Origin: Thermoplasmata archaeon | GTDB lineage: Archaea; Thermoplasmatota; Thermoplasmata; UBA10834 | Direction: 5' to 3' | DNA length: 64,000 bases | Assembly: GCA_029864565.1 (NCBI GenBank) | Contig: JAOTTD010000010.1 | Location: forward strand, 1 to 64,000 | Notes under the pieces: generated by a model | Told to the model about the DNA's origin: nothing | The model's database searches: none | Seen by the model: the letters and a program-made list of their open reading frames with translations, nothing else | Shown: positions 1-64,000 of the stretch, piece by piece | Numbering within the stretch: the first letter of the stretch is position 1 | How the letters are laid out: the number at the start of each line of letters is the position of its first letter | Translations under genes and position numbers: made by a program

Positions 1-2
1 AA

Positions 3-92
3 GGCACAAGAATCTTGATCGACCGTTGGGCGATCTTCGGGAGCCTGGCGAAGAACTTGAAGAAGGTCGGGGTCAGTTCGATTATCTCATGA
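3..92 (+). CDS. C-terminal end of a truncated gene (unidentified)
   Basis: The frame opening at base 3 runs 29 codons from the window edge to a TGA at 90-92. Its composition looks like a real protein C-terminus: basic and amphipathic, with ILIDRWAIF near the start and a lysine-rich stretch after it. Too little is visible to name a family. It may be the end of a gene lying to the left, or chance. Confidence 0.3.
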   Translation, partial: GTRILIDRWAIFGSLAKNLKKVGVSSIIS

Positions 93-708
93 CCCAATGT
101 GCCTATCGCACTAGTTATTGGCAGGTGCCTGCGCTTCTCCCCTCTCATCTGACCGCTATCGAATTCCTTACATGATATTTCAAGTTCCTGTGGGTTCTAG
201 CCAAGAGGTCTCGACTGCACCTACTCTACTGTCGCGGCCTGTAGGTTGTCCATGGCAATCGTTTTCAGCTTCTCGTTATCAGCGATTTCAGCATGACGAG
301 AGGCGGATTTCACAATGCTGAACGGTGAGCTGGAAGAAGACCGGCAAGTGGGGTTAGTGATCCCACGAGAGGTGCAAGAGCTCATAGCCTGGCGACCGGT
401 CCGAGTACTACAACAAGAGATGATGACCAGACGGCGGCGGATAGAAACTCCTTACATCCATTTTCTCGCACCTGCCGTAAAATCCTCCACTAGGATTCAC
501 TCCTTGGCGCGCTGGCCTACAGCCAGGAGACAGCCGCCAGTATCCAGTTCCTGAGAGCCGCCCCAGTGCCCGCTCGGACAGAAGAAAATGAAAATGCACC
601 ATCCAACCTCCGACCATTCTGGCCAAAGGTTGGCGGGGCCCAACTATGGAAGATGTTTGGTCTCTTCCGATGTGCTGCTCACAGTCCCGTCTAGGTGGTA
701 GTCTCGCC
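93..708. other. Intergenic stretch with no supported gene
   Basis: About 600 bases separate the truncated frame at the left edge from the PKD-type secreted protein. Short open frames exist on both strands (for example 118-321 plus and 408-626 minus), but none shows a ribosome-binding site with a sensible start, a recognisable motif or natural composition. No RNA gene was recognised. Confidence 0.5.
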
Positions 709-2091
709 TTACGCTGGAGGAGTCTCCTGCACCGGGTAGGTCATCTCAGATGAGTCCTCGTTGCCTGCCTCATCGAAGACCGTCAGCGTCACCGAGTAGG
801 GGTCGTCTGGGTACAAGAATATGTACACCATATCCACGACATATCCCCATGCCTGGCAACCGAGGGGCGCCACGATTAGCCATAGGTAGCTTTCGACGCC
901 AACGTTGTCCGAGGAGTCCTCCCCGCTAAACGTGACTGTCACAGTGCCGTCATCATTGAAGGACTCATCGTATGTAATGACCGCCACGGGGTTCTCGCTA
1001 TCATAGACGGACACAACTGCTTCGGCAATGTCCTTAAGATCCGCCGAGCTGAGGGCCTCGAGCACGAACGTGTAGTCGCCGAGGTCATCGACATCGAAGG
1101 TATAGGACAAAGATTCTCCTGTACCCAACTGATAGGCGCCCAGATACCACGCGTAACTGACCGCATTCGACGAAGTCGATGCATCCAAGGACACAGTGCC
1201 GCCCATCTCAACAACGTTGGGGGTGGCCGTGAAGGCCGCCACAGGCAGGTCTGTCGAATCCTTGAAGTCTGGGAAGGCGTCCTCCTCCGGAATCAAGGAA
1301 TTAAGGTATGTCACAATATCAGGGACACCGTCAGGAAGATCAGGGCTCGCCACCTTGATGGAGACCTGTATATGAACGTTTCCTACCTCGTATATCGCGG
1401 GGAGCTGCGTAATAACCTGTTCTGTGTCGGTTCCAGTGTTTACGTATGCGCCATCCTCGAGGACAGGCAGGATAATGCGGGCTTCCAATGCACCTGAATC
1501 TGCATCGTACGAGGAACTCGCAGGAGTCGGAACAGAGGCTCCGTCGACCTCATTTCCATATTGGTCTAGGACCACATCAGTGCTGTCCCAGCTAACACCG
1601 TCGACTGTCATCGTCCACGAAATGACAACATCACCGGTCACCATATCGCTCGAAGCATAGGGGATTGTCAAATCTGCAATGACGACGTCCTCATCAGAGC
1701 TGAGATGAGACACTACGAGCAAATTGACAGAGGCGGTGTATACGAACTTCACAAACTTGCCTTGGGCGTTAACGCTTGGCGGGTACACTACCGCTTTCAA
1801 GTTAGTCGACTTCTTGACATCGTCGCCGCTAGACGGGACATCGTTATGGAGTAGACATTCATTGTCGACGTTGTACACGAGATAATCCGTATCGCCGCTA
1901 TCGAAAATATCAACACTCACTACCTTGCCCTCTTCGGCGCTAGACATCGCCGGAAGAAGGAAGGCAGCGCTACCGAGCAGCATCGCGCAGGAGATCACAG
2001 CGGCACACAGGGCACCAACCTTGTTTGATGACCTGCGCCTGCTCCCCTCCGAGATGCGCACTCCAATATCGCTTTCAAACTTTTTCTCCAT
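709..2091 (-). CDS. Secreted PKD-domain protein
   Basis: A probably exported or surface protein of about 460 residues. The start is placed at the ATG at 2091, which follows a strong GAGGTGA ribosome-binding site; an upstream in-frame start would add 23 unlikely residues. After a basic N-terminus comes a hydrophobic signal segment (VGALCAAVISCAMLLGSAAF). The C-terminal half contains a PKD-like beta-sandwich: PVAAFTATPNVVEMGG, then DASTSSNAVSYAWYLG, then YTFDVDDLGDYTFVLEA. A second Ig-like unit follows (SGEDSSDNVGVESYLW ... FDEAGNEDSS). PKD folds usually mediate adhesion or spacing on cell surfaces. No catalytic motif or C-terminal membrane anchor is visible. The N-terminal 250 residues match no family I know. 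Product class is fairly sure; role is unknown. Confidence 0.75.
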   Translation of the reverse strand: MEKKFESDIGVRISEGSRRRSSNKVGALCAAVISCAMLLGSAAFLLPAMSSAEEGKVVSVDIFDSGDTDYLVYNVDNECLLHNDVPSSGDDVKKSTNLKAVVYPPSVNAQGKFVKFVYTASVNLLVVSHLSSDEDVVIADLTIPYASSDMVTGDVVISWTMTVDGVSWDSTDVVLDQYGNEVDGASVPTPASSSYDADSGALEARIILPVLEDGAYVNTGTDTEQVITQLPAIYEVGNVHIQVSIKVASPDLPDGVPDIVTYLNSLIPEEDAFPDFKDSTDLPVAAFTATPNVVEMGGTVSLDASTSSNAVSYAWYLGAYQLGTGESLSYTFDVDDLGDYTFVLEALSSADLKDIAEAVVSVYDSENPVAVITYDESFNDDGTVTVTFSGEDSSDNVGVESYLWLIVAPLGCQAWGYVVDMVYIFLYPDDPYSVTLTVFDEAGNEDSSEMTYPVQETPPA

Positions 2092-2378
2092 TCTCTTCAC
2101 CTCTCTTTTCACATAGACGGTGCCGGTAACACCCGCACACGCCGAGCGCGGTTCGCTCACACAGCATTGGAACGGTCGGTTATGAGCCGTAAGGCTCGAA
2201 GTCCCCTCGTTGTTCCCAACTGCGTTTCAGCCATTCACCGACATTAACAGCCTTTAGCCTTGTGGTGCAAGTGTCAAAGAATGGTACGAATTTGAACCTC
2301 AGCGCTATGCCAGGTGCCGACAGCTCTATATAGCGCAGGGATATCCAGCACCTGTCAGCATGGCCGGAAGCGGCCCTC

Positions 2379-3668
2379 TCAGCGCTTCCTTTTCGCGACC
2401 TCGTTCAAGGCCTTCAGCATCGCCAAGGCCTCACGCTCGGTGTTGTAGTGCACGAAGGTCGCCCTGAGCATCGTTTCCGCCTTATAGAGCGCTGGAACAC
2501 GTGAGAAGTAGTCCTCTGCGCCGACTGCTATGGCGTACTTGTCCCAGAGGAGCTTCGAGAGTTTCCTGTCGTCCCAGCCCTGCAACTTGAAGGAGAACGT
2601 CGGGTCCCGACCAGTCTTGCCTCCAGTGTCTTTAGGGCCGTACAATGTCAGGCCCGGGATGTTGAGCAGACCTTTCAGGCGGCCTCTGCCCTCGAGCACG
2701 AGGTCCGAAAGGCGCTTCTCGTAGTCCTCTATGGCCTTGAAAGCGGCCAGGAGTCTGGAGCGCCTCTGCTTGCCCGGCTTCGGGGGCCTCTTGGCGGACG
2801 GATAGCCGATCCATGACACGTAGTCGATGGCGCCGGTCGTGGCTGCGAACATTGCCTGGTCCCTGGTGCCCCATTCCCACTTCTCGGGCCCGTGCTTAGG
2901 CGACGAGAAAACCTTGTAAGGGGTGAGCCCTTCGATGAGTTTAGGGCGCATGTACATGAAGCTGCCATGCCTGGAGAACAGCTTATAGCCCGAGAACACC
3001 AGCGCATCGCACCTGCACGCCTTGACGTCCGTCACTCCATGCGCTATGTGGTGAACGGCATCGACGACGAAATGCGCTCCTGCGTCCCTGGCGATTTTTC
3101 CCGCCTCCCTGAGGTTGGTCCTTGTACCCAGAACGTTAGAAGCGGCGCTCACGGTCACGACCTTCGTTCTATTATCTACGAGCGCGGCGAGCTTGTCGAG
3201 GTCCAGGAGCCCGGTTTCGAGGTCGAACTCGGCGAATCTCAGCTCCCGTATCCTGCCCATGGTGCCAAGCTCTACCCATGGGTTGATGTTCGTGTAATGC
3301 TCGTAGCCGGTCGTGACTACGTTCTCCGTGCCGGAGAACCCGCGGCCCATGGCGTAACTGAGGCTGAAAAGCAGGGAGGTCGCAGACTCGCCCGAGACAA
3401 TTGTCTCGGGGCCGTTCGCCCCGAGCAAATCCGACACCGCCTGACGGCCTTCCAGTATCGTCTCCTCAGCGCCAATCGACTCGGGGAACAGGTTACCCAC
3501 GTTCGCGCTCCAGTCGATCCTCGCGAAGGCCTCCCTCTCGGCGCTACGCAAAGCGACCAGGGTGCCAGCGCCGTTGTCCAAGAACGCTCGGTTGCGGCCC
3601 ATGGGGTCAATCTCGGCGCCAGGGAACTCCTTGCGTATCTTCTTCACGAATCTGGAATCGATCCTCAT
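2379..3668 (-). CDS. Class V aminotransferase / cysteine desulfurase-like PLP enzyme
   Basis: A 429-residue fold-type I PLP enzyme of the cysteine desulfurase/selenocysteine lyase-like family. Visible family features are YLDNGAGT-like FLDNGAGTLV near residue 30, the substrate loop EHYTNINPW, the PLP-phosphate region VDAVHHIAHGV, and the Schiff-base lysine in FSGYKLFSRHG near residue 226. The downstream GTRDQAMFAATTGAIDYV block is also typical. The length is normal for the family. Members range from true cysteine desulfurases to kynureninase-like and uncharacterised enzymes, so the substrate cannot be stated. No SufB/IscU partner lies nearby and the gene stands alone. A T-rich element (TTTTTATC) about 30 bases before the ATG, with no clear ribosome-binding site, suggests a short-leader or leaderless transcript. 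Confidence 0.85.
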   Translation of the reverse strand: MRIDSRFVKKIRKEFPGAEIDPMGRNRAFLDNGAGTLVALRSAEREAFARIDWSANVGNLFPESIGAEETILEGRQAVSDLLGANGPETIVSGESATSLLFSLSYAMGRGFSGTENVVTTGYEHYTNINPWVELGTMGRIRELRFAEFDLETGLLDLDKLAALVDNRTKVVTVSAASNVLGTRTNLREAGKIARDAGAHFVVDAVHHIAHGVTDVKACRCDALVFSGYKLFSRHGSFMYMRPKLIEGLTPYKVFSSPKHGPEKWEWGTRDQAMFAATTGAIDYVSWIGYPSAKRPPKPGKQRRSRLLAAFKAIEDYEKRLSDLVLEGRGRLKGLLNIPGLTLYGPKDTGGKTGRDPTFSFKLQGWDDRKLSKLLWDKYAIAVGAEDYFSRVPALYKAETMLRATFVHYNTEREALAMLKALNEVAKRKR

Positions 3669-3849
3669 GTAAGAGGTGTATGACGAGGAAGATGATAAAA
3701 ACTGAGCTGGTCAGGATGTCTGCACTGGTCCTGAGCCAGCGTCCGCTCACGTCGGGGCGGTGAAAGGAAGAAGTTAAGGGTGGGCAGGAAACCGCAATCT
3801 TCGACACAAAGGAGGCTTGGGGGAGGTCCTTTGACAGAATCTAATGCGG

Positions 3850-4131
3850 TTATTCCTGTCCACATGCAGACTTAAACGGAGGTTCCAACTCGGTCTCACC
3901 GTACAGGAAGTTCCAGTCGTAGTCGTTGCAGGAGTCGCAGGTATCGTCGGCCTCATCATCCAAGAGATTTGGGCAGTCTTCGCAAGAGCCGTCCTTCAGC
4001 TGCAACTTGTCCTGTGTCTGGTCACAGTCGCCGCTCATGCTGCCGACAGCCGCCACGGTCGCTACGCCGCCGACCATGATGGCAGCACCGAGGGCCACCG
4101 CGATCCACATCTTTGCTATCATTTTCCTCAT
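3850..4131 (-). CDS. Small secreted cysteine-rich acidic protein
   Basis: A 93-residue protein with a signal-type N-terminus (basic MRKMIAKMW, then a hydrophobic run ending near VAAVGS) and a mature part rich in Asp, Glu and Cys. Seven cysteines occur in spaced pairs (CDQTQ, CEDCPN, CDSCND, CGQE). This could be a disulfide-stabilised or metal-binding exported polypeptide. The DxDxxxD-like acidic stretches recall calcium-binding thrombospondin type 3 repeats, but one partial unit is weak evidence. The annotated ATG has GTGAGG almost touching it; the ATG three codons downstream has better spacing, so the first residues are uncertain. Function unknown. Confidence 0.6.
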   Translation of the reverse strand: MRKMIAKMWIAVALGAAIMVGGVATVAAVGSMSGDCDQTQDKLQLKDGSCEDCPNLLDDEADDTCDSCNDYDWNFLYGETELEPPFKSACGQE

Positions 4132-4303
4132 GCCTCACATTTCGACGGGATTACCCGTCCGTGAGTTCATACAATCAAGGGCTATTGATAAGTGGTTTGT
4201 GGTACAAGAATCAAAAGCTAGCACAATTCTCTATTCATCAACCCAGACAACGAAAAACCATATGGAAAAGGGTTTATTGTCGGGGTCATCGCGCGCGTGA
4301 GAC

Positions 4304-5317
4304 TTACTTCTTGCGACCACTGGCGCTCCCGGTCTGACCGTGCTCGTGGTCGCCGTTCCCGCCACCGATCTCTCCGTTGTTGCCACCGCTCTCATCGCCG
4401 TTACCGCCGCCCGATCCTTGTGGTATCAAATCACCCAACTCGATCCAAGCAGCTCCATCAGTCACGTTGCCAACGCCAATCCCGTAGTCGGCATAGGCAG
4501 GGTCCGTTGGATCAGAGACTATGTCGACGAACGGATGGTCCTCATTGTTGAGCTGGCCATCGCTGATGTAGAAGTGGGCGATCGCGTAATCGACGCTGTA
4601 CCAGTCGCTAAGGACTCCAGTGCTAAGGATTCCGGTCCAAACGCCGGAGCCTACAGAAGTCTCCACGGCGTACCCGAGCCGGACGCTAACGGTGTACGTA
4701 CCTTCGCCTAGACCATTCGTGTCCCACAACATGCCGTAAATCAGGTGACCGCCCTTGTTAACCTCACGATCTACCCCACCGAATATGACCTGCTCATAGT
4801 CAGCGGTGTCTGGGTCATTATCTGGGGTCGGGTTCCAGCCAGCATCAAAAGAGGCCTTAAAACCTGAGTCGTTGGTCATGGTTAAATTGATGTACGAAAC
4901 CGATACCATCCTTGTCAACGGAAGGATTTCATCCGAATTCGCATTTATAGCTGCCTGCTGTTTCGTACCGTTGTACACAACTTCTATCACGTTGCCCTCG
5001 TCATCGTAGGTTGTGTCGTTGAACAGGTCTACGAGTTCGATATCACTCGCCCATACATCTTCAGGTTCCGTGTAGTCGACACCGTTCACGCTATCCATGT
5101 TGATAATCATGGTCTCGATGCGGACCAGATTATCGAGTCGCCACTGTGGTGCATATACCATGTTGTCCGAGAAGAAAACGGCGCAATCCATCGTTCCCGT
5201 AGGGACGGTAATTACTATCGGCTCGCCCTCCTCCTCGTGGGCACTCACGACGATTGACAATGGCATAATCAGCATGAAGACTGCCATAGCAATCGCTGTC
5301 ACTCTCGTTCTTCTCAT
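4304..5317 (-). CDS. Secreted protein, paralogue of the 29 kb secreted protein
   Basis: An exported protein of about 337 residues. The start is taken at the ATG at 5317, preceded by GGGGGAGTGA at good spacing; it gives a clean signal peptide (MRRTRVTAIAMAVFMLIMP, cleavage near VSAHEEE). The mature part looks all-beta and contains GGHLIYGMLWDTNGLGEG near residue 200. The protein at 29139-29858 has the matching GRLLYGFNWDTRTLSSG, which makes the two paralogues. The C-terminal 35 residues are low-complexity Gly/Asn/Ser ending in a basic GRKK, perhaps a linker or attachment tail. No enzyme motif is present. It may be a surface or envelope component; this is inference. Confidence 0.75.
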   Translation of the reverse strand: MRRTRVTAIAMAVFMLIMPLSIVVSAHEEEGEPIVITVPTGTMDCAVFFSDNMVYAPQWRLDNLVRIETMIINMDSVNGVDYTEPEDVWASDIELVDLFNDTTYDDEGNVIEVVYNGTKQQAAINANSDEILPLTRMVSVSYINLTMTNDSGFKASFDAGWNPTPDNDPDTADYEQVIFGGVDREVNKGGHLIYGMLWDTNGLGEGTYTVSVRLGYAVETSVGSGVWTGILSTGVLSDWYSVDYAIAHFYISDGQLNNEDHPFVDIVSDPTDPAYADYGIGVGNVTDGAAWIELGDLIPQGSGGGNGDESGGNNGEIGGGNGDHEHGQTGSASGRKK

Positions 5318-5721
5318 TTTACATTCACTCCCCCGAATTCCTTGTGTCATGCGCCATAGCATTCAGGCGCGAATCCTCTGTAATGCGCTCATACTACAAA
5401 ACTCCATTAGTACAATCCTCGAAACATCACCGCCGTCAGTGCATCCGAAGATGTGCGCAAATGACGATGATCGGATGACCCGATAAAGGCGCGACTCCGA
5501 GGTTCAGACCAATGATGTGTGGTCGGCAATTCGACCTTGACGACTTGCCGCGAGATAGAAATGCTCGCATCTCAATCATGGCCCTGCTTTCCGTGTTACT
5601 ATGGGCAGACAAGTGGCCAGGCACGGGACGACTCAGCGGAGCGGTGCCCCGCTGCAAGCCCGTCAATTTCTACATATGTACCAAATGGCTTAAGAAAGAC
5701 CAGTGAGATTGTGTTACTATA
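5318..5721. other. Intergenic region between divergent secreted-protein genes
   Basis: About 400 bases between the leftward gene starting at 5317 and the rightward gene at 5722. It must hold promoters for both. I see no convincing third gene: the short frames on both strands lack motifs and ribosome-binding sites. No strong TATA element could be assigned with confidence. Confidence 0.4.
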
Positions 5722-6924
5722 ATGACATGCGTTCGCTGTCTCTTAGCTCTGCTAGTGTGCACCATGGCGTTAGCAGCGATACCCATCGCGTCTCAGGACT
5801 CTGCGGCACAGGAACAGAGTATGTCATACACCGAAACGGCGGATTACGTCCTGATCGAAACTGGGGAAATGAACATCGCTGTCTCCAAGAATTTTCCAGC
5901 AGTCATAGTCGCGCCTGCGGACCCGGAGGACCAGCTAGGATACGGCCTCGTAATCTCATCGGCGCTCGGATACAACGCCACACCAGAAGGCATGCTCGTG
6001 CTGGAAGATGTGCCATATCACGCTTCCTTCGAACACGCGACATGGGCACTGTCAGACGTACTGCCCGAATCGAACGATGAGCTAGGGGAAACGATCACTG
6101 TAGAGCTCACCAGCTCAGTCAGCATGAACAAGAAGAACCCCGGGTCTCCTGGCAACATAATCATAGATGACTGGGCGGACGTCACAGTGCGCTTTCATGT
6201 CACAAGCGAAGACTACTCTGCCCGATATGAGGGCGTGAGCGAGTCGCCTGACTACAGTGTCAACGGGACCACTGAACTCAAATTCGACATCACAATGGAC
6301 ATCAACGAGGCTATAGACGCGCAGAACCTCTCACTGGACATGGGACTTATGAAGACTGATGGCTACATATTCTCACCAACCTCCATGCCAGAGCAATACG
6401 TGCTGCATGGATACCAGGGAGATGGCATCATCGAATGTGACCCGCTATTGAACGAGACGGACGGGGACATCCAGCTGCTTCACAAGTTCCTGCCACGAGA
6501 CGACTTCAAACAGTTGTTCACGTTCGTGGAGGAGGGGACAGCCGAGAGCTATTTCGGCTGGGCGAAACAGGCTGAACTGAGCTACGATGACCTCGAGGAC
6601 GAACTAATCGACCTGGCAACGTACTATCGGACGGACGGCGACTCCCTGAGATTGTATCTGTCCACGCCGATGGACGTGACCACCATCTCCGTGCTTCACG
6701 ATCCGAGCATGGGCTTGTTTGGCGGCGATGGAGGCTACGTCGACCTTCCGGATGACGGACTGACTGTCGGCTCTTCGAGTGAGGCGGTAGCGATAGGCGT
6801 TGTGATAGGAGCGATGGCCATCGGAGCAGTTGGCGCCTACGCGGTTGCTCGTAGGAAGGAAGCAGAAGATCCAGGAGAGACTTTAAGCCTGGAGAAGAAC
6901 CGCTACTACCGCAAGAAACTATGA
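5722..6924 (+). CDS. Membrane-anchored exported protein, unknown function
   Basis: A 400-residue protein with an N-terminal signal segment (CLLALLVCTMALAAIPIAS) and a C-terminal transmembrane helix (VAIGVVIGAMAIGAVGAYAV, near residues 354-374) followed by a basic cytoplasmic tail (ARRKE ... YYRKKL). It should be a type I surface protein with a roughly 330-residue outer domain. The outer part is acidic and beta-rich and matches no family I recognise. No good ribosome-binding site precedes the ATG, so the transcript may be leaderless. The gene ends 25 bases before the convergent winged-helix gene. Confidence 0.75.
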   Translation: MTCVRCLLALLVCTMALAAIPIASQDSAAQEQSMSYTETADYVLIETGEMNIAVSKNFPAVIVAPADPEDQLGYGLVISSALGYNATPEGMLVLEDVPYHASFEHATWALSDVLPESNDELGETITVELTSSVSMNKKNPGSPGNIIIDDWADVTVRFHVTSEDYSARYEGVSESPDYSVNGTTELKFDITMDINEAIDAQNLSLDMGLMKTDGYIFSPTSMPEQYVLHGYQGDGIIECDPLLNETDGDIQLLHKFLPRDDFKQLFTFVEEGTAESYFGWAKQAELSYDDLEDELIDLATYYRTDGDSLRLYLSTPMDVTTISVLHDPSMGLFGGDGGYVDLPDDGLTVGSSSEAVAIGVVIGAMAIGAVGAYAVARRKEAEDPGETLSLEKNRYYRKKL

Positions 6925-6949
6925 ACAGCTCGAGTATGGATTCTGCCAT

Positions 6950-7471
6950 TCAATCGCGTTCAGTATATCTCGCGACGAACTCATCAACGAGTTTGTCGAA
7001 GAACGTTCGGCGGTATACGATAAGCAGGTCCGCGACCATATCTGGATTCATGACCCTTAGGTAGGACTCGCGCCCGCGCTTCTCGGCGCTGACGACTCCT
7101 TTGGTCGTCAACTTCTTCACGTGGTAGGACAGGGTTCCGCCGGATATTGTGAAGCTATTGAGGAGCTCGGTGTGTGTCGAACCCGGATTTCTCAGCAGAT
7201 ACAAGACAACACCGCGAGGTATCTCCTGGCGTAGGACTGACAGTATCCTCTGCTTGTCTTTGCTCAGCTGACCTCCGGGATAGTATCTTGAAAAGTTCTC
7301 CGCCTTCTCCAGTGTCAGCAGCTCTTTCTGCACGAGGTAGTTCAGGTGATATTCGAGGACTCCTATTGGCAAACCAGTGCGGCGCTGGATCTCGCGAAAG
7401 TGGAGGCCTGGGCAATCTCGCACGCACTCGAATAACCTCTTCCTGTTCGCCAGGTCAAGAGGATCGGGCAA
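6950..7471 (-). CDS. Two-domain winged-helix transcriptional regulator
   Basis: A 173-residue DNA-binding protein with two tandem winged-helix units. The first (residues about 8-65) contains HFREIQRRTGLPIGVLEYHL. The second (about 75-140) contains HTELLNSFTISGGTLSYHVK and a basic wing, SAEKRGRESYLRV. ArsR-like archaeal regulators share this pattern of paired domains with a recognition helix reading xLxYHxxxL. The start is TTG at 7471, chosen because GGAGGTAA lies six bases upstream. It overlaps the end of the membrane-protein gene at 7455-7745, so the two are translated together; such membrane protein/winged-helix pairs are common in Archaea and may form a sensor-regulator unit. The ligand and targets are unknown. 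Confidence 0.85.
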   Translation of the reverse strand: MPDPLDLANRKRLFECVRDCPGLHFREIQRRTGLPIGVLEYHLNYLVQKELLTLEKAENFSRYYPGGQLSKDKQRILSVLRQEIPRGVVLYLLRNPGSTHTELLNSFTISGGTLSYHVKKLTTKGVVSAEKRGRESYLRVMNPDMVADLLIVYRRTFFDKLVDEFVARYTERD

Positions 7472-7745
7472 ATGCCTTACCTCCGAGGACCCCTAGAAGA
7501 AGCGCCGCAACCAACGCCAATATATCCAGCCCGACGAGCTGGATTCCGTCCACATTCGCCAATATGTCAGTCGTGTGCCCGACAATGATGATGGACATAG
7601 TGAGGGCAGAATGGATCGTTAGGCCGATGGCAACCAACAGCACGGAAAACACGCCGCTCCGTCGATAGGATACCACCGATAGGATCAGCAGGAACAGAGA
7701 CGCCCCCATCAAGGCCCCCAACATTATGTCCACAATGGCGATCAT
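7455..7745 (-). CDS. Small membrane protein coupled to the winged-helix regulator
   Basis: A 96-residue integral membrane protein with three likely helices: LGALMGASLFLLILSVV, VFSVLLVAIGLTIHSALTM, and GLDILALVAALLLGVLGGK. The ATG at 7745 follows GAGGT at short spacing. Its last 17 bases overlap the regulator gene, so the two form a bicistron. It has no catalytic or transport signature. A role in sensing membrane state and signalling to the partner regulator is plausible only from this context. Confidence 0.7.
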   Translation of the reverse strand: MIAIVDIMLGALMGASLFLLILSVVSYRRSGVFSVLLVAIGLTIHSALTMSIIIVGHTTDILANVDGIQLVGLDILALVAALLLGVLGGKAFARSS

Positions 7746-7929
7746 GTTACCTCAATCCGCTCTGTATTGTTGTTCCGAGCCTATAAGTAACACTGCTACG
7801 CAGATTCCAGTATCTGGCTACCCATCGAAAAAGGTTGGCCATCTCCCAAGTGTAAACTCGCGGATTTGCCTTGTAGGATGCGGCGGACCTGCGCAGTCCG
7901 ACAAGACGCCTCGCCCTCCGCAGGTGGTG

Positions 7930-8865
7930 TCAGAGTATGTGTTTCAGCCTGAAAACGACCCACAAGCCGGCTACGGCCACCGCAGACAACCCTATGACGA
8001 TCCAGAAGGCGTTCGGGTCGGATTCGAACGGCAAGTGGACGTTCATTCCATACAGGCTTGCGAGTAACGTGGGAAGGATGAGGATCAGGCTGATCGTCGT
8101 CAATGTCTTCATGATTGTCGAAAGCTGATTCGACTCCGCAAACTCATACGCATTCAATATGTTCGACATTATCTCACGGTAGATGGTGGTCATCTCATAG
8201 AGCTGAGCGACATCGTTCTCGATGTCCTCCATTATGTCCGCCTTTTCCTTCATCATCTGTAGATTCCTGACCTTAGGCAGCATGGAGATGGCATTCAAGT
8301 CGGAGAGTAGCGCAGTGTTCAACAATATCAGACTGTTGCTCAATGCGAAGGCATTCTGGGAAACCTCCCGTCTCCTGGCTGAGAGAATTGTCTCCTGGAT
8401 GTAGGCTATGCGTCGTTCGACTGGACGTATCCTGTGCTCGATGTCGCGGATGATCCTCTGAATCACACCGACAAAGACATCCTCTTTCGTGTTGAGTGCT
8501 GGACGGCGTTTGAGGTCAGCTGTAACCTCTCGCCCGATGAAAGTGGCCCCGATTCGGATCGTTATCACGTTCTGCGAGGTCAGTATGACGCCGACGGGCA
8601 TCGTGTCAATCCGATCCTCATCCGCCGCATTTGGAAGCAGGCTCCTGAGTACCACGAGGTCGTACTCGTCAGCTATCTCGACCCTAGAGCGTTCGTTGGG
8701 GTCGAGACAGTCTGCAATATCCTGAAGGTCGATATCGAATTCCTTGCTCATGAACTCAGCTTCGCTGGGATTAGGTGCAACTAGGTCTATCCAAATGGTT
8801 TGCTCAAGCTGGCTCTTGTCGACTTCCTTCAAGACGCCGTTATCCGAGGCATAGTATCTGATCAT
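7930..8865 (-). CDS. corA: CorA-type magnesium/divalent cation transporter
   Basis: A 311-residue CorA channel. The long N-terminal cytoplasmic domain (about residues 1-235) carries the usual alpha/beta funnel and long stalk helix, here with ERRIAYIQETILSARRREVS. Two C-terminal membrane helices follow: TTISLILILPTLLASLYGMN and FWIVIGLSAVAVAGLWVVF. The diagnostic YGMN selectivity motif sits at the end of the first helix (near residue 275), and the protein ends in a basic FRLKHIL. CorA forms a pentameric Mg2+, and sometimes Co2+ or Ni2+, uptake channel gated by cytoplasmic Mg2+. Nickel or cobalt uptake would suit the hydrogenase and cobalamin genes in this window, but nothing in the sequence decides the ion. 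The gene appears monocistronic. Confidence 0.93.
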   Translation of the reverse strand: MIRYYASDNGVLKEVDKSQLEQTIWIDLVAPNPSEAEFMSKEFDIDLQDIADCLDPNERSRVEIADEYDLVVLRSLLPNAADEDRIDTMPVGVILTSQNVITIRIGATFIGREVTADLKRRPALNTKEDVFVGVIQRIIRDIEHRIRPVERRIAYIQETILSARRREVSQNAFALSNSLILLNTALLSDLNAISMLPKVRNLQMMKEKADIMEDIENDVAQLYEMTTIYREIMSNILNAYEFAESNQLSTIMKTLTTISLILILPTLLASLYGMNVHLPFESDPNAFWIVIGLSAVAVAGLWVVFRLKHIL

Positions 8866-8957
8866 GCTAGTCCCCCGTGATGGCCTCCCGATTGTCGAAG
8901 GCGGGATATATGTCTTCTCGGTGGGCCATTATGTCAGTGAACCTCGTGTAGGCATTG

Positions 8958-9524
8958 TCACCCAAAAGGCGCTCCCCATTTGTTACTGTGGAAGTTCTCG
9001 CCGATGGCTTTGCGGCGCGGACGTTCGCGCTCGGCCTCTCGCTGCTTGTCGGATAGGAGCGTATCGTCCTGCCCATGGAACCCACAGATAACGAGCGTGA
9101 TTATGATGCGGTCGTCAGGAATTCCGAGAACCTCTCTCACTTTCGATGGGTCGTATCCAGCGATAGGATGCGCCACGAACCCCAACTCCGTTGCTCGCAA
9201 TAACATCTGCCCGATGGCGAGGCCACAGTCGAACAGGTGGTAGTTCCGCCTGTCGCTCAACTGGCAGTCCTCTTCTTCCTTGGATGCGGCGACGATGATC
9301 AATGGCGATTTTGTAGCCCACGCGTTTCCCTTCGGAAGTGCCGTCCTGATCCCTCTCAGCGACTCCTCGCTGCTGCAAAACACGAGATTCCATGGTTGGT
9401 TGTTGAAACATGATGCCGAAAGCATGACCGCGTCAATGAGCGCGGACACACTCCCACGATCTATAGGTTGAGAATCCAGGGCGCGAAAGGCCCTCCTTCG
9501 TCTTATGGCTTCTGCCACTTCCAT
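8958..9524 (-). CDS. Nitroreductase-family flavoprotein
   Basis: A 188-residue FMN-dependent oxidoreductase. It begins with the family's MEVAEAIRRRRAFRALDSQP, whose RRRR segment binds the FMN phosphate. SASCFNNQPWNLVF (near residue 40) and the LGFVAHPIAGYDPSKVREVL block near residue 125 are also characteristic. The start is set at the ATG at 9524 because families begin at this MEV; a GTG two codons upstream is the alternative. Nitroreductases reduce quinones, flavins, nitroaromatics or halogenated tyrosine; the substrate cannot be told here. The BluB branch, which makes dimethylbenzimidazole, is in the same superfamily and the cobalamin genes are close, but no BluB-specific feature is obvious. 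Confidence 0.85.
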   Translation of the reverse strand: MEVAEAIRRRRAFRALDSQPIDRGSVSALIDAVMLSASCFNNQPWNLVFCSSEESLRGIRTALPKGNAWATKSPLIIVAASKEEEDCQLSDRRNYHLFDCGLAIGQMLLRATELGFVAHPIAGYDPSKVREVLGIPDDRIIITLVICGFHGQDDTLLSDKQREAERERPRRKAIGENFHSNKWGAPFG

Positions 9525-9589
9525 GACCACACCGTATCGCGTAACGATGAAAGCAATTATAAGTCTTCGGCGAGGCGCGCTTAGCTATG

Positions 9590-10384
9590 TCACACCTTGA
9601 CCGATGTCCATCGTACGGAATACCCCGTCTCCTTCCTCAGCGCTGCAATCGCATGTGACATTTGATCCACAGATTCGTGCGTGCCACAGAAGACCACATC
9701 GACGCCCCTCGTCAAGGCGCTCATTGCGGACTCGACCGGCGCGTGAATCGCGAAGTACTCAGGGGTGACCTTGGAAAGAAGCGCTGACCCTACGAGGTCG
9801 CCAGCCACGAGCAACCCTGGAGATGCAGTATCTATCTTCTGTCGCGCACGTTCGACATCAGCCTTCTTCGATCCGCCATCGAGTTCGGATGGCGTCTCGA
9901 TGATGACCAGGCTGCCGAGCTTCATGTCGACTATGCCCTCCAGGCGGCCCACAAGGATGTCATCGCCGATCGAGGCGGGTTCCATCGCCACGCCTCTTGA
10001 GCTGGACTTCTCGTCGGGATACGCCATCAGCATGCCATCCTCCATGACGAGCCCCACCTTGTCACCCTTTTTGACCTCCTTGCCCGCGATTGCGATGCAC
10101 GTGTCAACGACCATGATTCGCCTGAGAATCGTATCCACTTCGTCCTTGAGCTTGCTGAAGTGTTCCTGAAGTATCTGCATGCCCTTTCGAGTGGGTCGGA
10201 GCCTCCCCTTCTGCTCCTTCACTATCTTCTCTCTGCGCATGCCGGATAAATACTGGCTTACAGCCTGAACGGTTATTCCGAGATCTTCAGAAACGTCGCG
10301 CAACTTGACTGTTGGATCCTCCAACACTCTGATCAGGATTAGGAGCTCCGTGTTCTTCTTGAGGTCGCGAAGGGGCTCTGTCAT
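9590..10384 (-). CDS. Winged-helix regulator with C-terminal sensor domain (cobalamin operon)
   Basis: A 264-residue predicted transcription regulator. The N-terminal winged helix (residues 10-70) contains VKLRDVSEDLGITVQAVSQY and a wing ending GRLRPTRKG. A 180-residue C-terminal domain follows, with mixed alpha/beta regions such as DTCIAIAGKEVKKGDKVGLV and VDVVFCGTHESVDQMSHAI. The architecture resembles conserved archaeal regulators whose effector is unknown. The ATG overlaps the btuD stop by four bases, so it is the last gene of cobT-btuF-btuC-btuD. Position suggests it senses a corrinoid and controls the cobalamin genes; that is inference. Confidence 0.8.
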   Translation of the reverse strand: MTEPLRDLKKNTELLILIRVLEDPTVKLRDVSEDLGITVQAVSQYLSGMRREKIVKEQKGRLRPTRKGMQILQEHFSKLKDEVDTILRRIMVVDTCIAIAGKEVKKGDKVGLVMEDGMLMAYPDEKSSSRGVAMEPASIGDDILVGRLEGIVDMKLGSLVIIETPSELDGGSKKADVERARQKIDTASPGLLVAGDLVGSALLSKVTPEYFAIHAPVESAMSALTRGVDVVFCGTHESVDQMSHAIAALRKETGYSVRWTSVKV

Positions 10385-11646
10385 CTCTTTACCGCCCCCT
10401 CATGTGCCAAGAGCTGAAGCATATGGTCCACGCTGTCCACCTTCACCGCTCCAGAAGCGATAAGATTACTGAGATAGGCATCGGCCTTGCCACCAACGAA
10501 ATCAATACCTGATGTGCTGCCGCCGGCCATTATGAATACCTTCTTCCCCGCGTTCAGAGCATACATAGCCGCTTCGAGGTTCTTGAAGTTGCCCGGTCCC
10601 ACGGGGAAGGGTGTCACCACGACTAATGGCGTCTCGTCAATGCATCTGAGATTCTCTGCGTGCATATCGTCGCTGATTTGAGCGAACGGCACCTCTGCGA
10701 CTATTCGCACGCGTAGGTCTGTTGCACATTCATGGTCAGAGTCGAGCACGTTGAGAACCCCGACCGAAATCGAGAAGCCGTTCTCGACGAGCGACCTCAT
10801 GGCAGGCCCACCAGATCCTCCCCCACAGAGGATATGCACTCTCACTCCGTCCTTTCTTGCAGGGGCGCATGTCGAGCGTGGCATCACAAAGACATTGTGC
10901 GTGAACGGATCCCTTCTCACTGCGACATCCACGCCGTAAACGCCAAGTATTGTCTCAGAGTTGAGCACGTTTTCAGGTGGCCCTATCGCCTCGAGTCTGC
11001 CCTGGTTCAACAGGGCAATCCGGTCACAGTACCTCGCCGCGAGGTTGATATCGTGAAGCACTGCTACTACAGTCAGTGATTTCTCCTTGTTGAGTTTCGT
11101 TATCAGGTCCATCATCTCAAGCTGCCCGCTGATGTCCAGATACACTGTCGGCTCGTCCAGAAGGAGGACCTTTGGCTCCTGTGCAAGCGCCCTGGCGATT
11201 ATCACCCTCTGCCTCTCTCCGCCACTGAGCTCCGAAAACGGGCGGTCCTCGAGGTGCGCACAGCCGGACGCTGACATAGCATCTGAGACCGCTTCCGCGT
11301 CTCCCTTTCGCGATGTGGCGAGCCTGCTATGGACGTGGGGTATCCGCCCCATCATCACGATATCCTTCACCGTGAAAGGGAAGTCCGTGGACGAGCTCTG
11401 AGGAACGACGGCAAAGGTTCTAGCGACCTCTCGGTCCGTAAAGGTATGCAGTGGCTTCATGTCAACCAGGATCGCATGGGCTCCATCAGGAAGATATCTA
11501 GTCAGGCAGCGGAGGAGGGTTGTCTTGCCCGACCCATTCGGTCCCATGAGACCAAGAAACTCGCCGTTCGCCACATCGAAAGATATGTCTCGGAGCACCT
11601 TCGAGTCTCCGAACGAGAATGACAGATTCGACACACTCAGTCTCAT
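10381..11646 (-). CDS. btuD: Cobalamin ABC transporter ATPase with C-terminal extra domain
   Basis: A 421-residue protein. The start is the ATG at 11646, which overlaps the btuC stop (ATGA). Residues 1-255 form an ABC ATPase: Walker A GPNGSGKTTL near residue 35, Q-loop VVPQSS, signature LSGGERQRV, Walker B VLLLDEPT, and H-loop VLHD. It powers the BtuCF importer. Residues about 275-421 are a separate Rossmann-like domain (VRVHILCGGGSGG, then KVFIMAGGSTSGIDFVGGKA). Similar tails occur on some archaeal BtuD proteins and may bind a nucleotide or corrinoid, but the function is unknown. Substrate assignment rests on the adjacent cobT and the cob operon, since BtuD and heme or iron-siderophore ATPases look alike. 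Confidence 0.88.
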   Translation of the reverse strand: MRLSVSNLSFSFGDSKVLRDISFDVANGEFLGLMGPNGSGKTTLLRCLTRYLPDGAHAILVDMKPLHTFTDREVARTFAVVPQSSSTDFPFTVKDIVMMGRIPHVHSRLATSRKGDAEAVSDAMSASGCAHLEDRPFSELSGGERQRVIIARALAQEPKVLLLDEPTVYLDISGQLEMMDLITKLNKEKSLTVVAVLHDINLAARYCDRIALLNQGRLEAIGPPENVLNSETILGVYGVDVAVRRDPFTHNVFVMPRSTCAPARKDGVRVHILCGGGSGGPAMRSLVENGFSISVGVLNVLDSDHECATDLRVRIVAEVPFAQISDDMHAENLRCIDETPLVVVTPFPVGPGNFKNLEAAMYALNAGKKVFIMAGGSTSGIDFVGGKADAYLSNLIASGAVKVDSVDHMLQLLAHEGAVKR

Positions 11647-12758
11647 GACATCATACCTCCGGTGCGATTCTTCCTCAGCAGATAGAGGAAGAACGGCCCA
11701 CCACACAGTGCGGTTATGATGCCGACGGGCAGCTCTTGAGCGGGTATCAATGTTCTCGATAACGCGTCAGCCCATATCAGGAAGCTCGCGCCAAACAGCG
11801 TCGCAGCTGGCACCAGAACACGATGATCAGCTCCGACAAGGATGCGCATCATATGCGGAACTATCAGGCCCACGAAACCTATTATGCCTGTGAAGGCTAC
11901 CGCCCCTGCGGTGACCAAGGCTGCCGTAGCGAGCATCACCTTCTTCAAGAATTCTGGATCCGCCCCGAGGTTATGTGCCGTCTCCTCGCCCAGAAGCAGC
12001 GCGTTAAGCTCGCGGCCATATAGAGAGATCAGAAATGAGCCGAGCGCAACGGGAACGACCAGTATCCAAACGTAGCTCCACTTCGCAACCGCCAATGAAC
12101 CCAGCAACCATGGAATTAGCTGATGATAGTCTTCCCTCGCGAAGTATATCAAGAAGGAGACGACCGCACCAAGAAACGCTGCTATGGCCACACCCGATAG
12201 CAGAAGCGTATCCACGTACACCTTTCCTCTGACTGTGCCCATCTTATAGACAACGAAAACTGTCACCAGGGCGCAGGCGAATGCGAGCATAGGTGCCGTG
12301 AAGGCTCCAACAACGACGGTCAGGCCAATCAGGCCTGCAGAGGCTGCACCGACTGCAGCGCCTGACGAAACGCCTATGATGAATGGATCCGCCATGGAAT
12401 TGCGGAATATTGCCTGCATCGCCGTCCCTGCACAGGCCAAGGACGCCCCAACAAGGCCGGCCAGCAACACACGCGGTATTCTTACATCCCAGAACACGGA
12501 CGAGTAGTACGCGGGGTGGTCGCTCTTCAAGCCCAGAATAGCATCAAGAGCGTCCGAGAAGGATATCCTCTCCGGATCGCCAGGGCCAATCGGACCCAGC
12601 GTACCCACAAGGATGGCCAGGAAGGCCGATACTAGCAGGAGGACGACCAACAGGCCGATGAACATCACCGGGTTCCGCCTGAAAAAGGCGAACCTATCAC
12701 GACGTTTCGGCATTACTGGCGCGTCTCCAATCCCCAGGTCCAATCGCCCCCGAATCAC
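11643..12758 (-). CDS. btuC: Cobalamin ABC transporter permease (FecCD/BtuC family)
   Basis: A 371-residue permease of the FecCD family with about ten membrane helices. It shows the family blocks IRIPRVLLAGLVGASLACAG, TAMQAIFRNSMADPFIIGVS, the coupling region ETAHNLGADPEF, and TGIIGFVGLIVPHMMRILVG followed by HRVLVPAATLFGASFLIWAD. The first 35 residues are a basic cytoplasmic extension (MPKRRDRFAFFRRN). It overlaps btuF by four bases and btuD by four, so btuF-C-D is one translational unit. It forms the dimeric channel for corrinoid import. The family also includes siderophore permeases; the cobalamin assignment rests on context. Confidence 0.9.
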   Translation of the reverse strand: MIRGRLDLGIGDAPVMPKRRDRFAFFRRNPVMFIGLLVVLLLVSAFLAILVGTLGPIGPGDPERISFSDALDAILGLKSDHPAYYSSVFWDVRIPRVLLAGLVGASLACAGTAMQAIFRNSMADPFIIGVSSGAAVGAASAGLIGLTVVVGAFTAPMLAFACALVTVFVVYKMGTVRGKVYVDTLLLSGVAIAAFLGAVVSFLIYFAREDYHQLIPWLLGSLAVAKWSYVWILVVPVALGSFLISLYGRELNALLLGEETAHNLGADPEFLKKVMLATAALVTAGAVAFTGIIGFVGLIVPHMMRILVGADHRVLVPAATLFGASFLIWADALSRTLIPAQELPVGIITALCGGPFFLYLLRKNRTGGMMS

Positions 12759-13693
12759 GCGAAGAGGTCAGGGTGCAGCAATGAAGCGAGTTCCTCCAGA
12801 CCGTCCACGATTCTCGGACCATATCGGCTGACCAAGTTGTCATCCATCGAGTATATGTCGCCACTGACAACCGCGGTGATTCCAGACCAACCAGACCGGG
12901 ACGATATCTCCTCGGCGGTGGTTGTGGTCATGTAGCCAATCGTGTAGACTATGATCTCGGGGTCTTGAGCAATAATGAACTCGCTTGAGAGCATGGGATA
13001 TTCGCTTGTCGTGTTCTCCGCGATGTTCATCCCGCCTGCAAGCGCGATGAGGTCATTTCCGAATGAACCAGGACCGTATGTCCAGTATGGATAGTACTCA
13101 AGGTAGACTCTCGGCTTCACAACATCCTCTGCCATCGTCTTTTCCGTTACCGCATCAATCCGCTCCTCGAGGCTGTCTGCAAGGTCGTTTGCCTCCTCAA
13201 CATGTCCTGTAAGAATCCCGACAAGCCGTATGTCTTTGAGCACATCGTCCAGGGTTCTGGTCGCAAGTACTACAAATGGTATGCCGCGGTCTTCGAGCAA
13301 TTCGAGTTGCGATATCGGAACGAGGTCGCTAGACACCACGAGGTCCGGCTGAAGGCTGATTATTACCTCGGTGCTCAACGTGTACGAACCCACCTTCGTT
13401 ATGTTGGATACCTCTGCTGGGTAATCGCTGTAGTCATCTACACCCACGACAAGATCGCCCGCACCTACAGCAAACAGAATCTCAGTGGGGGTTGGAGCCG
13501 CCGATACAATGCGCTCAGGAATCTTGTCCAGCTTGATCGTTCTACCGTAGTCATCAACTAGCAGTATTCCCGCCTCATCCTCAGTCAACACTGCGCTCAC
13601 CATGTAGCCTCCAGTGAAGGCTAACACCGATGATACGGCAACCAACAAGGCAGTCCAAATCACGAATTCTTTCTTCGCCAATGTCTTCTCCAA
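12755..13693 (-). CDS. btuF: Cobalamin-binding protein of the ABC importer
   Basis: A 312-residue class III substrate-binding protein tethered by an N-terminal hydrophobic segment (VIWTALLVAVSSVLAFTGGY). The TTG start at 13693 lies six bases after AGGTGA. The mature domain has the BtuF/FecB pattern: KIPERIVSAAPTPTEILFAV, GVDDYSDYP, LQPDLVVSSDLVP, and a long linking helix with DLADSLEERIDAV. AQDPEIIVY and a terminal SRYGPRIVDGLEELASLLHP complete it. There is no lipobox cysteine, so the segment probably stays as a membrane anchor. It delivers corrinoid to BtuC and starts 26 bases after cobT ends, which places it in the same operon. Confidence 0.88.
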   Translation of the reverse strand: MEKTLAKKEFVIWTALLVAVSSVLAFTGGYMVSAVLTEDEAGILLVDDYGRTIKLDKIPERIVSAAPTPTEILFAVGAGDLVVGVDDYSDYPAEVSNITKVGSYTLSTEVIISLQPDLVVSSDLVPISQLELLEDRGIPFVVLATRTLDDVLKDIRLVGILTGHVEEANDLADSLEERIDAVTEKTMAEDVVKPRVYLEYYPYWTYGPGSFGNDLIALAGGMNIAENTTSEYPMLSSEFIIAQDPEIIVYTIGYMTTTTAEEISSRSGWSGITAVVSGDIYSMDDNLVSRYGPRIVDGLEELASLLHPDLFA

Positions 13694-13719
13694 TTCACTT
13701 CACCTCACTCTATCTCTTT

Positions 13720-14784
13720 TTAATCCCCTTCGCAAGCCCCCGACACGCCTGCGCTGTCGAACGTGGCCATCTCTGAGAGTATCTTGCATGCCGCCTCTGC
13801 CATTCCGAACGCCAAGACGGCTCCCGTACCCTCGCCCAGCCTCATGTTCAGATCAAGCACTGGTGCCAGTCCAAGATGTTCCAGTACAAATGCATGCCCT
13901 GGTTCCACCGACAGGTGGGATGCGATCATGAAATCAACTGACTTCGGGCAAATCTCGGCAGCGATGAGGGCTGCTGAGCTGGAAACGAAGCCGTCCAGAA
14001 ACACGGGCACTCTCGACGATGCTGCACCAAGAGCCACCCCCGCCAGTCCCCCTATCTCGAAGCCCCCCACCTTGGAGAGTGTATCGATGCCGTCGGAGGA
14101 CTCTGGCGAATTGAGATTGATGGCCTTCCCGATCACGGCTACCTTCAATCTGAGCTTCGAGTCGTCAATCCCAGTGCCTCTTCCAGTGACTTCCGCCGGG
14201 GTCTTCCCTGTCATCACTGAGGTTATCGCGCTTGCAGCAGTCGTGTTGCCTATACCCATGTCTCCGATGGCTATTGCTGTTGCTCCATTCTCAACAGCCT
14301 GGGCCACCAGCTCCGCACCGATCTCGAGGCTTTTCCTAGCCTCATCCAAGGACATTGCTGGGCCATGCGTCATGTTCCTCGTCCCCATCGCGATCTTGCG
14401 GTTCACGATGGGCTCCGGCCAAGCCTCATCAGAGGCAACGCCCATATCTACGACCTTGACCTCAGCTCCCATGTGACGTGCGAGTACATTGATTGCAGCT
14501 CCACCAGAAGCGAAATTAAGCACCATCTGGCGCGTGACATCAGAAGGATAGGCGCTGACGCCTTCAGCTGTCACTCCGTGATCAGCAGCCATCGTGAAAA
14601 CCGTCTTCGAGCCGACTGACGGGCGGGATCTGCCGTACACGCCGGCCAGTCTGATTGAAAGCGATTCGAGCTTCCCAAGGCTTCCTGGCGGCTTCGTGAG
14701 GGTGTCCTGGATGTGTCTGGCGGATTCTGCAGCTTCGACATCAGCTCCTCGAATCTTCGAGATGTAGTCCTCAACCTGCTTCAT
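13720..14784 (-). CDS. cobT: Nicotinate-nucleotide--dimethylbenzimidazole phosphoribosyltransferase
   Basis: A 354-residue CobT, which transfers ribose phosphate from nicotinate mononucleotide to a lower-ligand base to give alpha-ribazole 5'-phosphate. Family blocks are clear: LTKPPGSLGKLE near residue 35, MAADHGVTAEGVSAYP, IAIGDMGIGNTTAASAI, GGFEIGGLAGV, and the catalytic-glutamate segment RLGEGTGAVLAFGMAEAA near the C-terminus. Length is normal. AAGGTGG precedes the ATG. It heads the leftward operon cobT-btuFCD-regulator, divergent from cobZ-cobS-cobY with only 75 bases between. Import plus nucleotide-loop assembly implies the cell salvages corrinoids; no corrin-ring synthesis genes are in view. 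Confidence 0.95.
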   Translation of the reverse strand: MKQVEDYISKIRGADVEAAESARHIQDTLTKPPGSLGKLESLSIRLAGVYGRSRPSVGSKTVFTMAADHGVTAEGVSAYPSDVTRQMVLNFASGGAAINVLARHMGAEVKVVDMGVASDEAWPEPIVNRKIAMGTRNMTHGPAMSLDEARKSLEIGAELVAQAVENGATAIAIGDMGIGNTTAASAITSVMTGKTPAEVTGRGTGIDDSKLRLKVAVIGKAINLNSPESSDGIDTLSKVGGFEIGGLAGVALGAASSRVPVFLDGFVSSSAALIAAEICPKSVDFMIASHLSVEPGHAFVLEHLGLAPVLDLNMRLGEGTGAVLAFGMAEAACKILSEMATFDSAGVSGACEGD

Positions 14785-14859
14785 GCGGCCACCTTAAAGC
14801 AAACTTGAAATATTGAAAGTGTATTTTACTCTTTCGCCGCCACGGGGGCAAACAGACTC
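14785..14859. promoter_or_regulatory. Shared control region between the divergent cobalamin operons
   Basis: The 75 bases between cobT and cobZ must drive both operons. A direct repeat TTGAAA-TA-TTGAAA lies at 14804-14817 in an AT-rich patch. On the minus strand it reads TTTCAATATTTCAA and could overlap the cobT TATA element. It is a candidate operator for the regulator at the end of the cobT operon, but this is inference. No cobalamin riboswitch fold is recognisable, and there is little room for one. Confidence 0.4.
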
Positions 14860-15294
14860 ATGGAAAGCGCGATATCCATCCTTACCAGACATGGAATAGA
14901 GCTTGAGGACCTAGTGGAAACAGGCTTCAGACTGTATGTAAGCACGGCGGGGAATGATGATATCGCAGCCGCCAGAAACCGATTGAGGGATTTGCTGTCA
15001 AGATATCTCGAGGATTCGAACGTCTGGCTGATGATCGCCGCAGCGTCGTACCTCGATGAGTTGATATCGTCTGGAGGTGACGAGGCGTCGTCGCTGTCGG
15101 ATGACCCGGCATCCCTGGTCGCAGACGAGCTTATCGGCATGTCGATCGCCGAGTACATCGCGGGGAAAAAGGGTCTGTTCAACTATGTCAGATATGATCG
15201 TGAAAAGCCAGGAGTCATTGGTGACCTGCCCCCTTTCATGGATGATGCCGTTGGCGCCCTCGTGGCGGCGTCTATGACACGAGTTTTCGAGTGA
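14860..15294 (+). CDS. cobZ: Alpha-ribazole phosphatase, archaeal type
   Basis: A 144-residue protein resembling archaeal CobZ, the PgpA-related phosphatase that dephosphorylates alpha-ribazole phosphate in the last steps of cobalamin assembly. Supporting features are the helical N-terminus with GIELEDLV, the LVADELIGMSIAEYIAGKKG block, and the acidic FMDDAVGALVAASM motif near the C-terminus. CobZ/PgpA enzymes carry a conserved acidic DD-GAL pattern there for Mg2+. It overlaps cobS by four bases, and cobS overlaps cobY, so a cobZ-cobS-cobY operon is clear. Context makes the call; sequence alone would leave phosphatidylglycerophosphatase A as a possibility. Confidence 0.78.
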   Translation: MESAISILTRHGIELEDLVETGFRLYVSTAGNDDIAAARNRLRDLLSRYLEDSNVWLMIAAASYLDELISSGGDEASSLSDDPASLVADELIGMSIAEYIAGKKGLFNYVRYDREKPGVIGDLPPFMDDAVGALVAASMTRVFE

Positions 15295-16070
15295 TTAGCA
15301 TGACGAGAGCACTGCTCGGACTGCTCACACGCATCAGACTGCCTGGCCTCCAAGTGAACCTGGAAGCTGCGGCCAAGCAACAATATCTGTTCCCATTGGT
15401 CGGCCTTCTTGTGGGCCTGATTGCTGCCCTTATCTGCATCTCCCTTGACCTTGCCTTCGGGGATGGAGACCCCCTCATTTTGGGCGGGCTATTATTGGTG
15501 GCGCTTTATGCTGTCACTGGCATAATCCATACTGAAGGACTCGCGGACCTCGCTGATGGTGTAATGGCGAGCGGACCTCGCGAGAAGAGACGGGAGGTTA
15601 TGAAGGACCCGCGCGCGGGTGTCGCCGCGGTGATCGCAGTCGCCGTGTACCTATTGCTATTCTTCGCCCTTGCGGTCGAGATGTGCGCGAGAGCGGGTGA
15701 ATCTGTAACCATCCTGCCGATCCCATGGCATGTGCCTTTCGCATTGGGGTTTGTCGTATCCGAGGTGAGCGGCAAGTTGGCAATGAACACGTCCATGCTG
15801 ATTGGGCCAAGCGCCCACCAAGGCATGGGCTCCGTGTTCGTCGAGAATGCTACCGCCCGAAGGTTCGCTGTGGCAGTTGTGCTGGCGGGTGTCGTCGGCC
15901 TCATGACTGTCGGACTCGCATCGATCTTACTACTGGTCGGCGTAGCCGGAGGCGCGGCGGTGACCATCGTCGCCCGGAAACACCTCGGCGGCGTCTCTGG
16001 GGACGTCTTCGGAGCGGCAAATGAAGTTGGGAGACTCTCCGCTCTGTTGCTTTGGGTGTTGATAATTTGA
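15291..16070 (+). CDS. cobS: Adenosylcobinamide-GDP ribazoletransferase (cobalamin synthase)
   Basis: A polytopic membrane enzyme of about 257 residues that joins adenosylcobinamide-GDP and alpha-ribazole. Family motifs include TRIRLPGLQVNLE near the N-terminus, GIIHTEGLADLADGVMAS (residues about 82-99), and KRREVMKDPRAGVAAVIAV, where the acidic HTEGLADLADG segment binds metal. Five to six hydrophobic helices follow. The ORF can begin at 15291 or at ATG 15300 (MTRALLGLLTRIRL); the latter fits the family better. The stop TGA overlaps a TTG that is the likely start of cobY. Confidence 0.94.
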   Translation: MISMTRALLGLLTRIRLPGLQVNLEAAAKQQYLFPLVGLLVGLIAALICISLDLAFGDGDPLILGGLLLVALYAVTGIIHTEGLADLADGVMASGPREKRREVMKDPRAGVAAVIAVAVYLLLFFALAVEMCARAGESVTILPIPWHVPFALGFVVSEVSGKLAMNTSMLIGPSAHQGMGSVFVENATARRFAVAVVLAGVVGLMTVGLASILLLVGVAGGAAVTIVARKHLGGVSGDVFGAANEVGRLSALLLWVLII

Positions 16071-16639
16071 TAGCGATTGTTATGGCTGGCGGCAAGGCAA
16101 CCAGATTCAATACGCCGGTGGAGAAGGGATTGTTGAAGGTCGGAGGAGTCACGTTGCTCGAGAGATCTCTGAATGCCTTGCGAGCAGGAGAACTCAGCAG
16201 GGTCTTCGTCGCCACTTCACCGCACACTCCCCGGACCGCGCTAATGGCAGTTGAAATAGGAGTGGAAGTGATTGAAACCTCTGGGGAAGGATATCATCAA
16301 GACATTCTGGAACTGCTCGACGCTCACAGTCCTTTCCTCACTCTAAACGTCGACATTCCCTTCGTTCGAAAGGAGCATGTGACCACGGTTCTAGAGGCGT
16401 TCGATGGAAGGAGTCTCGCTGCGATCCTGCCGATTCGATCGGACGACCATTGCACGAAGAGCGAGTTGATAGTTGAGAGTGATGGGGATGGGCAATCGGT
16501 GTGGGTTGGGTTGAATGTCGTCACCCCGGACCCTGAAACCCTGACAGTCGAGTTGAACGACCCGTTGTTGGCCGTCAACATCAACGACGAGGCGGACCTA
16601 GCCATGGCAGATTCCGTTGCCCGCGAGAAGAGGCTCTGA
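16067..16639 (+). CDS. cobY: Adenosylcobinamide-phosphate guanylyltransferase, archaeal CobY type
   Basis: A 190-residue nucleotidyltransferase that activates adenosylcobinamide phosphate with GTP, the archaeal replacement for bacterial CobU. The start is placed at the TTG at 16067, which overlaps the cobS stop (TTGA) and yields (M)IAIVMAGGKATRF, matching the usual CobY N-terminus; a TTG five codons earlier is also possible. The LAGGKxTR nucleotide-binding loop, EKGLLKVGG, and the metal-site region LTLNVDIPFV near residue 95 are visible. It is the last gene of cobZ-cobS-cobY. Confidence 0.92.
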   Translation: MIAIVMAGGKATRFNTPVEKGLLKVGGVTLLERSLNALRAGELSRVFVATSPHTPRTALMAVEIGVEVIETSGEGYHQDILELLDAHSPFLTLNVDIPFVRKEHVTTVLEAFDGRSLAAILPIRSDDHCTKSELIVESDGDGQSVWVGLNVVTPDPETLTVELNDPLLAVNINDEADLAMADSVAREKRL

Positions 16640-16681
16640 CTGGCTACATCTCAACTGGCGCCGCCCTCCTAATAGGCGAGT

Positions 16682-18022
16682 TCACACCTTCAAGACCTCT
16701 TCGACGCTCTGTTCGAGTATGTCCATCGACTCCTCAAGGATGTCCTGTGGCATGATTATCGATGGATGCATTCGAATCACGTTGTTGTATGTCCCACAGG
16801 TAAGTATGAGCAAGCCCTTCTTCAACGCCGCGTTCTTGATCGCGCCCGTCTCCTTCACCGCTGGTTCCTTCGTTTTTGGGTCGCTGACGAGCTCCAATGC
16901 CATCATCGCACCCACGCCCCTGACTTCTCCGATCGTCGGGAACCTCTGATGCAACTCCTCCAGTCGTTTCACCATGTAGGAGTTGATCTTGGAAACGTTG
17001 CCCATGCTCCTCTCGATGATTTCCATCTGTGCAAGGGCAGCAGAACAAGCGACTGGATTGCCCCCGAAGGTGCCTCCGAGTCCGCCCACCTGAGGTGCGT
17101 CCATTATCTCTGGCCTGCCAGTGGTAGCCGAGAGCGGAAAGCCCCCGCCGATGCCCTTTCCGCTCACGAGTATGTCTGGCTCTGTGCCGGGCCAGTGCTC
17201 CACGCACCACATCTTACCCGTCCTTCCCGCACCGGTCTGTATCTCATCGTCTATGTAGACGACGCCGTGCTTCTTGCATATCTTGGAGACCTTGGGATAG
17301 AACTCCTTTGGAGGAACGATGAAGCCGCCCTCCCCAGCGATTGGCTCGCCTATGAGCGACGACACCTTGCCCTCGAACTGCGGGGACGACCATGTCTCGT
17401 CTATCTTGTCCGCACAGGCAACTTCACAGGAAGGGTAGGTCATATTGAACGGACATCGGTAGCAGTATGCGAACTCCACCTTGTAGGTCTCTGGGAGTGG
17501 ACCGTAGCCGGCTTTGTATGGCATCTCCTTGGCCGTAAGCGCCAGCGCCATCATTGTTCTGCCATGGAAACCGTGATTGAACGAGAAGGCCGCCGCCCTC
17601 TTGTTGTAGTGCCTAGATATCTTGACCGAGTTCTCAACTGCCTCCGCGCCCGCGTTGAACAGCACTGATTTTGTCAGGCCTGAACCTGGAGCGACCTTTG
17701 CGATCTTCTCCGCCACGCGGAGGTAGCTCTCATACGGAGTCACTTGGAAGCAGGTGTGTATGAACTTCTCCGCCTGGGTCTTGATTGCGGCCTCGACCTC
17801 GGCGGGTCTGTGACCGATGTTCGTTACACCGATGCCACTGCCCATGTCGATGAAGACATTACCGTCGATATCCGAAAGTAGCGAGCCCTCGGCCTTTTCG
17901 ATGTATACTGGCGCGACGATTCCAACGCCCTTCGCGATCAGACGCTCCCTCATCTTCCCCAGCTCTACGGATTTGGGACCCGGGACCTCTGATGTCTTTA
18001 TTGAAGCATATTTTGCCGACAT
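16682..18022 (-). CDS. Class III aminotransferase (4-aminobutyrate/amino-acid aminotransferase-like)
   Basis: A 446-residue PLP enzyme. The start is the ATG at 18022 after GAGGGG. Class III landmarks are present: GSGIGVTNIGHRPAEV, FNAGAEAVENSVKISRHYN (cofactor phosphate), FNHGFHGRTMMALALTAK, VVYIDDEIQTGAGRTGK (PLP nitrogen), and the Schiff-base lysine in LVSGKGIGGGFPLSA. An insert with EFAYCYRCPFNMTYPSCEVA is typical of the archaeal branch of Pyrococcus-type acetylornithine/GABA-like aminotransferases and amino-acid racemases; the cysteines may be structural. The exact substrate (GABA, ornithine, or racemisation of leucine or methionine) is not resolvable. It stands alone, convergent with cobY. 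Confidence 0.87.
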   Translation of the reverse strand: MSAKYASIKTSEVPGPKSVELGKMRERLIAKGVGIVAPVYIEKAEGSLLSDIDGNVFIDMGSGIGVTNIGHRPAEVEAAIKTQAEKFIHTCFQVTPYESYLRVAEKIAKVAPGSGLTKSVLFNAGAEAVENSVKISRHYNKRAAAFSFNHGFHGRTMMALALTAKEMPYKAGYGPLPETYKVEFAYCYRCPFNMTYPSCEVACADKIDETWSSPQFEGKVSSLIGEPIAGEGGFIVPPKEFYPKVSKICKKHGVVYIDDEIQTGAGRTGKMWCVEHWPGTEPDILVSGKGIGGGFPLSATTGRPEIMDAPQVGGLGGTFGGNPVACSAALAQMEIIERSMGNVSKINSYMVKRLEELHQRFPTIGEVRGVGAMMALELVSDPKTKEPAVKETGAIKNAALKKGLLILTCGTYNNVIRMHPSIIMPQDILEESMDILEQSVEEVLKV

Positions 18023-18157
18023 ACGAACCCCTCGAAGCTTCTGCAACTTATTCTGTGTCCTTTCGTGGATGGTTGAATCCATAGATATTTGTTTAGCAAC
18101 AGACGGAAATAGGAGCTTCGTAGCTCCACAAGCGCGTGGTGAAGGAAGACGAAAGCC

Positions 18158-19345
18158 CTAACGCGCGGGCGCAATCGTGTCGTCGTTCCGAGAAGCAGGG
18201 GCGGAATTGGGTTCGGCAGCACGGGCTTCTGGTCTGAGACGGCCGAAGGTCTTTGCGTCCGCAGATTCTTTGAGCCGCAGCATCAGGAACAGCCCGGCCA
18301 CAACCAGAGGTGCAAGGCTGCTCTTCACTGCGACCATGAGAAATGCCGTGATTGTCAGCAGGACGCGGTCGTTGAAGCTTCTAAGGCGCATGCTTATGAC
18401 TAATACGGCGAAAACTATCGCCGCACTGACCATCGAATAGTACTCGCTCTCCATCAGCAGCTCGCTCAATACTGTGCCGCCGACGGAAGTGCCCTCGCGC
18501 AGCGCCTCGCTAGCGTGGAAGAAAACTGCGGCGTCGAGCACTATAAAGACACCGAAAGGAAGCATCAGGAGAAGCGCGGCCCCAGCGCCGCACGCTGTCG
18601 AGACAGCGGTGTCGCCGAGGCGCCTCCAGTCTCTCGCCTTCAATCCGCGCTGAAGCTCGTAGAGAATCAGCACCACAAGAGGGATTCCTGCGAAGATCTT
18701 CGTCATCGTGGCAAGAGCCATGATGAATATGGCCAGAGCTCCTGGGTGCCACTGGATTCGTCTATACACGAACATCGAAAGGACCATCAACAGCAGCGTG
18801 AGAGAAGCGTTGTCAAACGAGTAGAACAACATGACGACCCCGGCTATCGGCGCATAGGCAATCCAATCAGCCTTCAGAGTGTCTCTGAGAATCGCGAACG
18901 CGATTCCTAACAACATCAGATTCGACAGAACGAACCACAATGGAGAGCCTATCCATCCGAGGAACTCATGGAATCCCACGTAAACGTACAAATCCAATGG
19001 AAGATAGTTGTAGGGGCCCATCGTCCACTTCACGTTCGGGGCATACTTATCCTGGAATCGTGGGACGACCCGCTCCTCGTAGGGGTTGATGCCGGCCTCG
19101 TAGCTCGTGACTGCTGCCTCAACGGCGTCGTCAATATCGTGTATTCTGTCGAAGTAGTCGAAATTGAGGACGAAGATGACAGCGAAGACAACGAGTCCAA
19201 ACCAGAAGACTGACGAGACGACGAGTATGTATCGCTTGAACAGCGTCGCCAACCGCCCAAGATAGTGGCCACGTGCTACTACTACCCACATGAGGATGAT
19301 TGATGTGAGTATTCCAGTGAAGAATAGGTCTATCAATCGGAACAC
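18158..19345 (-). CDS. Polytopic GT87-like membrane glycosyltransferase
   Basis: A 395-residue membrane protein with about nine hydrophobic helices. An extracytoplasmic loop near residue 90 reads AGINPYEERVVPRF, and MGPYNYLPLDLYVYVGF follows. This NPY plus GP.NY.P pattern fits DUF2029/GT87-type polyprenyl-phosphate-sugar-dependent glycosyltransferases, in which an acidic pair early in the protein (DIDDAVEAA) could be catalytic. The C-terminal 40 residues are Ala/Arg/Glu-rich and probably cytoplasmic. The start is GTG. It may modify surface glycoproteins or lipids, such as the secreted proteins in this window; that link is inference. Confidence 0.65.
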   Translation of the reverse strand: MFRLIDLFFTGILTSIILMWVVVARGHYLGRLATLFKRYILVVSSVFWFGLVVFAVIFVLNFDYFDRIHDIDDAVEAAVTSYEAGINPYEERVVPRFQDKYAPNVKWTMGPYNYLPLDLYVYVGFHEFLGWIGSPLWFVLSNLMLLGIAFAILRDTLKADWIAYAPIAGVVMLFYSFDNASLTLLLMVLSMFVYRRIQWHPGALAIFIMALATMTKIFAGIPLVVLILYELQRGLKARDWRRLGDTAVSTACGAGAALLLMLPFGVFIVLDAAVFFHASEALREGTSVGGTVLSELLMESEYYSMVSAAIVFAVLVISMRLRSFNDRVLLTITAFLMVAVKSSLAPLVVAGLFLMLRLKESADAKTFGRLRPEARAAEPNSAPASRNDDTIAPAR

Positions 19346-19469
19346 CTGCTCAGTGGCTTACCTCCTCTCCCAGCCTGTCGGATTTCCGAACGTTGCGATT
19401 TTTCTGCCCGACAGGGTTACAATCGGCGATGGCTATAATAATGTTCCTCAAACGCTGGTCGACCGTCGA

Positions 19470-20243
19470 TTAGTAGTATCCCGCGACCGCGGGTGTGGAG
19501 TCTCTGCTCTTCTTCTCCGCATCCTTGTGCAGCACCTTCAGCTGGGCTTCGAGTCTCTCGGCCTCTTTGCATAGAGGCACGACGTTCAGACTCAGGTGCA
19601 TTATCATCTGGTCGATGGCTGTGAGTATCAACGCCGCAGCCCTAGCATCAGCCATATCGGGCCTTGCTTCGGCAAGCAACGTAATCACATCCACGCCGCG
19701 TCTCCGGCCCTCGTTGAGCAGAACACCGGCCGTGCCTGATATCACTCCCTCTGTGAAAGGCCTGTAATCAGCCGTCTTTAACATTTCCTCGGCACTCTCC
19801 GTGCTGGCGATGCCATAAACCGACACCTCGCCCACTTCGGTGTCCCCCTCATCGGCTTCCTCTCCCTCCACGATCAATCCACCCGCGGATATGATGAGGC
19901 TGCATTTCTGGTGCTCCGCAAAGTCAATCATCGCCTTGCCGAGGGGCCTCAACAGGTTCGCGGACGGTTGCAGCTCCGTCGAGAAGACGACGACCTGCTG
20001 CTCACCTGCTTTGAGGTTCGGTCTCGCGTACACCCTCGCAGGGCCGAGGGGTTCCGAGTCACGGATGAGCGACACTGTCGGGAAGAGGCTCGAGTCCATC
20101 ACGGCGATGTACTCCATTTTGAGAAGCGCGATGAGGTAGTTCGCGACTATGGAACTGACGAGCCCAACGCTCGGGAAGCCGTCGATGATAACCGCATTCC
20201 TGAGATCCATCTTCTTGAGTTCGACAATCTCGATCTCTTCCAT
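19470..20243 (-). CDS. PAC2-family proteasome assembly chaperone homologue
   Basis: A 257-residue PAC2-family protein. Typical blocks are VIIDGFPSVGLVSSIVANYL near residue 20, FPTVSLIRDSEPLGPARVYA, VVFSTELQP, LIISAGGLIVEGEE, and GVISGTAGVLLNEGRRRGVD near residue 165. Archaeal members include PbaA/PbaB-like proteasome chaperones and related proteins of unknown function. The C-terminal 40 residues form a likely coiled coil (CKEAERLEAQLKVLHKDAE). It stands apart from any proteasome subunit gene in this window. Confidence 0.85.
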   Translation of the reverse strand: MEEIEIVELKKMDLRNAVIIDGFPSVGLVSSIVANYLIALLKMEYIAVMDSSLFPTVSLIRDSEPLGPARVYARPNLKAGEQQVVVFSTELQPSANLLRPLGKAMIDFAEHQKCSLIISAGGLIVEGEEADEGDTEVGEVSVYGIASTESAEEMLKTADYRPFTEGVISGTAGVLLNEGRRRGVDVITLLAEARPDMADARAAALILTAIDQMIMHLSLNVVPLCKEAERLEAQLKVLHKDAEKKSRDSTPAVAGYY

Positions 20244-20384
20244 CTTGAACGAAGGAAGGTATGAAGAGTATTATCCTTAAAGCGTTCGCATGGCCGGGAC
20301 GGTCAGAAGGGACAGGCTCGCCCCTGGACAGGGGGTTAAGCCAAGGTTTTATACGAGGGGGACTTATGTGTCATCCGGCCAGAT

Positions 20385-20504
20385 GGGCCGGTGGCTTAGT
20401 CCGGATATAGCACTGGCCTTCTATGGTTCATCTGCTGGACCGAAGACAGCCAGTGGTCTCGGGTTCGAAAGGCGCCGCAGCGCCCGAAATTCCCGACCGG
20501 CCCG
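20385..20504 (+). tRNA. tRNA-Arg(UCU) with two introns
   Basis: The acceptor stem pairs GGGCCGG (20385-20391) with CCGGCCC (20497-20503); G20504 is the discriminator. Two BHB introns are visible. Intron 1 (20424-20447, 24 nt) lies after position 37: the helix CTGGC/GCCAG, bulges TAT and ACA, the 4-bp helix CTTC/GAAG and inner stem GGTTC/GGACC form a canonical BHB. Removal leaves loop CTTCTAA, anticodon UCU (20420-20422). Intron 2 (20470-20490, 21 nt) lies in the T-loop: TCGGG/CCCGA, TTCG/CGAA, bulges AAA and ATT, inner stem GGCGC/GCGCC. Removal restores the T-loop TTCGAAT. The mature RNA is 75 nt. A T-rich TATA-like element (TTTTATAC) sits about 37 bases upstream. Confidence 0.95.
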
Positions 20505-20524
20505 CTGCGCCCCATCAAAAGGCA

Positions 20525-20532
20525 TATAAAAA
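20525..20532 (+). promoter_or_regulatory. TATA box for the eL41/tRNA-Trp unit
   Basis: TATAAAAA with a purine-rich AAGGAAG after it lies 51 bases before the eL41 ATG. This predicts transcription from about 20555. No separate promoter is seen between eL41 and tRNA-Trp, 26 bases downstream. Confidence 0.6.
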
Positions 20533-20575
20533 GGAAGCGATGTACGCCCAAACAGTCGCAAAGGGAGTCTGACAC

Positions 20576-20683
20576 ATGAAGAGAAGTTCTCGAGCGTGGA
20601 AGAAGCGAGGAAAGCAGCGCTGGAAATGGCGCAAGAAGAAGATGAGAAGACGCAAGAGAGCTCAGAAGCTGCGGAAGAAGTAG
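20576..20683 (+). CDS. rpl41e: Ribosomal protein eL41
   Basis: A 35-codon gene too short for routine gene calling: ATG at 20576, TAG at 20681-20683. It encodes an almost purely basic single helix with RAWKKRGKQRWKWRKKKM followed by RRRKRAQKLRKK. That matches the tiny eL41 protein, whose core WRKKRMRRLKRxRRK spans the intersubunit bridge. GGGAG lies eight bases upstream, and a clear TATA box is about 50 bases before the ATG. The neighbouring tRNA genes suit a translation-related unit. The extended N-terminus (MKRSSRAWKKRGK) is longer than the eukaryotic 25-residue form. Confidence 0.8.
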   Translation: MKRSSRAWKKRGKQRWKWRKKKMRRRKRAQKLRKK

Positions 20684-20709
20684 GATATTCCTTGCGATGG
20701 TGCGCAACC

Positions 20710-20880
20710 GGGGGTATGGGGTAGTCTGGTATCCTAACGGGCTCCAGTTATGGGAATGATTTCCGTTGGGTTTGCTGACCAGTGATGAGTAACTGGAGCG
20801 ATGACCCATGTCTGAACGCGTGGAGTCGCTCTCCACGTGGTGGAAACCCGTCGATGGGGGTTCAAATCCCTCTGCCCCCA
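20710..20880 (+). tRNA. tRNA-Trp(CCA) with a 98-nt intron
   Basis: The acceptor stem pairs GGGGGTA (20710-20716) with TGCCCCC (20873-20879); A20880 is the discriminator. The anticodon stem is ACGGG (20737-20741) with CCCGT (20847-20851). The T-arm is GGGGG-TTCAAAT-CCCTC. The intron (20748-20845) follows position 37; splicing leaves the loop CTCCAGA with anticodon CCA at 20744-20746. The BHB is relaxed: bulges AGT and AAA flank an imperfect 4-bp helix. The intron carries a box C/D guide RNA, annotated separately. The gene's 3' end serves as an attachment site for the adjacent integrated element. Confidence 0.95.
20756..20804 (+). ncRNA. Box C/D guide RNA inside the tRNA-Trp intron
   Basis: Box C is ATGATTT (20756-20762), box D' CTGA (20775-20778), box C' GTGATGA (20782-20788), and box D ATGA (20801-20804). 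Both C-D' and C'-D spacers are exactly 12 nt, the usual archaeal length. Spacer 2 contains TAACTGGAGC (20790-20799), perfectly complementary over 10 nt to pre-tRNA 20741-20750; the fifth base before box D (G20796) pairs with C34. Spacer 1 ends GGGTTTG; the fifth base before D' (G20770) pairs with C39. The predicted products are therefore 2'-O-methyl C34 and C39 on the host pre-tRNA. Intron-encoded guides for positions 34 and 39 are known in euryarchaeal tRNA-Trp. Box D is non-consensus (ATGA). Confidence 0.85.
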
Positions 20881-20941
20881 CTCTCAGGCATAGCCAGTAT
20901 AGTCGTCAGACCGAGAAATCACGGGGTTTTTTGTACCGGGG
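20858..20941 (+). repeat. Left attachment-site repeat (tRNA-Trp 3' end plus integrase 3' end)
   Basis: The last 23 bases of tRNA-Trp and the following 60 bases, which encode the integrase C-terminus on the minus strand, are repeated at 28734-28817 with about three quarters of positions identical. The best-conserved core is GGTTCAAATCCCTCTGCC. A direct repeat of a tRNA 3' end beside an integrase gene is the usual mark of site-specific integration. Confidence 0.65.
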
Positions 20942-21393
20942 GATGCTGGCATTGAACCGTCCATTATGCGGAGGATTTCACGGTTCACAGCATCAGTGCT
21001 TCTTTGGCAGTAGTACTTCTGTGTGGTCTTGAGGCTGTTGTGTCCGAGAGCGCCCGAGGCGGTCTCCAGGTCGCCGCCGCCGTCAAGCAGCATCTGTCCA
21101 TAGGTCCTGCGAAGGGCACGAAGCTCGAATCTGACTCCAGAAACTGCCTCGACCTGTGCCTTGACCTTCTGCAGACGGTTGGCGCTGTAGAAACGAGCGG
21201 GGTCATCCTTGCGACACAAGAGCGGTTCGGCATCCAGAAGGCCGTGCTCTGAGAGAATGCGTTCTCGCGCGCTCAGGTAGGCAAGCACGACGGGGCATAC
21301 CTTCAGGTCACAGGACGGATAGTGAGGGAAATCCAGGATGACAACAGTGCCAAATACTTCATCATCGAGCTTGAGAACAAGCGACTGACCCAC
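20884..21393 (-). CDS. Tyrosine recombinase/integrase, C-terminal catalytic fragment
   Basis: A 169-residue piece of a phage-type integrase. It carries the second half of the catalytic domain: FELRALRRTYGQMLLDGG (box II, with R in place of the usual H), DLETASGALGHNSLKTT (LGH motif) and the nucleophile region QKYYCQ near residue 135. The N-terminal DNA-binding domain and the first catalytic arginine are missing, since a full integrase has about 300 or more residues. The gene is therefore probably inactive, or split as in some archaeal elements. It is convergent with tRNA-Trp and its stop lies 4 bases after the tRNA end. A second remnant of the same C-terminus (ISRTDDYTSYA) follows repeat D near 28760-28795. 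Confidence 0.8.
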   Translation of the reverse strand: MGQSLVLKLDDEVFGTVVILDFPHYPSCDLKVCPVVLAYLSARERILSEHGLLDAEPLLCRKDDPARFYSANRLQKVKAQVEAVSGVRFELRALRRTYGQMLLDGGGDLETASGALGHNSLKTTQKYYCQRSTDAVNREILRIMDGSMPASPGTKNPVISRSDDYTGYA

Positions 21394-21576
21394 CGATACT
21401 TGATGGTGTCAGAGAAATGCGTAGGTGATTCAATTCCCAGGGAGTTCTCGCAAGGGGAAGGCCCTCTGCATGTCGGGATTGCCGTTGTTCTAAACGATAG
21501 GATAGTTGCCAATGATACCTTCGACTTCGATGAGGTCCACTACTTTGCCATCGGTGAGATTCGGCCCATACGATAA
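21322..21576 (+). CDS. Hypothetical small protein ending at repeat A
   Basis: An 84-codon frame whose second half (from the internal ATG at 21403) has natural protein composition, with GPLHVGIAVVLNDRIVAND and FDFDEVHYFAIGEIRPIR. The first 24 codons are antisense to the integrase fragment, so the real start is uncertain and the gene may be a truncated remnant. The stop codon (21574-21576) touches the first base of repeat A. No family is recognised. Confidence 0.4.
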   Translation: MREIQDDNSAKYFIIELENKRLTHRYLMVSEKCVGDSIPREFSQGEGPLHVGIAVVLNDRIVANDTFDFDEVHYFAIGEIRPIR

Positions 21577-21657
21577 GGGGTTTACCCCGGTACGAAATCC
21601 TGCTTGATTCTCCCAGGCTTTGGACACACTGGCTCAGCAGAGGTTTAAATCCCTCTG
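21577..21657 (+). repeat. T-arm-like repeat, copy A
   Basis: 81 bases with three potential hairpins: GGGGTTTACCCC, CCTG...CAGG, and CAGAGG-TTTAAAT-CCCTCTG resembling a tRNA T-arm with box B. The middle stem is CCTG/CAGG here and CCCG/CGGG in copy D, a compensatory change. It begins right after the stop of the small ORF and ends 60 bases before the next gene. Confidence 0.8.
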
Positions 21658-21717
21658 AATGCGTGGGAAAAACCATAGAGACGGAAGGGCATCCGGTGAG
21701 AGGTCGAGGGGGATGGC
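21658..21717 (+). promoter_or_regulatory. Conserved leader before the zinc-ribbon protein gene
   Basis: The 60 bases between repeat A and the ATG at 21718 resemble the 56 bases between repeat B and the ATG at 23138. Shared blocks are a GAAT..CGTG segment, GGAAAA, TAG.G.CGGAAGGG, ATCCG, and GGTCGAGGG, the last serving as ribosome-binding site. Repeat and leader thus form one duplicated upstream unit. Confidence 0.55.
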
Positions 21718-22905
21718 ATGAAGTGTCCGAAGTGCGGTGCGGAGAATGCCGATTACTTGTTCTACTGCGGCTCGTGTGCATCAGGATTGCGTGATGATCC
21801 TGCGAGGAGTATAGAAGTAAGACAACCGGTGGCAACTGCGCGTGACGGATCTGACTCGGCTGCGGAGCATAAGGCCAAGCTGAAGAAGTCGTTGAGACAA
21901 ATGGCGCTGACATTTGGAGCGTTTGCCGCTTTTTGGCTTCTTCTTGGGGTCCTGTCAATGACAGATGGGGATTTGGATTACAGCCGCTTGCACTATTTGG
22001 TTCTCGCTGGCCTGTTTGCCCTAATTTCTGTCCACAGCTATTGGACCAGCACCGATGATGAAGCACTGTCCTTCTTCCGTCTTGGTGGCTGGACCGGGAA
22101 TGTTTCCGTCGAAGTGGCTGGCTTGAATCTCAGCGGCCTGGTCGGAGTATTGGTGGGGATAACCGCAGGAGTGATGACTGGCATACTGCTTGGGGATGAA
22201 CCGGGATTCATCATTTACTCTGCAGTATTCATCTTAGTGATGATTGGGTCGTTGCTCTTGGTCATGTTCTGTTGGCCGCCGAAGGTAGCGCTTGAAGAGG
22301 CCGGCATATGCATAGGATACCCAAGCAGAAATCGTGTATTCATCCCTTTCGAGAAGGTCTCATCGGTCGGGCTCAAGAAGAAGGTGCTCAGAGTATCCTT
22401 GGGCAAGAGACGTCCGCTCAGCTTTAAGACGCATAGATACCTGCTTCTGGGGAACATCGAAGACATGAGGAAGGAACTTGACAGGGTTGCGCCTTCAGGG
22501 GTCCCTTCCCGCGCATTGACCTCCCCCTATCAGAAAGGTGCCGAGGTAGCCGGGCCCGAAGTCGTGTTTGAAGGCACGGGCCTATCCAAGCTAACTCCGG
22601 CAGGGATCATGCTCATCATCGCCGGATTCTTCGCATTCATGAATGCTGTCGTCCTATTCGCCATTGACAGCCTCTTGTTCACTCCCGGTAGTAGCCCCCT
22701 CGTCTGCTGCGGCGGATTGGAGGTACTGTGCGGGGCGATTGCGATTCTGGGCGGAATACAGACAATACGCAGAGTGAAGTACAAGCTGTCAGTAATCGCG
22801 TCCATATTGGCCACAGTGAGTGGCGGAGGCTTGGTCGTATCCCCCGTGCTCGGAATAATCTCCCTTGTGATTATCCATCGATACAGAGAAGACTTCGAGG
22901 ATTGA
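21718..22905 (+). CDS. Zinc-ribbon multi-pass membrane protein
   Basis: A 395-residue protein opening with a double-CxxC zinc ribbon (MKCPKCGAENADYLFYCGSC). Membrane helix pairs follow near residues 60-105 (LTFGAFAAFWLLLGVLSM; LHYLVLAGLFALISVHSYW), 135-185 and 295-395. Between the second and third pairs is a soluble stretch with ICIGYPSRNRVFIPFEKVSS and LKKKVLRVSLGKRRPLSFK that resembles a PH-like membrane domain. It is cargo of the island, preceded by repeat A and a leader shared with the next gene. Function is unknown; zinc-ribbon plus PH-like membrane proteins often act in envelope organisation or signalling. Confidence 0.7.
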   Translation: MKCPKCGAENADYLFYCGSCASGLRDDPARSIEVRQPVATARDGSDSAAEHKAKLKKSLRQMALTFGAFAAFWLLLGVLSMTDGDLDYSRLHYLVLAGLFALISVHSYWTSTDDEALSFFRLGGWTGNVSVEVAGLNLSGLVGVLVGITAGVMTGILLGDEPGFIIYSAVFILVMIGSLLLVMFCWPPKVALEEAGICIGYPSRNRVFIPFEKVSSVGLKKKVLRVSLGKRRPLSFKTHRYLLLGNIEDMRKELDRVAPSGVPSRALTSPYQKGAEVAGPEVVFEGTGLSKLTPAGIMLIIAGFFAFMNAVVLFAIDSLLFTPGSSPLVCCGGLEVLCGAIAILGGIQTIRRVKYKLSVIASILATVSGGGLVVSPVLGIISLVIIHRYREDFED

Positions 22906-23000
22906 GCGAGTTCGAGGGACGATTACAGACCATTGAGAGTGCATCAGGGCAATAGTATACACGAACCGCAGTCAAGAAAACGAACCATAGGGAAGGAAAA

Positions 23001-23081
23001 GGGTTTGTCCCCGGCACGCTATTCCGCTTGATTTTCTCAGGGTTCGGACATACTGGCTTGGCAGAGGTTCGAATCCCTCTG
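23001..23081 (+). repeat. T-arm-like repeat, copy B
   Basis: 81 bases matching copy A through the whole length: GGGTTTGTCCCC hairpin, a CTTGATTTTCT loop, CGGACATACTGGCTTGG, then CAGAGGTTCGAATCCCTCTG. It lies between the stop of the zinc-ribbon gene and the leader of the propeller gene. Confidence 0.8.
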
Positions 23082-23137
23082 AATTCGTGAGGAAAAGTCT
23101 TAGGGGCGGAAGGGTATCCGAGAAGCGGTCGAGGGAA

Positions 23138-24988
23138 ATGGTTAAACGAATTGCCTACTCAATTGGCGTCCTGTCCTGTCTGATTGTGCAAGTCTTTGGA
23201 TCTTCTGCAATTCCAGCCGATGCAGAATCCGTCTCAGGATGGGGGGCGCCTGTTTTGATTGAGACTGACGACATTTGGAGTGCACAAGATCCCAGCATTG
23301 CCATGGACAATGCTGGCAATGCTATCGTCGTATGGGAGGGAGTTGACAGCATTTGGGCTAATCGATACTACGCTGGAATCGGTTGGGGCACCGCACAGCC
23401 GATTAGCCCCGATGATGGAATGGACTGCAATTGGCCAAAGGCTGTTGTTGACGATGCAGGAAATGGCGTCACGATATGGCAGAGGTCTGATGGCATCTGG
23501 GCCAATAGATTTGTGGTCGGAATGGGCTGGGGCACTGCATCACTCATAAGGACTGATGACTTGGGAACGTGCTATTGGCCCGCACTCGCGGGGGACAGCG
23601 CGGGAAACGCAATAGCCATGTGGATGCAAAACGACAGCATTCGAACAAATCTGTGGGCTATTCAATATACCGCTGATTCGGGCTGGGGCACGGCTACACT
23701 CATCGAGAATAGCACGGAAACTGCCTGGGGCCACAGAATTGCCATGGATGATGCAGGAAGCGCAATCGCCGTATGGATGCAGAGCGATGGCGTTCGGAGC
23801 AACATCTGGGTCAATAGATATGTCTGGGGGGCCGGATGGGGCACGCCGGAGCTCGTTGAAGACGACTTAGGATATGTCTCCCATCATGAAGTAGCCATTG
23901 ACTGTGCAGGAAATGCTATCGTTTTATGGAATCAGATGGATGAGGATGTATGGCAGCAGAATATCTGGGCCAGGCGATATGTCACAGGATCAGGTTGGGA
24001 CACGGCTGAGATAGTAGATAACCCAGACGAATCTAGTGGAGCGACACAGATTGCGTCCGACGGTGCTGGAAACGCCATCGTGGTATGGAGCCATTACCAT
24101 GACAGTAGCACCATGCAGGTATGGGCCAATCGGTATGTCCTCGGGAGTGGCTGGAGCGAACCGGAACTCATAGTGACTCTCGACTCAGGAGGATTGTACC
24201 CCCAGATAGCTGTCGATGATTCTGGGAATGGTTTTGCCGTGTGGATACAATCTGAAGACGATACGAACGAGCTCTGGGCAAGCAGATACGTACTGGGGAC
24301 TGGTTGGGGTGCAGCTGAACCCATTGACACTAATGATGCAGCTGAATCAGTCTTCTGGGCTCAAGTAGCCGTTGATGGCGCTGGAAATGCTGTTGTCGTA
24401 TGGGAGCAATATGATAGCGCTCCTCTCGGACGGCACGACATAGCGGCAAACCGGTATGTTGTACCAACGGATACTGTGCCTCCAGTCCTGTCGATTTCGA
24501 ATCCGATTGAAGGTGCAGTCATTGAATCCTCTGTCGTAACCGTATCAGGTGCGACTGAACCCGGAGCAACACTCGTGATTAATGGAATTGTGGTGAATGT
24601 AGAATCGAACGGGTCCTTCTCTGTCGAGATTGCCCTATTCGAGGGCACCAACAACATCGCGGCTACTGCAACCGACGATGCAGGCAATCCAACGACAGTC
24701 ACCTTAACCGTTACCTTCACTAATCCGGTCCATGAACTCGAAGAGGAGCTTAGCTTGGCGGAGGACGATCTGACCGCCTTGCGAGATAATCTGAACAGTA
24801 CACAAGGCGAACTTGACTCTGTGAACGAAGATCTAGAGAATTATGCCACCAAGACGCTCGCCTTCGGGAGCATCGCAGCCATCTTCGCAGCATTGGCAGC
24901 AGTGATGATAGTGATGTTTGTCGTGTTGAGGAAGAAAATCAACGCCATTGAGGGAAAATCGGTCGAAAAGGAGTCGCCACCTGATTGA
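23138..24988 (+). CDS. Stalked surface beta-propeller protein
   Basis: A 616-residue surface protein. The start is the ATG at 23138, right after GGTCGAGGG; the upstream in-frame ATG at 23087 lies just past repeat B, inside the conserved leader. After a signal peptide (IGVLSCLIVQVFGSSAIPAD) come eight imperfect repeats of 45-60 residues with the pattern DxAGNAIVVW ... WANRYxxGxGWGTA, likely blades of a propeller. A bacterial Ig-like module follows (SGATEPGATLVINGIVVNV), then a coiled coil (LEEELSLAEDDLTALRDNL) and one membrane helix (FGSIAAIFAALAAVMIVMFV) with a basic tail. It probably displays a binding head on a stalk. The ligand is unknown. Head/stalk/anchor order is the same as in the Kelch protein at 25228-26877. 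Confidence 0.8.
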   Translation: MVKRIAYSIGVLSCLIVQVFGSSAIPADAESVSGWGAPVLIETDDIWSAQDPSIAMDNAGNAIVVWEGVDSIWANRYYAGIGWGTAQPISPDDGMDCNWPKAVVDDAGNGVTIWQRSDGIWANRFVVGMGWGTASLIRTDDLGTCYWPALAGDSAGNAIAMWMQNDSIRTNLWAIQYTADSGWGTATLIENSTETAWGHRIAMDDAGSAIAVWMQSDGVRSNIWVNRYVWGAGWGTPELVEDDLGYVSHHEVAIDCAGNAIVLWNQMDEDVWQQNIWARRYVTGSGWDTAEIVDNPDESSGATQIASDGAGNAIVVWSHYHDSSTMQVWANRYVLGSGWSEPELIVTLDSGGLYPQIAVDDSGNGFAVWIQSEDDTNELWASRYVLGTGWGAAEPIDTNDAAESVFWAQVAVDGAGNAVVVWEQYDSAPLGRHDIAANRYVVPTDTVPPVLSISNPIEGAVIESSVVTVSGATEPGATLVINGIVVNVESNGSFSVEIALFEGTNNIAATATDDAGNPTTVTLTVTFTNPVHELEEELSLAEDDLTALRDNLNSTQGELDSVNEDLENYATKTLAFGSIAAIFAALAAVMIVMFVVLRKKINAIEGKSVEKESPPD

Positions 24989-25019
24989 GAGATAGTCGCA
25001 GAAATGAGAAGAAATGAAA

Positions 25020-25099
25020 GGGTTTGTCCCCGGTGGAAAATCCGATTGATTTTCTCCGGCTTCGGACATACTGGCTCGGCAGAGATTCAAATCCCTCTG
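25020..25099 (+). repeat. T-arm-like repeat, copy C
   Basis: 80 bases, one shorter than copies A, B, D and E in the middle hairpin. GGGTTTGTCCCCGG, TTGATTTTCT, CTTCGGACATACTGGCTCGG and CAGAGATTCAAATCCCTCTG are clear. It begins 32 bases after the propeller gene stop. Downstream, ACAGACGGAATAAAGG may be a relic of the leader seen after copies A and B. Confidence 0.8.
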
Positions 25100-25227
25100 G
25101 AGCTTCGATACAAGGCAAAACAGACGGAATAAAGGAAGGGGGTTTGGCGAGGGGCAATCAACCTCTCGTGAGAGACCAACGAGTGTCGTCTATCTCTCAA
25201 TCCGATTCATCAGTCCCGACGCATATC

Positions 25228-26877
25228 TCATGTGCTTGGAGGAGGCGGTGACACGCCGGATCTGCGGCCCATGACCATCATGAGAACCATGAGGACGATG
25301 ACTACGATGAGCAGGCCGATGACGGCATACTGTAGAGAGTTGTCGGCCTTCTTGTCCAACGATGTCTGTACGTCGTTCATGGATTCCTGCATCTCGGTCA
25401 GGACATCCCGCAGCTCGTCCAGCTGAGCCTGCAAGTCGGTGATGTTGCCGTCAGCGTCGGAGAGTTGAGCCTCGAGAGCATCGAGCGCCGCCTCAAGGCC
25501 CGCGATGTCCGTCGCCTGAGCGTCCAGGAGTTCGGTCAAGTTTGTCTTCAGCATCTCCAGTTGTTCCTCGAACGTGTATGCATCTGTCACGGTTACGTCT
25601 AATGACTTCTCTGGGAAGTCCGATGGATAGAATCCCACGTCCACAACGAGTGTGTAATCGCCTGCGGGCGTTGCGGCCGGGATATCCAGCACGAACTCCG
25701 CGGGTTCAAGGACAGGGACCCAGACCTCCCACACTGAATGCACAGTTCCAGAGTCCGAAATGAGATATGCGTCTGCATAGTAGCCGTCCGGGTGTGCGAA
25801 TGCTAAATCCAGCGTGACCCCGAGATTCAAGGAACCGCCTTGGGCCACTGGTGTTCCCGAGAGGGTAACTTCCAAATGCGCGACCTCAAGAGATAGAACA
25901 GTGCTCATCACATCCGTATCGTTGTTGCCTCCGAAGATGTAGAGCATTCCCTCGGGAGTCGCGACAGCGCCCGCGTGCCTCACACCGACTGGGAGGGCGG
26001 GGCCGTCGTGCCAATCGCCATCATACGTGTCATACCAATAGGTTGTGTCATAACCCGGGCCGATGTTGTATCCATCGCCCCCGCCGCCCATCACGAAGAT
26101 GTTCCCGTCAACGGCAATAGCACACGATTGCGAGGCCACGGGTACTGGCATCTCATCTCCAAGTCCGTACCAAAAGTCTCCATCCACTGAGTAGACGTAG
26201 ACCGTGGCGCTGCTGTCAGTCCATGAGGAAATGCTGCCTCCCAAGTAGTACAAGCTGCTCCCCTGGTAGAGGCTCACGAGGGCCCCTGAGTTGCGAGCCG
26301 AAGGCATCGGGGTTCCCATGGACCATGAGTCCATCAAAGGATCGTAAATCTGCACCGTATCCATGTTGCCGTAGGTTTCATTATTGCCACCTATGACATA
26401 TATCATGTCGTTGTAACCCAGGGCTGCCCTGCCCTGCCAGACGCCTGTCGGCATACTGGTTCCCAGATGCCACGAATCGGTGTCGGGGTCATATATCTGG
26501 ACTGCGAATTCTGGGGAGTCTCCACCGAATATGTACAGTTTTCCGTCGGGACCCACAACACCAGCCGCCCCCCGTGTTGGAATTGGCAATGGGGCCAATG
26601 AATTCCACGATCCAGCATCCAAGTCGTAAGAACTTGCCTCGTCCGTGGGACTGTAGGGGTCAGTGTTGTTCACTCCTCCCATCACATAGACGACTCCTTC
26701 TGCGCCATAGAGGATGACGGCCTGCGCCCGGGGCCCGTCCATAGATGGCTCTTCAACCCACTCTCCCGTCAGAGCTGCGCTGACAGGAGTTGCAGTTAAG
26801 CCCAACGATGCAGATGCCAGCAGGAATGCGAATGCTCCCGCCAACACAGCAGTCTCACCAACTCCTATACTTCTCAT
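25228..26877 (-). CDS. Stalked surface Kelch-repeat protein
   Basis: A 549-residue protein starting at the ATG at 26877 after AGGTGAG. After a signal peptide (TAVLAGAFAFLLASASLG) it has about six Kelch repeats with the GG...Y/W pattern: VVYVMGGVNNTDPYSP, KLYIFGGDSPEFAVQIYD, MIYVIGGNNETYGNMDTVQ, LYYLGGSISS, IFVMGGGGDGYN, and LYIFGGNNDTDVMST. These should fold as a beta-propeller. An Ig/CARDB-like beta domain follows (TLSGTPVAQGGSLNLGV), then a long heptad coiled coil of about 90 residues, then a membrane helix (AVIGLLIVVIVLMVLMMVMG). The tail is SPPPPST. It resembles the neighbouring propeller protein in plan though not in head sequence, and lies on the opposite strand. Confidence 0.85.
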   Translation of the reverse strand: MRSIGVGETAVLAGAFAFLLASASLGLTATPVSAALTGEWVEEPSMDGPRAQAVILYGAEGVVYVMGGVNNTDPYSPTDEASSYDLDAGSWNSLAPLPIPTRGAAGVVGPDGKLYIFGGDSPEFAVQIYDPDTDSWHLGTSMPTGVWQGRAALGYNDMIYVIGGNNETYGNMDTVQIYDPLMDSWSMGTPMPSARNSGALVSLYQGSSLYYLGGSISSWTDSSATVYVYSVDGDFWYGLGDEMPVPVASQSCAIAVDGNIFVMGGGGDGYNIGPGYDTTYWYDTYDGDWHDGPALPVGVRHAGAVATPEGMLYIFGGNNDTDVMSTVLSLEVAHLEVTLSGTPVAQGGSLNLGVTLDLAFAHPDGYYADAYLISDSGTVHSVWEVWVPVLEPAEFVLDIPAATPAGDYTLVVDVGFYPSDFPEKSLDVTVTDAYTFEEQLEMLKTNLTELLDAQATDIAGLEAALDALEAQLSDADGNITDLQAQLDELRDVLTEMQESMNDVQTSLDKKADNSLQYAVIGLLIVVIVLMVLMMVMGRRSGVSPPPPST

Positions 26878-27164
26878 CTTCTCACCTAGTAATACTCGGC
26901 CGCAGTATGGCATCTGCCCCCACGGCTCCGTGTCTTTCGGGAGCATTGGTCTATACCGTTATATAGCATCTACCCCTGCCGAGTAAGGCTCGCTCGGCCC
27001 ACTCTGCTCAATAGAAGAGGCCGTAGGGGCGGAACGGCGGGCATACAGTAGACAATTCAGTTCGTGATTCTTGAAGCCCCATAAGAACGAAAGGCAACCT
27101 GATGCATTTTGGAAAATAGAAGAAAGGGAGAGCGGATCTCCCTGTTTCAACCGGCTCTTGCCCC

Positions 27165-28328
27165 TCAGTTGTAGTCCACGAGGAAGTCATACCAGCCCAA
27201 ATCGACTGCGAAATCGACCTCGGCGTATGCTGGAGAATAGAAGGACCAGTCTCCCCTCACTCCCCACCATATCGTTAGACCTCTCGAATCCTCGGCTCCC
27301 TGGCCTCCCCAGACAGCCAGAACAGCGCTGTCCACAAGAGCGACCATGTTGGCAGTCGCGGTCCTCAGGTCGGCGTCGCTAATCTTGGAATTCGCCAGCA
27401 GTGTGTCGCCGAGGTCTGCCATGTCGACATGCTTGTATGTCGCCCATGCAGAATATGAATCCTTCAGCGCAGTTTTGTAGTATCTCGCGTATGCCCCGAG
27501 GTTTGCATGCATCTCCGCGATCCATGTATCGAGTGTCGTTATCGAGCTTCCAATGACCCCGACGTCGATCGCCGACAATCCTACCGTCGTGGCCCAGCTC
27601 AGAGGCGCATAATAGGCTTCCCAACCATCGATCATGTCAACAGCGACCTGCGCCGGCGTTCTCGTGGGGTCCTGCGCGACTTGCGTCCACATCAAATCGT
27701 ACGGGAATCCATTCTCCGGTATGGTCTCCTCCGATGCGACCATCAGGTCCACAAGGCCGGTCTGTGCGACTTCGTAGACGACTTCTACGGCGGCCATGTT
27801 GCATGCGTCGAATGACAGGATGTCTATGAAGACGCCAGCTCCTTCGATGGCGGTCTGCAGTTCGTCCATCGTAATCTCATCATCGGAGGTCTGGTCATCG
27901 CTGATGTACCTCCAGGCATATCCATGGTCCCACATGGTTATCCCGAGTTTGTCGGACGGATAGAGCGTCGTGACTTCCGTGATGAACCACTGGAACGTGG
28001 CGCCGTCTCCGTAGTTCATCTCCTCATAAGTGTCGACCAGAGTGACGACACCGCCAGAAATCTCGTACAGCGAGCTTCCATTCTGGGCGACCCAGTCCAT
28101 CATCGCGACTATGTTCACATCAGAGTTCGCTGGTATGTTCTCGAGGGCTGGACGGCTGAAGTCATCCCAATACCGTTCAAGGTTGTTGTCCCCGTTGACA
28201 TAGATTGCCAAAGTCCACGACGTTGGCTCTCCCTCTCCCTTCGCGTGCATAGTCATTGCCAAACTAGGCACGACGAGAAGGGAGGCAATCAAAATGCCTA
28301 GGCCCACTTTCGAAATGTGTCCCCTCAA
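27165..28328 (-). CDS. Secreted clostripain-like cysteine peptidase (C11)
   Basis: A 387-residue exported protease of the clostripain/gingipain clan. The TTG start at 28328 follows GGGGTGA; it gives a signal peptide (GLGILIASLLVVPSLAMTMH). WTLAIYVNGDNNLE opens the catalytic domain. The catalytic histidine lies in GITMWDHGYAW near residue 135 and the catalytic cysteine in ILSFDACNMAAVEV near residue 180; VASEETIPENGFPY is also typical. The C-terminal part has the caspase-like sheet ending in YSPAYAEVDFAVDLGWYDF. C11 enzymes usually cleave after Arg or Lys. There is no membrane anchor, so it should be released or attached to partners. It is cargo of the island, upstream of the Kelch stalk gene in the same direction but 287 bases apart. 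Confidence 0.88.
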   Translation of the reverse strand: MRGHISKVGLGILIASLLVVPSLAMTMHAKGEGEPTSWTLAIYVNGDNNLERYWDDFSRPALENIPANSDVNIVAMMDWVAQNGSSLYEISGGVVTLVDTYEEMNYGDGATFQWFITEVTTLYPSDKLGITMWDHGYAWRYISDDQTSDDEITMDELQTAIEGAGVFIDILSFDACNMAAVEVVYEVAQTGLVDLMVASEETIPENGFPYDLMWTQVAQDPTRTPAQVAVDMIDGWEAYYAPLSWATTVGLSAIDVGVIGSSITTLDTWIAEMHANLGAYARYYKTALKDSYSAWATYKHVDMADLGDTLLANSKISDADLRTATANMVALVDSAVLAVWGGQGAEDSRGLTIWWGVRGDWSFYSPAYAEVDFAVDLGWYDFLVDYN

Positions 28329-28669
28329 TTTTGTTCACCCCTGCGAGAAACACCATTTGTCTTACGTATGCAAAGTTTCCGCACTGAAAATGTTTATGGC
28401 CAGTATACTATAAGAACTATGGTTTTCGCCTGTCTGGAAGTGGCCTATCCAATGCCGTTTATCATCTCGAAAGCCCATGTTCAATTTGGGATACGAAATC
28501 CGAATGTATTGCCAATCAGGACCCCCTTCCGTCGTCCAGATAGCAACGATGCGCCGTCCTCGCGAATCGTAACTGGATGTCGAATAGTGGCTTTCGTTCG
28601 TCGTATTCTTGATCAACTACGGTATTGGCTGGGGCCACTTCACCATAACATTCTGGAGGGAATGGAAAG

Positions 28670-28750
28670 GGGTTTGTCCCCGGTACGAAATCCCGCTTGA
28701 TTTTCTCGGGCTTCGGACATACTGGCTCGGCAGAGGTTCAAATCCCTCTG
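28670..28750 (+). repeat. T-arm-like repeat, copy D
   Basis: 81 bases: GGGTTTGTCCCC, CCCG-cttgattttct-CGGG, CTTCGGACATACTGGCTCGG, and CAGAGGTTCAAATCCCTCTG. It is the copy closest to the tRNA-Trp 3' end, since the next bases (CCTCCAC) continue the tRNA-like sequence and then the integrase 3' end. TGGAGG 34 bases upstream of the T-arm region could even pair with CCTCCA like an acceptor stem. Confidence 0.8.
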
Positions 28751-28817
28751 CCTCCACACCTACGCATAGCTAGTGTAGTCGTCCGTCCGAGAAATTAATG
28801 CATCTATTGTACTGACG
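28734..28817 (+). repeat. Right attachment-site repeat with integrase C-terminal remnant
   Basis: A second copy of the tRNA-Trp 3' end joined to an integrase end. The minus strand over 28760-28795 reads ISRTDDYTSYA then stop, against ISRSDDYTGYA at 20884-20920. Further upstream integrase sequence is not recognisable here. This is the likely right border of the 7.9 kb element, or the left border of a second tandem one. Confidence 0.6.
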
Positions 28818-29138
28818 GGTTTGGACCTGAAGGGGCTTCCGAGCCTGCCAAGCCATACGACCTTGGGAGAATGCGGGCTCTGGCCTGATGTGGTCGTAAC
28901 ATCGTTCTGTGGTATTGCTCGAAGAGTGTCTAGCACCTTGGAGATCGGCTCAATCGGCGCTCCTGCATCCTTGCACGCAATAGCCTACCTCGCCATTCCA
29001 AAACACAAACGGGGTATTGCATCATGGTAGGCAACGTTGGCTTTCTGGAGGACTTTCCTCAGATTATGAAGTGCAGCGACGAGATTGGACGGACAGAAAA
29101 CGAGTTAAGGAGTTTCTATAGTTTGTCTACCAACAGGT
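28818..29138. other. Intergenic region, no supported gene
   Basis: About 320 bases beyond the right att-like repeat. A 69-codon frame (28821-29030, plus) contains LPSLPSHTTLGE, which faintly recalls the N-terminal part of some IS transposases, but the match is too short to call. Otherwise nothing was recognised. Confidence 0.4.
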
Positions 29139-29858
29139 TCACTTTCCGTTGACTCCGCGTCCATGCTCCTTTGACAACAGCTCAAGCGTCAGCGTCGAGA
29201 GCTGGAAGTCATTGAAGTACTCGACTTCAGCGAGTATCACACCGCTCTCAGCCTTGGTGTCACCAGGTGCGCCTGCGGTTATATCAACACCCAAAGGCGT
29301 TATCGGGTTCCCGTCAGGGTCCTCTGATGGGACTTCGCCGATCCAGAAGCTCAGCCTGTAGTCCCCAGACGACAAGGTCCTCGTGTCCCAGTTGAACCCG
29401 TACAAGAGTCGCCCCTCGGAGTTGATCTCCGCCTTGTACGCGTCCCTGCTCTCCGGACCCTCAATCCACAGGTCCTCGCCGATTGATCTCGGGTCGTAGA
29501 TTACGTCCCACGTCCCGTCTGCGTCCTGCTTCTCGATCATGAAGTGCGCCGCAAGGGTATACACGTAAGCGCCCGTCGCTGGCTCGGTCAGGATAACCTC
29601 GACCCTCACCTTCGAGCCTGCACTCCACTGGTGGTAAACTATGTCGTCCGACCAGTCAATCATCACGTCATTCGCGGCTCTGACGAAGAGCGTTCCGCTG
29701 TCCCGTATTTCGCCATCAGCGACTACCGAGCCGTCGACGAAGTACCCCTCTGGGCACACCACGTTGAACAAGAGCGGATTTTCCGCCGCTGCCTGTCCCG
29801 AGCACATGACCAACATGGCCAGCGCCGCGGCTCCTGCAAAGAATGCCTTTCCTTTCAT
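29139..29858 (-). CDS. Secreted protein, paralogue of the 4.3 kb secreted protein
   Basis: A 239-residue exported protein. The ATG at 29858 follows GGGGAGGAC. The signal peptide is AFFAGAAALAMLVMCSGQAA. The mature domain is beta-rich and acidic. Its GRLLYGFNWDTRTLSSGDY segment matches GHLIYGMLWDTNGLGEGTY in the protein at 4304-5317, and the following strand plus LSFWIGE/VSVRLGY also aligns, so the two share a domain. It lacks the Gly/Asn-rich tail of that paralogue and ends in a basic KEHGRGVNGK. It lies just outside the right border of the tRNA-Trp element, between repeat copies D and E. Function unknown. Confidence 0.72.
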   Translation of the reverse strand: MKGKAFFAGAAALAMLVMCSGQAAAENPLLFNVVCPEGYFVDGSVVADGEIRDSGTLFVRAANDVMIDWSDDIVYHQWSAGSKVRVEVILTEPATGAYVYTLAAHFMIEKQDADGTWDVIYDPRSIGEDLWIEGPESRDAYKAEINSEGRLLYGFNWDTRTLSSGDYRLSFWIGEVPSEDPDGNPITPLGVDITAGAPGDTKAESGVILAEVEYFNDFQLSTLTLELLSKEHGRGVNGK

Positions 29859-30073
29859 GTCCTCCCCTCGTAATTGTCAGCGAATGAGGTCCCCATCAGC
29901 AGAGGAACCGCGTCTTGAGACACCCACTCTGCCATCGGGTAGCATGGATAGGATGGATATATTGGTATTGGTACAGACTTCAATATGACGGCGTGGCGAA
30001 AATCATACTGACTCGACGTATCTCCACTGGAAGGAGACCACACATCGAGGTATGAAGGATTGAGATAGGATGC

Positions 30074-30274
30074 GTGGTGGACGCGGGCCTCAAAATGCAC
30101 TTCTCAAGAGATGGCCTTGTTCTGAGAAAGATCCTTCTGACAACACATGTCGCCAACAGGACAACAAGAGCTCTCTGCGAGAGAGTTGGATTTACTGAGT
30201 GCGAAAGGGTCAATAGCATGTACGAGGACGGAATCACAGCCCTGATATACGGCATTGATACGAGGCTGAATTAG
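30074..30274 (+). pseudogene. GNAT acetyltransferase, C-terminal remnant
   Basis: A 66-codon frame whose second half, TTHVANRTTRALCERVGF and then VNSMYEDGITALIYGI, matches the end of GNAT N-acetyltransferases (the TxxxN..A..LYE..GF pattern and final strand). The acetyl-CoA-binding loop and everything before it are missing, so this is a decayed or truncated gene. It lies between repeat copies D and E, in a region that otherwise shows no coding sequence. Confidence 0.5.
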
Positions 30275-30386
30275 CCGTGACCAACGCTTGATGGGGCATT
30301 TTCAAAGGCGGCCTTTGTCAGTTTCATGGTCTGCAATCCCACAGAGTCCACCAGTGAGAAGAGGCCATAGAGGCGGAGAAATGAAA

Positions 30387-30467
30387 GGCGTTTGCCCCCT
30401 GTACGAAAATCCGATTGATTCTCTTCGACTTCCGATATACTGGCTATGAGAGATTTCAAATCCTCTG
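30387..30467 (+). repeat. T-arm-like repeat, copy E (most diverged)
   Basis: 81 bases: GGCGTTTGCCCCCTGTACG, TCCGATTGATTCTCTTCGA, TCCGATATACTGGCTATG, then GAGATTTCAAATCCTCTG. It keeps the same length and order as the others but with weaker stems. The segment just before it (30357-30377, AGAAGAGGCCATAGAGGCGG) recurs at 27013-27033 with two changes, and resembles the leader found after copies A and B. Confidence 0.7.
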
Positions 30468-30538
30468 TTCCCAGTCAAACGTCAAGCATGGCCGCAAGAA
30501 AGGCGCATTTTAATGCCGTCATTCTAGCGTGGTCCGAC

Positions 30539-31420
30539 CTATCCTACCGAGATCAAGATAATGCCCAGAATTACAATACTGAGAATCATCCAGTCCAGCC
30601 GCGACAGCCTCTCGCTCAGGAGTACGCGCGCTCCAAGTATGGTCACGATCGGGTACGCAGAAATGAGGGGGAAAACCAGCGACGCTGCGCCCTGTGATAC
30701 CGCGGAGGTCTCTGCGAAGTATCCGAGCTGCCAGAGCTCTGCCACGACTATAGCACCTATGACTGGCACCGTCCACTTGGGGAAGAAGACGCTCCACGAG
30801 GCACGCTTGTGACGAAGGTAGACGAAGCCTATCGGTGGCAGCACAAAGACATACAGACCAAGGTAGCCGATTAGCGGAAGGCCTTCGAGCGCCATCTTGA
30901 TGAATATCGCGCCGACGCCCCATAGGAAGAACGTTGCCAAGCTGAGCAATAGGGAAGACCGACTGAAGCCGGTCACGTTCCCTGCCGAGCGGCCGTGGGA
31001 GAACGAGAGGGCGACCATGCTCGCTATGATCATTGATATGCCCAGGCAGCTCAGCAGGCCGAGTCTCTCCCCAAGGAACGTTATCGCGAGGAGCGCCGTC
31101 AGGGCTGGGTACGCTGCGGTTATGCTGCCGACCATGCTCACGACGCCACTCTCGAGCGCCTCAAGGAAGATGTAGAATCCCCCTCTTGCTGTCGACGCGC
31201 CGATGAGGCCGTACAGGACGTATTCGAGATGGTCGAGGTACTCTCCCCAAAGGAGGACGGCTCCGATGAATATGAAGATGTACAATGGCAAAGAGACGAC
31301 CAAGTTGATGGCAACCATCGATGTGGCGTTGAGGGCTCTGACGGTGGCCTTCGCTATGACTTGGTCCAGGCCGTATATCAAGAGCGCGCACAGGGCGAGC
31401 GAGACTGCAGCTTCTATCAT
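30539..31420 (-). CDS. EamA/DMT-family membrane transporter
   Basis: A 293-residue drug/metabolite-transporter protein with ten membrane helices in two homologous EamA halves. Helix ends show the family pattern: ALESGVVSMVGSITAAYPAL with ALLAITFLGERLGLLSCLGI in half one, and TSAVSQGAASLVFPLISAYP with VLLSERLSRLDWMILSIVIL in half two. The start is set at the ATG at 31420, which follows GGCAGGAG; an upstream GTG-type start adds nine unlikely residues. It probably exports a metabolite or amino acid; the substrate is not predictable. Confidence 0.87.
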   Translation of the reverse strand: MIEAAVSLALCALLIYGLDQVIAKATVRALNATSMVAINLVVSLPLYIFIFIGAVLLWGEYLDHLEYVLYGLIGASTARGGFYIFLEALESGVVSMVGSITAAYPALTALLAITFLGERLGLLSCLGISMIIASMVALSFSHGRSAGNVTGFSRSSLLLSLATFFLWGVGAIFIKMALEGLPLIGYLGLYVFVLPPIGFVYLRHKRASWSVFFPKWTVPVIGAIVVAELWQLGYFAETSAVSQGAASLVFPLISAYPIVTILGARVLLSERLSRLDWMILSIVILGIILISVG

Positions 31421-31815
31421 TGAACTCCTGCCGGGTGCCCCCGCCATCCGCTATCAGTATTAGATAGTTGTCCAAGGGCGACTGCATCACTGCCGTTTTA
31501 TCACAGCAGGCGTGAGGGTGCGGCGATTGAAGCAGTCGAGTTGCGTCATTCGATGTCAACCCTTCGCTGGAGAAACGAGCTATGGCTTACCATGAAATGC
31601 TGCCCGTTACTGATTCATCGATGATGGGGCATCCTCGGTTGTTGATCGTGCGCCACATTTCGTGATTCGTGCCACGCAGAGTTCGGATCCGATGAGGCCT
31701 AAAAGAAACAGGCGTAGCACCTCACGAGAGGGAACGACTATGACGGCGTGCGCCCATGTTCGAAAGACGAAAGTCACAAATTGAATGTACGCCATGCACG
31801 GCCCACGGTGCTACC
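31421..31815. other. Intergenic region between divergent genes
   Basis: About 390 bases between the EamA transporter and the saccharopine dehydrogenase-like gene. It should contain both promoters. Short frames on both strands (for example 31607-31795 minus) show no motif. No repeats or RNA genes were found. Confidence 0.4.
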
Positions 31816-32973
31816 ATGAAGGTCGTTCAATTGGGTTGTGGGATAACTGGCCTCGTATGCGCGGAGGAACTCGCAGGAAACGCCAAGGTGACCGATCTCG
31901 TGCTCGCGGACTCCAGAACTGAGGGTGCTGAGGCGCTATCCCGGAGGTTGGGCAGCGACAAGATCGATGTTGTGAAGACTGATGCAACTGACAAGAAGGC
32001 AATCGCGGAAGCCCTTGCCGACTCGGATGTGGTCGTCTGCTCCCTTCCTTGGGACCTGAACGGTAGGGTCCTGGAGACAGCCGTCGATAAAGGGGTGAAT
32101 TACGTCGATTTCTGCATATCAAAAGAGGCTTTCGACGACTTCGACAAGGTCGACAGGATGTGCAAGAACGCCGGCATTACTGCGATAACCGCCGTCGGAC
32201 TCGAGCCGGGAATCTCTGACACCCTCGCCCGATATGCCGCGAACAAGCTGGACAGTGTAGAGGAAGCGCATGTCATCGACGGGGACAATGGTGTCGTGGA
32301 AGGTGGCGGATTCGTGTTGACGTGGTCCCCCATCGATTGGATTGACGAACTCTGCGTGCCCGCGGCGGTATTCAGAGATGGCAAGATAGAGTATATACCA
32401 CCGCTTCGCGAGAAAGAAACTTACGAGTTCCCACAACCCATAGGCACCCTGCCTGTCTACAAGACCCTGCACGACGAGACATTCCTGATGCCCAAACACA
32501 TCAAGGGGATCCGTAACGCGGATTTCCGGATAGGTGTCGACGACGAATTCGCGATGGTGGCCCGAATGTTGAAGAAACTCGGGCTCCACCGCAAAGAGCC
32601 CGTGGATGTGAAGGGTGTCAAGGTAAGTCCGTTGGACGTTGTTGTTGCCCTTATGCCGAGGCCAGTTGATCTGGCCGGCAAGATCAAGGGACACGGCGGA
32701 ACGGTCGTCGAGATCACCGGCAAGAAGGACGGAAAGCGGACCATGATAAAGATGTGGGCGTTCGCGTCGCACGAGAAGTCGTACGACCGATACGGCACAA
32801 ACGCCACCGGGTATCTTGTCGGCATAGGTGGTGCGGTTCCCACGGAGATGCTCATAGAGGGAATGGTCAAGGAGAAGGGACTGCTCGTGCCCGAGCAGCT
32901 TCCGGCCGAGGAGTTCGTGCGGAGACTGAAAGAGAAGGGGCTCGCAGTAAACGAGAAGATCACGGCTTTCTAG
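31816..32973 (+). CDS. Saccharopine dehydrogenase-family protein
   Basis: A 385-residue NAD(P)-dependent enzyme. The start is the ATG at 31816, giving the typical MKVVQLGCGITGLVCAEELA with a GxGxxG Rossmann motif. DVVVCSLPWDLNGRVLETAV, GVNYVDFCISKEAF, and the active-site region GLEPGISDTLARYAANKL mark the family. Members include lysine 6-dehydrogenase, saccharopine reductase and carboxynorspermidine enzymes; which it is cannot be settled here. GGTG lies six bases before the ATG. Confidence 0.85.
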   Translation: MKVVQLGCGITGLVCAEELAGNAKVTDLVLADSRTEGAEALSRRLGSDKIDVVKTDATDKKAIAEALADSDVVVCSLPWDLNGRVLETAVDKGVNYVDFCISKEAFDDFDKVDRMCKNAGITAITAVGLEPGISDTLARYAANKLDSVEEAHVIDGDNGVVEGGGFVLTWSPIDWIDELCVPAAVFRDGKIEYIPPLREKETYEFPQPIGTLPVYKTLHDETFLMPKHIKGIRNADFRIGVDDEFAMVARMLKKLGLHRKEPVDVKGVKVSPLDVVVALMPRPVDLAGKIKGHGGTVVEITGKKDGKRTMIKMWAFASHEKSYDRYGTNATGYLVGIGGAVPTEMLIEGMVKEKGLLVPEQLPAEEFVRRLKEKGLAVNEKITAF

Positions 32974-33542
32974 TCTGACATAGGAGGCTGCGTCTGCTGC
33001 TCAGCAGATGAGCGGAGTCCCTCTCTAACACCCAGATAGATCAGCAAGGTGACCAGGGCGCCAACGATGCCTCCGACGATACCAAGAGCCAAGATTAGCG
33101 CTCCAATGGTATCGGTCATCCATTCCACCGTCCATTGCAGAGAGGATGGCAGGACGTCGGCGACATGGCCAAAATCGAAGGGAAATCTCACGAGAAGAAC
33201 TGCATGCGCTATTGCGAACAAAACGAAACTAGCCATATCCAGAGGCCTCAGCATGTTGCGCCTACGGATGATTACTCTGAGAACCGCAAGGGCCACTGCG
33301 AGGAATCCGGCCGAGTACATGAGAGTCATTTCTAAGATCCCGAATTCGTCGGTATAGAATCCGGTTTCCTCCAGTTTGTGAGCGACGAAGAACCACAGCA
33401 AGGCGGACAAAAACACGGCGGCGACGGCCTCGCCGATTATGTTAGCTCCGACGATCTTGTCCTTCCGAGCCTCCGCCTTCCCCCACTTCTCCATCCATCT
33501 CAAGAGGGCGGGAACCGAATCACTCGATGGCACATTCTCCAT
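32970..33542 (-). CDS. Four-helix membrane protein, unknown function
   Basis: A 190-residue membrane protein if translation starts at the ATG at 33542 (MENVPSSDSVPALLRWMEKW). The open frame extends a further 110 codons upstream, but that part is antisense to hypB and has unnatural composition. Helices: VAAVFLSALLWFFVAHKL, TLMYSAGFLAVALAVLRVII, MASFVLFAIAHAVLLVRF and ILALGIVGGIVGALVTLLIY. The last four bases overlap the convergent saccharopine dehydrogenase-like gene. No family was recognised. Confidence 0.65.
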   Translation of the reverse strand: MENVPSSDSVPALLRWMEKWGKAEARKDKIVGANIIGEAVAAVFLSALLWFFVAHKLEETGFYTDEFGILEMTLMYSAGFLAVALAVLRVIIRRRNMLRPLDMASFVLFAIAHAVLLVRFPFDFGHVADVLPSSLQWTVEWMTDTIGALILALGIVGGIVGALVTLLIYLGVREGLRSSAEQQTQPPMSD

Positions 33543-33672
33543 GTGACTAATCGAATTGTGTCCAAGCGACTTAACACTGCCGAAGTATGGTCGCATGGCA
33601 AGGCGACTGGTGGCCTTGTCAAAGTCGTTTTGGGGCGAAAAGATTATTCTGCTAAGCCCGCTTCTCCGCAAC

Positions 33673-34323
33673 ATGCACAAGATAGTCACTGTCGATATGG
33701 AGAAGGATATCCTCTCAGCTAACAGAGACTTGGCCGAACAGAACAAGGCTCTGTTGGAGGAGCATGGCATACGATCCTTCGACTTCCTGGGAGCCATAGG
33801 CTCAGGCAAGACTCTGATAATCGAGAAGCTCGTCGAGCGTTTGAAGGCCAAAGGTATGAGATGTGCAGCCATCGCTGGGGACGTGTCGGGCGACGACGAT
33901 TACAGGCGCTTCGTTTCACACAAGATTCCAGCGGTCAATGTCAGCACAGGTAAGGAATGCCACCTAGATGCACATCTCATAGACCACGCACTTGAAGAGC
34001 TTCCTCTCCATGAGTTGGACTATCTGTTCATAGAGAATGTCGGCAACCTCGTTTGTCCGGTTGACTTCCCGCTCGGCTCCCATACAAGGGTCGTAGTGAT
34101 AAGCGTGACGGAGGGAGACGACATGGTCAGGAAACACCCCGCTATATTCGCATTCTCCGATGTCATCGTAATAAACAAGATCGACCTTGCGGAGGCGATG
34201 CAGGTTGACCCAGGCATACTCGACAGAGATGCAATGAGCGCCAATCCGGGAGCGAAGATCGTGATGATGGACGCCAGACACGAGAAGGGGGTCGACGAGC
34301 TCATATTGGCGCTCGGACTCTAG
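33673..34323 (+). CDS. hypB: Hydrogenase nickel incorporation GTPase HypB
   Basis: A 216-residue SIMIBI-class GTPase that, with HypA, inserts Ni2+ into [NiFe]-hydrogenase. The start is the ATG at 33673 (MHKIVTVDMEKDILSANR), matching archaeal HypB length; the longer frame upstream would overlap the divergent gene. The P-loop is FLGAIGSGKTLIIEKL (near residue 40). CAAIAGDVSGDDD, the ENVGNLVCPVDFPLGSH switch region with its metal-binding Cys, and the NKIDLAEAMQVDP specificity motif follow. There is no His-rich nickel-storage N-terminus. It opens the operon hypB-hypF-hypC-hypA-hypD. Confidence 0.95.
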   Translation: MHKIVTVDMEKDILSANRDLAEQNKALLEEHGIRSFDFLGAIGSGKTLIIEKLVERLKAKGMRCAAIAGDVSGDDDYRRFVSHKIPAVNVSTGKECHLDAHLIDHALEELPLHELDYLFIENVGNLVCPVDFPLGSHTRVVVISVTEGDDMVRKHPAIFAFSDVIVINKIDLAEAMQVDPGILDRDAMSANPGAKIVMMDARHEKGVDELILALGL

Positions 34324-34333
34324 AGGGCGCGAG

Positions 34334-36541
34334 ATGAAAATCACAGTATATGGCATTGTCCAGGGTGTTGGATTTCGGCCGACCGTATACAGGGTAGCTA
34401 AGGCCATGGGGCTAAAGGGTTACGTCCTCAACAACGGGTCCAATGTGGAGATTTTCGTGGACCGGGATGCGGACGAATTCCTTTCGAAGCTGAGGGACGC
34501 GCTGCCAGCTCTGGCTCGCATAGACCGGGCGGATGTGGAAGATTGTGACGGCGATTACCGTGACTTCACAATCGTCCCGAGTCGGGAGGGGCGCAGGATT
34601 TCACTCATACCCACCGACACAGCCCTGTGTCGAAGCTGCGCGCGTGATTTCAGAGAAGTAGCGGACAAGAGGCATCAGTACCCGTTCACAAACTGCACAG
34701 AATGCGGCGCCCGTTTCACCATCATAACCGACGTGCCTTTCGATCGCGATAGGACGAGTATGTCGGAGTTCGAAATGTGCGAATCGTGTCTGGCTGAATA
34801 CGGGCTTCCGGAGGATCGAAGATTCCACGCACAGACCATCTCATGCCCTGAATGCGGGCCGAAGTATGCGCTGTGGGATGTTGAAGGACGGACCGTCCCA
34901 GGAGATCCTTTCCTGCAATTTGCAGAGAGGATAGATGGCGGACAGGTTGGCATCCTGAAAGGATGGGGTGGGATGCACATCGTGTGCGCGCTCACCAACT
35001 CATCGAGGCTACGAGATATCTACCGCAGAGGAGACAAGCCCTACGCGATAATGACGAGAGACCTACAGGCCGCCAGACGGTACGCGGTGATAAGTGACGA
35101 GGAGGAGTCGATGCTCGTTTCGCCCCAGAGACCTATCGTGCTCCTTCGGAAGGCCGAGGAGGAGCGGGCCGCATTGGAGGGCGTCGCACCCAGCTTGGGA
35201 AACGTCGGCATTATGTTGCCGTACTCAGCTGCGCACCTGCTTCTCTTTACGCATCTGAAAGCGGACGCTGTGATAATGACCTCAGCGAACCCCCCCGGAG
35301 AGCCAATGGTCATAGAGAATCCCAAGGCGTTCGACCTCGGGTTGGACTGTTATCTGATGCACAACCGAAGAATCATCCACAGATGCGACGACAGCGTGGT
35401 CAAGTTGCGGGGAAACGCATTCGCCTTCATCCGGAAATCCCGCGGATTCGTCCCACTTCCGCTCAAGACCGACCACGCCAACACTGTCATCGGGGTGGGC
35501 GCACAGTGGGACGTAACGGGTTCGGTCACAAGGAATGGTGAGATATTCCTTACACAATACATAGGAGAGTCGCAGCAGCATCCGACGCTCCGCTATCTGG
35601 GAGATGCGATCCATCATCTGTCAAGACTCCTGGGCGTTGACGACGTCGACGCCATCGCCTTGGACAAGCATCCGAAGTACTCGACCAGGATCATGGCGAA
35701 ACGATTGGCCAAGGAATACGAGTGCGAGATGATAGAAGTGCAGCATTACCACGCGCACGCGGCATCGCTAATGGTGGACCGTGGGATCCGCGAACCGATG
35801 GTCTGCCTCACCTGGGATGGCACAGGCTACGGTGACGATGGCACGTCCTGGGGCGGAGAGACTCTGCACGCGGGATTCTCGAAATACGACAGGCTCTGCA
35901 CGCTTCAAGGTATACCCCTTCTCGGTGGAGACCGCGCTGTGTTGGACCCGAAGCGGGTGGTGACCGCGCTGCAGCTCATGATCGGGACGGAGACTACACT
36001 GGTCGGCGCGGATGAGGCGAACGTCTACTCGAAGATGTTGTCAAAGAGCGTGGAGGCTTCCAGCATGGGTCGCGTACTCGACGCGGTTTCCTGCATACTC
36101 GACGTTTGCTGCAAGCGAAGCTATGAGGGGGAGCCTGCGATCAAGCTTGAGAGGTGGTTGGAGAATGGTAAGGTCGGCCAGGATTTCGGGGTGGAGTTCG
36201 AAATGCAGGATGGGGTTGAGCGAGCGATGACTGTACCGATGTTTGGGAGACTGCTCGATTCGAAGCATGATTCGGATTCAATGAGAGCGGATCTGGCCGC
36301 CTCGTTCGTCGGCTCTCTCGTGACTGCTCTGACTGAGAAGGCGTGTGACTTCGCGGACAAGAAGGGAATCCAAATGGTTGGCCTGACGGGAGGGGTCTCG
36401 TACAGCAATCCTATCGCCGATTGGGTCGAGAAGACCGTGGAGAGAAACGGACTCACATTCGTCGCTCACGAACGCGTACCCAACGGGGATGGAGGGATCT
36501 CCGTCGGTCAGAATGCGATAGCTGGCAGCCTGCTCGGCTAA
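34334..36541 (+). CDS. hypF: Carbamoyltransferase HypF
   Basis: A 735-residue enzyme that makes the cyanide precursor from carbamoyl phosphate and hands the carbamoyl group to the HypE C-terminal cysteine. Domain order: acylphosphatase (residues 1-90, VQGVGFRPTVYRVA), two zinc fingers (CRSCARDF ... NCTECGARF and CESCLAEY ... CPECGPKY, about 97-180), YrdC-like domain (about 190-375, with TSANPPGEP), and Kae1-like domain (VQHYHAHAASLMVD, LTWDGTGYGDDGTSWGGE, ending GDGGISVGQNAIAG). All expected motifs are intact. It starts 10 bases after hypB. Confidence 0.96.
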   Translation: MKITVYGIVQGVGFRPTVYRVAKAMGLKGYVLNNGSNVEIFVDRDADEFLSKLRDALPALARIDRADVEDCDGDYRDFTIVPSREGRRISLIPTDTALCRSCARDFREVADKRHQYPFTNCTECGARFTIITDVPFDRDRTSMSEFEMCESCLAEYGLPEDRRFHAQTISCPECGPKYALWDVEGRTVPGDPFLQFAERIDGGQVGILKGWGGMHIVCALTNSSRLRDIYRRGDKPYAIMTRDLQAARRYAVISDEEESMLVSPQRPIVLLRKAEEERAALEGVAPSLGNVGIMLPYSAAHLLLFTHLKADAVIMTSANPPGEPMVIENPKAFDLGLDCYLMHNRRIIHRCDDSVVKLRGNAFAFIRKSRGFVPLPLKTDHANTVIGVGAQWDVTGSVTRNGEIFLTQYIGESQQHPTLRYLGDAIHHLSRLLGVDDVDAIALDKHPKYSTRIMAKRLAKEYECEMIEVQHYHAHAASLMVDRGIREPMVCLTWDGTGYGDDGTSWGGETLHAGFSKYDRLCTLQGIPLLGGDRAVLDPKRVVTALQLMIGTETTLVGADEANVYSKMLSKSVEASSMGRVLDAVSCILDVCCKRSYEGEPAIKLERWLENGKVGQDFGVEFEMQDGVERAMTVPMFGRLLDSKHDSDSMRADLAASFVGSLVTALTEKACDFADKKGIQMVGLTGGVSYSNPIADWVEKTVERNGLTFVAHERVPNGDGGISVGQNAIAGSLLG

Positions 36542-36576
36542 AACTATATGAACGGACCGCTCATACCGACGACCCA

Positions 36577-36804
36577 ATGTGCCTAGCCGTCCCAGCAGAG
36601 ATAAAATCCATCGACGGAACGACAGCCAAGGTTGACTTCGGCGGGGTCATGAGACAGGTGAACTTATCGCTAGTGAACGCGAAGGTCGGAGATTTCGTGA
36701 TCGTGCACGCAGGGTACGCGATCGAGGTCCTCGACAAGGAGGAGGCTGAGAAGACCCTCCAGCTCTTCCGCGAATTGCTCGCGCAGGACGATATCGAGGC
36801 ATAG
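36577..36804 (+). CDS. hypC: Hydrogenase maturation chaperone HypC
   Basis: A 75-residue protein starting MCLAVPAEIKSID; the invariant Cys2 binds the iron atom while the Fe(CN)2CO unit is built with HypD. TAKVDFGGVMRQVNLSLV and VGDFVIVHAGYAIEVLDKEE complete the OB-fold signature. The start is the ATG at 36577; the open frame extends upstream into hypF but MC is mandatory for function. It sits 35 bases after hypF and 3 before hypA. Confidence 0.96.
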   Translation: MCLAVPAEIKSIDGTTAKVDFGGVMRQVNLSLVNAKVGDFVIVHAGYAIEVLDKEEAEKTLQLFRELLAQDDIEA

Positions 36805-36807
36805 GAC

Positions 36808-37182
36808 ATGCACGAGTTCTCGGTCATGAGCCAGATAGTGAGCAGCGTTATCGAGGAGGCGAGGAGCAGAAACGCCTCAAAGGTCGAGAGAGTCACTCTC
36901 GAACTTGGAGAGTTCATGATGCTGGGGCACGCCCAGCTCAAGTTCGCCTTCGAGGTGTTATCAAAGGACTCTTTGCTCGATGGAGCTATGCTCGACCTCA
37001 GGACTGTCAAAGGAGAGATAGAGTGCGGATGCGGGTTCAAAGGGGAGGCGTCTCCGAGGGAGGATTCGCTCCACCAGCTGACATCCGCGTTCGAGTGCCC
37101 TAAGTGCGGAGAACTGGCGAAGGTCACGGGAGGGCGAGATTGCATAATAAGAGACATCAGCATGGTGGTGCCCGATGTTTAG
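36808..37182 (+). CDS. hypA: Hydrogenase nickel chaperone HypA
   Basis: A 124-residue nickel/zinc protein. MHEFSVM at the N-terminus holds the nickel ligand His2 next to Glu3. VERVTLELGEFMMLGHAQLK is the conserved core, and the zinc site is built by CGCG (near residues 73-76) and CPKCG (near 97-101). It delivers Ni2+ with HypB to the hydrogenase large subunit. Its end overlaps hypD by eight bases, indicating coupled translation. Confidence 0.95.
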   Translation: MHEFSVMSQIVSSVIEEARSRNASKVERVTLELGEFMMLGHAQLKFAFEVLSKDSLLDGAMLDLRTVKGEIECGCGFKGEASPREDSLHQLTSAFECPKCGELAKVTGGRDCIIRDISMVVPDV

Positions 37183-38266
37183 GCTCAGAGACAGAGAGAT
37201 GTCCCGTCAGATAATGGGCGAACTTGAGAAGATGCGACTCGACATCACATTGATGCACGTCTGTGGGACGCATCAGGACACGCTCATCAGATTTGGACTT
37301 GACTCCGAGTTTCAGAGGATCGGGGTCGACATCCGTCAAGGACCGGGTTGTCCAGTCTGCGTGACCCCTCCTCAGGAGATAGAGATGACGATGGCACTGG
37401 CGAAGGCGGGGATCACGATCGCTGCCTTCGGAGACCTGATGAAGGTCCCGGGCGAGAGCCAATCATTGAATGAAATCAAAGCGGAAGGGGGCGATATCAG
37501 AATCGTCTTCGGAGTGGACGATGCTGTGGACCTAGCAAGGCATTCGCAGAAGGAAGTCGTCTTCGTTGGCATCGGCTTCGAAACCACCGCACCGACGACG
37601 GCCTCGGCGCTTCTGTCGAATCCGCCTGAGAACTTCTCAGTCCTCAGTTGCCACAGAACTGTCCCTCCAGCGCTAAAGGCGATAGCCTCGATGGGGGAGA
37701 TCAAGCTCCACGGCATGATTCAACCGGGCCATGTCAGCACGGTAATAGGTACCGCGCCGTACGAATTCCTCTCCAGAGAACACCGCATACCTCAGGTAGT
37801 GGCCGGCTTCGAGCCGCTCGACCTGATGATGGCAGTCTATCTCCTTGCGAAACAACAGTCCGAAGGCAGGGCAGAAGTCCAGAACGAGTACTCCCGAGTC
37901 GTCCGACCGGATGGCAACCCGAGCGCGCTCAGGGCCATGCGGGACGCATTCTCACCAACGGACTCGGTCTGGCGAGGGTTTCCTGTCATACCGAGCAGCG
38001 GCCTATCTGTGAGAAAGGAGTTGGAGAAGCACGACGCTGCCAAACGGTTCGTCGACATAGTAGCCCCTATACAAGATAAGGAATACGAAGAGCCCGAGGG
38101 GTGCAGGTGCGGCGAGATGCTGAGAGGAATTATCACGAGTGATGAATGCCCTCTATTTGGGACGAAGTGCACGCCCCAGAACCCGATTGGGCCGTGCATG
38201 GTCTCGCGCGAGGGCAGTTGCCACATCTCGCACCGATATCGCCGCGCGAAGAAAGGGAGTGTCTGA
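37175..38266 (+). CDS. hypD: Hydrogenase maturation protein HypD
   Basis: A 363-residue iron-sulfur protein that, with HypC, assembles the Fe(CN)2CO group. Conserved blocks are HVCGTHQDTLIRFGL, RQGPGCPVCVTP, VGIGFETTAPTTASALL, GMIQPGHVSTVIGTAPYEF and VVAGFEPLDLMMAV. The C-terminal [4Fe-4S] region has CRCGEMLRGI, DECPLFGTKCTPQNPIGPC and SREGSC. All are intact. The last gene of the hyp operon, it is followed by a 416-base gap before hdrA. Confidence 0.96.
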   Translation: MFRLRDREMSRQIMGELEKMRLDITLMHVCGTHQDTLIRFGLDSEFQRIGVDIRQGPGCPVCVTPPQEIEMTMALAKAGITIAAFGDLMKVPGESQSLNEIKAEGGDIRIVFGVDDAVDLARHSQKEVVFVGIGFETTAPTTASALLSNPPENFSVLSCHRTVPPALKAIASMGEIKLHGMIQPGHVSTVIGTAPYEFLSREHRIPQVVAGFEPLDLMMAVYLLAKQQSEGRAEVQNEYSRVVRPDGNPSALRAMRDAFSPTDSVWRGFPVIPSSGLSVRKELEKHDAAKRFVDIVAPIQDKEYEEPEGCRCGEMLRGIITSDECPLFGTKCTPQNPIGPCMVSREGSCHISHRYRRAKKGSV

Positions 38267-38682
38267 AACTCACGAGCGATTGCACTTCACAATCGTTAAC
38301 CGAAAAGAGGGGGCAAGGAACCCTGGACAGGACTGCCAGTAGTCCACCGTGAACTCCACCAGGAGGTGAATCATTCCTTCTCGTACTCCGTAGGCGACGG
38401 AAAGACGGTATCGAGAATCCCATAATATACGAATTTCGAATTTAGTGGAGGATATCCGCACAACAAACTAAGCGTCATAAAGGGTCAACTTAACGATTAT
38501 CGCTGAAGGCGTTGCGTTTTTCGAAACATGGACAACGAAACCTATATTAAGCACCCCTTTATTACACCCACTCGTCAGGATTGCCAGAGCCGAGTGGATG
38601 CGCCAGACTGATGGACTTGGCGACCTTTGCGGGGTCACTCGGGCTGGATGCAATCACACCGGCCTTAGCAGGGAGTGATAAT
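38267..38682 (+). promoter_or_regulatory. Upstream region of the hdr operon
   Basis: The 416 bases between hypD and hdrA contain a TATA candidate CTATATTAA at 38542-38550, predicting transcription from about 38575 and a leader of about 110 bases. GGGAG at 38671-38675 is the ribosome-binding site for the GTG start. A CTTTATTAC element 15 bases further is an alternative. No gene is apparent in the gap. Confidence 0.45.
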
Positions 38683-40776
38683 GTGAATTCATCTGAGTTA
38701 CTCGGAGGGAACGAGGTCAAGAGAACGCCGACAGAGGCGAACGGCAACTCTTCGGGTCCGAGGATAGGAGTCTTCATCTGTCATTGCGGTAGCAACATCG
38801 CCGGAACCGTGGATACATCCAAGGTCCGAGAGGCTGCCGAGAAACTGCCTGGCGTTGTCGCCGCCAAAGAGAACAAGTACACTTGTTCAGACCTGGGCCA
38901 GGATGAGATCATTGCTGCAATCAAAGAGAACAAAGTGGAGAGGGTGGTCGTTGCCGCGTGCTCTCCAAGGATGCACGAACCGACTTTCAGGAGCTGCATC
39001 CAGGAGGCTGGCCTCAACCCATACCTATTGCAGATGGTCAACCTAAGAGAGCAGTGTTCATGGGTGCACTCGCGGGAAAAGGATAAGGCCACGGAGAAGG
39101 CCATCGACCTCGTCAGAATGGGTGTTGCGAAGGCTGCCAAACTCGTGCCGCTTGAAGCCAGAGAGGTGCCTGTCGAACAATCCTCGCTAGTGATTGGCGG
39201 GGGAGTGGCCGGAATCCAGGCTGCGCTCGACCTGGCCCAGATGGGGTTCAAGGTGTATCTCGTCGAGTCCGAACCAAGCATCGGTGGTCGCATGGCCCAA
39301 CTGGACAAGACTTTCCCGACGGGAGACTGCGCCATATGCATATTGGCTCCAAAAATGGTGGAGCTGGCTAGGCACCCCAACATCACGCTTCTATCGTACT
39401 CCGAGGTGGAGGAGGTCACTGGATTTATAGGCAGTTATGAAGTGAAGGTCAGGAGAAAAGCTCGCTATGTCGTGGAAAAAAAGTGCGTTGGATGTGGAGT
39501 ATGTGCTGACTCGTGTCCAGTCAAGGTTGACAATGAATTCGACATGGGCTTCGGGAAGAGGAAGGCGATCTATGTGCCCTTCCCGCAGGCTGTGCCTCTC
39601 AAGTACACAATCGACAAAGACAACTGCATTCACTTTAAGACGGGCAAATGCAAGGCTTGCGTCAAGGCATGCGCAAACGAGGCGATAGACCACGAGATGG
39701 AGGACGAAATTGTCGAATTGAAAGTCGGCACAATCATCTGCGCCACGGGGTTCGACACCTATGTCCCGATGAAGCGGGGAGTCTACAAGTATTGGGAGTA
39801 CCAGAACGTCATCACCGGCCTAGAGCTCGAACGACTGTTGAACGCCTCCGGCCCCACTGGCGGACACCTCATAAGGCCGTCCGACGAGAAGACGCCGAAA
39901 CGAGTCGCATTTATACAGTGTGTTGGCTCGAGAAACAAGAAGATAGGGGTCAACTACTGCTCGCGCGTTTGTTGTATGTACTCGATGAAGAACGCGCAGA
40001 TAATCAAGGAGCACGAGCCCGACACCGAGATCGCCGTCTATTACAACGATATCCGGGCGTTTGGGAAGGGTTTCGAAGAGCTGTATCACCGTGTCAGAGA
40101 AGAGTACGGAATTGAGTTCATAAGGGGTCGTCCAGCGAAACTGAGCGAGGACCCAGAGACTAACTCCATAACGATAAGAGCGGAGGAGACCTTGCTCAAC
40201 AAGATCACCGAAAGGCAGTTCGACCTGATTGTACTGGCAACAGGACTCCAGCCATCCGAAGGGGGCAAAAGAATCGGCAAGATACTGTCCCTGTCCCTCA
40301 GCCCTGACGGATTCTTCATGGAGGCGCATCCGAAACTCAGACCGGTTGACACCGCCATCGATGGCATATACCTCGCCGGATGCGCGCAGGGTCCCAAGGA
40401 CATCCCCGACTCGGTGGCCCAGGCGAAGGCTGCGGCGGCGTCCGCAGCATCCATCATGGCCGGCAAGAACGTCAAGATTGAACCCTTAACCGCGCTGATT
40501 GACGAGAGCCTCTGCGTCGGATGCGGACTTTGCGAGGAGATGTGCCCGTACGGCGCACCAGAGGTCTTCGAGAGCGATAAAGGGACGAAGGCGAAGATCG
40601 TGGAAGCGCTCTGCCACGGATGCGGAACATGTGCTGCTGCATGCCCGCAAAAGGCCATAACGGCGAACCAGTTCACCGACGAACAGATCGCATCCGAGAT
40701 AGTCTCGGCTCTTGGAGGCATCGGGGTGACTGCCGAGAAGGCGAAGAAAGCCGCGAAGAAGGCGGAGGAGGCGTGA
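38683..40776 (+). CDS. hdrA: Heterodisulfide reductase subunit A, single-unit form
   Basis: The start is the GTG at 38683, seven bases after GGGAG; an upstream TTG at 38581 is less likely. The protein has 697 residues. Order: N-terminal [15 protein letters not shown] (C33 and C35), [10 protein letters not shown] and [13 protein letters not shown] domain with [19 protein letters not shown] near residue 170; [15 protein letters not shown]; a [4Fe-4S] site [12 protein letters not shown] near 268; a second with [16 protein letters not shown] near 315; and two C-terminal ferredoxin clusters [12 protein letters not shown] (611) and [12 protein letters not shown] (644). HdrA is the flavin site where electrons are bifurcated between ferredoxin and the HdrBC disulfide site. 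It starts hdrA-hdrC-hdrB-mvhD. Confidence 0.95.
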
Positions 40777-40778
40777 AT

Positions 40779-41357
40779 ATGAGAGAAGCGGAGAAGACCT
40801 TCATCAGCGGTCTGCGTGAGAAGCTGGTCGAAGACAAGATCATCGACGAGTCGCAGCTGGACCCGGATTTCGCCAAGGAGATCGTGAAGTATGGTGGCAA
40901 GGATGTGATGACTTGTCTCCAATGCGGCAACTGCACCGGCGTCTGTCCGATAAGCCTCAAAATCGATTACAAGACCAGGAGCATAATCAAGTTCTGTCAG
41001 TTCGGATTGAAGAAGTTCACACTCGAGACCAGGTGGGTCTGCGCTACGTGTTACAGATGCTACGAGCACTGCCCGGCGGACATCAACCCGGCCGAGGTGA
41101 TGATAGCGCTCAGACACATAGCGATCAGAGAGGGTGTGATACCACCATTTATCAAGATGGCCGCGACGAATCTTGTCAAGTACGGCCAGAGCGTCAAGCC
41201 CGATCCTGAAATCGAGCGAGTCAGGAAGGAGCTCGAGCTTGGAGACGTGCCGTCGCGTGATCAGGAGTACGCAAAGGTCGTGCGTGAGATCAACTTGCTC
41301 GTTCGTTCGACAGGCTACGACAGGCTCATCGGCATAGAGAGTGAGGTGAAGAGTTGA
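40779..41357 (+). CDS. hdrC: Heterodisulfide reductase subunit C
   Basis: A 192-residue iron-sulfur electron carrier. The ATG at 40779 lies two bases after the hdrA stop. Two [4Fe-4S] motifs are visible: CLQCGNCTGVCPISLK near residue 46 and CATCYRCYEHCPADINP near residue 88, the second followed by the helical domain with VMIALRHIAIREG. HdrC passes electrons from HdrA to the catalytic HdrB. Its TGA stop overlaps the TTG start of hdrB (TTGA), so the two are made in equal amounts. Confidence 0.95.
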   Translation: MREAEKTFISGLREKLVEDKIIDESQLDPDFAKEIVKYGGKDVMTCLQCGNCTGVCPISLKIDYKTRSIIKFCQFGLKKFTLETRWVCATCYRCYEHCPADINPAEVMIALRHIAIREGVIPPFIKMAATNLVKYGQSVKPDPEIERVRKELELGDVPSRDQEYAKVVREINLLVRSTGYDRLIGIESEVKS

Positions 41358-42271
41358 CCCAGTACGCCTATTTCTTCGGATGCATCATACCCAACCGGTA
41401 TCCTGGCATAGAGTACGCTGTAAGATGGGTCTGCGGAAGCGAGGGGTTCGACCTGGATGTCGCAGACATCAAGGAGTTCTCCTGTTGTCCGGTACCAGGC
41501 ATCTTCTACTCTTCCGACAAGAACACCTGGTTGCTGCTGGCAGCTCGAAACCTTACGCTCGCCCAGAATGAAAGGAGGGAGATTCTCACCGTCTGCAACG
41601 GCTGTCTCACCTCACTGCTCAAGGCTACCGAGTACCTCACCGACCCGAAGAGCCTTGGCAAGGTTAACCGAGTGCTATCCCAGATAGGCAGGAAGTACAC
41701 TGGCATTCCCAGGAAGACTGAGGGACGGCGACGCATAATGGAGCCTGTCAAGGTGCGGCACTTCGTCGATGTGATGATCAACGATGTCGGTCTGGAGAGC
41801 ATTGCCGAGCGCACGAAGAAGCCACTCAAGAACATCAGAGCTGCTGTACATTACGGCTGCCACTACCTGAGACCGACCGAGAATCAGACGATCGATGATC
41901 CCAACGACCCTGTCAACATAGACAAGATCATCGAGACATGCGGTGCAACAAGCGTCGAGTACGAAGATAAACTTGACTGCTGCGGAGCTGGCGGCGGTGT
42001 AAGATCCCACGTTGTGGAACTTGCCAACTCGCTCACCGAGGACAAGTGCAGGAACATCGCCGAGGTGGGCGCGGACTGCATAGTCACGGGATGCCCGTTC
42101 TGCCTCCTTCAGTTCGACAACGCGCAGAAGTCCTTCACGAAGGAGGGGATACCGGCGATGCACGTATCACAGTTTCAGGCCTTGGCCATGGGAATCGACC
42201 CGATTTCGCTCGGCTTCGACACCCACCACGTTTCCGCACACTCGTTTCTCAGGAAGCTCAGGGGGACCTAG
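41354..42271 (+). CDS. hdrB: Heterodisulfide reductase subunit B (catalytic)
   Basis: A 305-residue protein with two CCG domains that hold the non-cubane iron-sulfur clusters where disulfide is reduced. The first has YFFGCIIPNRYPGIEY, SCCPVPGIFYSS and CNGCLTSL; the second has HYGCHYLRPTE, LDCCGAGGGVRSH and TGCPFCLLQFD. All cysteines expected for both clusters are present. The start is TTG overlapping the hdrC stop. No mcr gene is in this window, so the natural substrate could be CoM-S-S-CoB or another disulfide or thiol; that is open. Confidence 0.95.
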   Translation: MTQYAYFFGCIIPNRYPGIEYAVRWVCGSEGFDLDVADIKEFSCCPVPGIFYSSDKNTWLLLAARNLTLAQNERREILTVCNGCLTSLLKATEYLTDPKSLGKVNRVLSQIGRKYTGIPRKTEGRRRIMEPVKVRHFVDVMINDVGLESIAERTKKPLKNIRAAVHYGCHYLRPTENQTIDDPNDPVNIDKIIETCGATSVEYEDKLDCCGAGGGVRSHVVELANSLTEDKCRNIAEVGADCIVTGCPFCLLQFDNAQKSFTKEGIPAMHVSQFQALAMGIDPISLGFDTHHVSAHSFLRKLRGT

Positions 42272-42273
42272 CA

Positions 42274-42717
42274 ATGGAGAAAGGTGTGGATCTCGAGGAG
42301 CGGCGGCCGATCTACGAGCCGAAGATAGTGGCATTCTGCTGCAATTGGTGCTCATATGCGGGCGCGGATCTCGCTGGAACTACGAGGCTGCAATATCCCA
42401 CGAATGTCAGGATCGTCAGAGTGATGTGCTCTGGGAGGGTCGACCCGGCTTTCGTTCTCAAGGCCTTCTCGCTCGGAGCGGATGGCGTGCTTGTCGCTGG
42501 ATGCCATCCCTCGGACTGTCATTACATCAACGGGAACGAGAAGGCTGCGATGAGAGGGACATTCCTCTCGGAGTTCCTTGAGGACGCGGGATTGGAGCCG
42601 CAACGCTTCAAAGTGGAATGGATCGCAGGTTCGGAGGGGCAGAAGTTCGCGAACATCGTGAAGCAAATGGTTGCCGAACTAGAAGCGCTCGGACCGATTG
42701 CCGAGGGGTGTGCGTAG
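42274..42717 (+). CDS. mvhD: MvhD/FlpD-type [2Fe-2S] electron-transfer subunit (copy 1)
   Basis: A 147-residue protein. [19 protein letters not shown] near residue 15, [36 protein letters not shown], and RFKVEWIAGSEGQKFANIV define the family. The cysteines bind a [2Fe-2S] cluster that links MvhG hydrogenase (or formate dehydrogenase) to HdrA. It lies directly between hdrB and the tandem HdrA. Four MvhD-type domains occur in this cluster, suggesting several HdrA-docking units. Confidence 0.93.
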   Translation: MEKGVDLEERRPIYEPKIVAFCCNWCSYAGADLAGTTRLQYPTNVRIVRVMCSGRVDPAFVLKAFSLGADGVLVAGCHPSDCHYINGNEKAAMRGTFLSEFLEDAGLEPQRFKVEWIAGSEGQKFANIVKQMVAELEALGPIAEGCA

Positions 42718-42719
42718 TG

Positions 42720-45700
42720 ATGGGAGAGAAGGAAGTCGTCGGCGCGGCCATGGTCGTGGGCGGAGGACCAGCGGGGATGCAGGCCGCATTAGATCTCGCA
42801 GAATCTGGATACAGAGTCTACCTATTGGAGACGACACCGAGCATTGGCGGCACGATGGCCCAACTGGACAAGACGTTTCCCACGAACGATTGTTCGATGT
42901 GCATACTGTCTCCGAAGCTGGTCGCCACGGGAAGACACGAAAGCATCACCCTCCTCACGAATGCCGAGCTGAAGAAGGTAGAGGGAGAAGCCGGCAGGTT
43001 CAAGATAACGGTCACAAGGCATCAGCGCTTCATAATCGAGGAGAAGTGTACTGGCTGTGGAGTATGCGCTGAACACTGCCCTATAGAAGGCGCCAACTCA
43101 TTCGATAGAGATCTCGCCCCGGCCAAGGCAGTGTATGTCCCGTTCCCTCAGGCGGTACCACTGATCTATACCATCGACAAGGGCTTGTGCATCGGCTGCG
43201 GCATATGCGAGAAGTTCTGTGAAGCGGACGCAATCGAATACGGCATGGACTCCGAAATCGATGAGACGATTGAGGTAGGGGCGATAGTCCTTGCTCCAGG
43301 CTATGAGGTGTTTGACTCCTCGAAGAGGATCGCGTACGGCCATGGGGTCTATCCGAACGTGGTCAGCAACATCGAATTTGAGAGGATGCTCAGCGCTTCC
43401 GGCCCGACCGAGGGGCACGTGATCAGACCCTCGGACGGCGATGTGCCGAAGAGCATAGCATTCATACAGTGCGTGGGATCCAGGGACGCTCAAACCGTCA
43501 ATACCTACTGCTCATCGTACTGTTGCATGGCCGCGCTGAAACAGGCGGTAATCGCTCAGGAACACTTGCCGGGACTCGAGACAACGATATTCTTCATGGA
43601 CACGCGCGCATTCGGAAAGGAATTCGAGGAGTATCTCCATCGGGCGGAGCATGAATACGGCGTCAGGGTCTTCAGAAACAACAGGATATCGAAAGTCCAG
43701 CAGGATCAGGAGACCAGCAACCTAATTCTCAGTTTCATTGACGGCGCTCACATCGGCGAGAAGATCTTCGACATGGTCGTCCTTTCGGCCGGCGCCAAAC
43801 CGCCTGAGATGTCGCGCCAACTCGCCAAGATGCTGAATATCAAGACGAACAAGTTTGGCTTCTGCGAAACCGATGAGCTCTTGCCGGTTGATACCTCAAT
43901 GCCAGGCATATACGTATGTGGAGCATTCTCCGGTCCCAAGGACATCCCTGACTCGGTGGCCCAAGCAAGCGGCGCAGCAGGCAGGGTCGCGGCTCTGCTC
44001 GCTGATCAAAGGGGGAAGCTTGTCACAAAGAAGGAATATCCCGAAGAGAAGGACCTGACAGGTCAGGAGCCACGAATGGGCGTGTTCGTCTGTCACTGTG
44101 GGATCAACATAGGGTCGGTCGTGAACGTCCCTGAGGTGATGGAGTACGCGTCCAAGCTCCCCGGAGTGGTGTACGCGGAGGCGAACCTTTACACTTGCTC
44201 TCAGGACACGCAGAAGAAGATCAGAGAGATGATCGAGAAGCACGACCTCAACCGTGTCGTCGTTGCGAGCTGCACACCACGAACACACGAACCGCTGTTC
44301 CAGAATACCGTGAGAGAAGCAGGCCTTAACAAATACTTGTTCGAGATGGCCAATATCAGAGACCAATGCTCATGGGTTCATCGATTGGTGCCTGAGGCGG
44401 CGACGAAGAAGGCGAAGGACCTCGTGCGGATGGCAGTGGCAAAGGCGAGTAAGCTGGAGCCGCTCCCGCAGCCAAAGATACCAGTCACGCCCGCCGCTCT
44501 CGTCATCGGGGGAGGATTAAGTGGAATGACTTCAGCTCTCGAAATCGCGAGGGCGGGATACGAAGTCCACCTGGTCGAGAAGGAGAAGGAGCTGGGCGGG
44601 CATCTAAGGACGATATACGGTACGCTCGCTGGCGTGGACCCGCAGAAGACTTTCGCGAAATTGAAAGAGGAAGTGCTCGAGAATAAGAACATCAAGGTTC
44701 ATCTCGAGGATACCGTCGAGGAAGTCAAGGGCTACATCGGCAATTTCGAAACTGCCCTGAAGAGCGGGGAGAAGATAGAACACGGCGCGATAGTGCTGGC
44801 GACAGGCGCCATAGAATACGAGCCGAAGGAGTATCTGTATGGTGAGCACCCGAAGGTGATAAGACAGACTACCCTCGGAGAGATGCTCGCCTCCAACAAG
44901 TTCGATGCGAAAAGCGTTGTGATAATCCAGTGCGTCGGGTCAAGGAACGACGAGCACCCAAACTGCTCCAGAATCTGTTGCTCGACAGCGATGGCCAACG
45001 CTCTGAGGATCAAGAGAGAGCACCCCGACACGGATGTGTTCGTACTCTTCAGGGACATACGTACCTACGGGTTTGCCGAAGAGAACTACAACGAGGCCGC
45101 CCGCCTGGGAGTCAGGTTCCTTAGGTACGATCCGGCATCACCGCCGGAAGTGATGGCGGACGGAGACGCCCTCGAGGTCCATGTTGATGAGCAATTCATC
45201 GAGGAGAAGATCCTCCTCCGGCCGGATTATCTGGTGCTCAACGCAGCCATCCACCCCAATCCGGACAACAAGAGTCTCGCGCAGCTGCTGAAGGTTCCAC
45301 AAAACAAGGAGGGATTCTTCCTGGAAGCTCACATGAAGCTCAGGCCGGTGGACTTCGCCACGGACGGTATCTTCCTCTGCGGTCTCGCGCATTCGCCAAG
45401 GCTAATCGATGAAAGCATCTCACAGGCCTTGGCAGCCGCTGCCAGGGTGAATACCGTGTTGTCAAAACCCTTCATAGAGGCTGAGGGTGTCGTGAGCGTC
45501 GTGGATGAAGACAAGTGCGTCGGATGCGGGAGATGCGAGGAGATATGCGAATATGGAGCTCCCGTTGTGGAAGAGGTCTCCCCCGGCGTGTTCAAGTCCC
45601 GCATAAAGGAAGCACTCTGCAAGGGTTGTGGATCATGCGCTGTCGAATGCTGCACGAGGGCCATACGACCGAAGCACTTCAGAAGCGACCAGATCATCAC

Positions 45701-45755
45701 GATGATCGAAGCGGCGCTTGCAGATGAGGAGCCTGAACAGGAGGTGAAAGCATGA
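42720..45755 (+). CDS. Tandem-fused HdrA (two HdrA units in one chain), copy 1
   Basis: A 1011-residue protein made of two HdrA-like halves. Half one (1-430): FAD site [19 protein letters not shown] near residue 12, [15 protein letters not shown], clusters [12 protein letters not shown] (110) and [11 protein letters not shown] (157). Half two: [14 protein letters not shown] (457), [24 protein letters not shown], a second FAD site [19 protein letters not shown] (595), then two ferredoxin clusters [12 protein letters not shown] (932) and [12 protein letters not shown] (966). A normal HdrA is about 650-700 residues, so this carries two flavins per chain. The ATG at 42720 (or GTG 42717) follows GAGGGGTG and sits at the mvhD stop. 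It ends overlapping the MvhD-HdrD gene by four bases. Confidence 0.9.
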
Positions 45756-47347
45756 CGAACGATGGCTTCGAACCCAACATCGTCGCCTTCTGCTGCAATT
45801 GGTGCTCGTACGCGGGTGCTGACCTGGCAGGCGTCAGCAGGATGCAGTATCCCCCGAACGCCCGTGTAATACGCGTGATGTGCTCGGGAAGAGTGGAGCC
45901 CTATTTCATTCTCAGAGCCCTCGAGCTGGGTGCGGACGGCGTGCTCGTGGCTGGGTGTCACATCGGTGACTGTCACTACATCTCCGGAAACGTCGAAGCG
46001 GAAAAGAGGATGAAGGCGACCCAGGACCTCCTGGACATCGTCGGCATTGGGAGAGACCGTATGAGGCTGGAATGGATCTCCGCCTCAGAAGGGCAGAAAT
46101 TCGCCTCGACGATGAAGGAGTTCACTGAGCAGATACGCGACCTGGGTCCGAACCCGATGCCTGGACAACCCAAGACGAAATACGACCCCGCAAAACTGAA
46201 GCCGAATGTCGACCGGCTAATCGAGGACACCGGGGCTTTCGACTGCGTCGAGTGCGGTAAATGCACTACGGTGTGCCCAGTGGCCAAATACGATACCGAA
46301 TTCGCCCCCAGAACCATCGTCCTGAAGGCGACGGAGGGACAGGCCGACTCGATCGTCGCAAGCAAGGACATCTGGACCTGTATAACCTGTGAACAGTGCA
46401 ATTCGATGTGTCCATACAAGGTGGATTATTCCGGCTTCATCAGGGGACTGAGGACGGAGGCTGCAGCAGTGGATGCGACGCCAGCCTGTAGCCAGGGAGG
46501 GCTTATGCAGGGGATGATGCGGATCCAAGCCCACGGCAACTTCGAGCAGAAGAGGCTCGGATGGCTCACACCAGAGCTGAAGGTCGCGGATAGCGGCGAT
46601 GTCTTCTATTTCACAGGGTGCGTGTCGTATTTCGACACCATCTTCAACGACAGAGAACTGAACCTTTCGGGCATACCCCAGGCAGTGGTCAAGATAATGA
46701 ACAGCGCAGGCATCACTCCGGTGGTTAGCAACGATGAGGTTTGCTGCGGGCACGATTTGAACTGGACAGGCGACGAGGAGGGACTCCAGCGGCTGATGAA
46801 GAAGAATGTGGAGCTAATCAAGGCGTCCGGGGCGAAGAAGGTCGTGTTCTCGTGCCCCGAGTGCATGAGGACCTTCGACATGGACTATCAGGACCTTATG
46901 GGGGACTTCGATTTCGAGATGAACCACATATCCGAGTTCGTCGATGATCTCATCCAGGACGGGAAGTTGAAGTTCAAGAAAGGAAACGATAAGCTGACCT
47001 TCCAGGATTCGTGCCGACTCGGCAGACACCTTGGCATCTACGACCCTCCCAGAAGCGCTTTGAAGGGCATCGGACCGGATGTCGTGGAAATGGAGAACAC
47101 GAAGGACAAGGCGACGTGCTGCGGTGTGAGCGCTTGGGCCACATGCGACGACGTCGCGCGCAAGCTACAAGTGGAAAGACTGAAGGAAGCCAAGAAGACG
47201 GGGGCGGATTGCCTTGTCACAGGCTGTTACAAATGTATGATCCATCTGGCTTGCGCCCGAGACAATAAGATCGAAGGAGTCCCGAAGGAGCAGGTGGACA
47301 TCAAGGTCAAAGACCTGAGTGTTGCGATCGCGGAGGCGCTGGAATGA
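45752..47347 (+). CDS. MvhD-HdrD fusion (MvhD plus HdrC-like and HdrB-like domains)
   Basis: A 531-residue three-part protein. Residues 1-145 are MvhD ([26 protein letters not shown]). Residues 150-250 are HdrC/GlpC-like with [17 protein letters not shown] (165) and [16 protein letters not shown] (210). Residues 270-531 have two CCG domains: GCVSYFDT (290), [10 protein letters not shown] (331), SCPECMRTF (368), then [10 protein letters not shown] (421), [12 protein letters not shown] (456), GCYKCMIH (491). HdrD of methylotrophic methanogens has the same HdrC-HdrB order. Joining MvhD in front puts the hydrogenase-side electron carrier and a disulfide-reductase-like site in one chain. Its ATG overlaps the tandem HdrA stop. 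Confidence 0.9.
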
Positions 47348-47505
47348 TGGTTCACAAAGGGGTCGTGAATCGCACAAGATTCGCCAATAGCCCAACGAAA
47401 CACATAAAAGAGGGGATTCAATACCGCAAAGGCAAGAGGGGTTCGTTGATTGTAGTGTATACAATGCAACAGCAATTGAACATGCGACTTGAAGGGGGTT
47501 TTTGA
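47348..47505 (+). promoter_or_regulatory. Promoter region of the second hdr/mvh block
   Basis: A 158-base gap separates the first block from the second. GTGTATACAA (47455-47464) is a TATA candidate about 45 bases before the TTG start, and GAAGGGGG (47491-47498) is the ribosome-binding site. The second block of eight genes (47506-59335) may therefore be transcribed on its own. Confidence 0.4.
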
Positions 47506-50211
47506 TTGAAGAGATCCGTAATGGTGATTGGGGGCGGAATTTCCGGAATACAGGCTGCTTTGGACCTAGCCGAGAAGGGGATCAAGGTCGATCTTGTGGA
47601 GAAACTGCCTAGCATAGGCGGAAGAATGGCACAGTTGGACAAGACATTCCCGACCAACGATTGCTCTATCTGCATCTTGGCGCCAAAGATGGCCGACTGC
47701 TACTCGCACCCCAATGTTAACGTGATGACTTACTCAGAGGTAAAGGATATCTCCGGAAAGGCCGGGGATTTCAAGGTTGATGTGCTCAAGAAGGCGAGAT
47801 TCGTCGATGAGGAGAAATGCACTGGCTGTGGCGACTGCTTCAAAGTCTGCCCGGTCAGCCTTCCGAACGAATTCGACATGGACATGAGGGAGAGACCGGC
47901 AATCTACGTGCCGTTCCTTCAGTCGGTTCCAAGGGCTGCAACTATTGACAGGGCTGGAGTGGCGCCGTGCTCCAACAAATGTCCGGCTGGACTGAGCGCC
48001 CAGGGGTACGTCGCACTCATAAGAGCCGAGAAGTTCAAGGAAGCGGTGAACCTGATACGAAAGACCGTCCCGCTCCCATCCGTATGTGGACGCATATGCC
48101 ATCACCCATGCGAGGAGGGGTGTAACAGAACGGAAGTTGACGACCCAGTGGCAATCGCCGGATTGAAAGCTTTCGTCGGGGACTACGTCCGCCAGCAGGG
48201 TGAGGACGTGCCGACTCCGATTGAGGAGGAGCGGAAGGAGAAGGTCGCGGTTGTGGGGGCTGGCCCGGCCGGCTTGGCGGCAGCTTACCGTCTCGCGCTA
48301 AAGGGATTTAAGGTCAAGATAATAGAGGCTACATCAAAGCCCGGCGGAATGCTCTGGTGGGGCATTCCCGATTACCGTCTCCCCAAGGATGTGCTGACTG
48401 CCGAGGTGGACTACCTGTTGGCGCATGGAATCGACATCGAGTACGGGAAGACCGTCGGCAAGGATCTGACGCTCGAGGACCTGAAGAAGGAGTACGATGC
48501 CGTCTTCCTTGCCATAGGAGCTCACGAAAGCCTAAAGCTGGGTGTCCCGGGCGAGGACCTGGAAGGGGTTGTCCATGGCGTGGACTTCCTCCACAGGGCC
48601 GCAGACAAGGAGACAGTCGCAATTGGCAAGAAGGTGGCGGTTATCGGCGGTGGAAACGCAGCGATGGACGCCGCGAGGACGGCCTTGCGCATGGGCTCGG
48701 ATGTGACTGTGATATACCGCCGGACTAAGGACGAGATGCCCGCGATTGGAGCTGAAATCAAGGGGGCGGAAGAGGAAGGAGTCAAGTTCGAGTTCTTGGC
48801 ATCGCCGGTTAAGATTCAAGGCAAGGACGGGAAGATTACGGCCATCGAGTGCATCAGGATGAAGCTTGGCGAGCCTGACCAGTCAGGCCGTCCGCGCCCA
48901 GTGCCCGTCGAGGGGTCGGAATTCACCGTCGACGTCGACACGATCATTCCCGCAGTGAGCCAGGCGCCGAACCTGGATGCCCTTGGCTCGAAAGACCTTG
49001 CGGTCACGAAGTGGAAGACCCTGGAGGTCAACCCTGGCAATTTGAGCACAAACATCCCGGGCGTCTTCGCAGGTGGAGATGCCGTTTCGGGACCGGCGTC
49101 GGCTGTCGAGGCATTTGCGGCTGGCAATAAGGCCGCGCGATACATCGAAAAGTTGCTGAACGGGGAGAGCATCGAGCCGGAACCCGAGGAGAAGGACGAG
49201 CATGTGATCACTCTCGACGACGTCAAGGCGAGGATGGAAGGAGAGATCACGAAGAGCGAGCGCGTTCTCAGGCAACATATTCCAGATGACAAGCGCAGAA
49301 CCTCCTTTGAGGAGGTCGAGAAGGTGTTCACCAAGGAGGAGGCGCTCAAGGAGGCGGCTCGATGCGTGAGCTGCGGACCGTGCTCCCAGTGCGAGGCGTG
49401 TGCCCCTGCGTGCGGTCCCAACGCCATAGACTACAACATGAAGGATCAGGTAGTGACGCTGAATCCGGCGGCAATCGTAGTCGCCACGGGCTTCGATGTA
49501 TGGGACCCGACATCCGCCTCTGAGTACGGCTACAAGAAGTACCCGAACGTCTACACGGCGATGGAGTACGAGCGTATGATCAACGCCGCTGGACCCACTG
49601 GAGGACACATAGTGAGGCGATCCGACGGGGAGCACCCCAAGAAGCTGGCGTTCATCCAGTGCGTAGGATCGAGAAACCCGCAGGTGGGGCATCCCTATTG
49701 TTGTGCGGTGTGCTGCATGCATGCCACGAAGGAGGCTATGCTCGCCAGGGAACACTACGAAGACATCAATTCGACGATATTCTACAAGGACATGAGGGCC
49801 TGCGCAAAGGGGTTCAACGAGTACGTCGAGAGGGCGAAGAGCGATTACGGAGTCAGCTACATCAACTCCGATGCAACCGTACAGGAGAACGCGGAGACCC
49901 ATAATCCAATTGTCGTCTTCGACGTGGGCGGAAAGCAACAGTCTAAGGAATTCGATGCGGTCGTGCTCGCGACGACGCTTGTTCCCAGGAAGGACACAGT
50001 GGAACTGGCGAAGAAGCTCGGGCTGAAGCTCACGGAATTCGGCTTCTTCGAGTCTTCAGATAGCATCCTGGACTTCGGCAGGAGTGGCGTGCCCGGAATA
50101 TACCTCGCGGGATATTGCGCAGGACCTGCCGACATACCGGAATCCGTTGCCCAGGGATCGAGCGCGGCTGCCAAGGCAGCGGAAATTCTCGCCAATTCAG
50201 GAGGGGGGTGA
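47506..50211 (+). CDS. HdrA half interrupted by a GltD/NfnB-like NAD(P)H module
   Basis: A 901-residue chimera. Residues 1-140 are HdrA half one: [34 protein letters not shown], and CTGCGDCFKVCP (104). Residues about 150-570 are a GltD-type unit: an iron-sulfur domain (CSNKCPAGLSAQGY at 155; VCGRICHHPCEEGCNR at 193), FAD site VVGAGPAGLAAAYRLALKG (249), GGMLWWGIPDYRLPK, and NAD(P)H site VIGGGNAAMDAARTALRMG (379). HdrA then resumes with CVSCGPCSQCEACAPACG (620), [13 protein letters not shown] and GIYLAGYCAGPADIPESVAQ. The start is TTG after GAAGGGGG. The fusion suggests NAD(P)H as a redox partner of the Hdr flavin. The second HdrA half is the next gene, six bases on. Confidence 0.9.
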   Translation: MKRSVMVIGGGISGIQAALDLAEKGIKVDLVEKLPSIGGRMAQLDKTFPTNDCSICILAPKMADCYSHPNVNVMTYSEVKDISGKAGDFKVDVLKKARFVDEEKCTGCGDCFKVCPVSLPNEFDMDMRERPAIYVPFLQSVPRAATIDRAGVAPCSNKCPAGLSAQGYVALIRAEKFKEAVNLIRKTVPLPSVCGRICHHPCEEGCNRTEVDDPVAIAGLKAFVGDYVRQQGEDVPTPIEEERKEKVAVVGAGPAGLAAAYRLALKGFKVKIIEATSKPGGMLWWGIPDYRLPKDVLTAEVDYLLAHGIDIEYGKTVGKDLTLEDLKKEYDAVFLAIGAHESLKLGVPGEDLEGVVHGVDFLHRAADKETVAIGKKVAVIGGGNAAMDAARTALRMGSDVTVIYRRTKDEMPAIGAEIKGAEEEGVKFEFLASPVKIQGKDGKITAIECIRMKLGEPDQSGRPRPVPVEGSEFTVDVDTIIPAVSQAPNLDALGSKDLAVTKWKTLEVNPGNLSTNIPGVFAGGDAVSGPASAVEAFAAGNKAARYIEKLLNGESIEPEPEEKDEHVITLDDVKARMEGEITKSERVLRQHIPDDKRRTSFEEVEKVFTKEEALKEAARCVSCGPCSQCEACAPACGPNAIDYNMKDQVVTLNPAAIVVATGFDVWDPTSASEYGYKKYPNVYTAMEYERMINAAGPTGGHIVRRSDGEHPKKLAFIQCVGSRNPQVGHPYCCAVCCMHATKEAMLAREHYEDINSTIFYKDMRACAKGFNEYVERAKSDYGVSYINSDATVQENAETHNPIVVFDVGGKQQSKEFDAVVLATTLVPRKDTVELAKKLGLKLTEFGFFESSDSILDFGRSGVPGIYLAGYCAGPADIPESVAQGSSAAAKAAEILANSGGG

Positions 50212-50217
50212 ACGGAC

Positions 50218-52080
50218 ATGCCCGAGAACACGAACACCGAAAAGGAGAAGCCACGGATCGGAGTATTCATCTGTCACTGTGGATCCAACATAGGCGGTTT
50301 TGTCGATGTGAAGGCCGTGACCGAGTATGCGTCGACCCTCCCAGACGTTGCTTATGCAACGGACAACCTCTACACATGTGCCGAGGACGGCCTCAACAAC
50401 ATCAAGGAGAGTATCAAGGAGCACAATCTCAACAGAGTGGTGGTGTCGAGCTGCACGCCCAGGACGCACGCCCCTCTCTTCCAACGGACTTGCGAGGCTG
50501 CCGGGGTAAACAAGTACATGTTCACGTTCGTCAACATCCGTGAGCACTGTTCCTGGGTCCACATGAAACAGAAGGAGAAGGCGACCCAGAAAGCAAAGGA
50601 CCTGGTCAGGATGGGTGTTGCGAGAGCCCGGTTTCTGGAGCCCCAGGAGGAGACGAAGGTCGATGTCACGCCTGTGGCGCTCGTAGTTGGAGGGGGCGTG
50701 TCCGGCATGACGGCGGCACTGTCGCTCGCGAACATGGGATTCCCAGTGCACCTTGTCGAGAAGGAGAAGGCGCTCGGAGGGTTCGTGAAGAACCTGCATG
50801 GTCTTATGATGACCACCAAGAGTGCCAACGAGACGATCAAGCCGCTCATCGACAAAGTGGACGCCCACAAGAACATCACACAGCACCTCAGCTCGCACTT
50901 GGCATCGGTGGAGGGGTTCATCGGCAACTATGACGTCTCCATAGGAGGAGACGGGGCTGAGGCAAAGGATGTCAAGGTGGGCACCATCATCGTGGCCACG
51001 GGTGCGGTGCCGCTTGTGCCCGAGGGACTGTTTGGATACAAAGAGCACCCGAACATCATCACATCCACAGAGTTCGAGGAGCTCTGCAACAAGAAGGAGC
51101 TGCCAAAGCTGAAGAGCGTCGCTTTCATCCAATGCGCTGGTGCGAGAGGACAGAAAGTCTCGTACTGCTCCAGAATCTGCTGCAATGTCGCAATCAAGAG
51201 CGCGATAAGCATCGCTGAGAACCGCGACAACATGCTCGGCGTGACCGAGGAGGAGGGAGGAGTCGTGGAAGAGCCCGTTGCCGAGAAGAAGGCGGAGGAT
51301 GAAGGGCTTGACAGAAGGCGAAGAAGGCGTGGCAGAGGCCGACGGGAAGAGGGTGAAGCTGGCGAGGAGAGCGCTCCGTCCAGTGGTGTCGATATCACTG
51401 TGTTCAACAGAGATGTAATGGCATACGGCGTCGAAAACGAGCTCGAGTTCAACAAGGCCAGGGAGAAGAGAGTGAAGTTCATCAGATACGTACCGGACAA
51501 CCTGCCGAAGGTATCCGTCAAGGACGGAAAGCTTGAGGTGGAATACTTCCACGAGACGCTCAAGATGGAGAGAACGATGCCTGTTGACATGGTCATACTC
51601 TCGACTCCGCTCGTGGCTCAGCCAGATGCGGCAACCCTGTCGCAGCTGCTAAAGGTCCCGCTCGGACAGGAGGGCTTCTTCCAGGAGGCGCATGTCAAGC
51701 TGAGACCGGTGGATTTCGCGACCGATGGAGTATACGTCTGCGGAACTTGCAGAGGACCGGCCGACATCGCGGAGGCTGTCTATCAGGCTGCTGCAGCTGC
51801 CTCGAGGGCGGCGATTCCTCTTGCGAACGGATTCGTCCAGGCCGAAGCGTTGACTTCGAGAGTCGACGAGACGAAGTGCACGGGCTGCGGGACGTGCGTC
51901 GAGGTGTGTCCTTACGGCGCCCTGAGGAAGAGCGAGGAAGGCATCAGCGAGGTGATTGCCGCAGCGTGCAAGGGATGTGGTTGCTGCGGTGCCACCTGCC
52001 CGGAGGGTGCCATTACAATGACACACTACACCGATCTGCAGCTGCTTGCGGAGGCCAAAGCGGCCTTGGAGGAGGTGTGA
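50218..52080 (+). CDS. HdrA C-terminal-half protein with a charged insertion
   Basis: A 620-residue protein equal to half two of the tandem HdrA chains: [16 protein letters not shown] (near 19), SCTPRTHAPLFQRT, NIREHCSWVHMKQ, FAD site VVGGGVSGMTAALSLANMG (157), SRICCNVAIKSAISIAENR, and ferredoxin clusters CTGCGTCVEVCP (554) and CKGCGCCGATCP (584). Between SIAENR and DITVFNRDVMAYG, where paralogues have only a short loop, residues about 338-391 form an acidic then Arg-rich low-complexity insert (DRRRRRRGRGRREEGEAGEE). It follows the HdrA-GltD chimera by six bases; together they mirror one tandem HdrA split in two. Confidence 0.9.
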   Translation: MPENTNTEKEKPRIGVFICHCGSNIGGFVDVKAVTEYASTLPDVAYATDNLYTCAEDGLNNIKESIKEHNLNRVVVSSCTPRTHAPLFQRTCEAAGVNKYMFTFVNIREHCSWVHMKQKEKATQKAKDLVRMGVARARFLEPQEETKVDVTPVALVVGGGVSGMTAALSLANMGFPVHLVEKEKALGGFVKNLHGLMMTTKSANETIKPLIDKVDAHKNITQHLSSHLASVEGFIGNYDVSIGGDGAEAKDVKVGTIIVATGAVPLVPEGLFGYKEHPNIITSTEFEELCNKKELPKLKSVAFIQCAGARGQKVSYCSRICCNVAIKSAISIAENRDNMLGVTEEEGGVVEEPVAEKKAEDEGLDRRRRRRGRGRREEGEAGEESAPSSGVDITVFNRDVMAYGVENELEFNKAREKRVKFIRYVPDNLPKVSVKDGKLEVEYFHETLKMERTMPVDMVILSTPLVAQPDAATLSQLLKVPLGQEGFFQEAHVKLRPVDFATDGVYVCGTCRGPADIAEAVYQAAAAASRAAIPLANGFVQAEALTSRVDETKCTGCGTCVEVCPYGALRKSEEGISEVIAAACKGCGCCGATCPEGAITMTHYTDLQLLAEAKAALEEV

Positions 52081-52084
52081 TAAC

Positions 52085-52915
52085 ATGACGGAGAAGAAGC
52101 ATCACACCGCTCATCACGGAAAGAAGAAGGGCGAAGCCGACAAGGAATGGGAGCCGAAGATCGTCGGCTTCCTGTGCAACTGGTGCTCGTACGCGGGTGC
52201 TGACCTATGCGGCGTCAGCAGGTTCCAGTATCCGACGAACATCCGCCTCGTCAGGGTGATGTGCTCCACGAGAGTGAGCCCGCACCTTGTACTCGAAGTC
52301 TTCGAAGCTGGTGCCGACGGCATCCTCATTGGGGGATGCCACCTGAACGACTGTCACTACATGACGGGCAACTTCCACACGGAAAAGCGTGTGAACCTGA
52401 TGAAGAAGCTGCTCAGAGAAGCTGGGATCGACGAGGGTCGGCTTAGGCTCGAATGGGTTTCGGCGTCCGAGGGAGAGAAGTTCTCCAAGGTCGTTACGGA
52501 GTTCACCGAGGAGATCCAGAAGCTGGGACAGAGCAAAGTACACGCGGACGATATGGTGAAAGCGAAGGTCGCAGCCGCTGACGACGCCTCAGAGACATTC
52601 AGGCTAAAGGCCCTGGTCGGGAAGGAGTTCAATCTGCTCGACAAGGGGAACGCATACGGTGACAAGCTCGATCCCGAGAAATTCAGAGGCATCATAGATG
52701 CTGCAACGGAGGACGAGTTCGAGAGGGCGCTCATCCTCGAATTGGCGAGGATAAGGCCTATGTCGGTCAAGCAACTCGGAATGGTGATGGATACCCCGAC
52801 CGACAGGATACTCAGACACATAGTACTCCTGAGACAGAACAGCAAGATCGCAATGGAGCACCCGGAGGGATTCACGCCGGTTTACAAAACCGTCGCGATC
52901 GGAGGTGAGCAGTGA
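52085..52915 (+). CDS. mvhD: MvhD with a C-terminal winged-helix extension
   Basis: A 276-residue protein. After a His/Lys-rich start (MTEKKHHTAHHGKKKG) comes Mvh[50 protein letters not shown], and RLEWVSASEGEKFSKV, ending near residue 155. The first cysteine of the usual CCNWC pair is Leu here (LCNWC). Residues about 195-276 are a helical winged-helix-like domain, RPMSVKQLGMVMDTPTDRIL then NSKIAMEHPEGFTPVYKTVA. It matches the free protein at 56414-56797. Its stop overlaps the ATG of the next HdrA (TGATG). Confidence 0.85.
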   Translation: MTEKKHHTAHHGKKKGEADKEWEPKIVGFLCNWCSYAGADLCGVSRFQYPTNIRLVRVMCSTRVSPHLVLEVFEAGADGILIGGCHLNDCHYMTGNFHTEKRVNLMKKLLREAGIDEGRLRLEWVSASEGEKFSKVVTEFTEEIQKLGQSKVHADDMVKAKVAAADDASETFRLKALVGKEFNLLDKGNAYGDKLDPEKFRGIIDAATEDEFERALILELARIRPMSVKQLGMVMDTPTDRILRHIVLLRQNSKIAMEHPEGFTPVYKTVAIGGEQ

Positions 52916-55900
52916 TGGCAGCAACTGACAAGATCGGCGCGGTCATGGTAGTGGGAGGCGGCATATCGGGCCTGCAGTCCGCTCTTGATCTGGCCGATTC
53001 TGGATTCAAGGTCTATCTCGTCGAGAAACAACCGAGCATAGGCGGCACGATGGCCCAGCTGGACAAGACCTTCCCGACGAACGACTGCGCCATGTGCATC
53101 ATGGCGCCGAAGCTCGTTTCGACAGGGAGGCACCACAACATCACTTTGGTCACGAACGCAGAGATCATGGCGGTGGACGGCCAGGCAGGCGATTTCAAAG
53201 TCACCGTTAAACAGAGGGCGTTGAGAGTCGATGCATCCAAGTGCACCGGCTGCGGTTCGTGTGCACAGAAGTGCCCTATCGAGACCTCCGACGAGTACAA
53301 CGAGAACACGAAGATACGAAAGGCGATATACGTCCGCTATCCACAGGCTGTCCCGCTGGTGTATTCCATCGACCACGACAAGTGCATAGGCTGCGGCATA
53401 TGCGCAGAGGAATGCAAGGCCGGAGCGGTAGTCTATGATCAGAAGGAGAGCACCTCGGAGATCCAGGTGGGCTCGATCATCCTGTCGCCAGGCTTCGACG
53501 AGTTTGACGCTCGCCTGAAGGGGGAGTACGGATATGGCGTCTACAAGAACGTCGTGACCAGCATCGAATTCGAAAGGATGCTCAGCGCCACTGGGCCGTA
53601 CTTCGGCACCGTCATGCGTCCCTCGGACGGCGACATCCCAGAGAAAATAGCTTTCATCCAGTGCGTCGGGTCCAGGGACGAGCAGGTCGGAAACGCTTAC
53701 TGCTCGGGCGTTTGTTGCATGTATTCTATCAAAGAGGCGATAATCGCAAAAGAACACGGAGGGGACATCCAGCCGAAGATCTTCTTCATGGACATGAGGG
53801 CGTTTGGAAAGGAGTTCGACGAGTACTACAACAGGGCACAGAACGAATATGGCATAGAGTTCGTGCGCTCGAGAGTTGCGTCCGTCTTCGAAAACCCCGA
53901 GACGAAGAACCTGGTCGTCAAGTACGTCGAGAAGGGCGAACCGAAGGAGGAAGAGTTTGGTCTCGTTGTCCTGGCCGTCGGCCTCAGACCGCCAGAGGAC
54001 GCCGTGGCGCTAAGCAAGGTGATTGGCTTTGAGTTGAACGCAGACGGATTCTGCCAGACAACCGTGCTTGATCCGGTCAACTCCTCAAAGCAGGGCGTCT
54101 TTGTCAGCGGCGCATTCTCATCGCCTAAGGACATACCCATGACCGTTGCCGAGGCGAGCGGAGCTGCAGCGAAGGCAGCTACTGAAATAGCGTCTGCAAG
54201 GGACAGTCTCGTCACGAAGAAGGAATACCCAGAGGAGCTGGACATATCCGGTAAGGAGCCTCGGATAGGTGTGTTCGTTTGCCACTGCGGTATCAACATC
54301 GGGGGTGTCGTCAAGGTGCCCTCCGTGGCGGAATACGCCAGGACCCTTCCGAATGTCGCTTACGCCGAGGAGAACCTCTATACCTGCTCCCAGGACACGC
54401 AGGAAAAAATCAAGGAGATGATCAAGGAACACGACCTCAACCGTGTCGTGGTGGCGAGCTGCACACCGCGGACGCACGAGCCGCTGTTCCAGAACACGAT
54501 AAAGGAGGCGGGCCTGAACTCGTACCTGTTCGAGATGGCGAACATACGCGACCAGTGCTCGTGGATCCACATGCACGAGGCCGAAGCGGCCACGAAGAAG
54601 GCTAAGGATCTCGTGCGCATGGCAGTCGCGAAATCCCGTCTGCTGGAGCCCCTCGAGAATCTCATGATAGACGTGAACCAGAAGGCGTTAGTGGTCGGCG
54701 GAGGCGCGACCGGCATGGCCGCTGCCCTCGAGTTAGCCAAGCAGGGTGTGAAGGTGAACCTGGTCGAGAAGGAGAAGGAGCTCGGCGGGAACCTGCGGAA
54801 GCTGCACTACTTGCCGTCCGGCGAGGACCCGGAGGAGTTCGCCGATTCGCTCGCCAAGGAGGTCGCCTCCAACCCGAACATAACTGTGCACATCGGCAAG
54901 GGTGTCAAGGACATCGAGGGATACGTCGGCAACTTCAAAACCACGCTCGACTCTGGCGAGACTTTCGAACACGGCACGGTCATACTGGCTGTCGGAGCGC
55001 AAGAGTACAAGCCGGAGGGGGAATACCTCTACGGCAAGAACCCGAACGTGCTCACGCTGCTGGAATTCAAGGAGAAGTTGAAGAAGGGTGAGGTCAAGGG
55101 AGACTCGTATGTGTTCATACAGTGCGTTGGTTCCCGCGAGGAGGGACACCCGAACTGTTCACGCGTGTGCTGTACTGGCACGATGACCGCGGCCATAAAG
55201 ATAAAGGAGAAGAACCCGGACGCCAAGGTTTACGTGTTGTACAGAGACATACGGACCTATGGTTTCAGAGAGGAATACTACAAGGCCGCCGCCGAGAAGG
55301 GCGTGACATTCGTCAGGTTCGAAGACGACGTGAAGCCCAAGGTCGAGGAGACGGGCGGCAAGGTCCAGGTGACCGTAACGGATGAGGACACAGGCAAGGA
55401 GGTTGTGATGACCCCGGACTACCTGGTACTCGCGTCTGGCACACGGCCGTACACAGAATCGGAAGCGCTCGCACCGATGCTCAAGGTGCCCATGACCAAG
55501 GAAGGTTTCTTCCTTGAGGCGCACATGAAACTCAGGCCGGTCGACTTCGCGACCGAGGGGGTCTATCTGGCGGGCCTGGCGCACGGACCGAAGTTCCTGG
55601 ACGAGAGCATTGGACAGGGATTGGCAGCGGTCGCGCGCGCGATGACCATCCTGTCGAAGAAGACCCTCGAGGCGGAGGGTATCGTGGCTAGCGTGGACGA
55701 AACCCTCTGCGACGGATGCGGCATATGCGTCCCGACTTGCGAGTACAAGGCGTTGGAGATTATCGTAGACAAGAAGGACGAGACCAAGAAGTCTTTGGAC
55801 CTCAACATCGGCCTGTGCAAAGGCTGCGGGGCCTGTGTCGGAGCGTGCCCGTCTGGAGCACTCACACAGAAGGGTTTCAGGGACGAGCAGATCGTCGCGA

Positions 55901-55953
55901 TGATCGATGCGGCGCTTGAGGATGACGTGGAGAAGCAGGAGGTGAGGCAATGA
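52915..55953 (+). CDS. Tandem-fused HdrA (two HdrA units in one chain), copy 2
   Basis: A 1012-residue paralogue of the fusion at 42720-45755, with the same order: VVGGGISGLQSALDLADSG near residue 12, FPTNDCAMCIMAPKL, CTGCGSCAQKCP (109), CIGCGICAEECK (156), [15 protein letters not shown] (455), [33 protein letters not shown] (593), CDGCGICVPTCE (931), CKGCGACVGACP (967). The start is the ATG at 52915 with a near-perfect GGAGGTGA. Being next to mvhD and the hydrogenase genes, this copy is the likeliest direct partner of MvhAG. ATGA couples it to mvhD copy 3. Confidence 0.92.
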   Translation: MAATDKIGAVMVVGGGISGLQSALDLADSGFKVYLVEKQPSIGGTMAQLDKTFPTNDCAMCIMAPKLVSTGRHHNITLVTNAEIMAVDGQAGDFKVTVKQRALRVDASKCTGCGSCAQKCPIETSDEYNENTKIRKAIYVRYPQAVPLVYSIDHDKCIGCGICAEECKAGAVVYDQKESTSEIQVGSIILSPGFDEFDARLKGEYGYGVYKNVVTSIEFERMLSATGPYFGTVMRPSDGDIPEKIAFIQCVGSRDEQVGNAYCSGVCCMYSIKEAIIAKEHGGDIQPKIFFMDMRAFGKEFDEYYNRAQNEYGIEFVRSRVASVFENPETKNLVVKYVEKGEPKEEEFGLVVLAVGLRPPEDAVALSKVIGFELNADGFCQTTVLDPVNSSKQGVFVSGAFSSPKDIPMTVAEASGAAAKAATEIASARDSLVTKKEYPEELDISGKEPRIGVFVCHCGINIGGVVKVPSVAEYARTLPNVAYAEENLYTCSQDTQEKIKEMIKEHDLNRVVVASCTPRTHEPLFQNTIKEAGLNSYLFEMANIRDQCSWIHMHEAEAATKKAKDLVRMAVAKSRLLEPLENLMIDVNQKALVVGGGATGMAAALELAKQGVKVNLVEKEKELGGNLRKLHYLPSGEDPEEFADSLAKEVASNPNITVHIGKGVKDIEGYVGNFKTTLDSGETFEHGTVILAVGAQEYKPEGEYLYGKNPNVLTLLEFKEKLKKGEVKGDSYVFIQCVGSREEGHPNCSRVCCTGTMTAAIKIKEKNPDAKVYVLYRDIRTYGFREEYYKAAAEKGVTFVRFEDDVKPKVEETGGKVQVTVTDEDTGKEVVMTPDYLVLASGTRPYTESEALAPMLKVPMTKEGFFLEAHMKLRPVDFATEGVYLAGLAHGPKFLDESIGQGLAAVARAMTILSKKTLEAEGIVASVDETLCDGCGICVPTCEYKALEIIVDKKDETKKSLDLNIGLCKGCGACVGACPSGALTQKGFRDEQIVAMIDAALEDDVEKQEVRQ

Positions 55954-56411
55954 GCAGCACAGCACCCAACGCCGGTGGTCAGACCAAGGCGGAGGAAGAG
56001 GATTTCGAACCGAAAATAATCGTGTTCTGCTGCAACTGGTGTTCATACGCCGGCGCGGACCTCGCGGGAGTGAGCAGGCTGCAGATGCCCCCGTACTTCA
56101 GAGTGATACGGGTCATGTGCTCGGCAAGAGTCGACCCGGAGTTCGTCCTGAGAGCGTTCCAGAAGGGAGCGGACGGCGTTCTGGTTGCGGGATGCCATCC
56201 AGCGGACTGCCACTACATCGGCGGCAACTACAGGACCCGGAGGAGGATCGCGCTTCTGAGGATACTGCTTCAGCAGTTCGGCTTCGACCCTGGCAGGCTG
56301 AAGCTAGCATGGATATCGGCCGGAGAGGGAGAGAAGTTCCAGAAGACGATAATCGAGTTTACGGACGTTGTCAACGAGCTGGGGCCGTCCCCTATAGGGA
56401 GTAGTGACTGA
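55950..56411 (+). CDS. mvhD: MvhD/FlpD-type [2Fe-2S] electron-transfer subunit (copy 3)
   Basis: A 153-residue MvhD. After a short acidic leader, [55 protein letters not shown], and KLAWISAGEGEKFQKT give the full family pattern, including all cysteines of the [2Fe-2S] site. The ATG overlaps the preceding stop (ATGA) and CAGGAGGTGA lies upstream. Closest MvhD to mvhG and mvhA, it should be the hydrogenase delta subunit. Confidence 0.93.
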   Translation: MSSTAPNAGGQTKAEEEDFEPKIIVFCCNWCSYAGADLAGVSRLQMPPYFRVIRVMCSARVDPEFVLRAFQKGADGVLVAGCHPADCHYIGGNYRTRRRIALLRILLQQFGFDPGRLKLAWISAGEGEKFQKTIIEFTDVVNELGPSPIGSSD

Positions 56412-56413
56412 AG

Positions 56414-56797
56414 ATGACTCCGAGGGATGTGAAGATACGGGCCGCGCTCAGAACTCTAGAGAGCGAGCGCATCAGATGGCTGCTCGGAAAGAAGGCGGCG
56501 CTCACGACAGGTGAGAACGTGTTCGGCGAGACGATCACGGATGCCAGATACAGCTTCATACTCCAGAAGGCGGCTGTCGTCGAGTTGGAGCGGAACATGT
56601 TGCTACTTCAGATGGAGGAGCAGTCGAAGACAGTACACGAGCTGCATGACGCGACTGGTATTCCGAAGCCCGAGATCGTTCAGCACATTATTGCCCTCAA
56701 GAGGTGGAGGATGATCGAGCATGTCGGTGCTACGGGGCAGTCGCCACGATATAAGGCCGTCCCTATAGGTCGGTCTTCGGACGAGGAGGTGAGCTGA
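56414..56797 (+). CDS. Winged-helix-like protein inside the hydrogenase operon
   Basis: A 127-residue protein of unknown role. Its C-terminal 60 residues, KTVHELHDATGIPKPEIVQH then IEHVGATGQSPRYKAVPIG, form a winged-helix-like unit that aligns with the tail of the MvhD at 52085-52915 (QLGMVMDTPTDRILRHIVLL ... FTPVYKTVAIGG). The helical N-terminus has ALRTLESERIRWLLGKKAAL. It lies two bases after mvhD and one base before mvhG, so it is made with the hydrogenase. Because a homologous domain is fused to MvhD, it may bind protein partners in the complex rather than DNA; regulation of the operon is the alternative. Confidence 0.72.
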   Translation: MTPRDVKIRAALRTLESERIRWLLGKKAALTTGENVFGETITDARYSFILQKAAVVELERNMLLLQMEEQSKTVHELHDATGIPKPEIVQHIIALKRWRMIEHVGATGQSPRYKAVPIGRSSDEEVS

Positions 56798-56798
56798 G

Positions 56799-57815
56799 AT
56801 GGCAGACAAGATCAAGATAGCGCAGTACTGGGGGGCTGGTTGCGGAGGGTGCGACGTTGCCCTGCTGGACATTGACGCGAAGATACTGGATGTGCATGCC
56901 CTAGCCGAGGTGGTCTTCTGGCCAATCGGGTTCGACGGAAAGCTAGCCGATATAGAGGCGATGCCGGACAAGTCGATCACAGTATCATTCTACAACGGCG
57001 CGATACGAAACAGCGAGAACGAACATGTGGCGAAGATGCTTCGGGAGAAGTCGGTGGTCATGATTGCGTTTGGATCGTGCGCCTGCTTCGGTGGGACGCC
57101 TGGCCTGGCCAACGTGACGAACAAGGAGGAGGTCTTCCAGACGGTCTACAAAGACACTGCCTCGACGGACAACCCTGATTTCATAACGCCACAGACACAT
57201 CTGAAGGTGCCTGAGGGCGAGGTGGATCTCCCAGAATTCTATGACAGCGTCAAGACCCTCGATGAGGTTGTAGACGTTGACTACTTCATGCCAGGATGCC
57301 CGCCGACGGTGAACCTTATCGCTCTGGCAGTGGATGCAGTGGCGAAGCATGTTACAGAGGGGGCGGACCTGCCACCAAAAGGCACTGTTATCGCTTCGGA
57401 CAAGACCCTGTGCGACGAGTGCGATCGCGAGCGCGTCGAGACGGGAAGACGGATCGAGAAGATCTACCAGTCATACGAGATCAAGGCGGACCCGAAGAAG
57501 TGCCTTCTCGACCAGGGAATCATCTGCATTGGCCCAGCGACTAGAGCGGGCTGCGGATCGATGTGCCCGAAGGCAAACATGCCCTGCAGGGGATGCATGG
57601 GCCCGACGAAGGCGGTCATGGACCATGGCGGCAGCATGCTCAGCGCCCTATCCTCGCTCCTGAATATCACGGATTCGGAGTCAAAGTTAAGTGAGGAGCA
57701 GATAATCGAACTCATGATGCAGGTGAAGGACCCCCTCGGGACCTTCTACGCATTCACGCTCCCGAAGTCGCTGCTCAGGCGGACTGTGACCGAGAAGCGC
57801 AAGAGGAAGGGGTGA
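56799..57815 (+). CDS. mvhG: F420-non-reducing [NiFe]-hydrogenase small subunit
   Basis: A 338-residue small subunit of the group 3 type. IAQYWGAGCGGCDVALLD (C15, C18) holds the proximal-cluster cysteines; FGSCACFGGTPGLANV and DYFMPGCPPTVNLIAL complete them. The C-terminal third has CDECDRERVETGRRIEK, IICIGPATRAGCGSMCP and MPCRGCMGPTKAVMDHGG for two further clusters. It has no twin-arginine signal, so the enzyme is cytoplasmic. It carries electrons from MvhA to MvhD. It starts one base after the winged-helix gene and overlaps mvhA by four bases (GTGA). Confidence 0.95.
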   Translation: MADKIKIAQYWGAGCGGCDVALLDIDAKILDVHALAEVVFWPIGFDGKLADIEAMPDKSITVSFYNGAIRNSENEHVAKMLREKSVVMIAFGSCACFGGTPGLANVTNKEEVFQTVYKDTASTDNPDFITPQTHLKVPEGEVDLPEFYDSVKTLDEVVDVDYFMPGCPPTVNLIALAVDAVAKHVTEGADLPPKGTVIASDKTLCDECDRERVETGRRIEKIYQSYEIKADPKKCLLDQGIICIGPATRAGCGSMCPKANMPCRGCMGPTKAVMDHGGSMLSALSSLLNITDSESKLSEEQIIELMMQVKDPLGTFYAFTLPKSLLRRTVTEKRKRKG

Positions 57816-59335
57816 CTCACATGTCAGGACCAATAATCAACGATACGCCCACGAAGACGACCGAGAAGAAGATAACGATCGACCCAATCACGAGGCTTGA
57901 GGGGCACGGCAAGATAGAGATATTCTTAAACGACCAGGGCAACGTCGCGAACGCATATCTCCAGGTCCCCGAGTTGAGAGGGTTCGAGCGTTTCTGCATC
58001 GGCAGGCATGTACAGGAGTTGCCGGTGTTGACCAACAGATTGTGTGGCGTATGTCCCGCCGCGCACCATATAGCGTCGACGAAGGCCCTCGACGCAGTGT
58101 TCAACGCCGAGCCTACAGAAACAGCGAAGAAGCTCAGAGAGCTGTTCTACATGGGGCAGTACACCCATAGTCACATAGCACACTTTTACGCGCTTGCGGC
58201 ACCCGACTTCGTGCTGGGTCCGTCCGCGCCGGCCAACAAGAAGAACGTCCTCGGGGTCGTCGACGCAGTCGGCGTCGAGATTGGCGCAGAGGTGATCAAA
58301 CACCGCTCATACGGCCAGAAAGTCCAGGAGATCGTCGGTGGAAGGGCAACGCACCCGTGCTTCGGCCTTCCTGGAGGAGTGTCCAAGCAGATCAGCGAGG
58401 AGGAGCGCGCTCAGATGGAGGAGATGGCGAAATCGTGCGTCGAATTCGCCAAATTCACCGTGAAGCTCCTGCACGACGTGGTTCTGGCCAACCAGGACTA
58501 CATGGACCTCATCCTCAACCAAGACGCATACTACCTAGAGACGTACTACATGGGCATGGTTGACAAGAACAACAAGACGAACTTCTATGATGGAGACATC
58601 CGTGTTGTGGACCAGACCGGCAAGGAGGTTGAGAAGTTCAAGCCCAGTGAGTATCTTGATGTCATTTCCGAGCACGTCGAGCCTTGGACATACATGAAGA
58701 TGCCGTTCCTGAAGAAAGTGGGATGGAAGGGCTTCACAACTGGCCCATCGAGCGGCATCTACAGGGTAGGACCGCTCGGTAGGATCAACGTATGCGAGGG
58801 CTACACCACCCCGCTTGCTCAGGCCGAGTACGCAGCTCTTGCCAAGACCGTTAAGGACCTAGGAGTCACGGGCCCGGTACATCACACGCTCGCGTTCCAC
58901 TGGGCCAGGGTGATCGAGCTTCAGTACGCCACCGAGAGGATGCTTGAGCTGGCGAGCGACAAGAGCATTACGAGCGACGACATCCGAGGGGTTGTCAACG
59001 AGCCGACGGAAGGCGTGGGGATATGCGAGGCGCCGCGAGGCACCCTTATACACCACTATGCCTCCGACAAGGACGGGCTTTGCACGAAGATCAACATGAT
59101 CGTAGCCACGACGAACAACTATGCCGCCATCAACACAAGTGTCAACCAGGCTGCGAAGGCTCTAATCAAGAACTGGGAGGTCTCACCGGGTCTGCTGAAC
59201 AAGGTCGAGATGGCGTTCAGATGCTATGATCCGTGCAACTCCTGTGGCACCCACGCGCTCAACGGCTCTCCAGCACTGGAGGTCAACGTAAGACGCGCTG
59301 ACGGATCGAAGCTCGAGACGCTCAAAAACTTCTGA
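57812..59335 (+). CDS. mvhA: F420-non-reducing [NiFe]-hydrogenase large subunit
   Basis: A 507-residue catalytic subunit that splits or makes H2. The NiFe ligands are RLCGVCPAAHH (C78, C81) and CYDPCNSCGTH (C475, C478). PITRLEGHGKIEIFL near the N-terminus is also typical. About 26 residues follow the C-terminal His; such tails are usually removed by a maturation protease, and one is encoded downstream. GTG at 57812 overlaps mvhG; ATG three codons later is an alternative. MvhADG with HdrABC forms the known methanogen complex that couples H2 oxidation to ferredoxin and heterodisulfide reduction. Confidence 0.95.
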   Translation: MTHMSGPIINDTPTKTTEKKITIDPITRLEGHGKIEIFLNDQGNVANAYLQVPELRGFERFCIGRHVQELPVLTNRLCGVCPAAHHIASTKALDAVFNAEPTETAKKLRELFYMGQYTHSHIAHFYALAAPDFVLGPSAPANKKNVLGVVDAVGVEIGAEVIKHRSYGQKVQEIVGGRATHPCFGLPGGVSKQISEEERAQMEEMAKSCVEFAKFTVKLLHDVVLANQDYMDLILNQDAYYLETYYMGMVDKNNKTNFYDGDIRVVDQTGKEVEKFKPSEYLDVISEHVEPWTYMKMPFLKKVGWKGFTTGPSSGIYRVGPLGRINVCEGYTTPLAQAEYAALAKTVKDLGVTGPVHHTLAFHWARVIELQYATERMLELASDKSITSDDIRGVVNEPTEGVGICEAPRGTLIHHYASDKDGLCTKINMIVATTNNYAAINTSVNQAAKALIKNWEVSPGLLNKVEMAFRCYDPCNSCGTHALNGSPALEVNVRRADGSKLETLKNF

Positions 59336-59410
59336 TGCATTTGGATGCGAGGGGCATTCCCCCTCGACAACACGTTTTTGATGTTCAACCGACATGAGAG
59401 GATTCACTGC

Positions 59411-59896
59411 ATGACCGATAATGATGTTACGCGAGGAAAGAAGATCCTGGTGGTCGGGGTCGGCAACCCAATACTGTCCGATGACGGCGTCGGAATCCAT
59501 ATAGCGAGGAGGTTGAAGGAGATCGGAATTCCAGGCGTCGACATCGAGGAACTCCCTGCAAGCGGGCTTGAGCTGCTAGACATGGTTCTTGGTTACGATC
59601 ATGTGGTCATAATCGACGCCATAGTCACAAACGGAGGCACTCCAGGAGACGTCTACAATCTTGAAGAGGGCGATTTCGAGAGGACCGTACACGGGGCATC
59701 CCCCCATGGTGTCAACATCGCCACGGCCTTGGCCCTTGGAAGGCGGTTGGTCGGAGACAGGATGCCCTCCAGCACGCGGTTCATAGCTGTCGAAGCGGCG
59801 GACATCGTGAACGTCAGCGAGAACATGACACCGGCCGTAGCCGCGTCGGCACAGTCAGTCGTCGACGAGTTGGCCGCCGAGCTTACAAGAGACTGA
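59411..59896 (+). CDS. Hydrogenase maturation endopeptidase (HycI/HyaD family)
   Basis: A 161-residue nickel-dependent protease that trims the large-subunit C-terminus. ILVVGVGNPILSDDGVGIHI contains the first metal-binding Asp/Glu site; GYDHVVIIDAIVTNG carries the second Asp; SPHGVNIATALALG includes the His. The start chosen is the ATG at 59411 (MTDNDVTRGKK); two upstream in-frame starts would add residues without homology. It lies 75 bases after mvhA in the same direction. Confidence 0.92.
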   Translation: MTDNDVTRGKKILVVGVGNPILSDDGVGIHIARRLKEIGIPGVDIEELPASGLELLDMVLGYDHVVIIDAIVTNGGTPGDVYNLEEGDFERTVHGASPHGVNIATALALGRRLVGDRMPSSTRFIAVEAADIVNVSENMTPAVAASAQSVVDELAAELTRD

Positions 59897-59914
59897 CCAG
59901 CCCTCATGGATGAT

Positions 59915-60961
59915 TCAGCATATCCTTGGGACCGGGTCACCAACGGGTGGTTCGATCATCCTCTTGCCACCGGTATGGGTCTGAAGAATAACGCCTTCTA
60001 TATCCGCGGATGCCTTTCCTGCAATCTGAGCGCTCCGTCCTTCAGGCATCGCCCTTATGGCCTTAAGGACTCCCTCCGCTGCCTCGGGTACGGCCGCGAT
60101 GACAACTTTGCCCTCGTTTCCTATCTCAAGAGGATCTATCCCCAGCATCTCACAAGCCGATAGAACGGCGGGCTCCAAGGGGATGTCCTCCTCCCTAACT
60201 GCGATTCCGACCGATGACTTCTCAGCCCATTCGTTCAGCAAATTGGCCAGGCCACCTCTCGTCGGGTCCTTCATGGCGGTTACGCCGCCCGCCCTCAGAG
60301 CAGCTTCGATAAGGCTGTTCAGCGGGGCAGCATCAGTCTTCACTGCGGTCTCGAATCCATACCCTTCTCGAAAGGACAAGAGCGCGACACCGTGGTTTCC
60401 TATTGGGCCAGACACGATGATGACATCGCCATCGGCCACGGCGGAATCGTTCGGCCAATTCCACGGGTAATCCCGTGAGGCGCGCACGCGCTTGATATTA
60501 CCGTCGAGGTATTCGGAGCGTCTCCCAATCCCGCTGGTGTTTATGAACAGGCCGTCGGCTGCCCCCCTCTCCACGACCTTCGTGTCGCCTGTGACTATCC
60601 CAACACCGGCCCTCTTGGCTGTGGCGCCCATGCTTCGCATGATGGCGTGAAGGTCTTCTCCCGAAAACCCCTCCTCGATTATCATGCCGCACGACAATGC
60701 TAATGGGCGGGCCCCCATGACAGAAACATCGTTGACCGTGCCTGCGACAGACAGTAGCCCTATGTCCCCTCCCGGGAAGAAGAGGGGCTTAACAGTGTAG
60801 GAGTCGGTCGTGAACACGATACCATCGACCACAGCTGCGTCATCCAAGGCCGAAAGCGGGATCTCGCCGCTGTCGTGCTCCAGCTCATTTAGGACGAACT
60901 CCTTGATGAACTCCAGCATCCTCTCCCCGCCTGCTCCCTGGGCAATTGTAATCTTCGACAT
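59915..60961 (-). CDS. hypE: Hydrogenase maturation protein HypE
   Basis: A 348-residue PurM/ThiL-like ATPase that dehydrates the carbamoyl group from HypF into cyanide. It has ITIAQGAGGERMLEFIKEF, DDAAVVDGIVFTTDSYTVKP, VAGTVNDVSVMGARPLALS and VGIVTGDTKVVERG. The C-terminus is PRIC; the final Cys carries the thiocyanate. It is convergent with the maturation protease and separated from the other hyp genes by the whole hdr/mvh block, completing HypA-F. Confidence 0.96.
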   Translation of the reverse strand: MSKITIAQGAGGERMLEFIKEFVLNELEHDSGEIPLSALDDAAVVDGIVFTTDSYTVKPLFFPGGDIGLLSVAGTVNDVSVMGARPLALSCGMIIEEGFSGEDLHAIMRSMGATAKRAGVGIVTGDTKVVERGAADGLFINTSGIGRRSEYLDGNIKRVRASRDYPWNWPNDSAVADGDVIIVSGPIGNHGVALLSFREGYGFETAVKTDAAPLNSLIEAALRAGGVTAMKDPTRGGLANLLNEWAEKSSVGIAVREEDIPLEPAVLSACEMLGIDPLEIGNEGKVVIAAVPEAAEGVLKAIRAMPEGRSAQIAGKASADIEGVILQTHTGGKRMIEPPVGDPVPRIC

Positions 60962-61083
60962 CGTACTGTTCCGCCTGTGCTCGAAAATGCTTGGTGGCTA
61001 TAACCTTTTTGGCAAACAGGAGCGTCCTCGGCCATCGCTCTTCCGAAAAGCTTGATGAATAGCCAGCCTCTATCCCTCACTAG

Positions 61084-61689
61084 ATGATCACAGGGGCAGT
61101 GCTTGCCGGAGGGACGAGTAGCCGCTTCGGCAGTGAAAAAGCCGTCGCACCATTCCGATCCGCATCCATGATAATGCACGTTCTCAGAGTGCTATCTGAG
61201 ACGACGGATGAGACCCTCGTGGCGGTCGCACCTGGCAAAGGCACCCATTACCGCAACCTCCTGGACGACGAGGTCTTCGTTGTGGAGGACGATGAATATG
61301 GCATAGGACCGATAAAGGGACTCGTGACTGCCCTTGGCGCCGCTAGAGGCGATTATGTCCTGATTAGCCCATGCGACACTCCATTGCTGCGCAGGGAAGT
61401 CTGTGAGATTACGATCTCCCGCGCCAAAGGCTTCGACGGAGCGGTTCCCGTCGTAAGGGGGTTCTTAGAGCCACTACACGCCTGTTACAGCCGATCCAAA
61501 TGCCTCAATGCTTTTATCAAGTCATTGGAAGAGGGAATGAGGCGACCAAAGGACGCGTATCACCTACTGAACCTGGCAACCGTAGAAGAGGCAGACCTCA
61601 GAAGGGTCGACCCGCACCTCACGAGTTTCTTAAATGTGAACTCTGAAGAGGATCTTGCCTCGGCACTCAAACAGGCAGAAAAGCAGTAA
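61084..61689 (+). CDS. mobA: Molybdenum cofactor guanylyltransferase
   Basis: A 201-residue nucleotidyltransferase. GAVLAGGTSSRFGSEKAVAPF is the GTP-binding loop; YVLISPCDTPLLRREVCEI contains the metal-binding Asp, and GAVPVVRGFLEPLHACYSR is typical of MobA. It attaches GMP to molybdopterin to make the bis-MGD cofactor used by formate dehydrogenases and other DMSO-reductase-family enzymes. No such enzyme is in this window. It starts 122 bases from divergent hypE. Confidence 0.88.
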   Translation: MITGAVLAGGTSSRFGSEKAVAPFRSASMIMHVLRVLSETTDETLVAVAPGKGTHYRNLLDDEVFVVEDDEYGIGPIKGLVTALGAARGDYVLISPCDTPLLRREVCEITISRAKGFDGAVPVVRGFLEPLHACYSRSKCLNAFIKSLEEGMRRPKDAYHLLNLATVEEADLRRVDPHLTSFLNVNSEEDLASALKQAEKQ

Positions 61690-61699
61690 CCGAACATCA

Positions 61700-62344
61700 T
61701 CATTGTCGATTCCTTCGCGACTCAATCATTGCGCCCACTTTCTCTCTTGCTGTGGACATTTGAAGTCCTTCCACGAAATGGTCCATCGACGTGTGGCTGA
61801 GGTAGTAGGCGCCGCCGGAGGCGACGAGCAATCCGCCAATCGTGTCGAACATGAGATCCCTCATGGTATCGTCTAAAGAATACTGCAGGTGGCTCCCGGT
61901 CGCGGAGTCGACCAGGTATTCCATTAGCTCCCAAATCACACCGACCGCTAGAGTCCACATGACGATGAACACTGCGAGGAACATTCTCGGAAGATAGATA
62001 CTCTCCGCGTACTTGTCGATAGTTACAACGACGATTAATCCGAGAGCTGCGATGAGCGACGCCGACATAGCATGCGTCAGATGGTCCCAACCAGGGATGT
62101 TGTCATAGAATCCCGAGAAGCTCCCGACGATGTGGACGAAGAGCGTAAGCACTATCATGAAATTCAGCTCGACCGGTAGCACTATCTTGAGATCCCTCCT
62201 CACCAGGCTTGGCAATTCACTCATCATCAAGACCACGACCGCCGCGGGGACATAGGTTAGTTCGCCCGTGAAAACGCCGGAAATAGCCAAGCCGATTATG
62301 CCTGCCTGCATCGCTCTGGAAGCAAGCCTAAGGCGCTCCTTCAA
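61700..62344 (-). CDS. Membrane protein, DUF2238/YjdF-like (second of a pair)
   Basis: A 214-residue membrane protein with six to seven helices. The start is TTG at 62344, which overlaps the upstream stop (TTGA) and follows GGGAGGTG. PGWDHLTHAMSASLIA, VGVIWELMEYLVDSATG and DDTMRDLMFDTIGGLLVASG resemble the DUF2238 family. Ten bases separate it from the convergent mobA. Its role is unknown. Confidence 0.75.
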   Translation of the reverse strand: MKERLRLASRAMQAGIIGLAISGVFTGELTYVPAAVVVLMMSELPSLVRRDLKIVLPVELNFMIVLTLFVHIVGSFSGFYDNIPGWDHLTHAMSASLIAALGLIVVVTIDKYAESIYLPRMFLAVFIVMWTLAVGVIWELMEYLVDSATGSHLQYSLDDTMRDLMFDTIGGLLVASGGAYYLSHTSMDHFVEGLQMSTAREKVGAMIESRRNRQ

Positions 62345-62997
62345 TCTCGCACCTCCCAAACGCCCATGAATCCAAGAGTGCGTTGCCTCCTTTCGGACAT
62401 CGCCCTGGTGTAAGCTGCGTAGACGAATCCCATGAGGATTCCTCCAATGAGAATCCAGAACAATTCCCTCATCACGCCGTCATTGGACGACAGGTTCGTA
62501 GTGCCAAACAGCTCATCACTGACGTATTCTCCGAGCATCCAAAGTCCCGAGGCAGACAGCGTGAACATGACGACGAAGAACAGGGAGAATGGGCGGTTCA
62601 TACGAACGCTAGTGAACATGTCGAGCTCTACAGTCAGCAGAAACCCGATTGTCGAAAGGGAGAACGCAAAGGCCAGCGATGTGATGTCGTCCCACCAAGC
62701 GAACTGCTCGGCCATCATATGCGAGCCTCCGGATATGTGTAGGAGCATGGGCGATGAGAGCAAGAGGGTTATCTCCCATGGAATTGCTTTGAATGGATCC
62801 AGCATGGATGCGATAGGGAGGACATACAACGACAGCGCCATTATCCCGAAGACGATCCACAAGACATCGACCTGCAACACGACGTAGACTGTCGAGAAGA
62901 ACAATACTAGGCTGGAAACCCACGACGCCTGAGCCTCGATCACGCGCTGACGTGATTTCCCGGGGGGTTGACCATCGGCCTTTCGCTCGTTCGCCAT
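62341..62997 (-). CDS. Membrane protein, DUF2238/YjdF-like (first of a pair)
   Basis: A 218-residue membrane protein. The start is taken at the ATG at 62997 (MANERKADG); a start at 63012 is possible. After a basic tail come six or seven helices. FAWWDDITSLAFAFSLSTIG, SGLWMLGEYVSDELFGTTNL and DGVMRELFWILIGGILMGFV sit where its neighbour has DHLTHAMSAS, WELMEYLVDS and DTMRDLMFDTIGG, so the two are diverged duplicates in one operon. They may form a heterodimer. Function unknown. Confidence 0.72.
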   Translation of the reverse strand: MANERKADGQPPGKSRQRVIEAQASWVSSLVLFFSTVYVVLQVDVLWIVFGIMALSLYVLPIASMLDPFKAIPWEITLLLSSPMLLHISGGSHMMAEQFAWWDDITSLAFAFSLSTIGFLLTVELDMFTSVRMNRPFSLFFVVMFTLSASGLWMLGEYVSDELFGTTNLSSNDGVMRELFWILIGGILMGFVYAAYTRAMSERRQRTLGFMGVWEVRD

Positions 62998-63334
62998 CTG
63001 CCACCAGTCCAAGCCTTGAAGAAGCCGACTCCCCTAATAACGGTTGCCTCTGACGATGCTTGTCCTCCATGCGATGACTCTTGACTGAGACAAGGATTTC
63101 GAACTTGTCAATCCGCTAAGTATCTTGAGCTTCTCGTTTGCCACCTTGTGGACTGTTTCCATTCAGTGCATGTCGGTGATGTTGATTGACAAGCCTCTGA
63201 GCAATCTCGACCGGCCAGAGGAGTCCGTTATCGGGACTTGAACTTGAGATACTCATGCACGCCATCCTTCTGAGTTGCCGATCCAATCAATCTGAGCCCC
63301 TCGTTGTCCTCGAGGACGCGCGAATCGTCGATGG
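62998..63334. other. Intergenic region upstream of the membrane-protein pair
   Basis: About 340 bases between the membrane-protein pair and the downstream end of tRNA-Ser. No gene was recognised. Short frames on the minus strand overlap the tRNA and are not credible. Confidence 0.45.
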
Positions 63335-63440
63335 CGCTGAGGGGGAGATTTGAACTCCCGAGGCGCAAAGCGCCACGAGCTAACAGGCTTGACAAGACAA
63401 GGCTCCAGGCTCGCGCCTTACCGGGCTGGGCCACCTCAGC
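63335..63440 (-). tRNA. tRNA-Ser(GGA) with an intron
   Basis: Read on the minus strand, the acceptor stem pairs GCTGAGG (63440-63434) with CCTCAGC (63342-63336); the discriminator is G at 63335. The anticodon stem is CGAGC/GCTCG and the anticodon GGA lies at 63406-63404. A 21-nt intron (63402-63382) follows position 37, with inner stem CTTG/CAAG and bulges AGC and TTA of a relaxed BHB. The long variable arm (GGCGC-TTT-GCGCC) and T-arm GGGAG-TTCAAAT-CTCCC confirm a type II serine tRNA. The mature RNA is 85 nt. Confidence 0.94.
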
Positions 63441-63523
63441 TTGGATACCTCCAGAATGATGTTCATATTTAAGAATATCCGAGTAGTGGCTGTCACCGGA
63501 TGCAGACATGTGGATGAGAACGA

Positions 63524-64000
63524 TCATCGAACGTCCTTCTCCCTCCCTGTTCTGAGAAGGCGACCCATCTCTGTCAGCACCTCTGGCCGGATGTCGCGGA
63601 TTAGTGGCCTCATCCTCCGCGCCAACGCGATGTCATCCAAATCTATCTGCGCTTCCACTATGTCCTCCTTGAGGTCCAATGCCCTGGATACCTCCTCGCC
63701 TCTCGGGTCAAGCAAGACACTCCCTCCATTTAGCACGAGGCTCCCATGCACACCTACCATGTTCACATAGGCTAGGAATACGCCGTTCTCGACAGCCCTG
63801 GCGGGAAGTACTTTCTGGAAGCTTAGTATTGAGGTGGTCGGAGCTGCGGATATGTTGACGAGCATCTGAGCCCCCAGCAAAGCCTCGAACTTAGCGAGCT
63901 CCGGGAAGAAGGCGTCGTAGCAGATCATCAATCCAATCCTCGCATGTAGGCCGTCAGCGACCACTGGCATCCGGCCGGCTGTGAAGAACACTCGCTCCTC
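63524..64000 (-). CDS. Carbon-nitrogen hydrolase (nitrilase superfamily), 5' end outside window
   Basis: The C-terminal 159 residues of a nitrilase-superfamily amidohydrolase. The frame is open to the window edge, so the N-terminus is missing. The catalytic cysteine lies in ARIGLMICYDAFFPELAKF, and the third catalytic residues would be near SAAPTTSILSFQKVLPARAV followed by ENGVFLAYVNMVGVHGSLVL and NGGSVLLDPRGEEV. The catalytic Glu and Lys belong to the missing or edge part. Substrates in this family range from amides and carbamoyl compounds to NAD precursors; none can be named. Confidence 0.85.
   Translation of the reverse strand, partial: EERVFFTAGRMPVVADGLHARIGLMICYDAFFPELAKFEALLGAQMLVNISAAPTTSILSFQKVLPARAVENGVFLAYVNMVGVHGSLVLNGGSVLLDPRGEEVSRALDLKEDIVEAQIDLDDIALARRMRPLIRDIRPEVLTEMGRLLRTGREKDVR

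Follow-up and report, generated by a model that had tools for sequence, protein, structure and literature searches.

Two linked layers of recombination probably shaped a tRNA-anchored cassette locus in a Thermoplasmata archaeon

We analysed a stretch of 64,000 nucleotides from a Thermoplasmata archaeon (the window; positions 1 to 64,000 of contig JAOTTD010000010.1), in which short repeats alternate with one or two cargo genes beside a tRNA gene. Our analysis indicates that this locus was probably made by two linked layers of site-specific recombination, one of tRNA-targeting elements and the other of integron-like cassettes. In the first layer, small integrative elements would enter the 3' ends of tRNA genes by means of a tyrosine integrase, and the scar left behind would consist of a constant arm (B) followed by a copied T-arm and acceptor end of the target tRNA. 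In the second layer, a 23-bp box (the A-box, or A) would serve as the junction of co-oriented gene cassettes, some arrays of which lie directly behind a tRNA 3' end, and cassettes would be exchanged between arrays and species at A.

The preliminary description of this DNA had listed five dispersed repeats of about 80 bp, and these proved to be genuine members of a single family. A repeat finder grouped all five window copies, with 64-88% identity to the reference copy, as related repeats of ~83 bp, of which relatives contain further copies. A whole-genome search with the copy at 28666 as query matched four window copies (E 8e-24 to 7e-39) as well as two diverged copies, both on other contigs of the genome, and the fifth copy was recovered by profile (E = 1e-16). 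All five are on the plus strand. Copy 1 (21575-21657), an arm followed by a Trp-type tRNA 3' end and thus an attR-type scar, was recognised by search, repeat family, profile and tail comparison; copy 2 (22997-23081) and copy 4 (28666-28750), the best-preserved one, by search, repeat family and profile; copy 3 (25016-25099) by whole-genome search and genome comparison; and copy 5 (30384-30468), the most diverged, by repeat family and profile. The other copies lie at tRNA loci or cassette junctions. This is not the scatter across the genome without cargo boundaries which the preliminary description had named as the outcome that would speak against it.

Each repeat consists of the constant arm B of ~62 bp and then a copy of a tRNA 3' end. 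Behind the same arm, we found tails equivalent to the 3' ends of tRNA-Trp, Ala-TGC, Gly-CCC, Gly-GCC or Arg-CCT. The tails match the tRNAs at up to 26 of 26 positions, and in many loci the tail corresponds to the tRNA that is present there; random 34-mers, scored as a control, gave a median of 7 and a 95th percentile of 10. The tail comparison bears out the earlier proposal that the repeat sites imitate tRNA 3' ends.

The adjacent tRNA-Trp gene reported earlier is also genuine. It has the CCA anticodon and lies at 20710-20881 on the plus strand, where a default tRNA scan missed it because of its 98-nt intron and an intron-aware scan detected it. Its 3' part (about 20856-20881, plus strand) is the putative integration target, or attB core. 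The integrase fragment noted beside it is real as well, and comprises the C-terminal 169 aa of a tyrosine integrase, encoded on the minus strand at 20884-21393; its full-length relatives have 376-400 aa. The fragment corresponds to the C-terminal part of Phage_integrase (PF00589) and scores under the curated cut-off of that profile, with the full-length relatives over it, so that a recombinase of the Phage_integrase family is linked to the site. No intact integrase was found in the window, intact relatives being present in other genomes. Since only a C-terminal remnant is left, the window holds remnants of tRNA-targeting integrase elements.

The 3' end of this integrase gene (encoding ...DDYTGYA and the stop) contains an inverted copy of the arm, B', at 20884-20946 on the minus strand, which the preliminary description had overlooked. 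The B profile matched the minus strand at 20942-20858 with an E value of 5.9e-5, and this side corresponds to the attL of the first element. The layout of a tRNA followed by an inverted arm is repeated at Trp, Arg, Gly, Ala and Pro tRNAs, and the ends of intact integrase genes adjoin tRNA-Ala, -His, -Leu and -Pro. The position of the inverted arm at the integrase 3' end beside tRNA-Trp suggests that an arm plus tail is a site displaced by integration at a tRNA. Together with the same layout at other tRNAs, it identifies B-core as attR and tRNA-core-B' as attL, so that a duplicated tRNA 3' end stands at the far end of the element. By the same reasoning B-core-B' would be the complete site of the element itself. 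This attP-like arrangement is found intact at 28666-28812, where copy 4 is followed by a second B' arm or integrase-end remnant (28751-28812, minus strand; repeat family D3 and locus comparison). The anatomy of these sites can be read directly from the DNA, and from it we infer the integration reaction. Repeated entry at tRNA-Trp and subsequent decay of the integrase would have left the B-core scars that are lined up in the window.

A separate 23-bp box at the starts of units, the A-box, had escaped the preliminary description. It is non-palindromic, with the sequence GAGAAAAGGCCATAGGGGCGGAA, and was located on the plus strand of the window by profile at 21662-21687 (A-box 1, a weak match directly after the Trp-like core, E = 0.097 per genome), 23087-23112 (A-box 2, E = 0.0014), 27010-27035 (A-box 3, at the start of the peptidase cassette, E = 2.9e-4) and 30354-30379 (A-box 4, E = 2.2e-5). 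B copy 5 follows A-box 4 directly, as an 'empty' A-B-core unit, and what is left of a tRNA-Ala 3' end, GTCCACCA, was placed by locus comparison immediately upstream of A-box 4, at 30346-30353 on the plus strand. tRNA-like cores precede three of the four window boxes (1, 2 and 4). A probable degenerate A-box, GATACAAGGCAAAACAGACGGAAT, at 25107-25130 on the plus strand was judged by eye and not found by the profile. Open reading frames and domain searches identified a zinc-ribbon membrane protein of 395 aa (21718-22905, plus strand) as the first cargo. It is followed by a secreted or anchored repeat protein with an Ig-like domain and a C-terminal membrane helix (23132-24988, plus), a Kelch-repeat surface protein (25228-26946, minus), a clostripain-family (C11) peptidase (27165-28328, minus), a secreted protein of 239 aa without family match (29139-29858, minus) and an EamA transporter (30539-31447, minus). 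The idea that the repeat copies bound one- or two-gene cargo was supported.

With a profile built from 34 examples, 63 A-boxes were counted in this genome and 67 in the relative G006. A logo of 154 boxes demonstrated 22-23 conserved columns with a sharp edge, at ~1.7 bits per position inside and ~0 outside. Neighbouring boxes less than 2.5 kb apart are co-oriented in 136 of 137 pairs, with one pair opposite. The cassettes are mostly single-gene, 71 genes being forward and 22 reverse, and the start codon lies mostly 45-75 bp downstream of A; behind many A-boxes lies a common leader-like motif, CCCTTAAGC. The 93 cassette proteins fall into 68 clusters; 66 of the proteins have a membrane-like segment, and zinc ribbons, glyoxalase, acetyltransferase, EamA and C11 peptidase are among the families represented. 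Sorted by the homology that they share, pairs of A sites have in common the downstream cassette only (25 pairs), the upstream cassette only (45) or both (1). Homology of the upstream cassette reaches A, many of the 45 pairs stopping within 0-8 bp of it, and in many pairs A is identical at 20-22 of 22 positions with bodies diverged to 72-80%. One cassette is ~97% identical between G006 and G005 with unrelated flanks on either side, and three consecutive cassettes of G002 are distributed over three arrays in G006; a G006 array also holds a homologue (85%) of the C11 peptidase cassette of the window. These mosaic breakpoints at A are observed, and they point to the action of a dedicated recombinase.

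A-boxes were found within 45 bp after a tRNA 3' end or its copy in 28 of 198 cases, against 2 of 600 control positions. Several arrays begin at most ~11 bp from the tRNA 3' end, and among the intact tRNA genes that A follows directly are Gly-GCC, Arg-CCT, Ala-TGC and Ala-CGC. In several places A is followed directly by B with no gene between. Most A junctions have neither B nor a tRNA-like tail, and therefore the two layers may be independent of each other.

Congeners, all compared as metagenome assemblies, differ in segments bounded by these sites, as the comparison proposed in the preliminary description revealed. In G003 and G004 about 4.2 kb separate tRNA-Trp from the conserved hypF region, compared with 7.7 kb in G005 and 12.7 kb in this genome; the G006 assembly has a gap at tRNA-Trp. 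Copy 3 and the Kelch unit are common to the window and G005 (88% identity over 25017-26993), where the Kelch unit is the last one, and the homology stops about 14 bp before A-box 3. The block 30348-31492, containing A-box 4, copy 5 and EamA, belongs to the Trp array here and lies behind tRNA-Ala between two B sites in G003. At tRNA-Ala(TGC) in three species, the upstream homology stops at the tRNA 3' end, and behind tRNA-Arg(CCT) it stops 2 bp after the tRNA, so that the Ala(TGC), Arg(CCT) and Trp loci vary between strains, the junctions lying at the tRNA 3' end. An A-box stands directly behind tRNA-Ala(TGC) in G003 and G006. In G000 a copy of the tRNA end together with A stands about 3.4 kb downstream, the position that insertion of an element at the tRNA, displacing the array, would produce. 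Elements that lie between a tRNA and an A array and do not involve A occur in G000 and G004 and apparently in G007. Of the cassette-array reading put forward earlier, the tRNA mimicry, the bounding of cargo and the differences between congeners stand, and the 80-bp repeat itself is better described by the serial integration at tRNA sites that had been offered as its alternative.

Another alternative held that the 80-bp repeats are a structured RNA, a tRNA-like RNA or a terminator spread by duplication. The copies are indeed placed between genes, and the T-arm-like stem is kept in 82% of cells. Changes in that stem, however, track the target tRNA, and it is largely retained since the tail was copied from a tRNA 3' end; moreover, the arm recurs inverted inside the integrase gene. 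The RNAalifold consensus of 23 copies from nine genomes reached -0.14 kcal/mol, pairing of the middle stem is seen in 57% of cells, the first stem covaries no more than in shuffles, and Rfam gave no match in the window at the gathering threshold. With a consensus fold of ~0 kcal/mol and no convincing pairing in the first and middle stems, neither the same three hairpins said to occur in all copies nor the compensatory change claimed for the middle stem was supported, and a conserved fold with covariation was not found. Rfam, consensus folding and pair counts thus lent a structured RNA no support, and we leave the RNA or terminator explanation a negligible chance. The 80-bp repeats are DNA attachment sites. 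Judged from sequence, the five window copies are what remains of insertions by small mobile DNA units, which would have entered tRNA gene ends. Granting this, the window array might consist only of decayed tRNA-Trp islands, its A-boxes having had no part in its formation. Remnants of the core-B'-integrase type do occur twice in the window, and the elements situated between tRNA and A array in G000, G004 and apparently G007 do not involve A. Nevertheless, this explanation is unlikely in view of window A-boxes 1, 2 and 4 following tRNA-like cores and of the peptidase unit of A-box 3 recurring as a cassette in a G006 array.

As for A itself, homologous or microhomology recombination between dispersed short repeats could shuffle the cassettes without a dedicated recombinase. 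No link between any recombinase and A could be established, the copies of A are alike enough to recombine, and arrays persist in recombinase-poor genomes. Such exchange would have to account for the 136:1 orientation, for clean breakpoints at a 23-bp box between unrelated flanks, for boxes identical at 20-22 of 22 positions beside bodies at 72-80%, and for the position of A close behind tRNA 3' ends, and we therefore regard it as distinctly unlikely. The forward direction of 76% of the genes, the usual distance to the start codon and the leader-like motif would also suit a promoter-proximal or regulatory element of a large regulon, with ordinary rearrangement altering gene order. We give this little credence, because 22 of 93 genes are reversed, several A-boxes lead directly to B without a gene, homology on the upstream side also extends to A, and A is commoner behind tRNA 3' ends than by chance. 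Two recombination layers thus remain our preferred explanation, in the second of which A would take the part of attC and a tRNA 3' end that of the anchor.

Cassette capture is the best-known quick route by which bacteria acquire single genes. The A-cassettes look like an apparently undescribed archaeal counterpart of bacterial integrons, and no description of such arrays was found in open-licence papers. Like integrons (IntI, attI, attC), they form arrays of mostly single-gene, co-oriented cassettes with unrelated cargo, repeated sites and shuffling between arrays. Unlike integrons, their site is a 23-bp non-palindromic box in which inspection of the 154-box logo revealed no dyad symmetry or paired imperfect inverted repeats as in attC, a tRNA 3' end serves as the anchor here, and roughly one gene in four is reversed. 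Six integrases and the window fragment reached at most 40 bits with the IntI profile (TIGR02249), against a cut-off of 265. Neither the integrase nor the site thus agrees with membership of the integrons, even though the arrays have the behaviour of cassette arrays. The chances are about even that they constitute a new, integron-independent class of cassette system, with tRNA-anchored arrays of dozens of cassettes and a short non-palindromic box, largely in one Thermoplasmatota order, its recombinase having gone unrecognised for this role. An archaeal system that relied on another kind of site and was anchored at a tRNA would, if true, mean that this strategy arose more than once, and would explain the large variable gene pool of these archaea.

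Short repeated sites also flank movable gene modules in the Xer-recognised pdif modules, and dif-type sites have two inverted arms around a spacer. Short sites likewise flank gene modules here, possibly served by the host XerC/D or XerA, but the A-box shows by inspection no two-arm symmetry of the dif type. Integrons have been described in archaea (Ghaly et al. 2022, PMC9668308), and tandem integration of archaeal tRNA-targeting tyrosine-integrase elements is mentioned in a review (PMC8371274). The locus shares with the latter an integrase beside a tRNA, a duplicated tRNA 3' end and tandem entry at one locus. It differs in that the units are very small, with one or two cargo genes and mostly without an integrase, that one arm type serves many tRNAs, and that A-box cassettes are interleaved. 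GInts are, similarly, integrase-containing genomic islands inserted by tyrosine recombinases; the title of the GInt study defines them by four genes essential for recombination, and its abstract reports them to be absent from archaea, with no mention of a 23-bp site array (PMC5385486).

Candidate enzymes for A are a tRNA integrase acting in trans, XerA, or an integrase-paired resolvase. This genome (86% complete) contains one intact tyrosine recombinase, with an XerA-like score found across the order, and so neither layer need be active in it. In G007, two recombinase genes end about 17-23 bp before an A-box, and some congeners have a serine resolvase paired with a tyrosine integrase, several integrases being so paired. 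Four of seven congeners lack serine recombinases, and HUH transposases gave no match over the cut-off; being patchy or absent, both were rejected as the genus-wide A enzyme.

The A-box and B arm together provide a concrete search key for such systems elsewhere. IMG/VR contains no exact match to the A-box consensus, and a viral carrier of A was rejected on that search. In a class-wide survey of 300 genomes, A was present in 15, of which 13 belong to this order. A scan of named genomes with the exact consensus returned Thermoplasmatota and 'Euryarchaeota' MAGs, and also two contigs that had been assigned to Thorarchaeota, perhaps through misbinning.

A XerC/D-like recombinase gene at L176:8403-9398, in the compared genome G007, ends 17 bp ahead of an A-box, the 23-bp non-palindromic junction between gene cassettes, and its product is a candidate for the enzyme acting at the A site. 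In three congeners, genes for tRNA-targeting tyrosine integrases follow a gene that encodes a small serine resolvase (about 200 aa); such resolvase-integrase pairs lie at L073:10079-11837 and L180:12626-14297, and on L177 and L182.

Downstream of many A-boxes lies a leader-like motif (CCCTTAAGC..GCGATTC), located about 30 bp upstream of the start codon, as in the cassettes at L110:5973 and L114:6118. This motif may be the cassette promoter. Anti-phage defence models, namely TIR effector and mads_2, were matched by 2 of the 81 cassette proteins (alignment A3). Some B arms, the constant arms of the 80-bp repeats, continue into a common non-tRNA tail (..GAACGGATAC) followed by an A-box (L109:15263, L115:2408, L120:11040, and L181:11623).

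A second copy of the PAC2 region, 85% identical, is present on a short contig of G000 (C75; L175), which suggests that this assembly also contains binned DNA of another, related strain or species. Exact A-boxes also occur on L136 and L138 (JAEOUG01), contigs binned as Asgard archaea (Thorarchaeota FT1_004). L138 additionally carries one stretch that resembles a resolvase-integrase pair and another, made up of a tRNA-Ala end plus an A-box, that resembles L117. Both contigs were probably misbinned, with transfer as a possible alternative. Close to the end of the window, a tRNA-Ser(GGA) gene with a 21-nt intron occupies positions 63332-63440.
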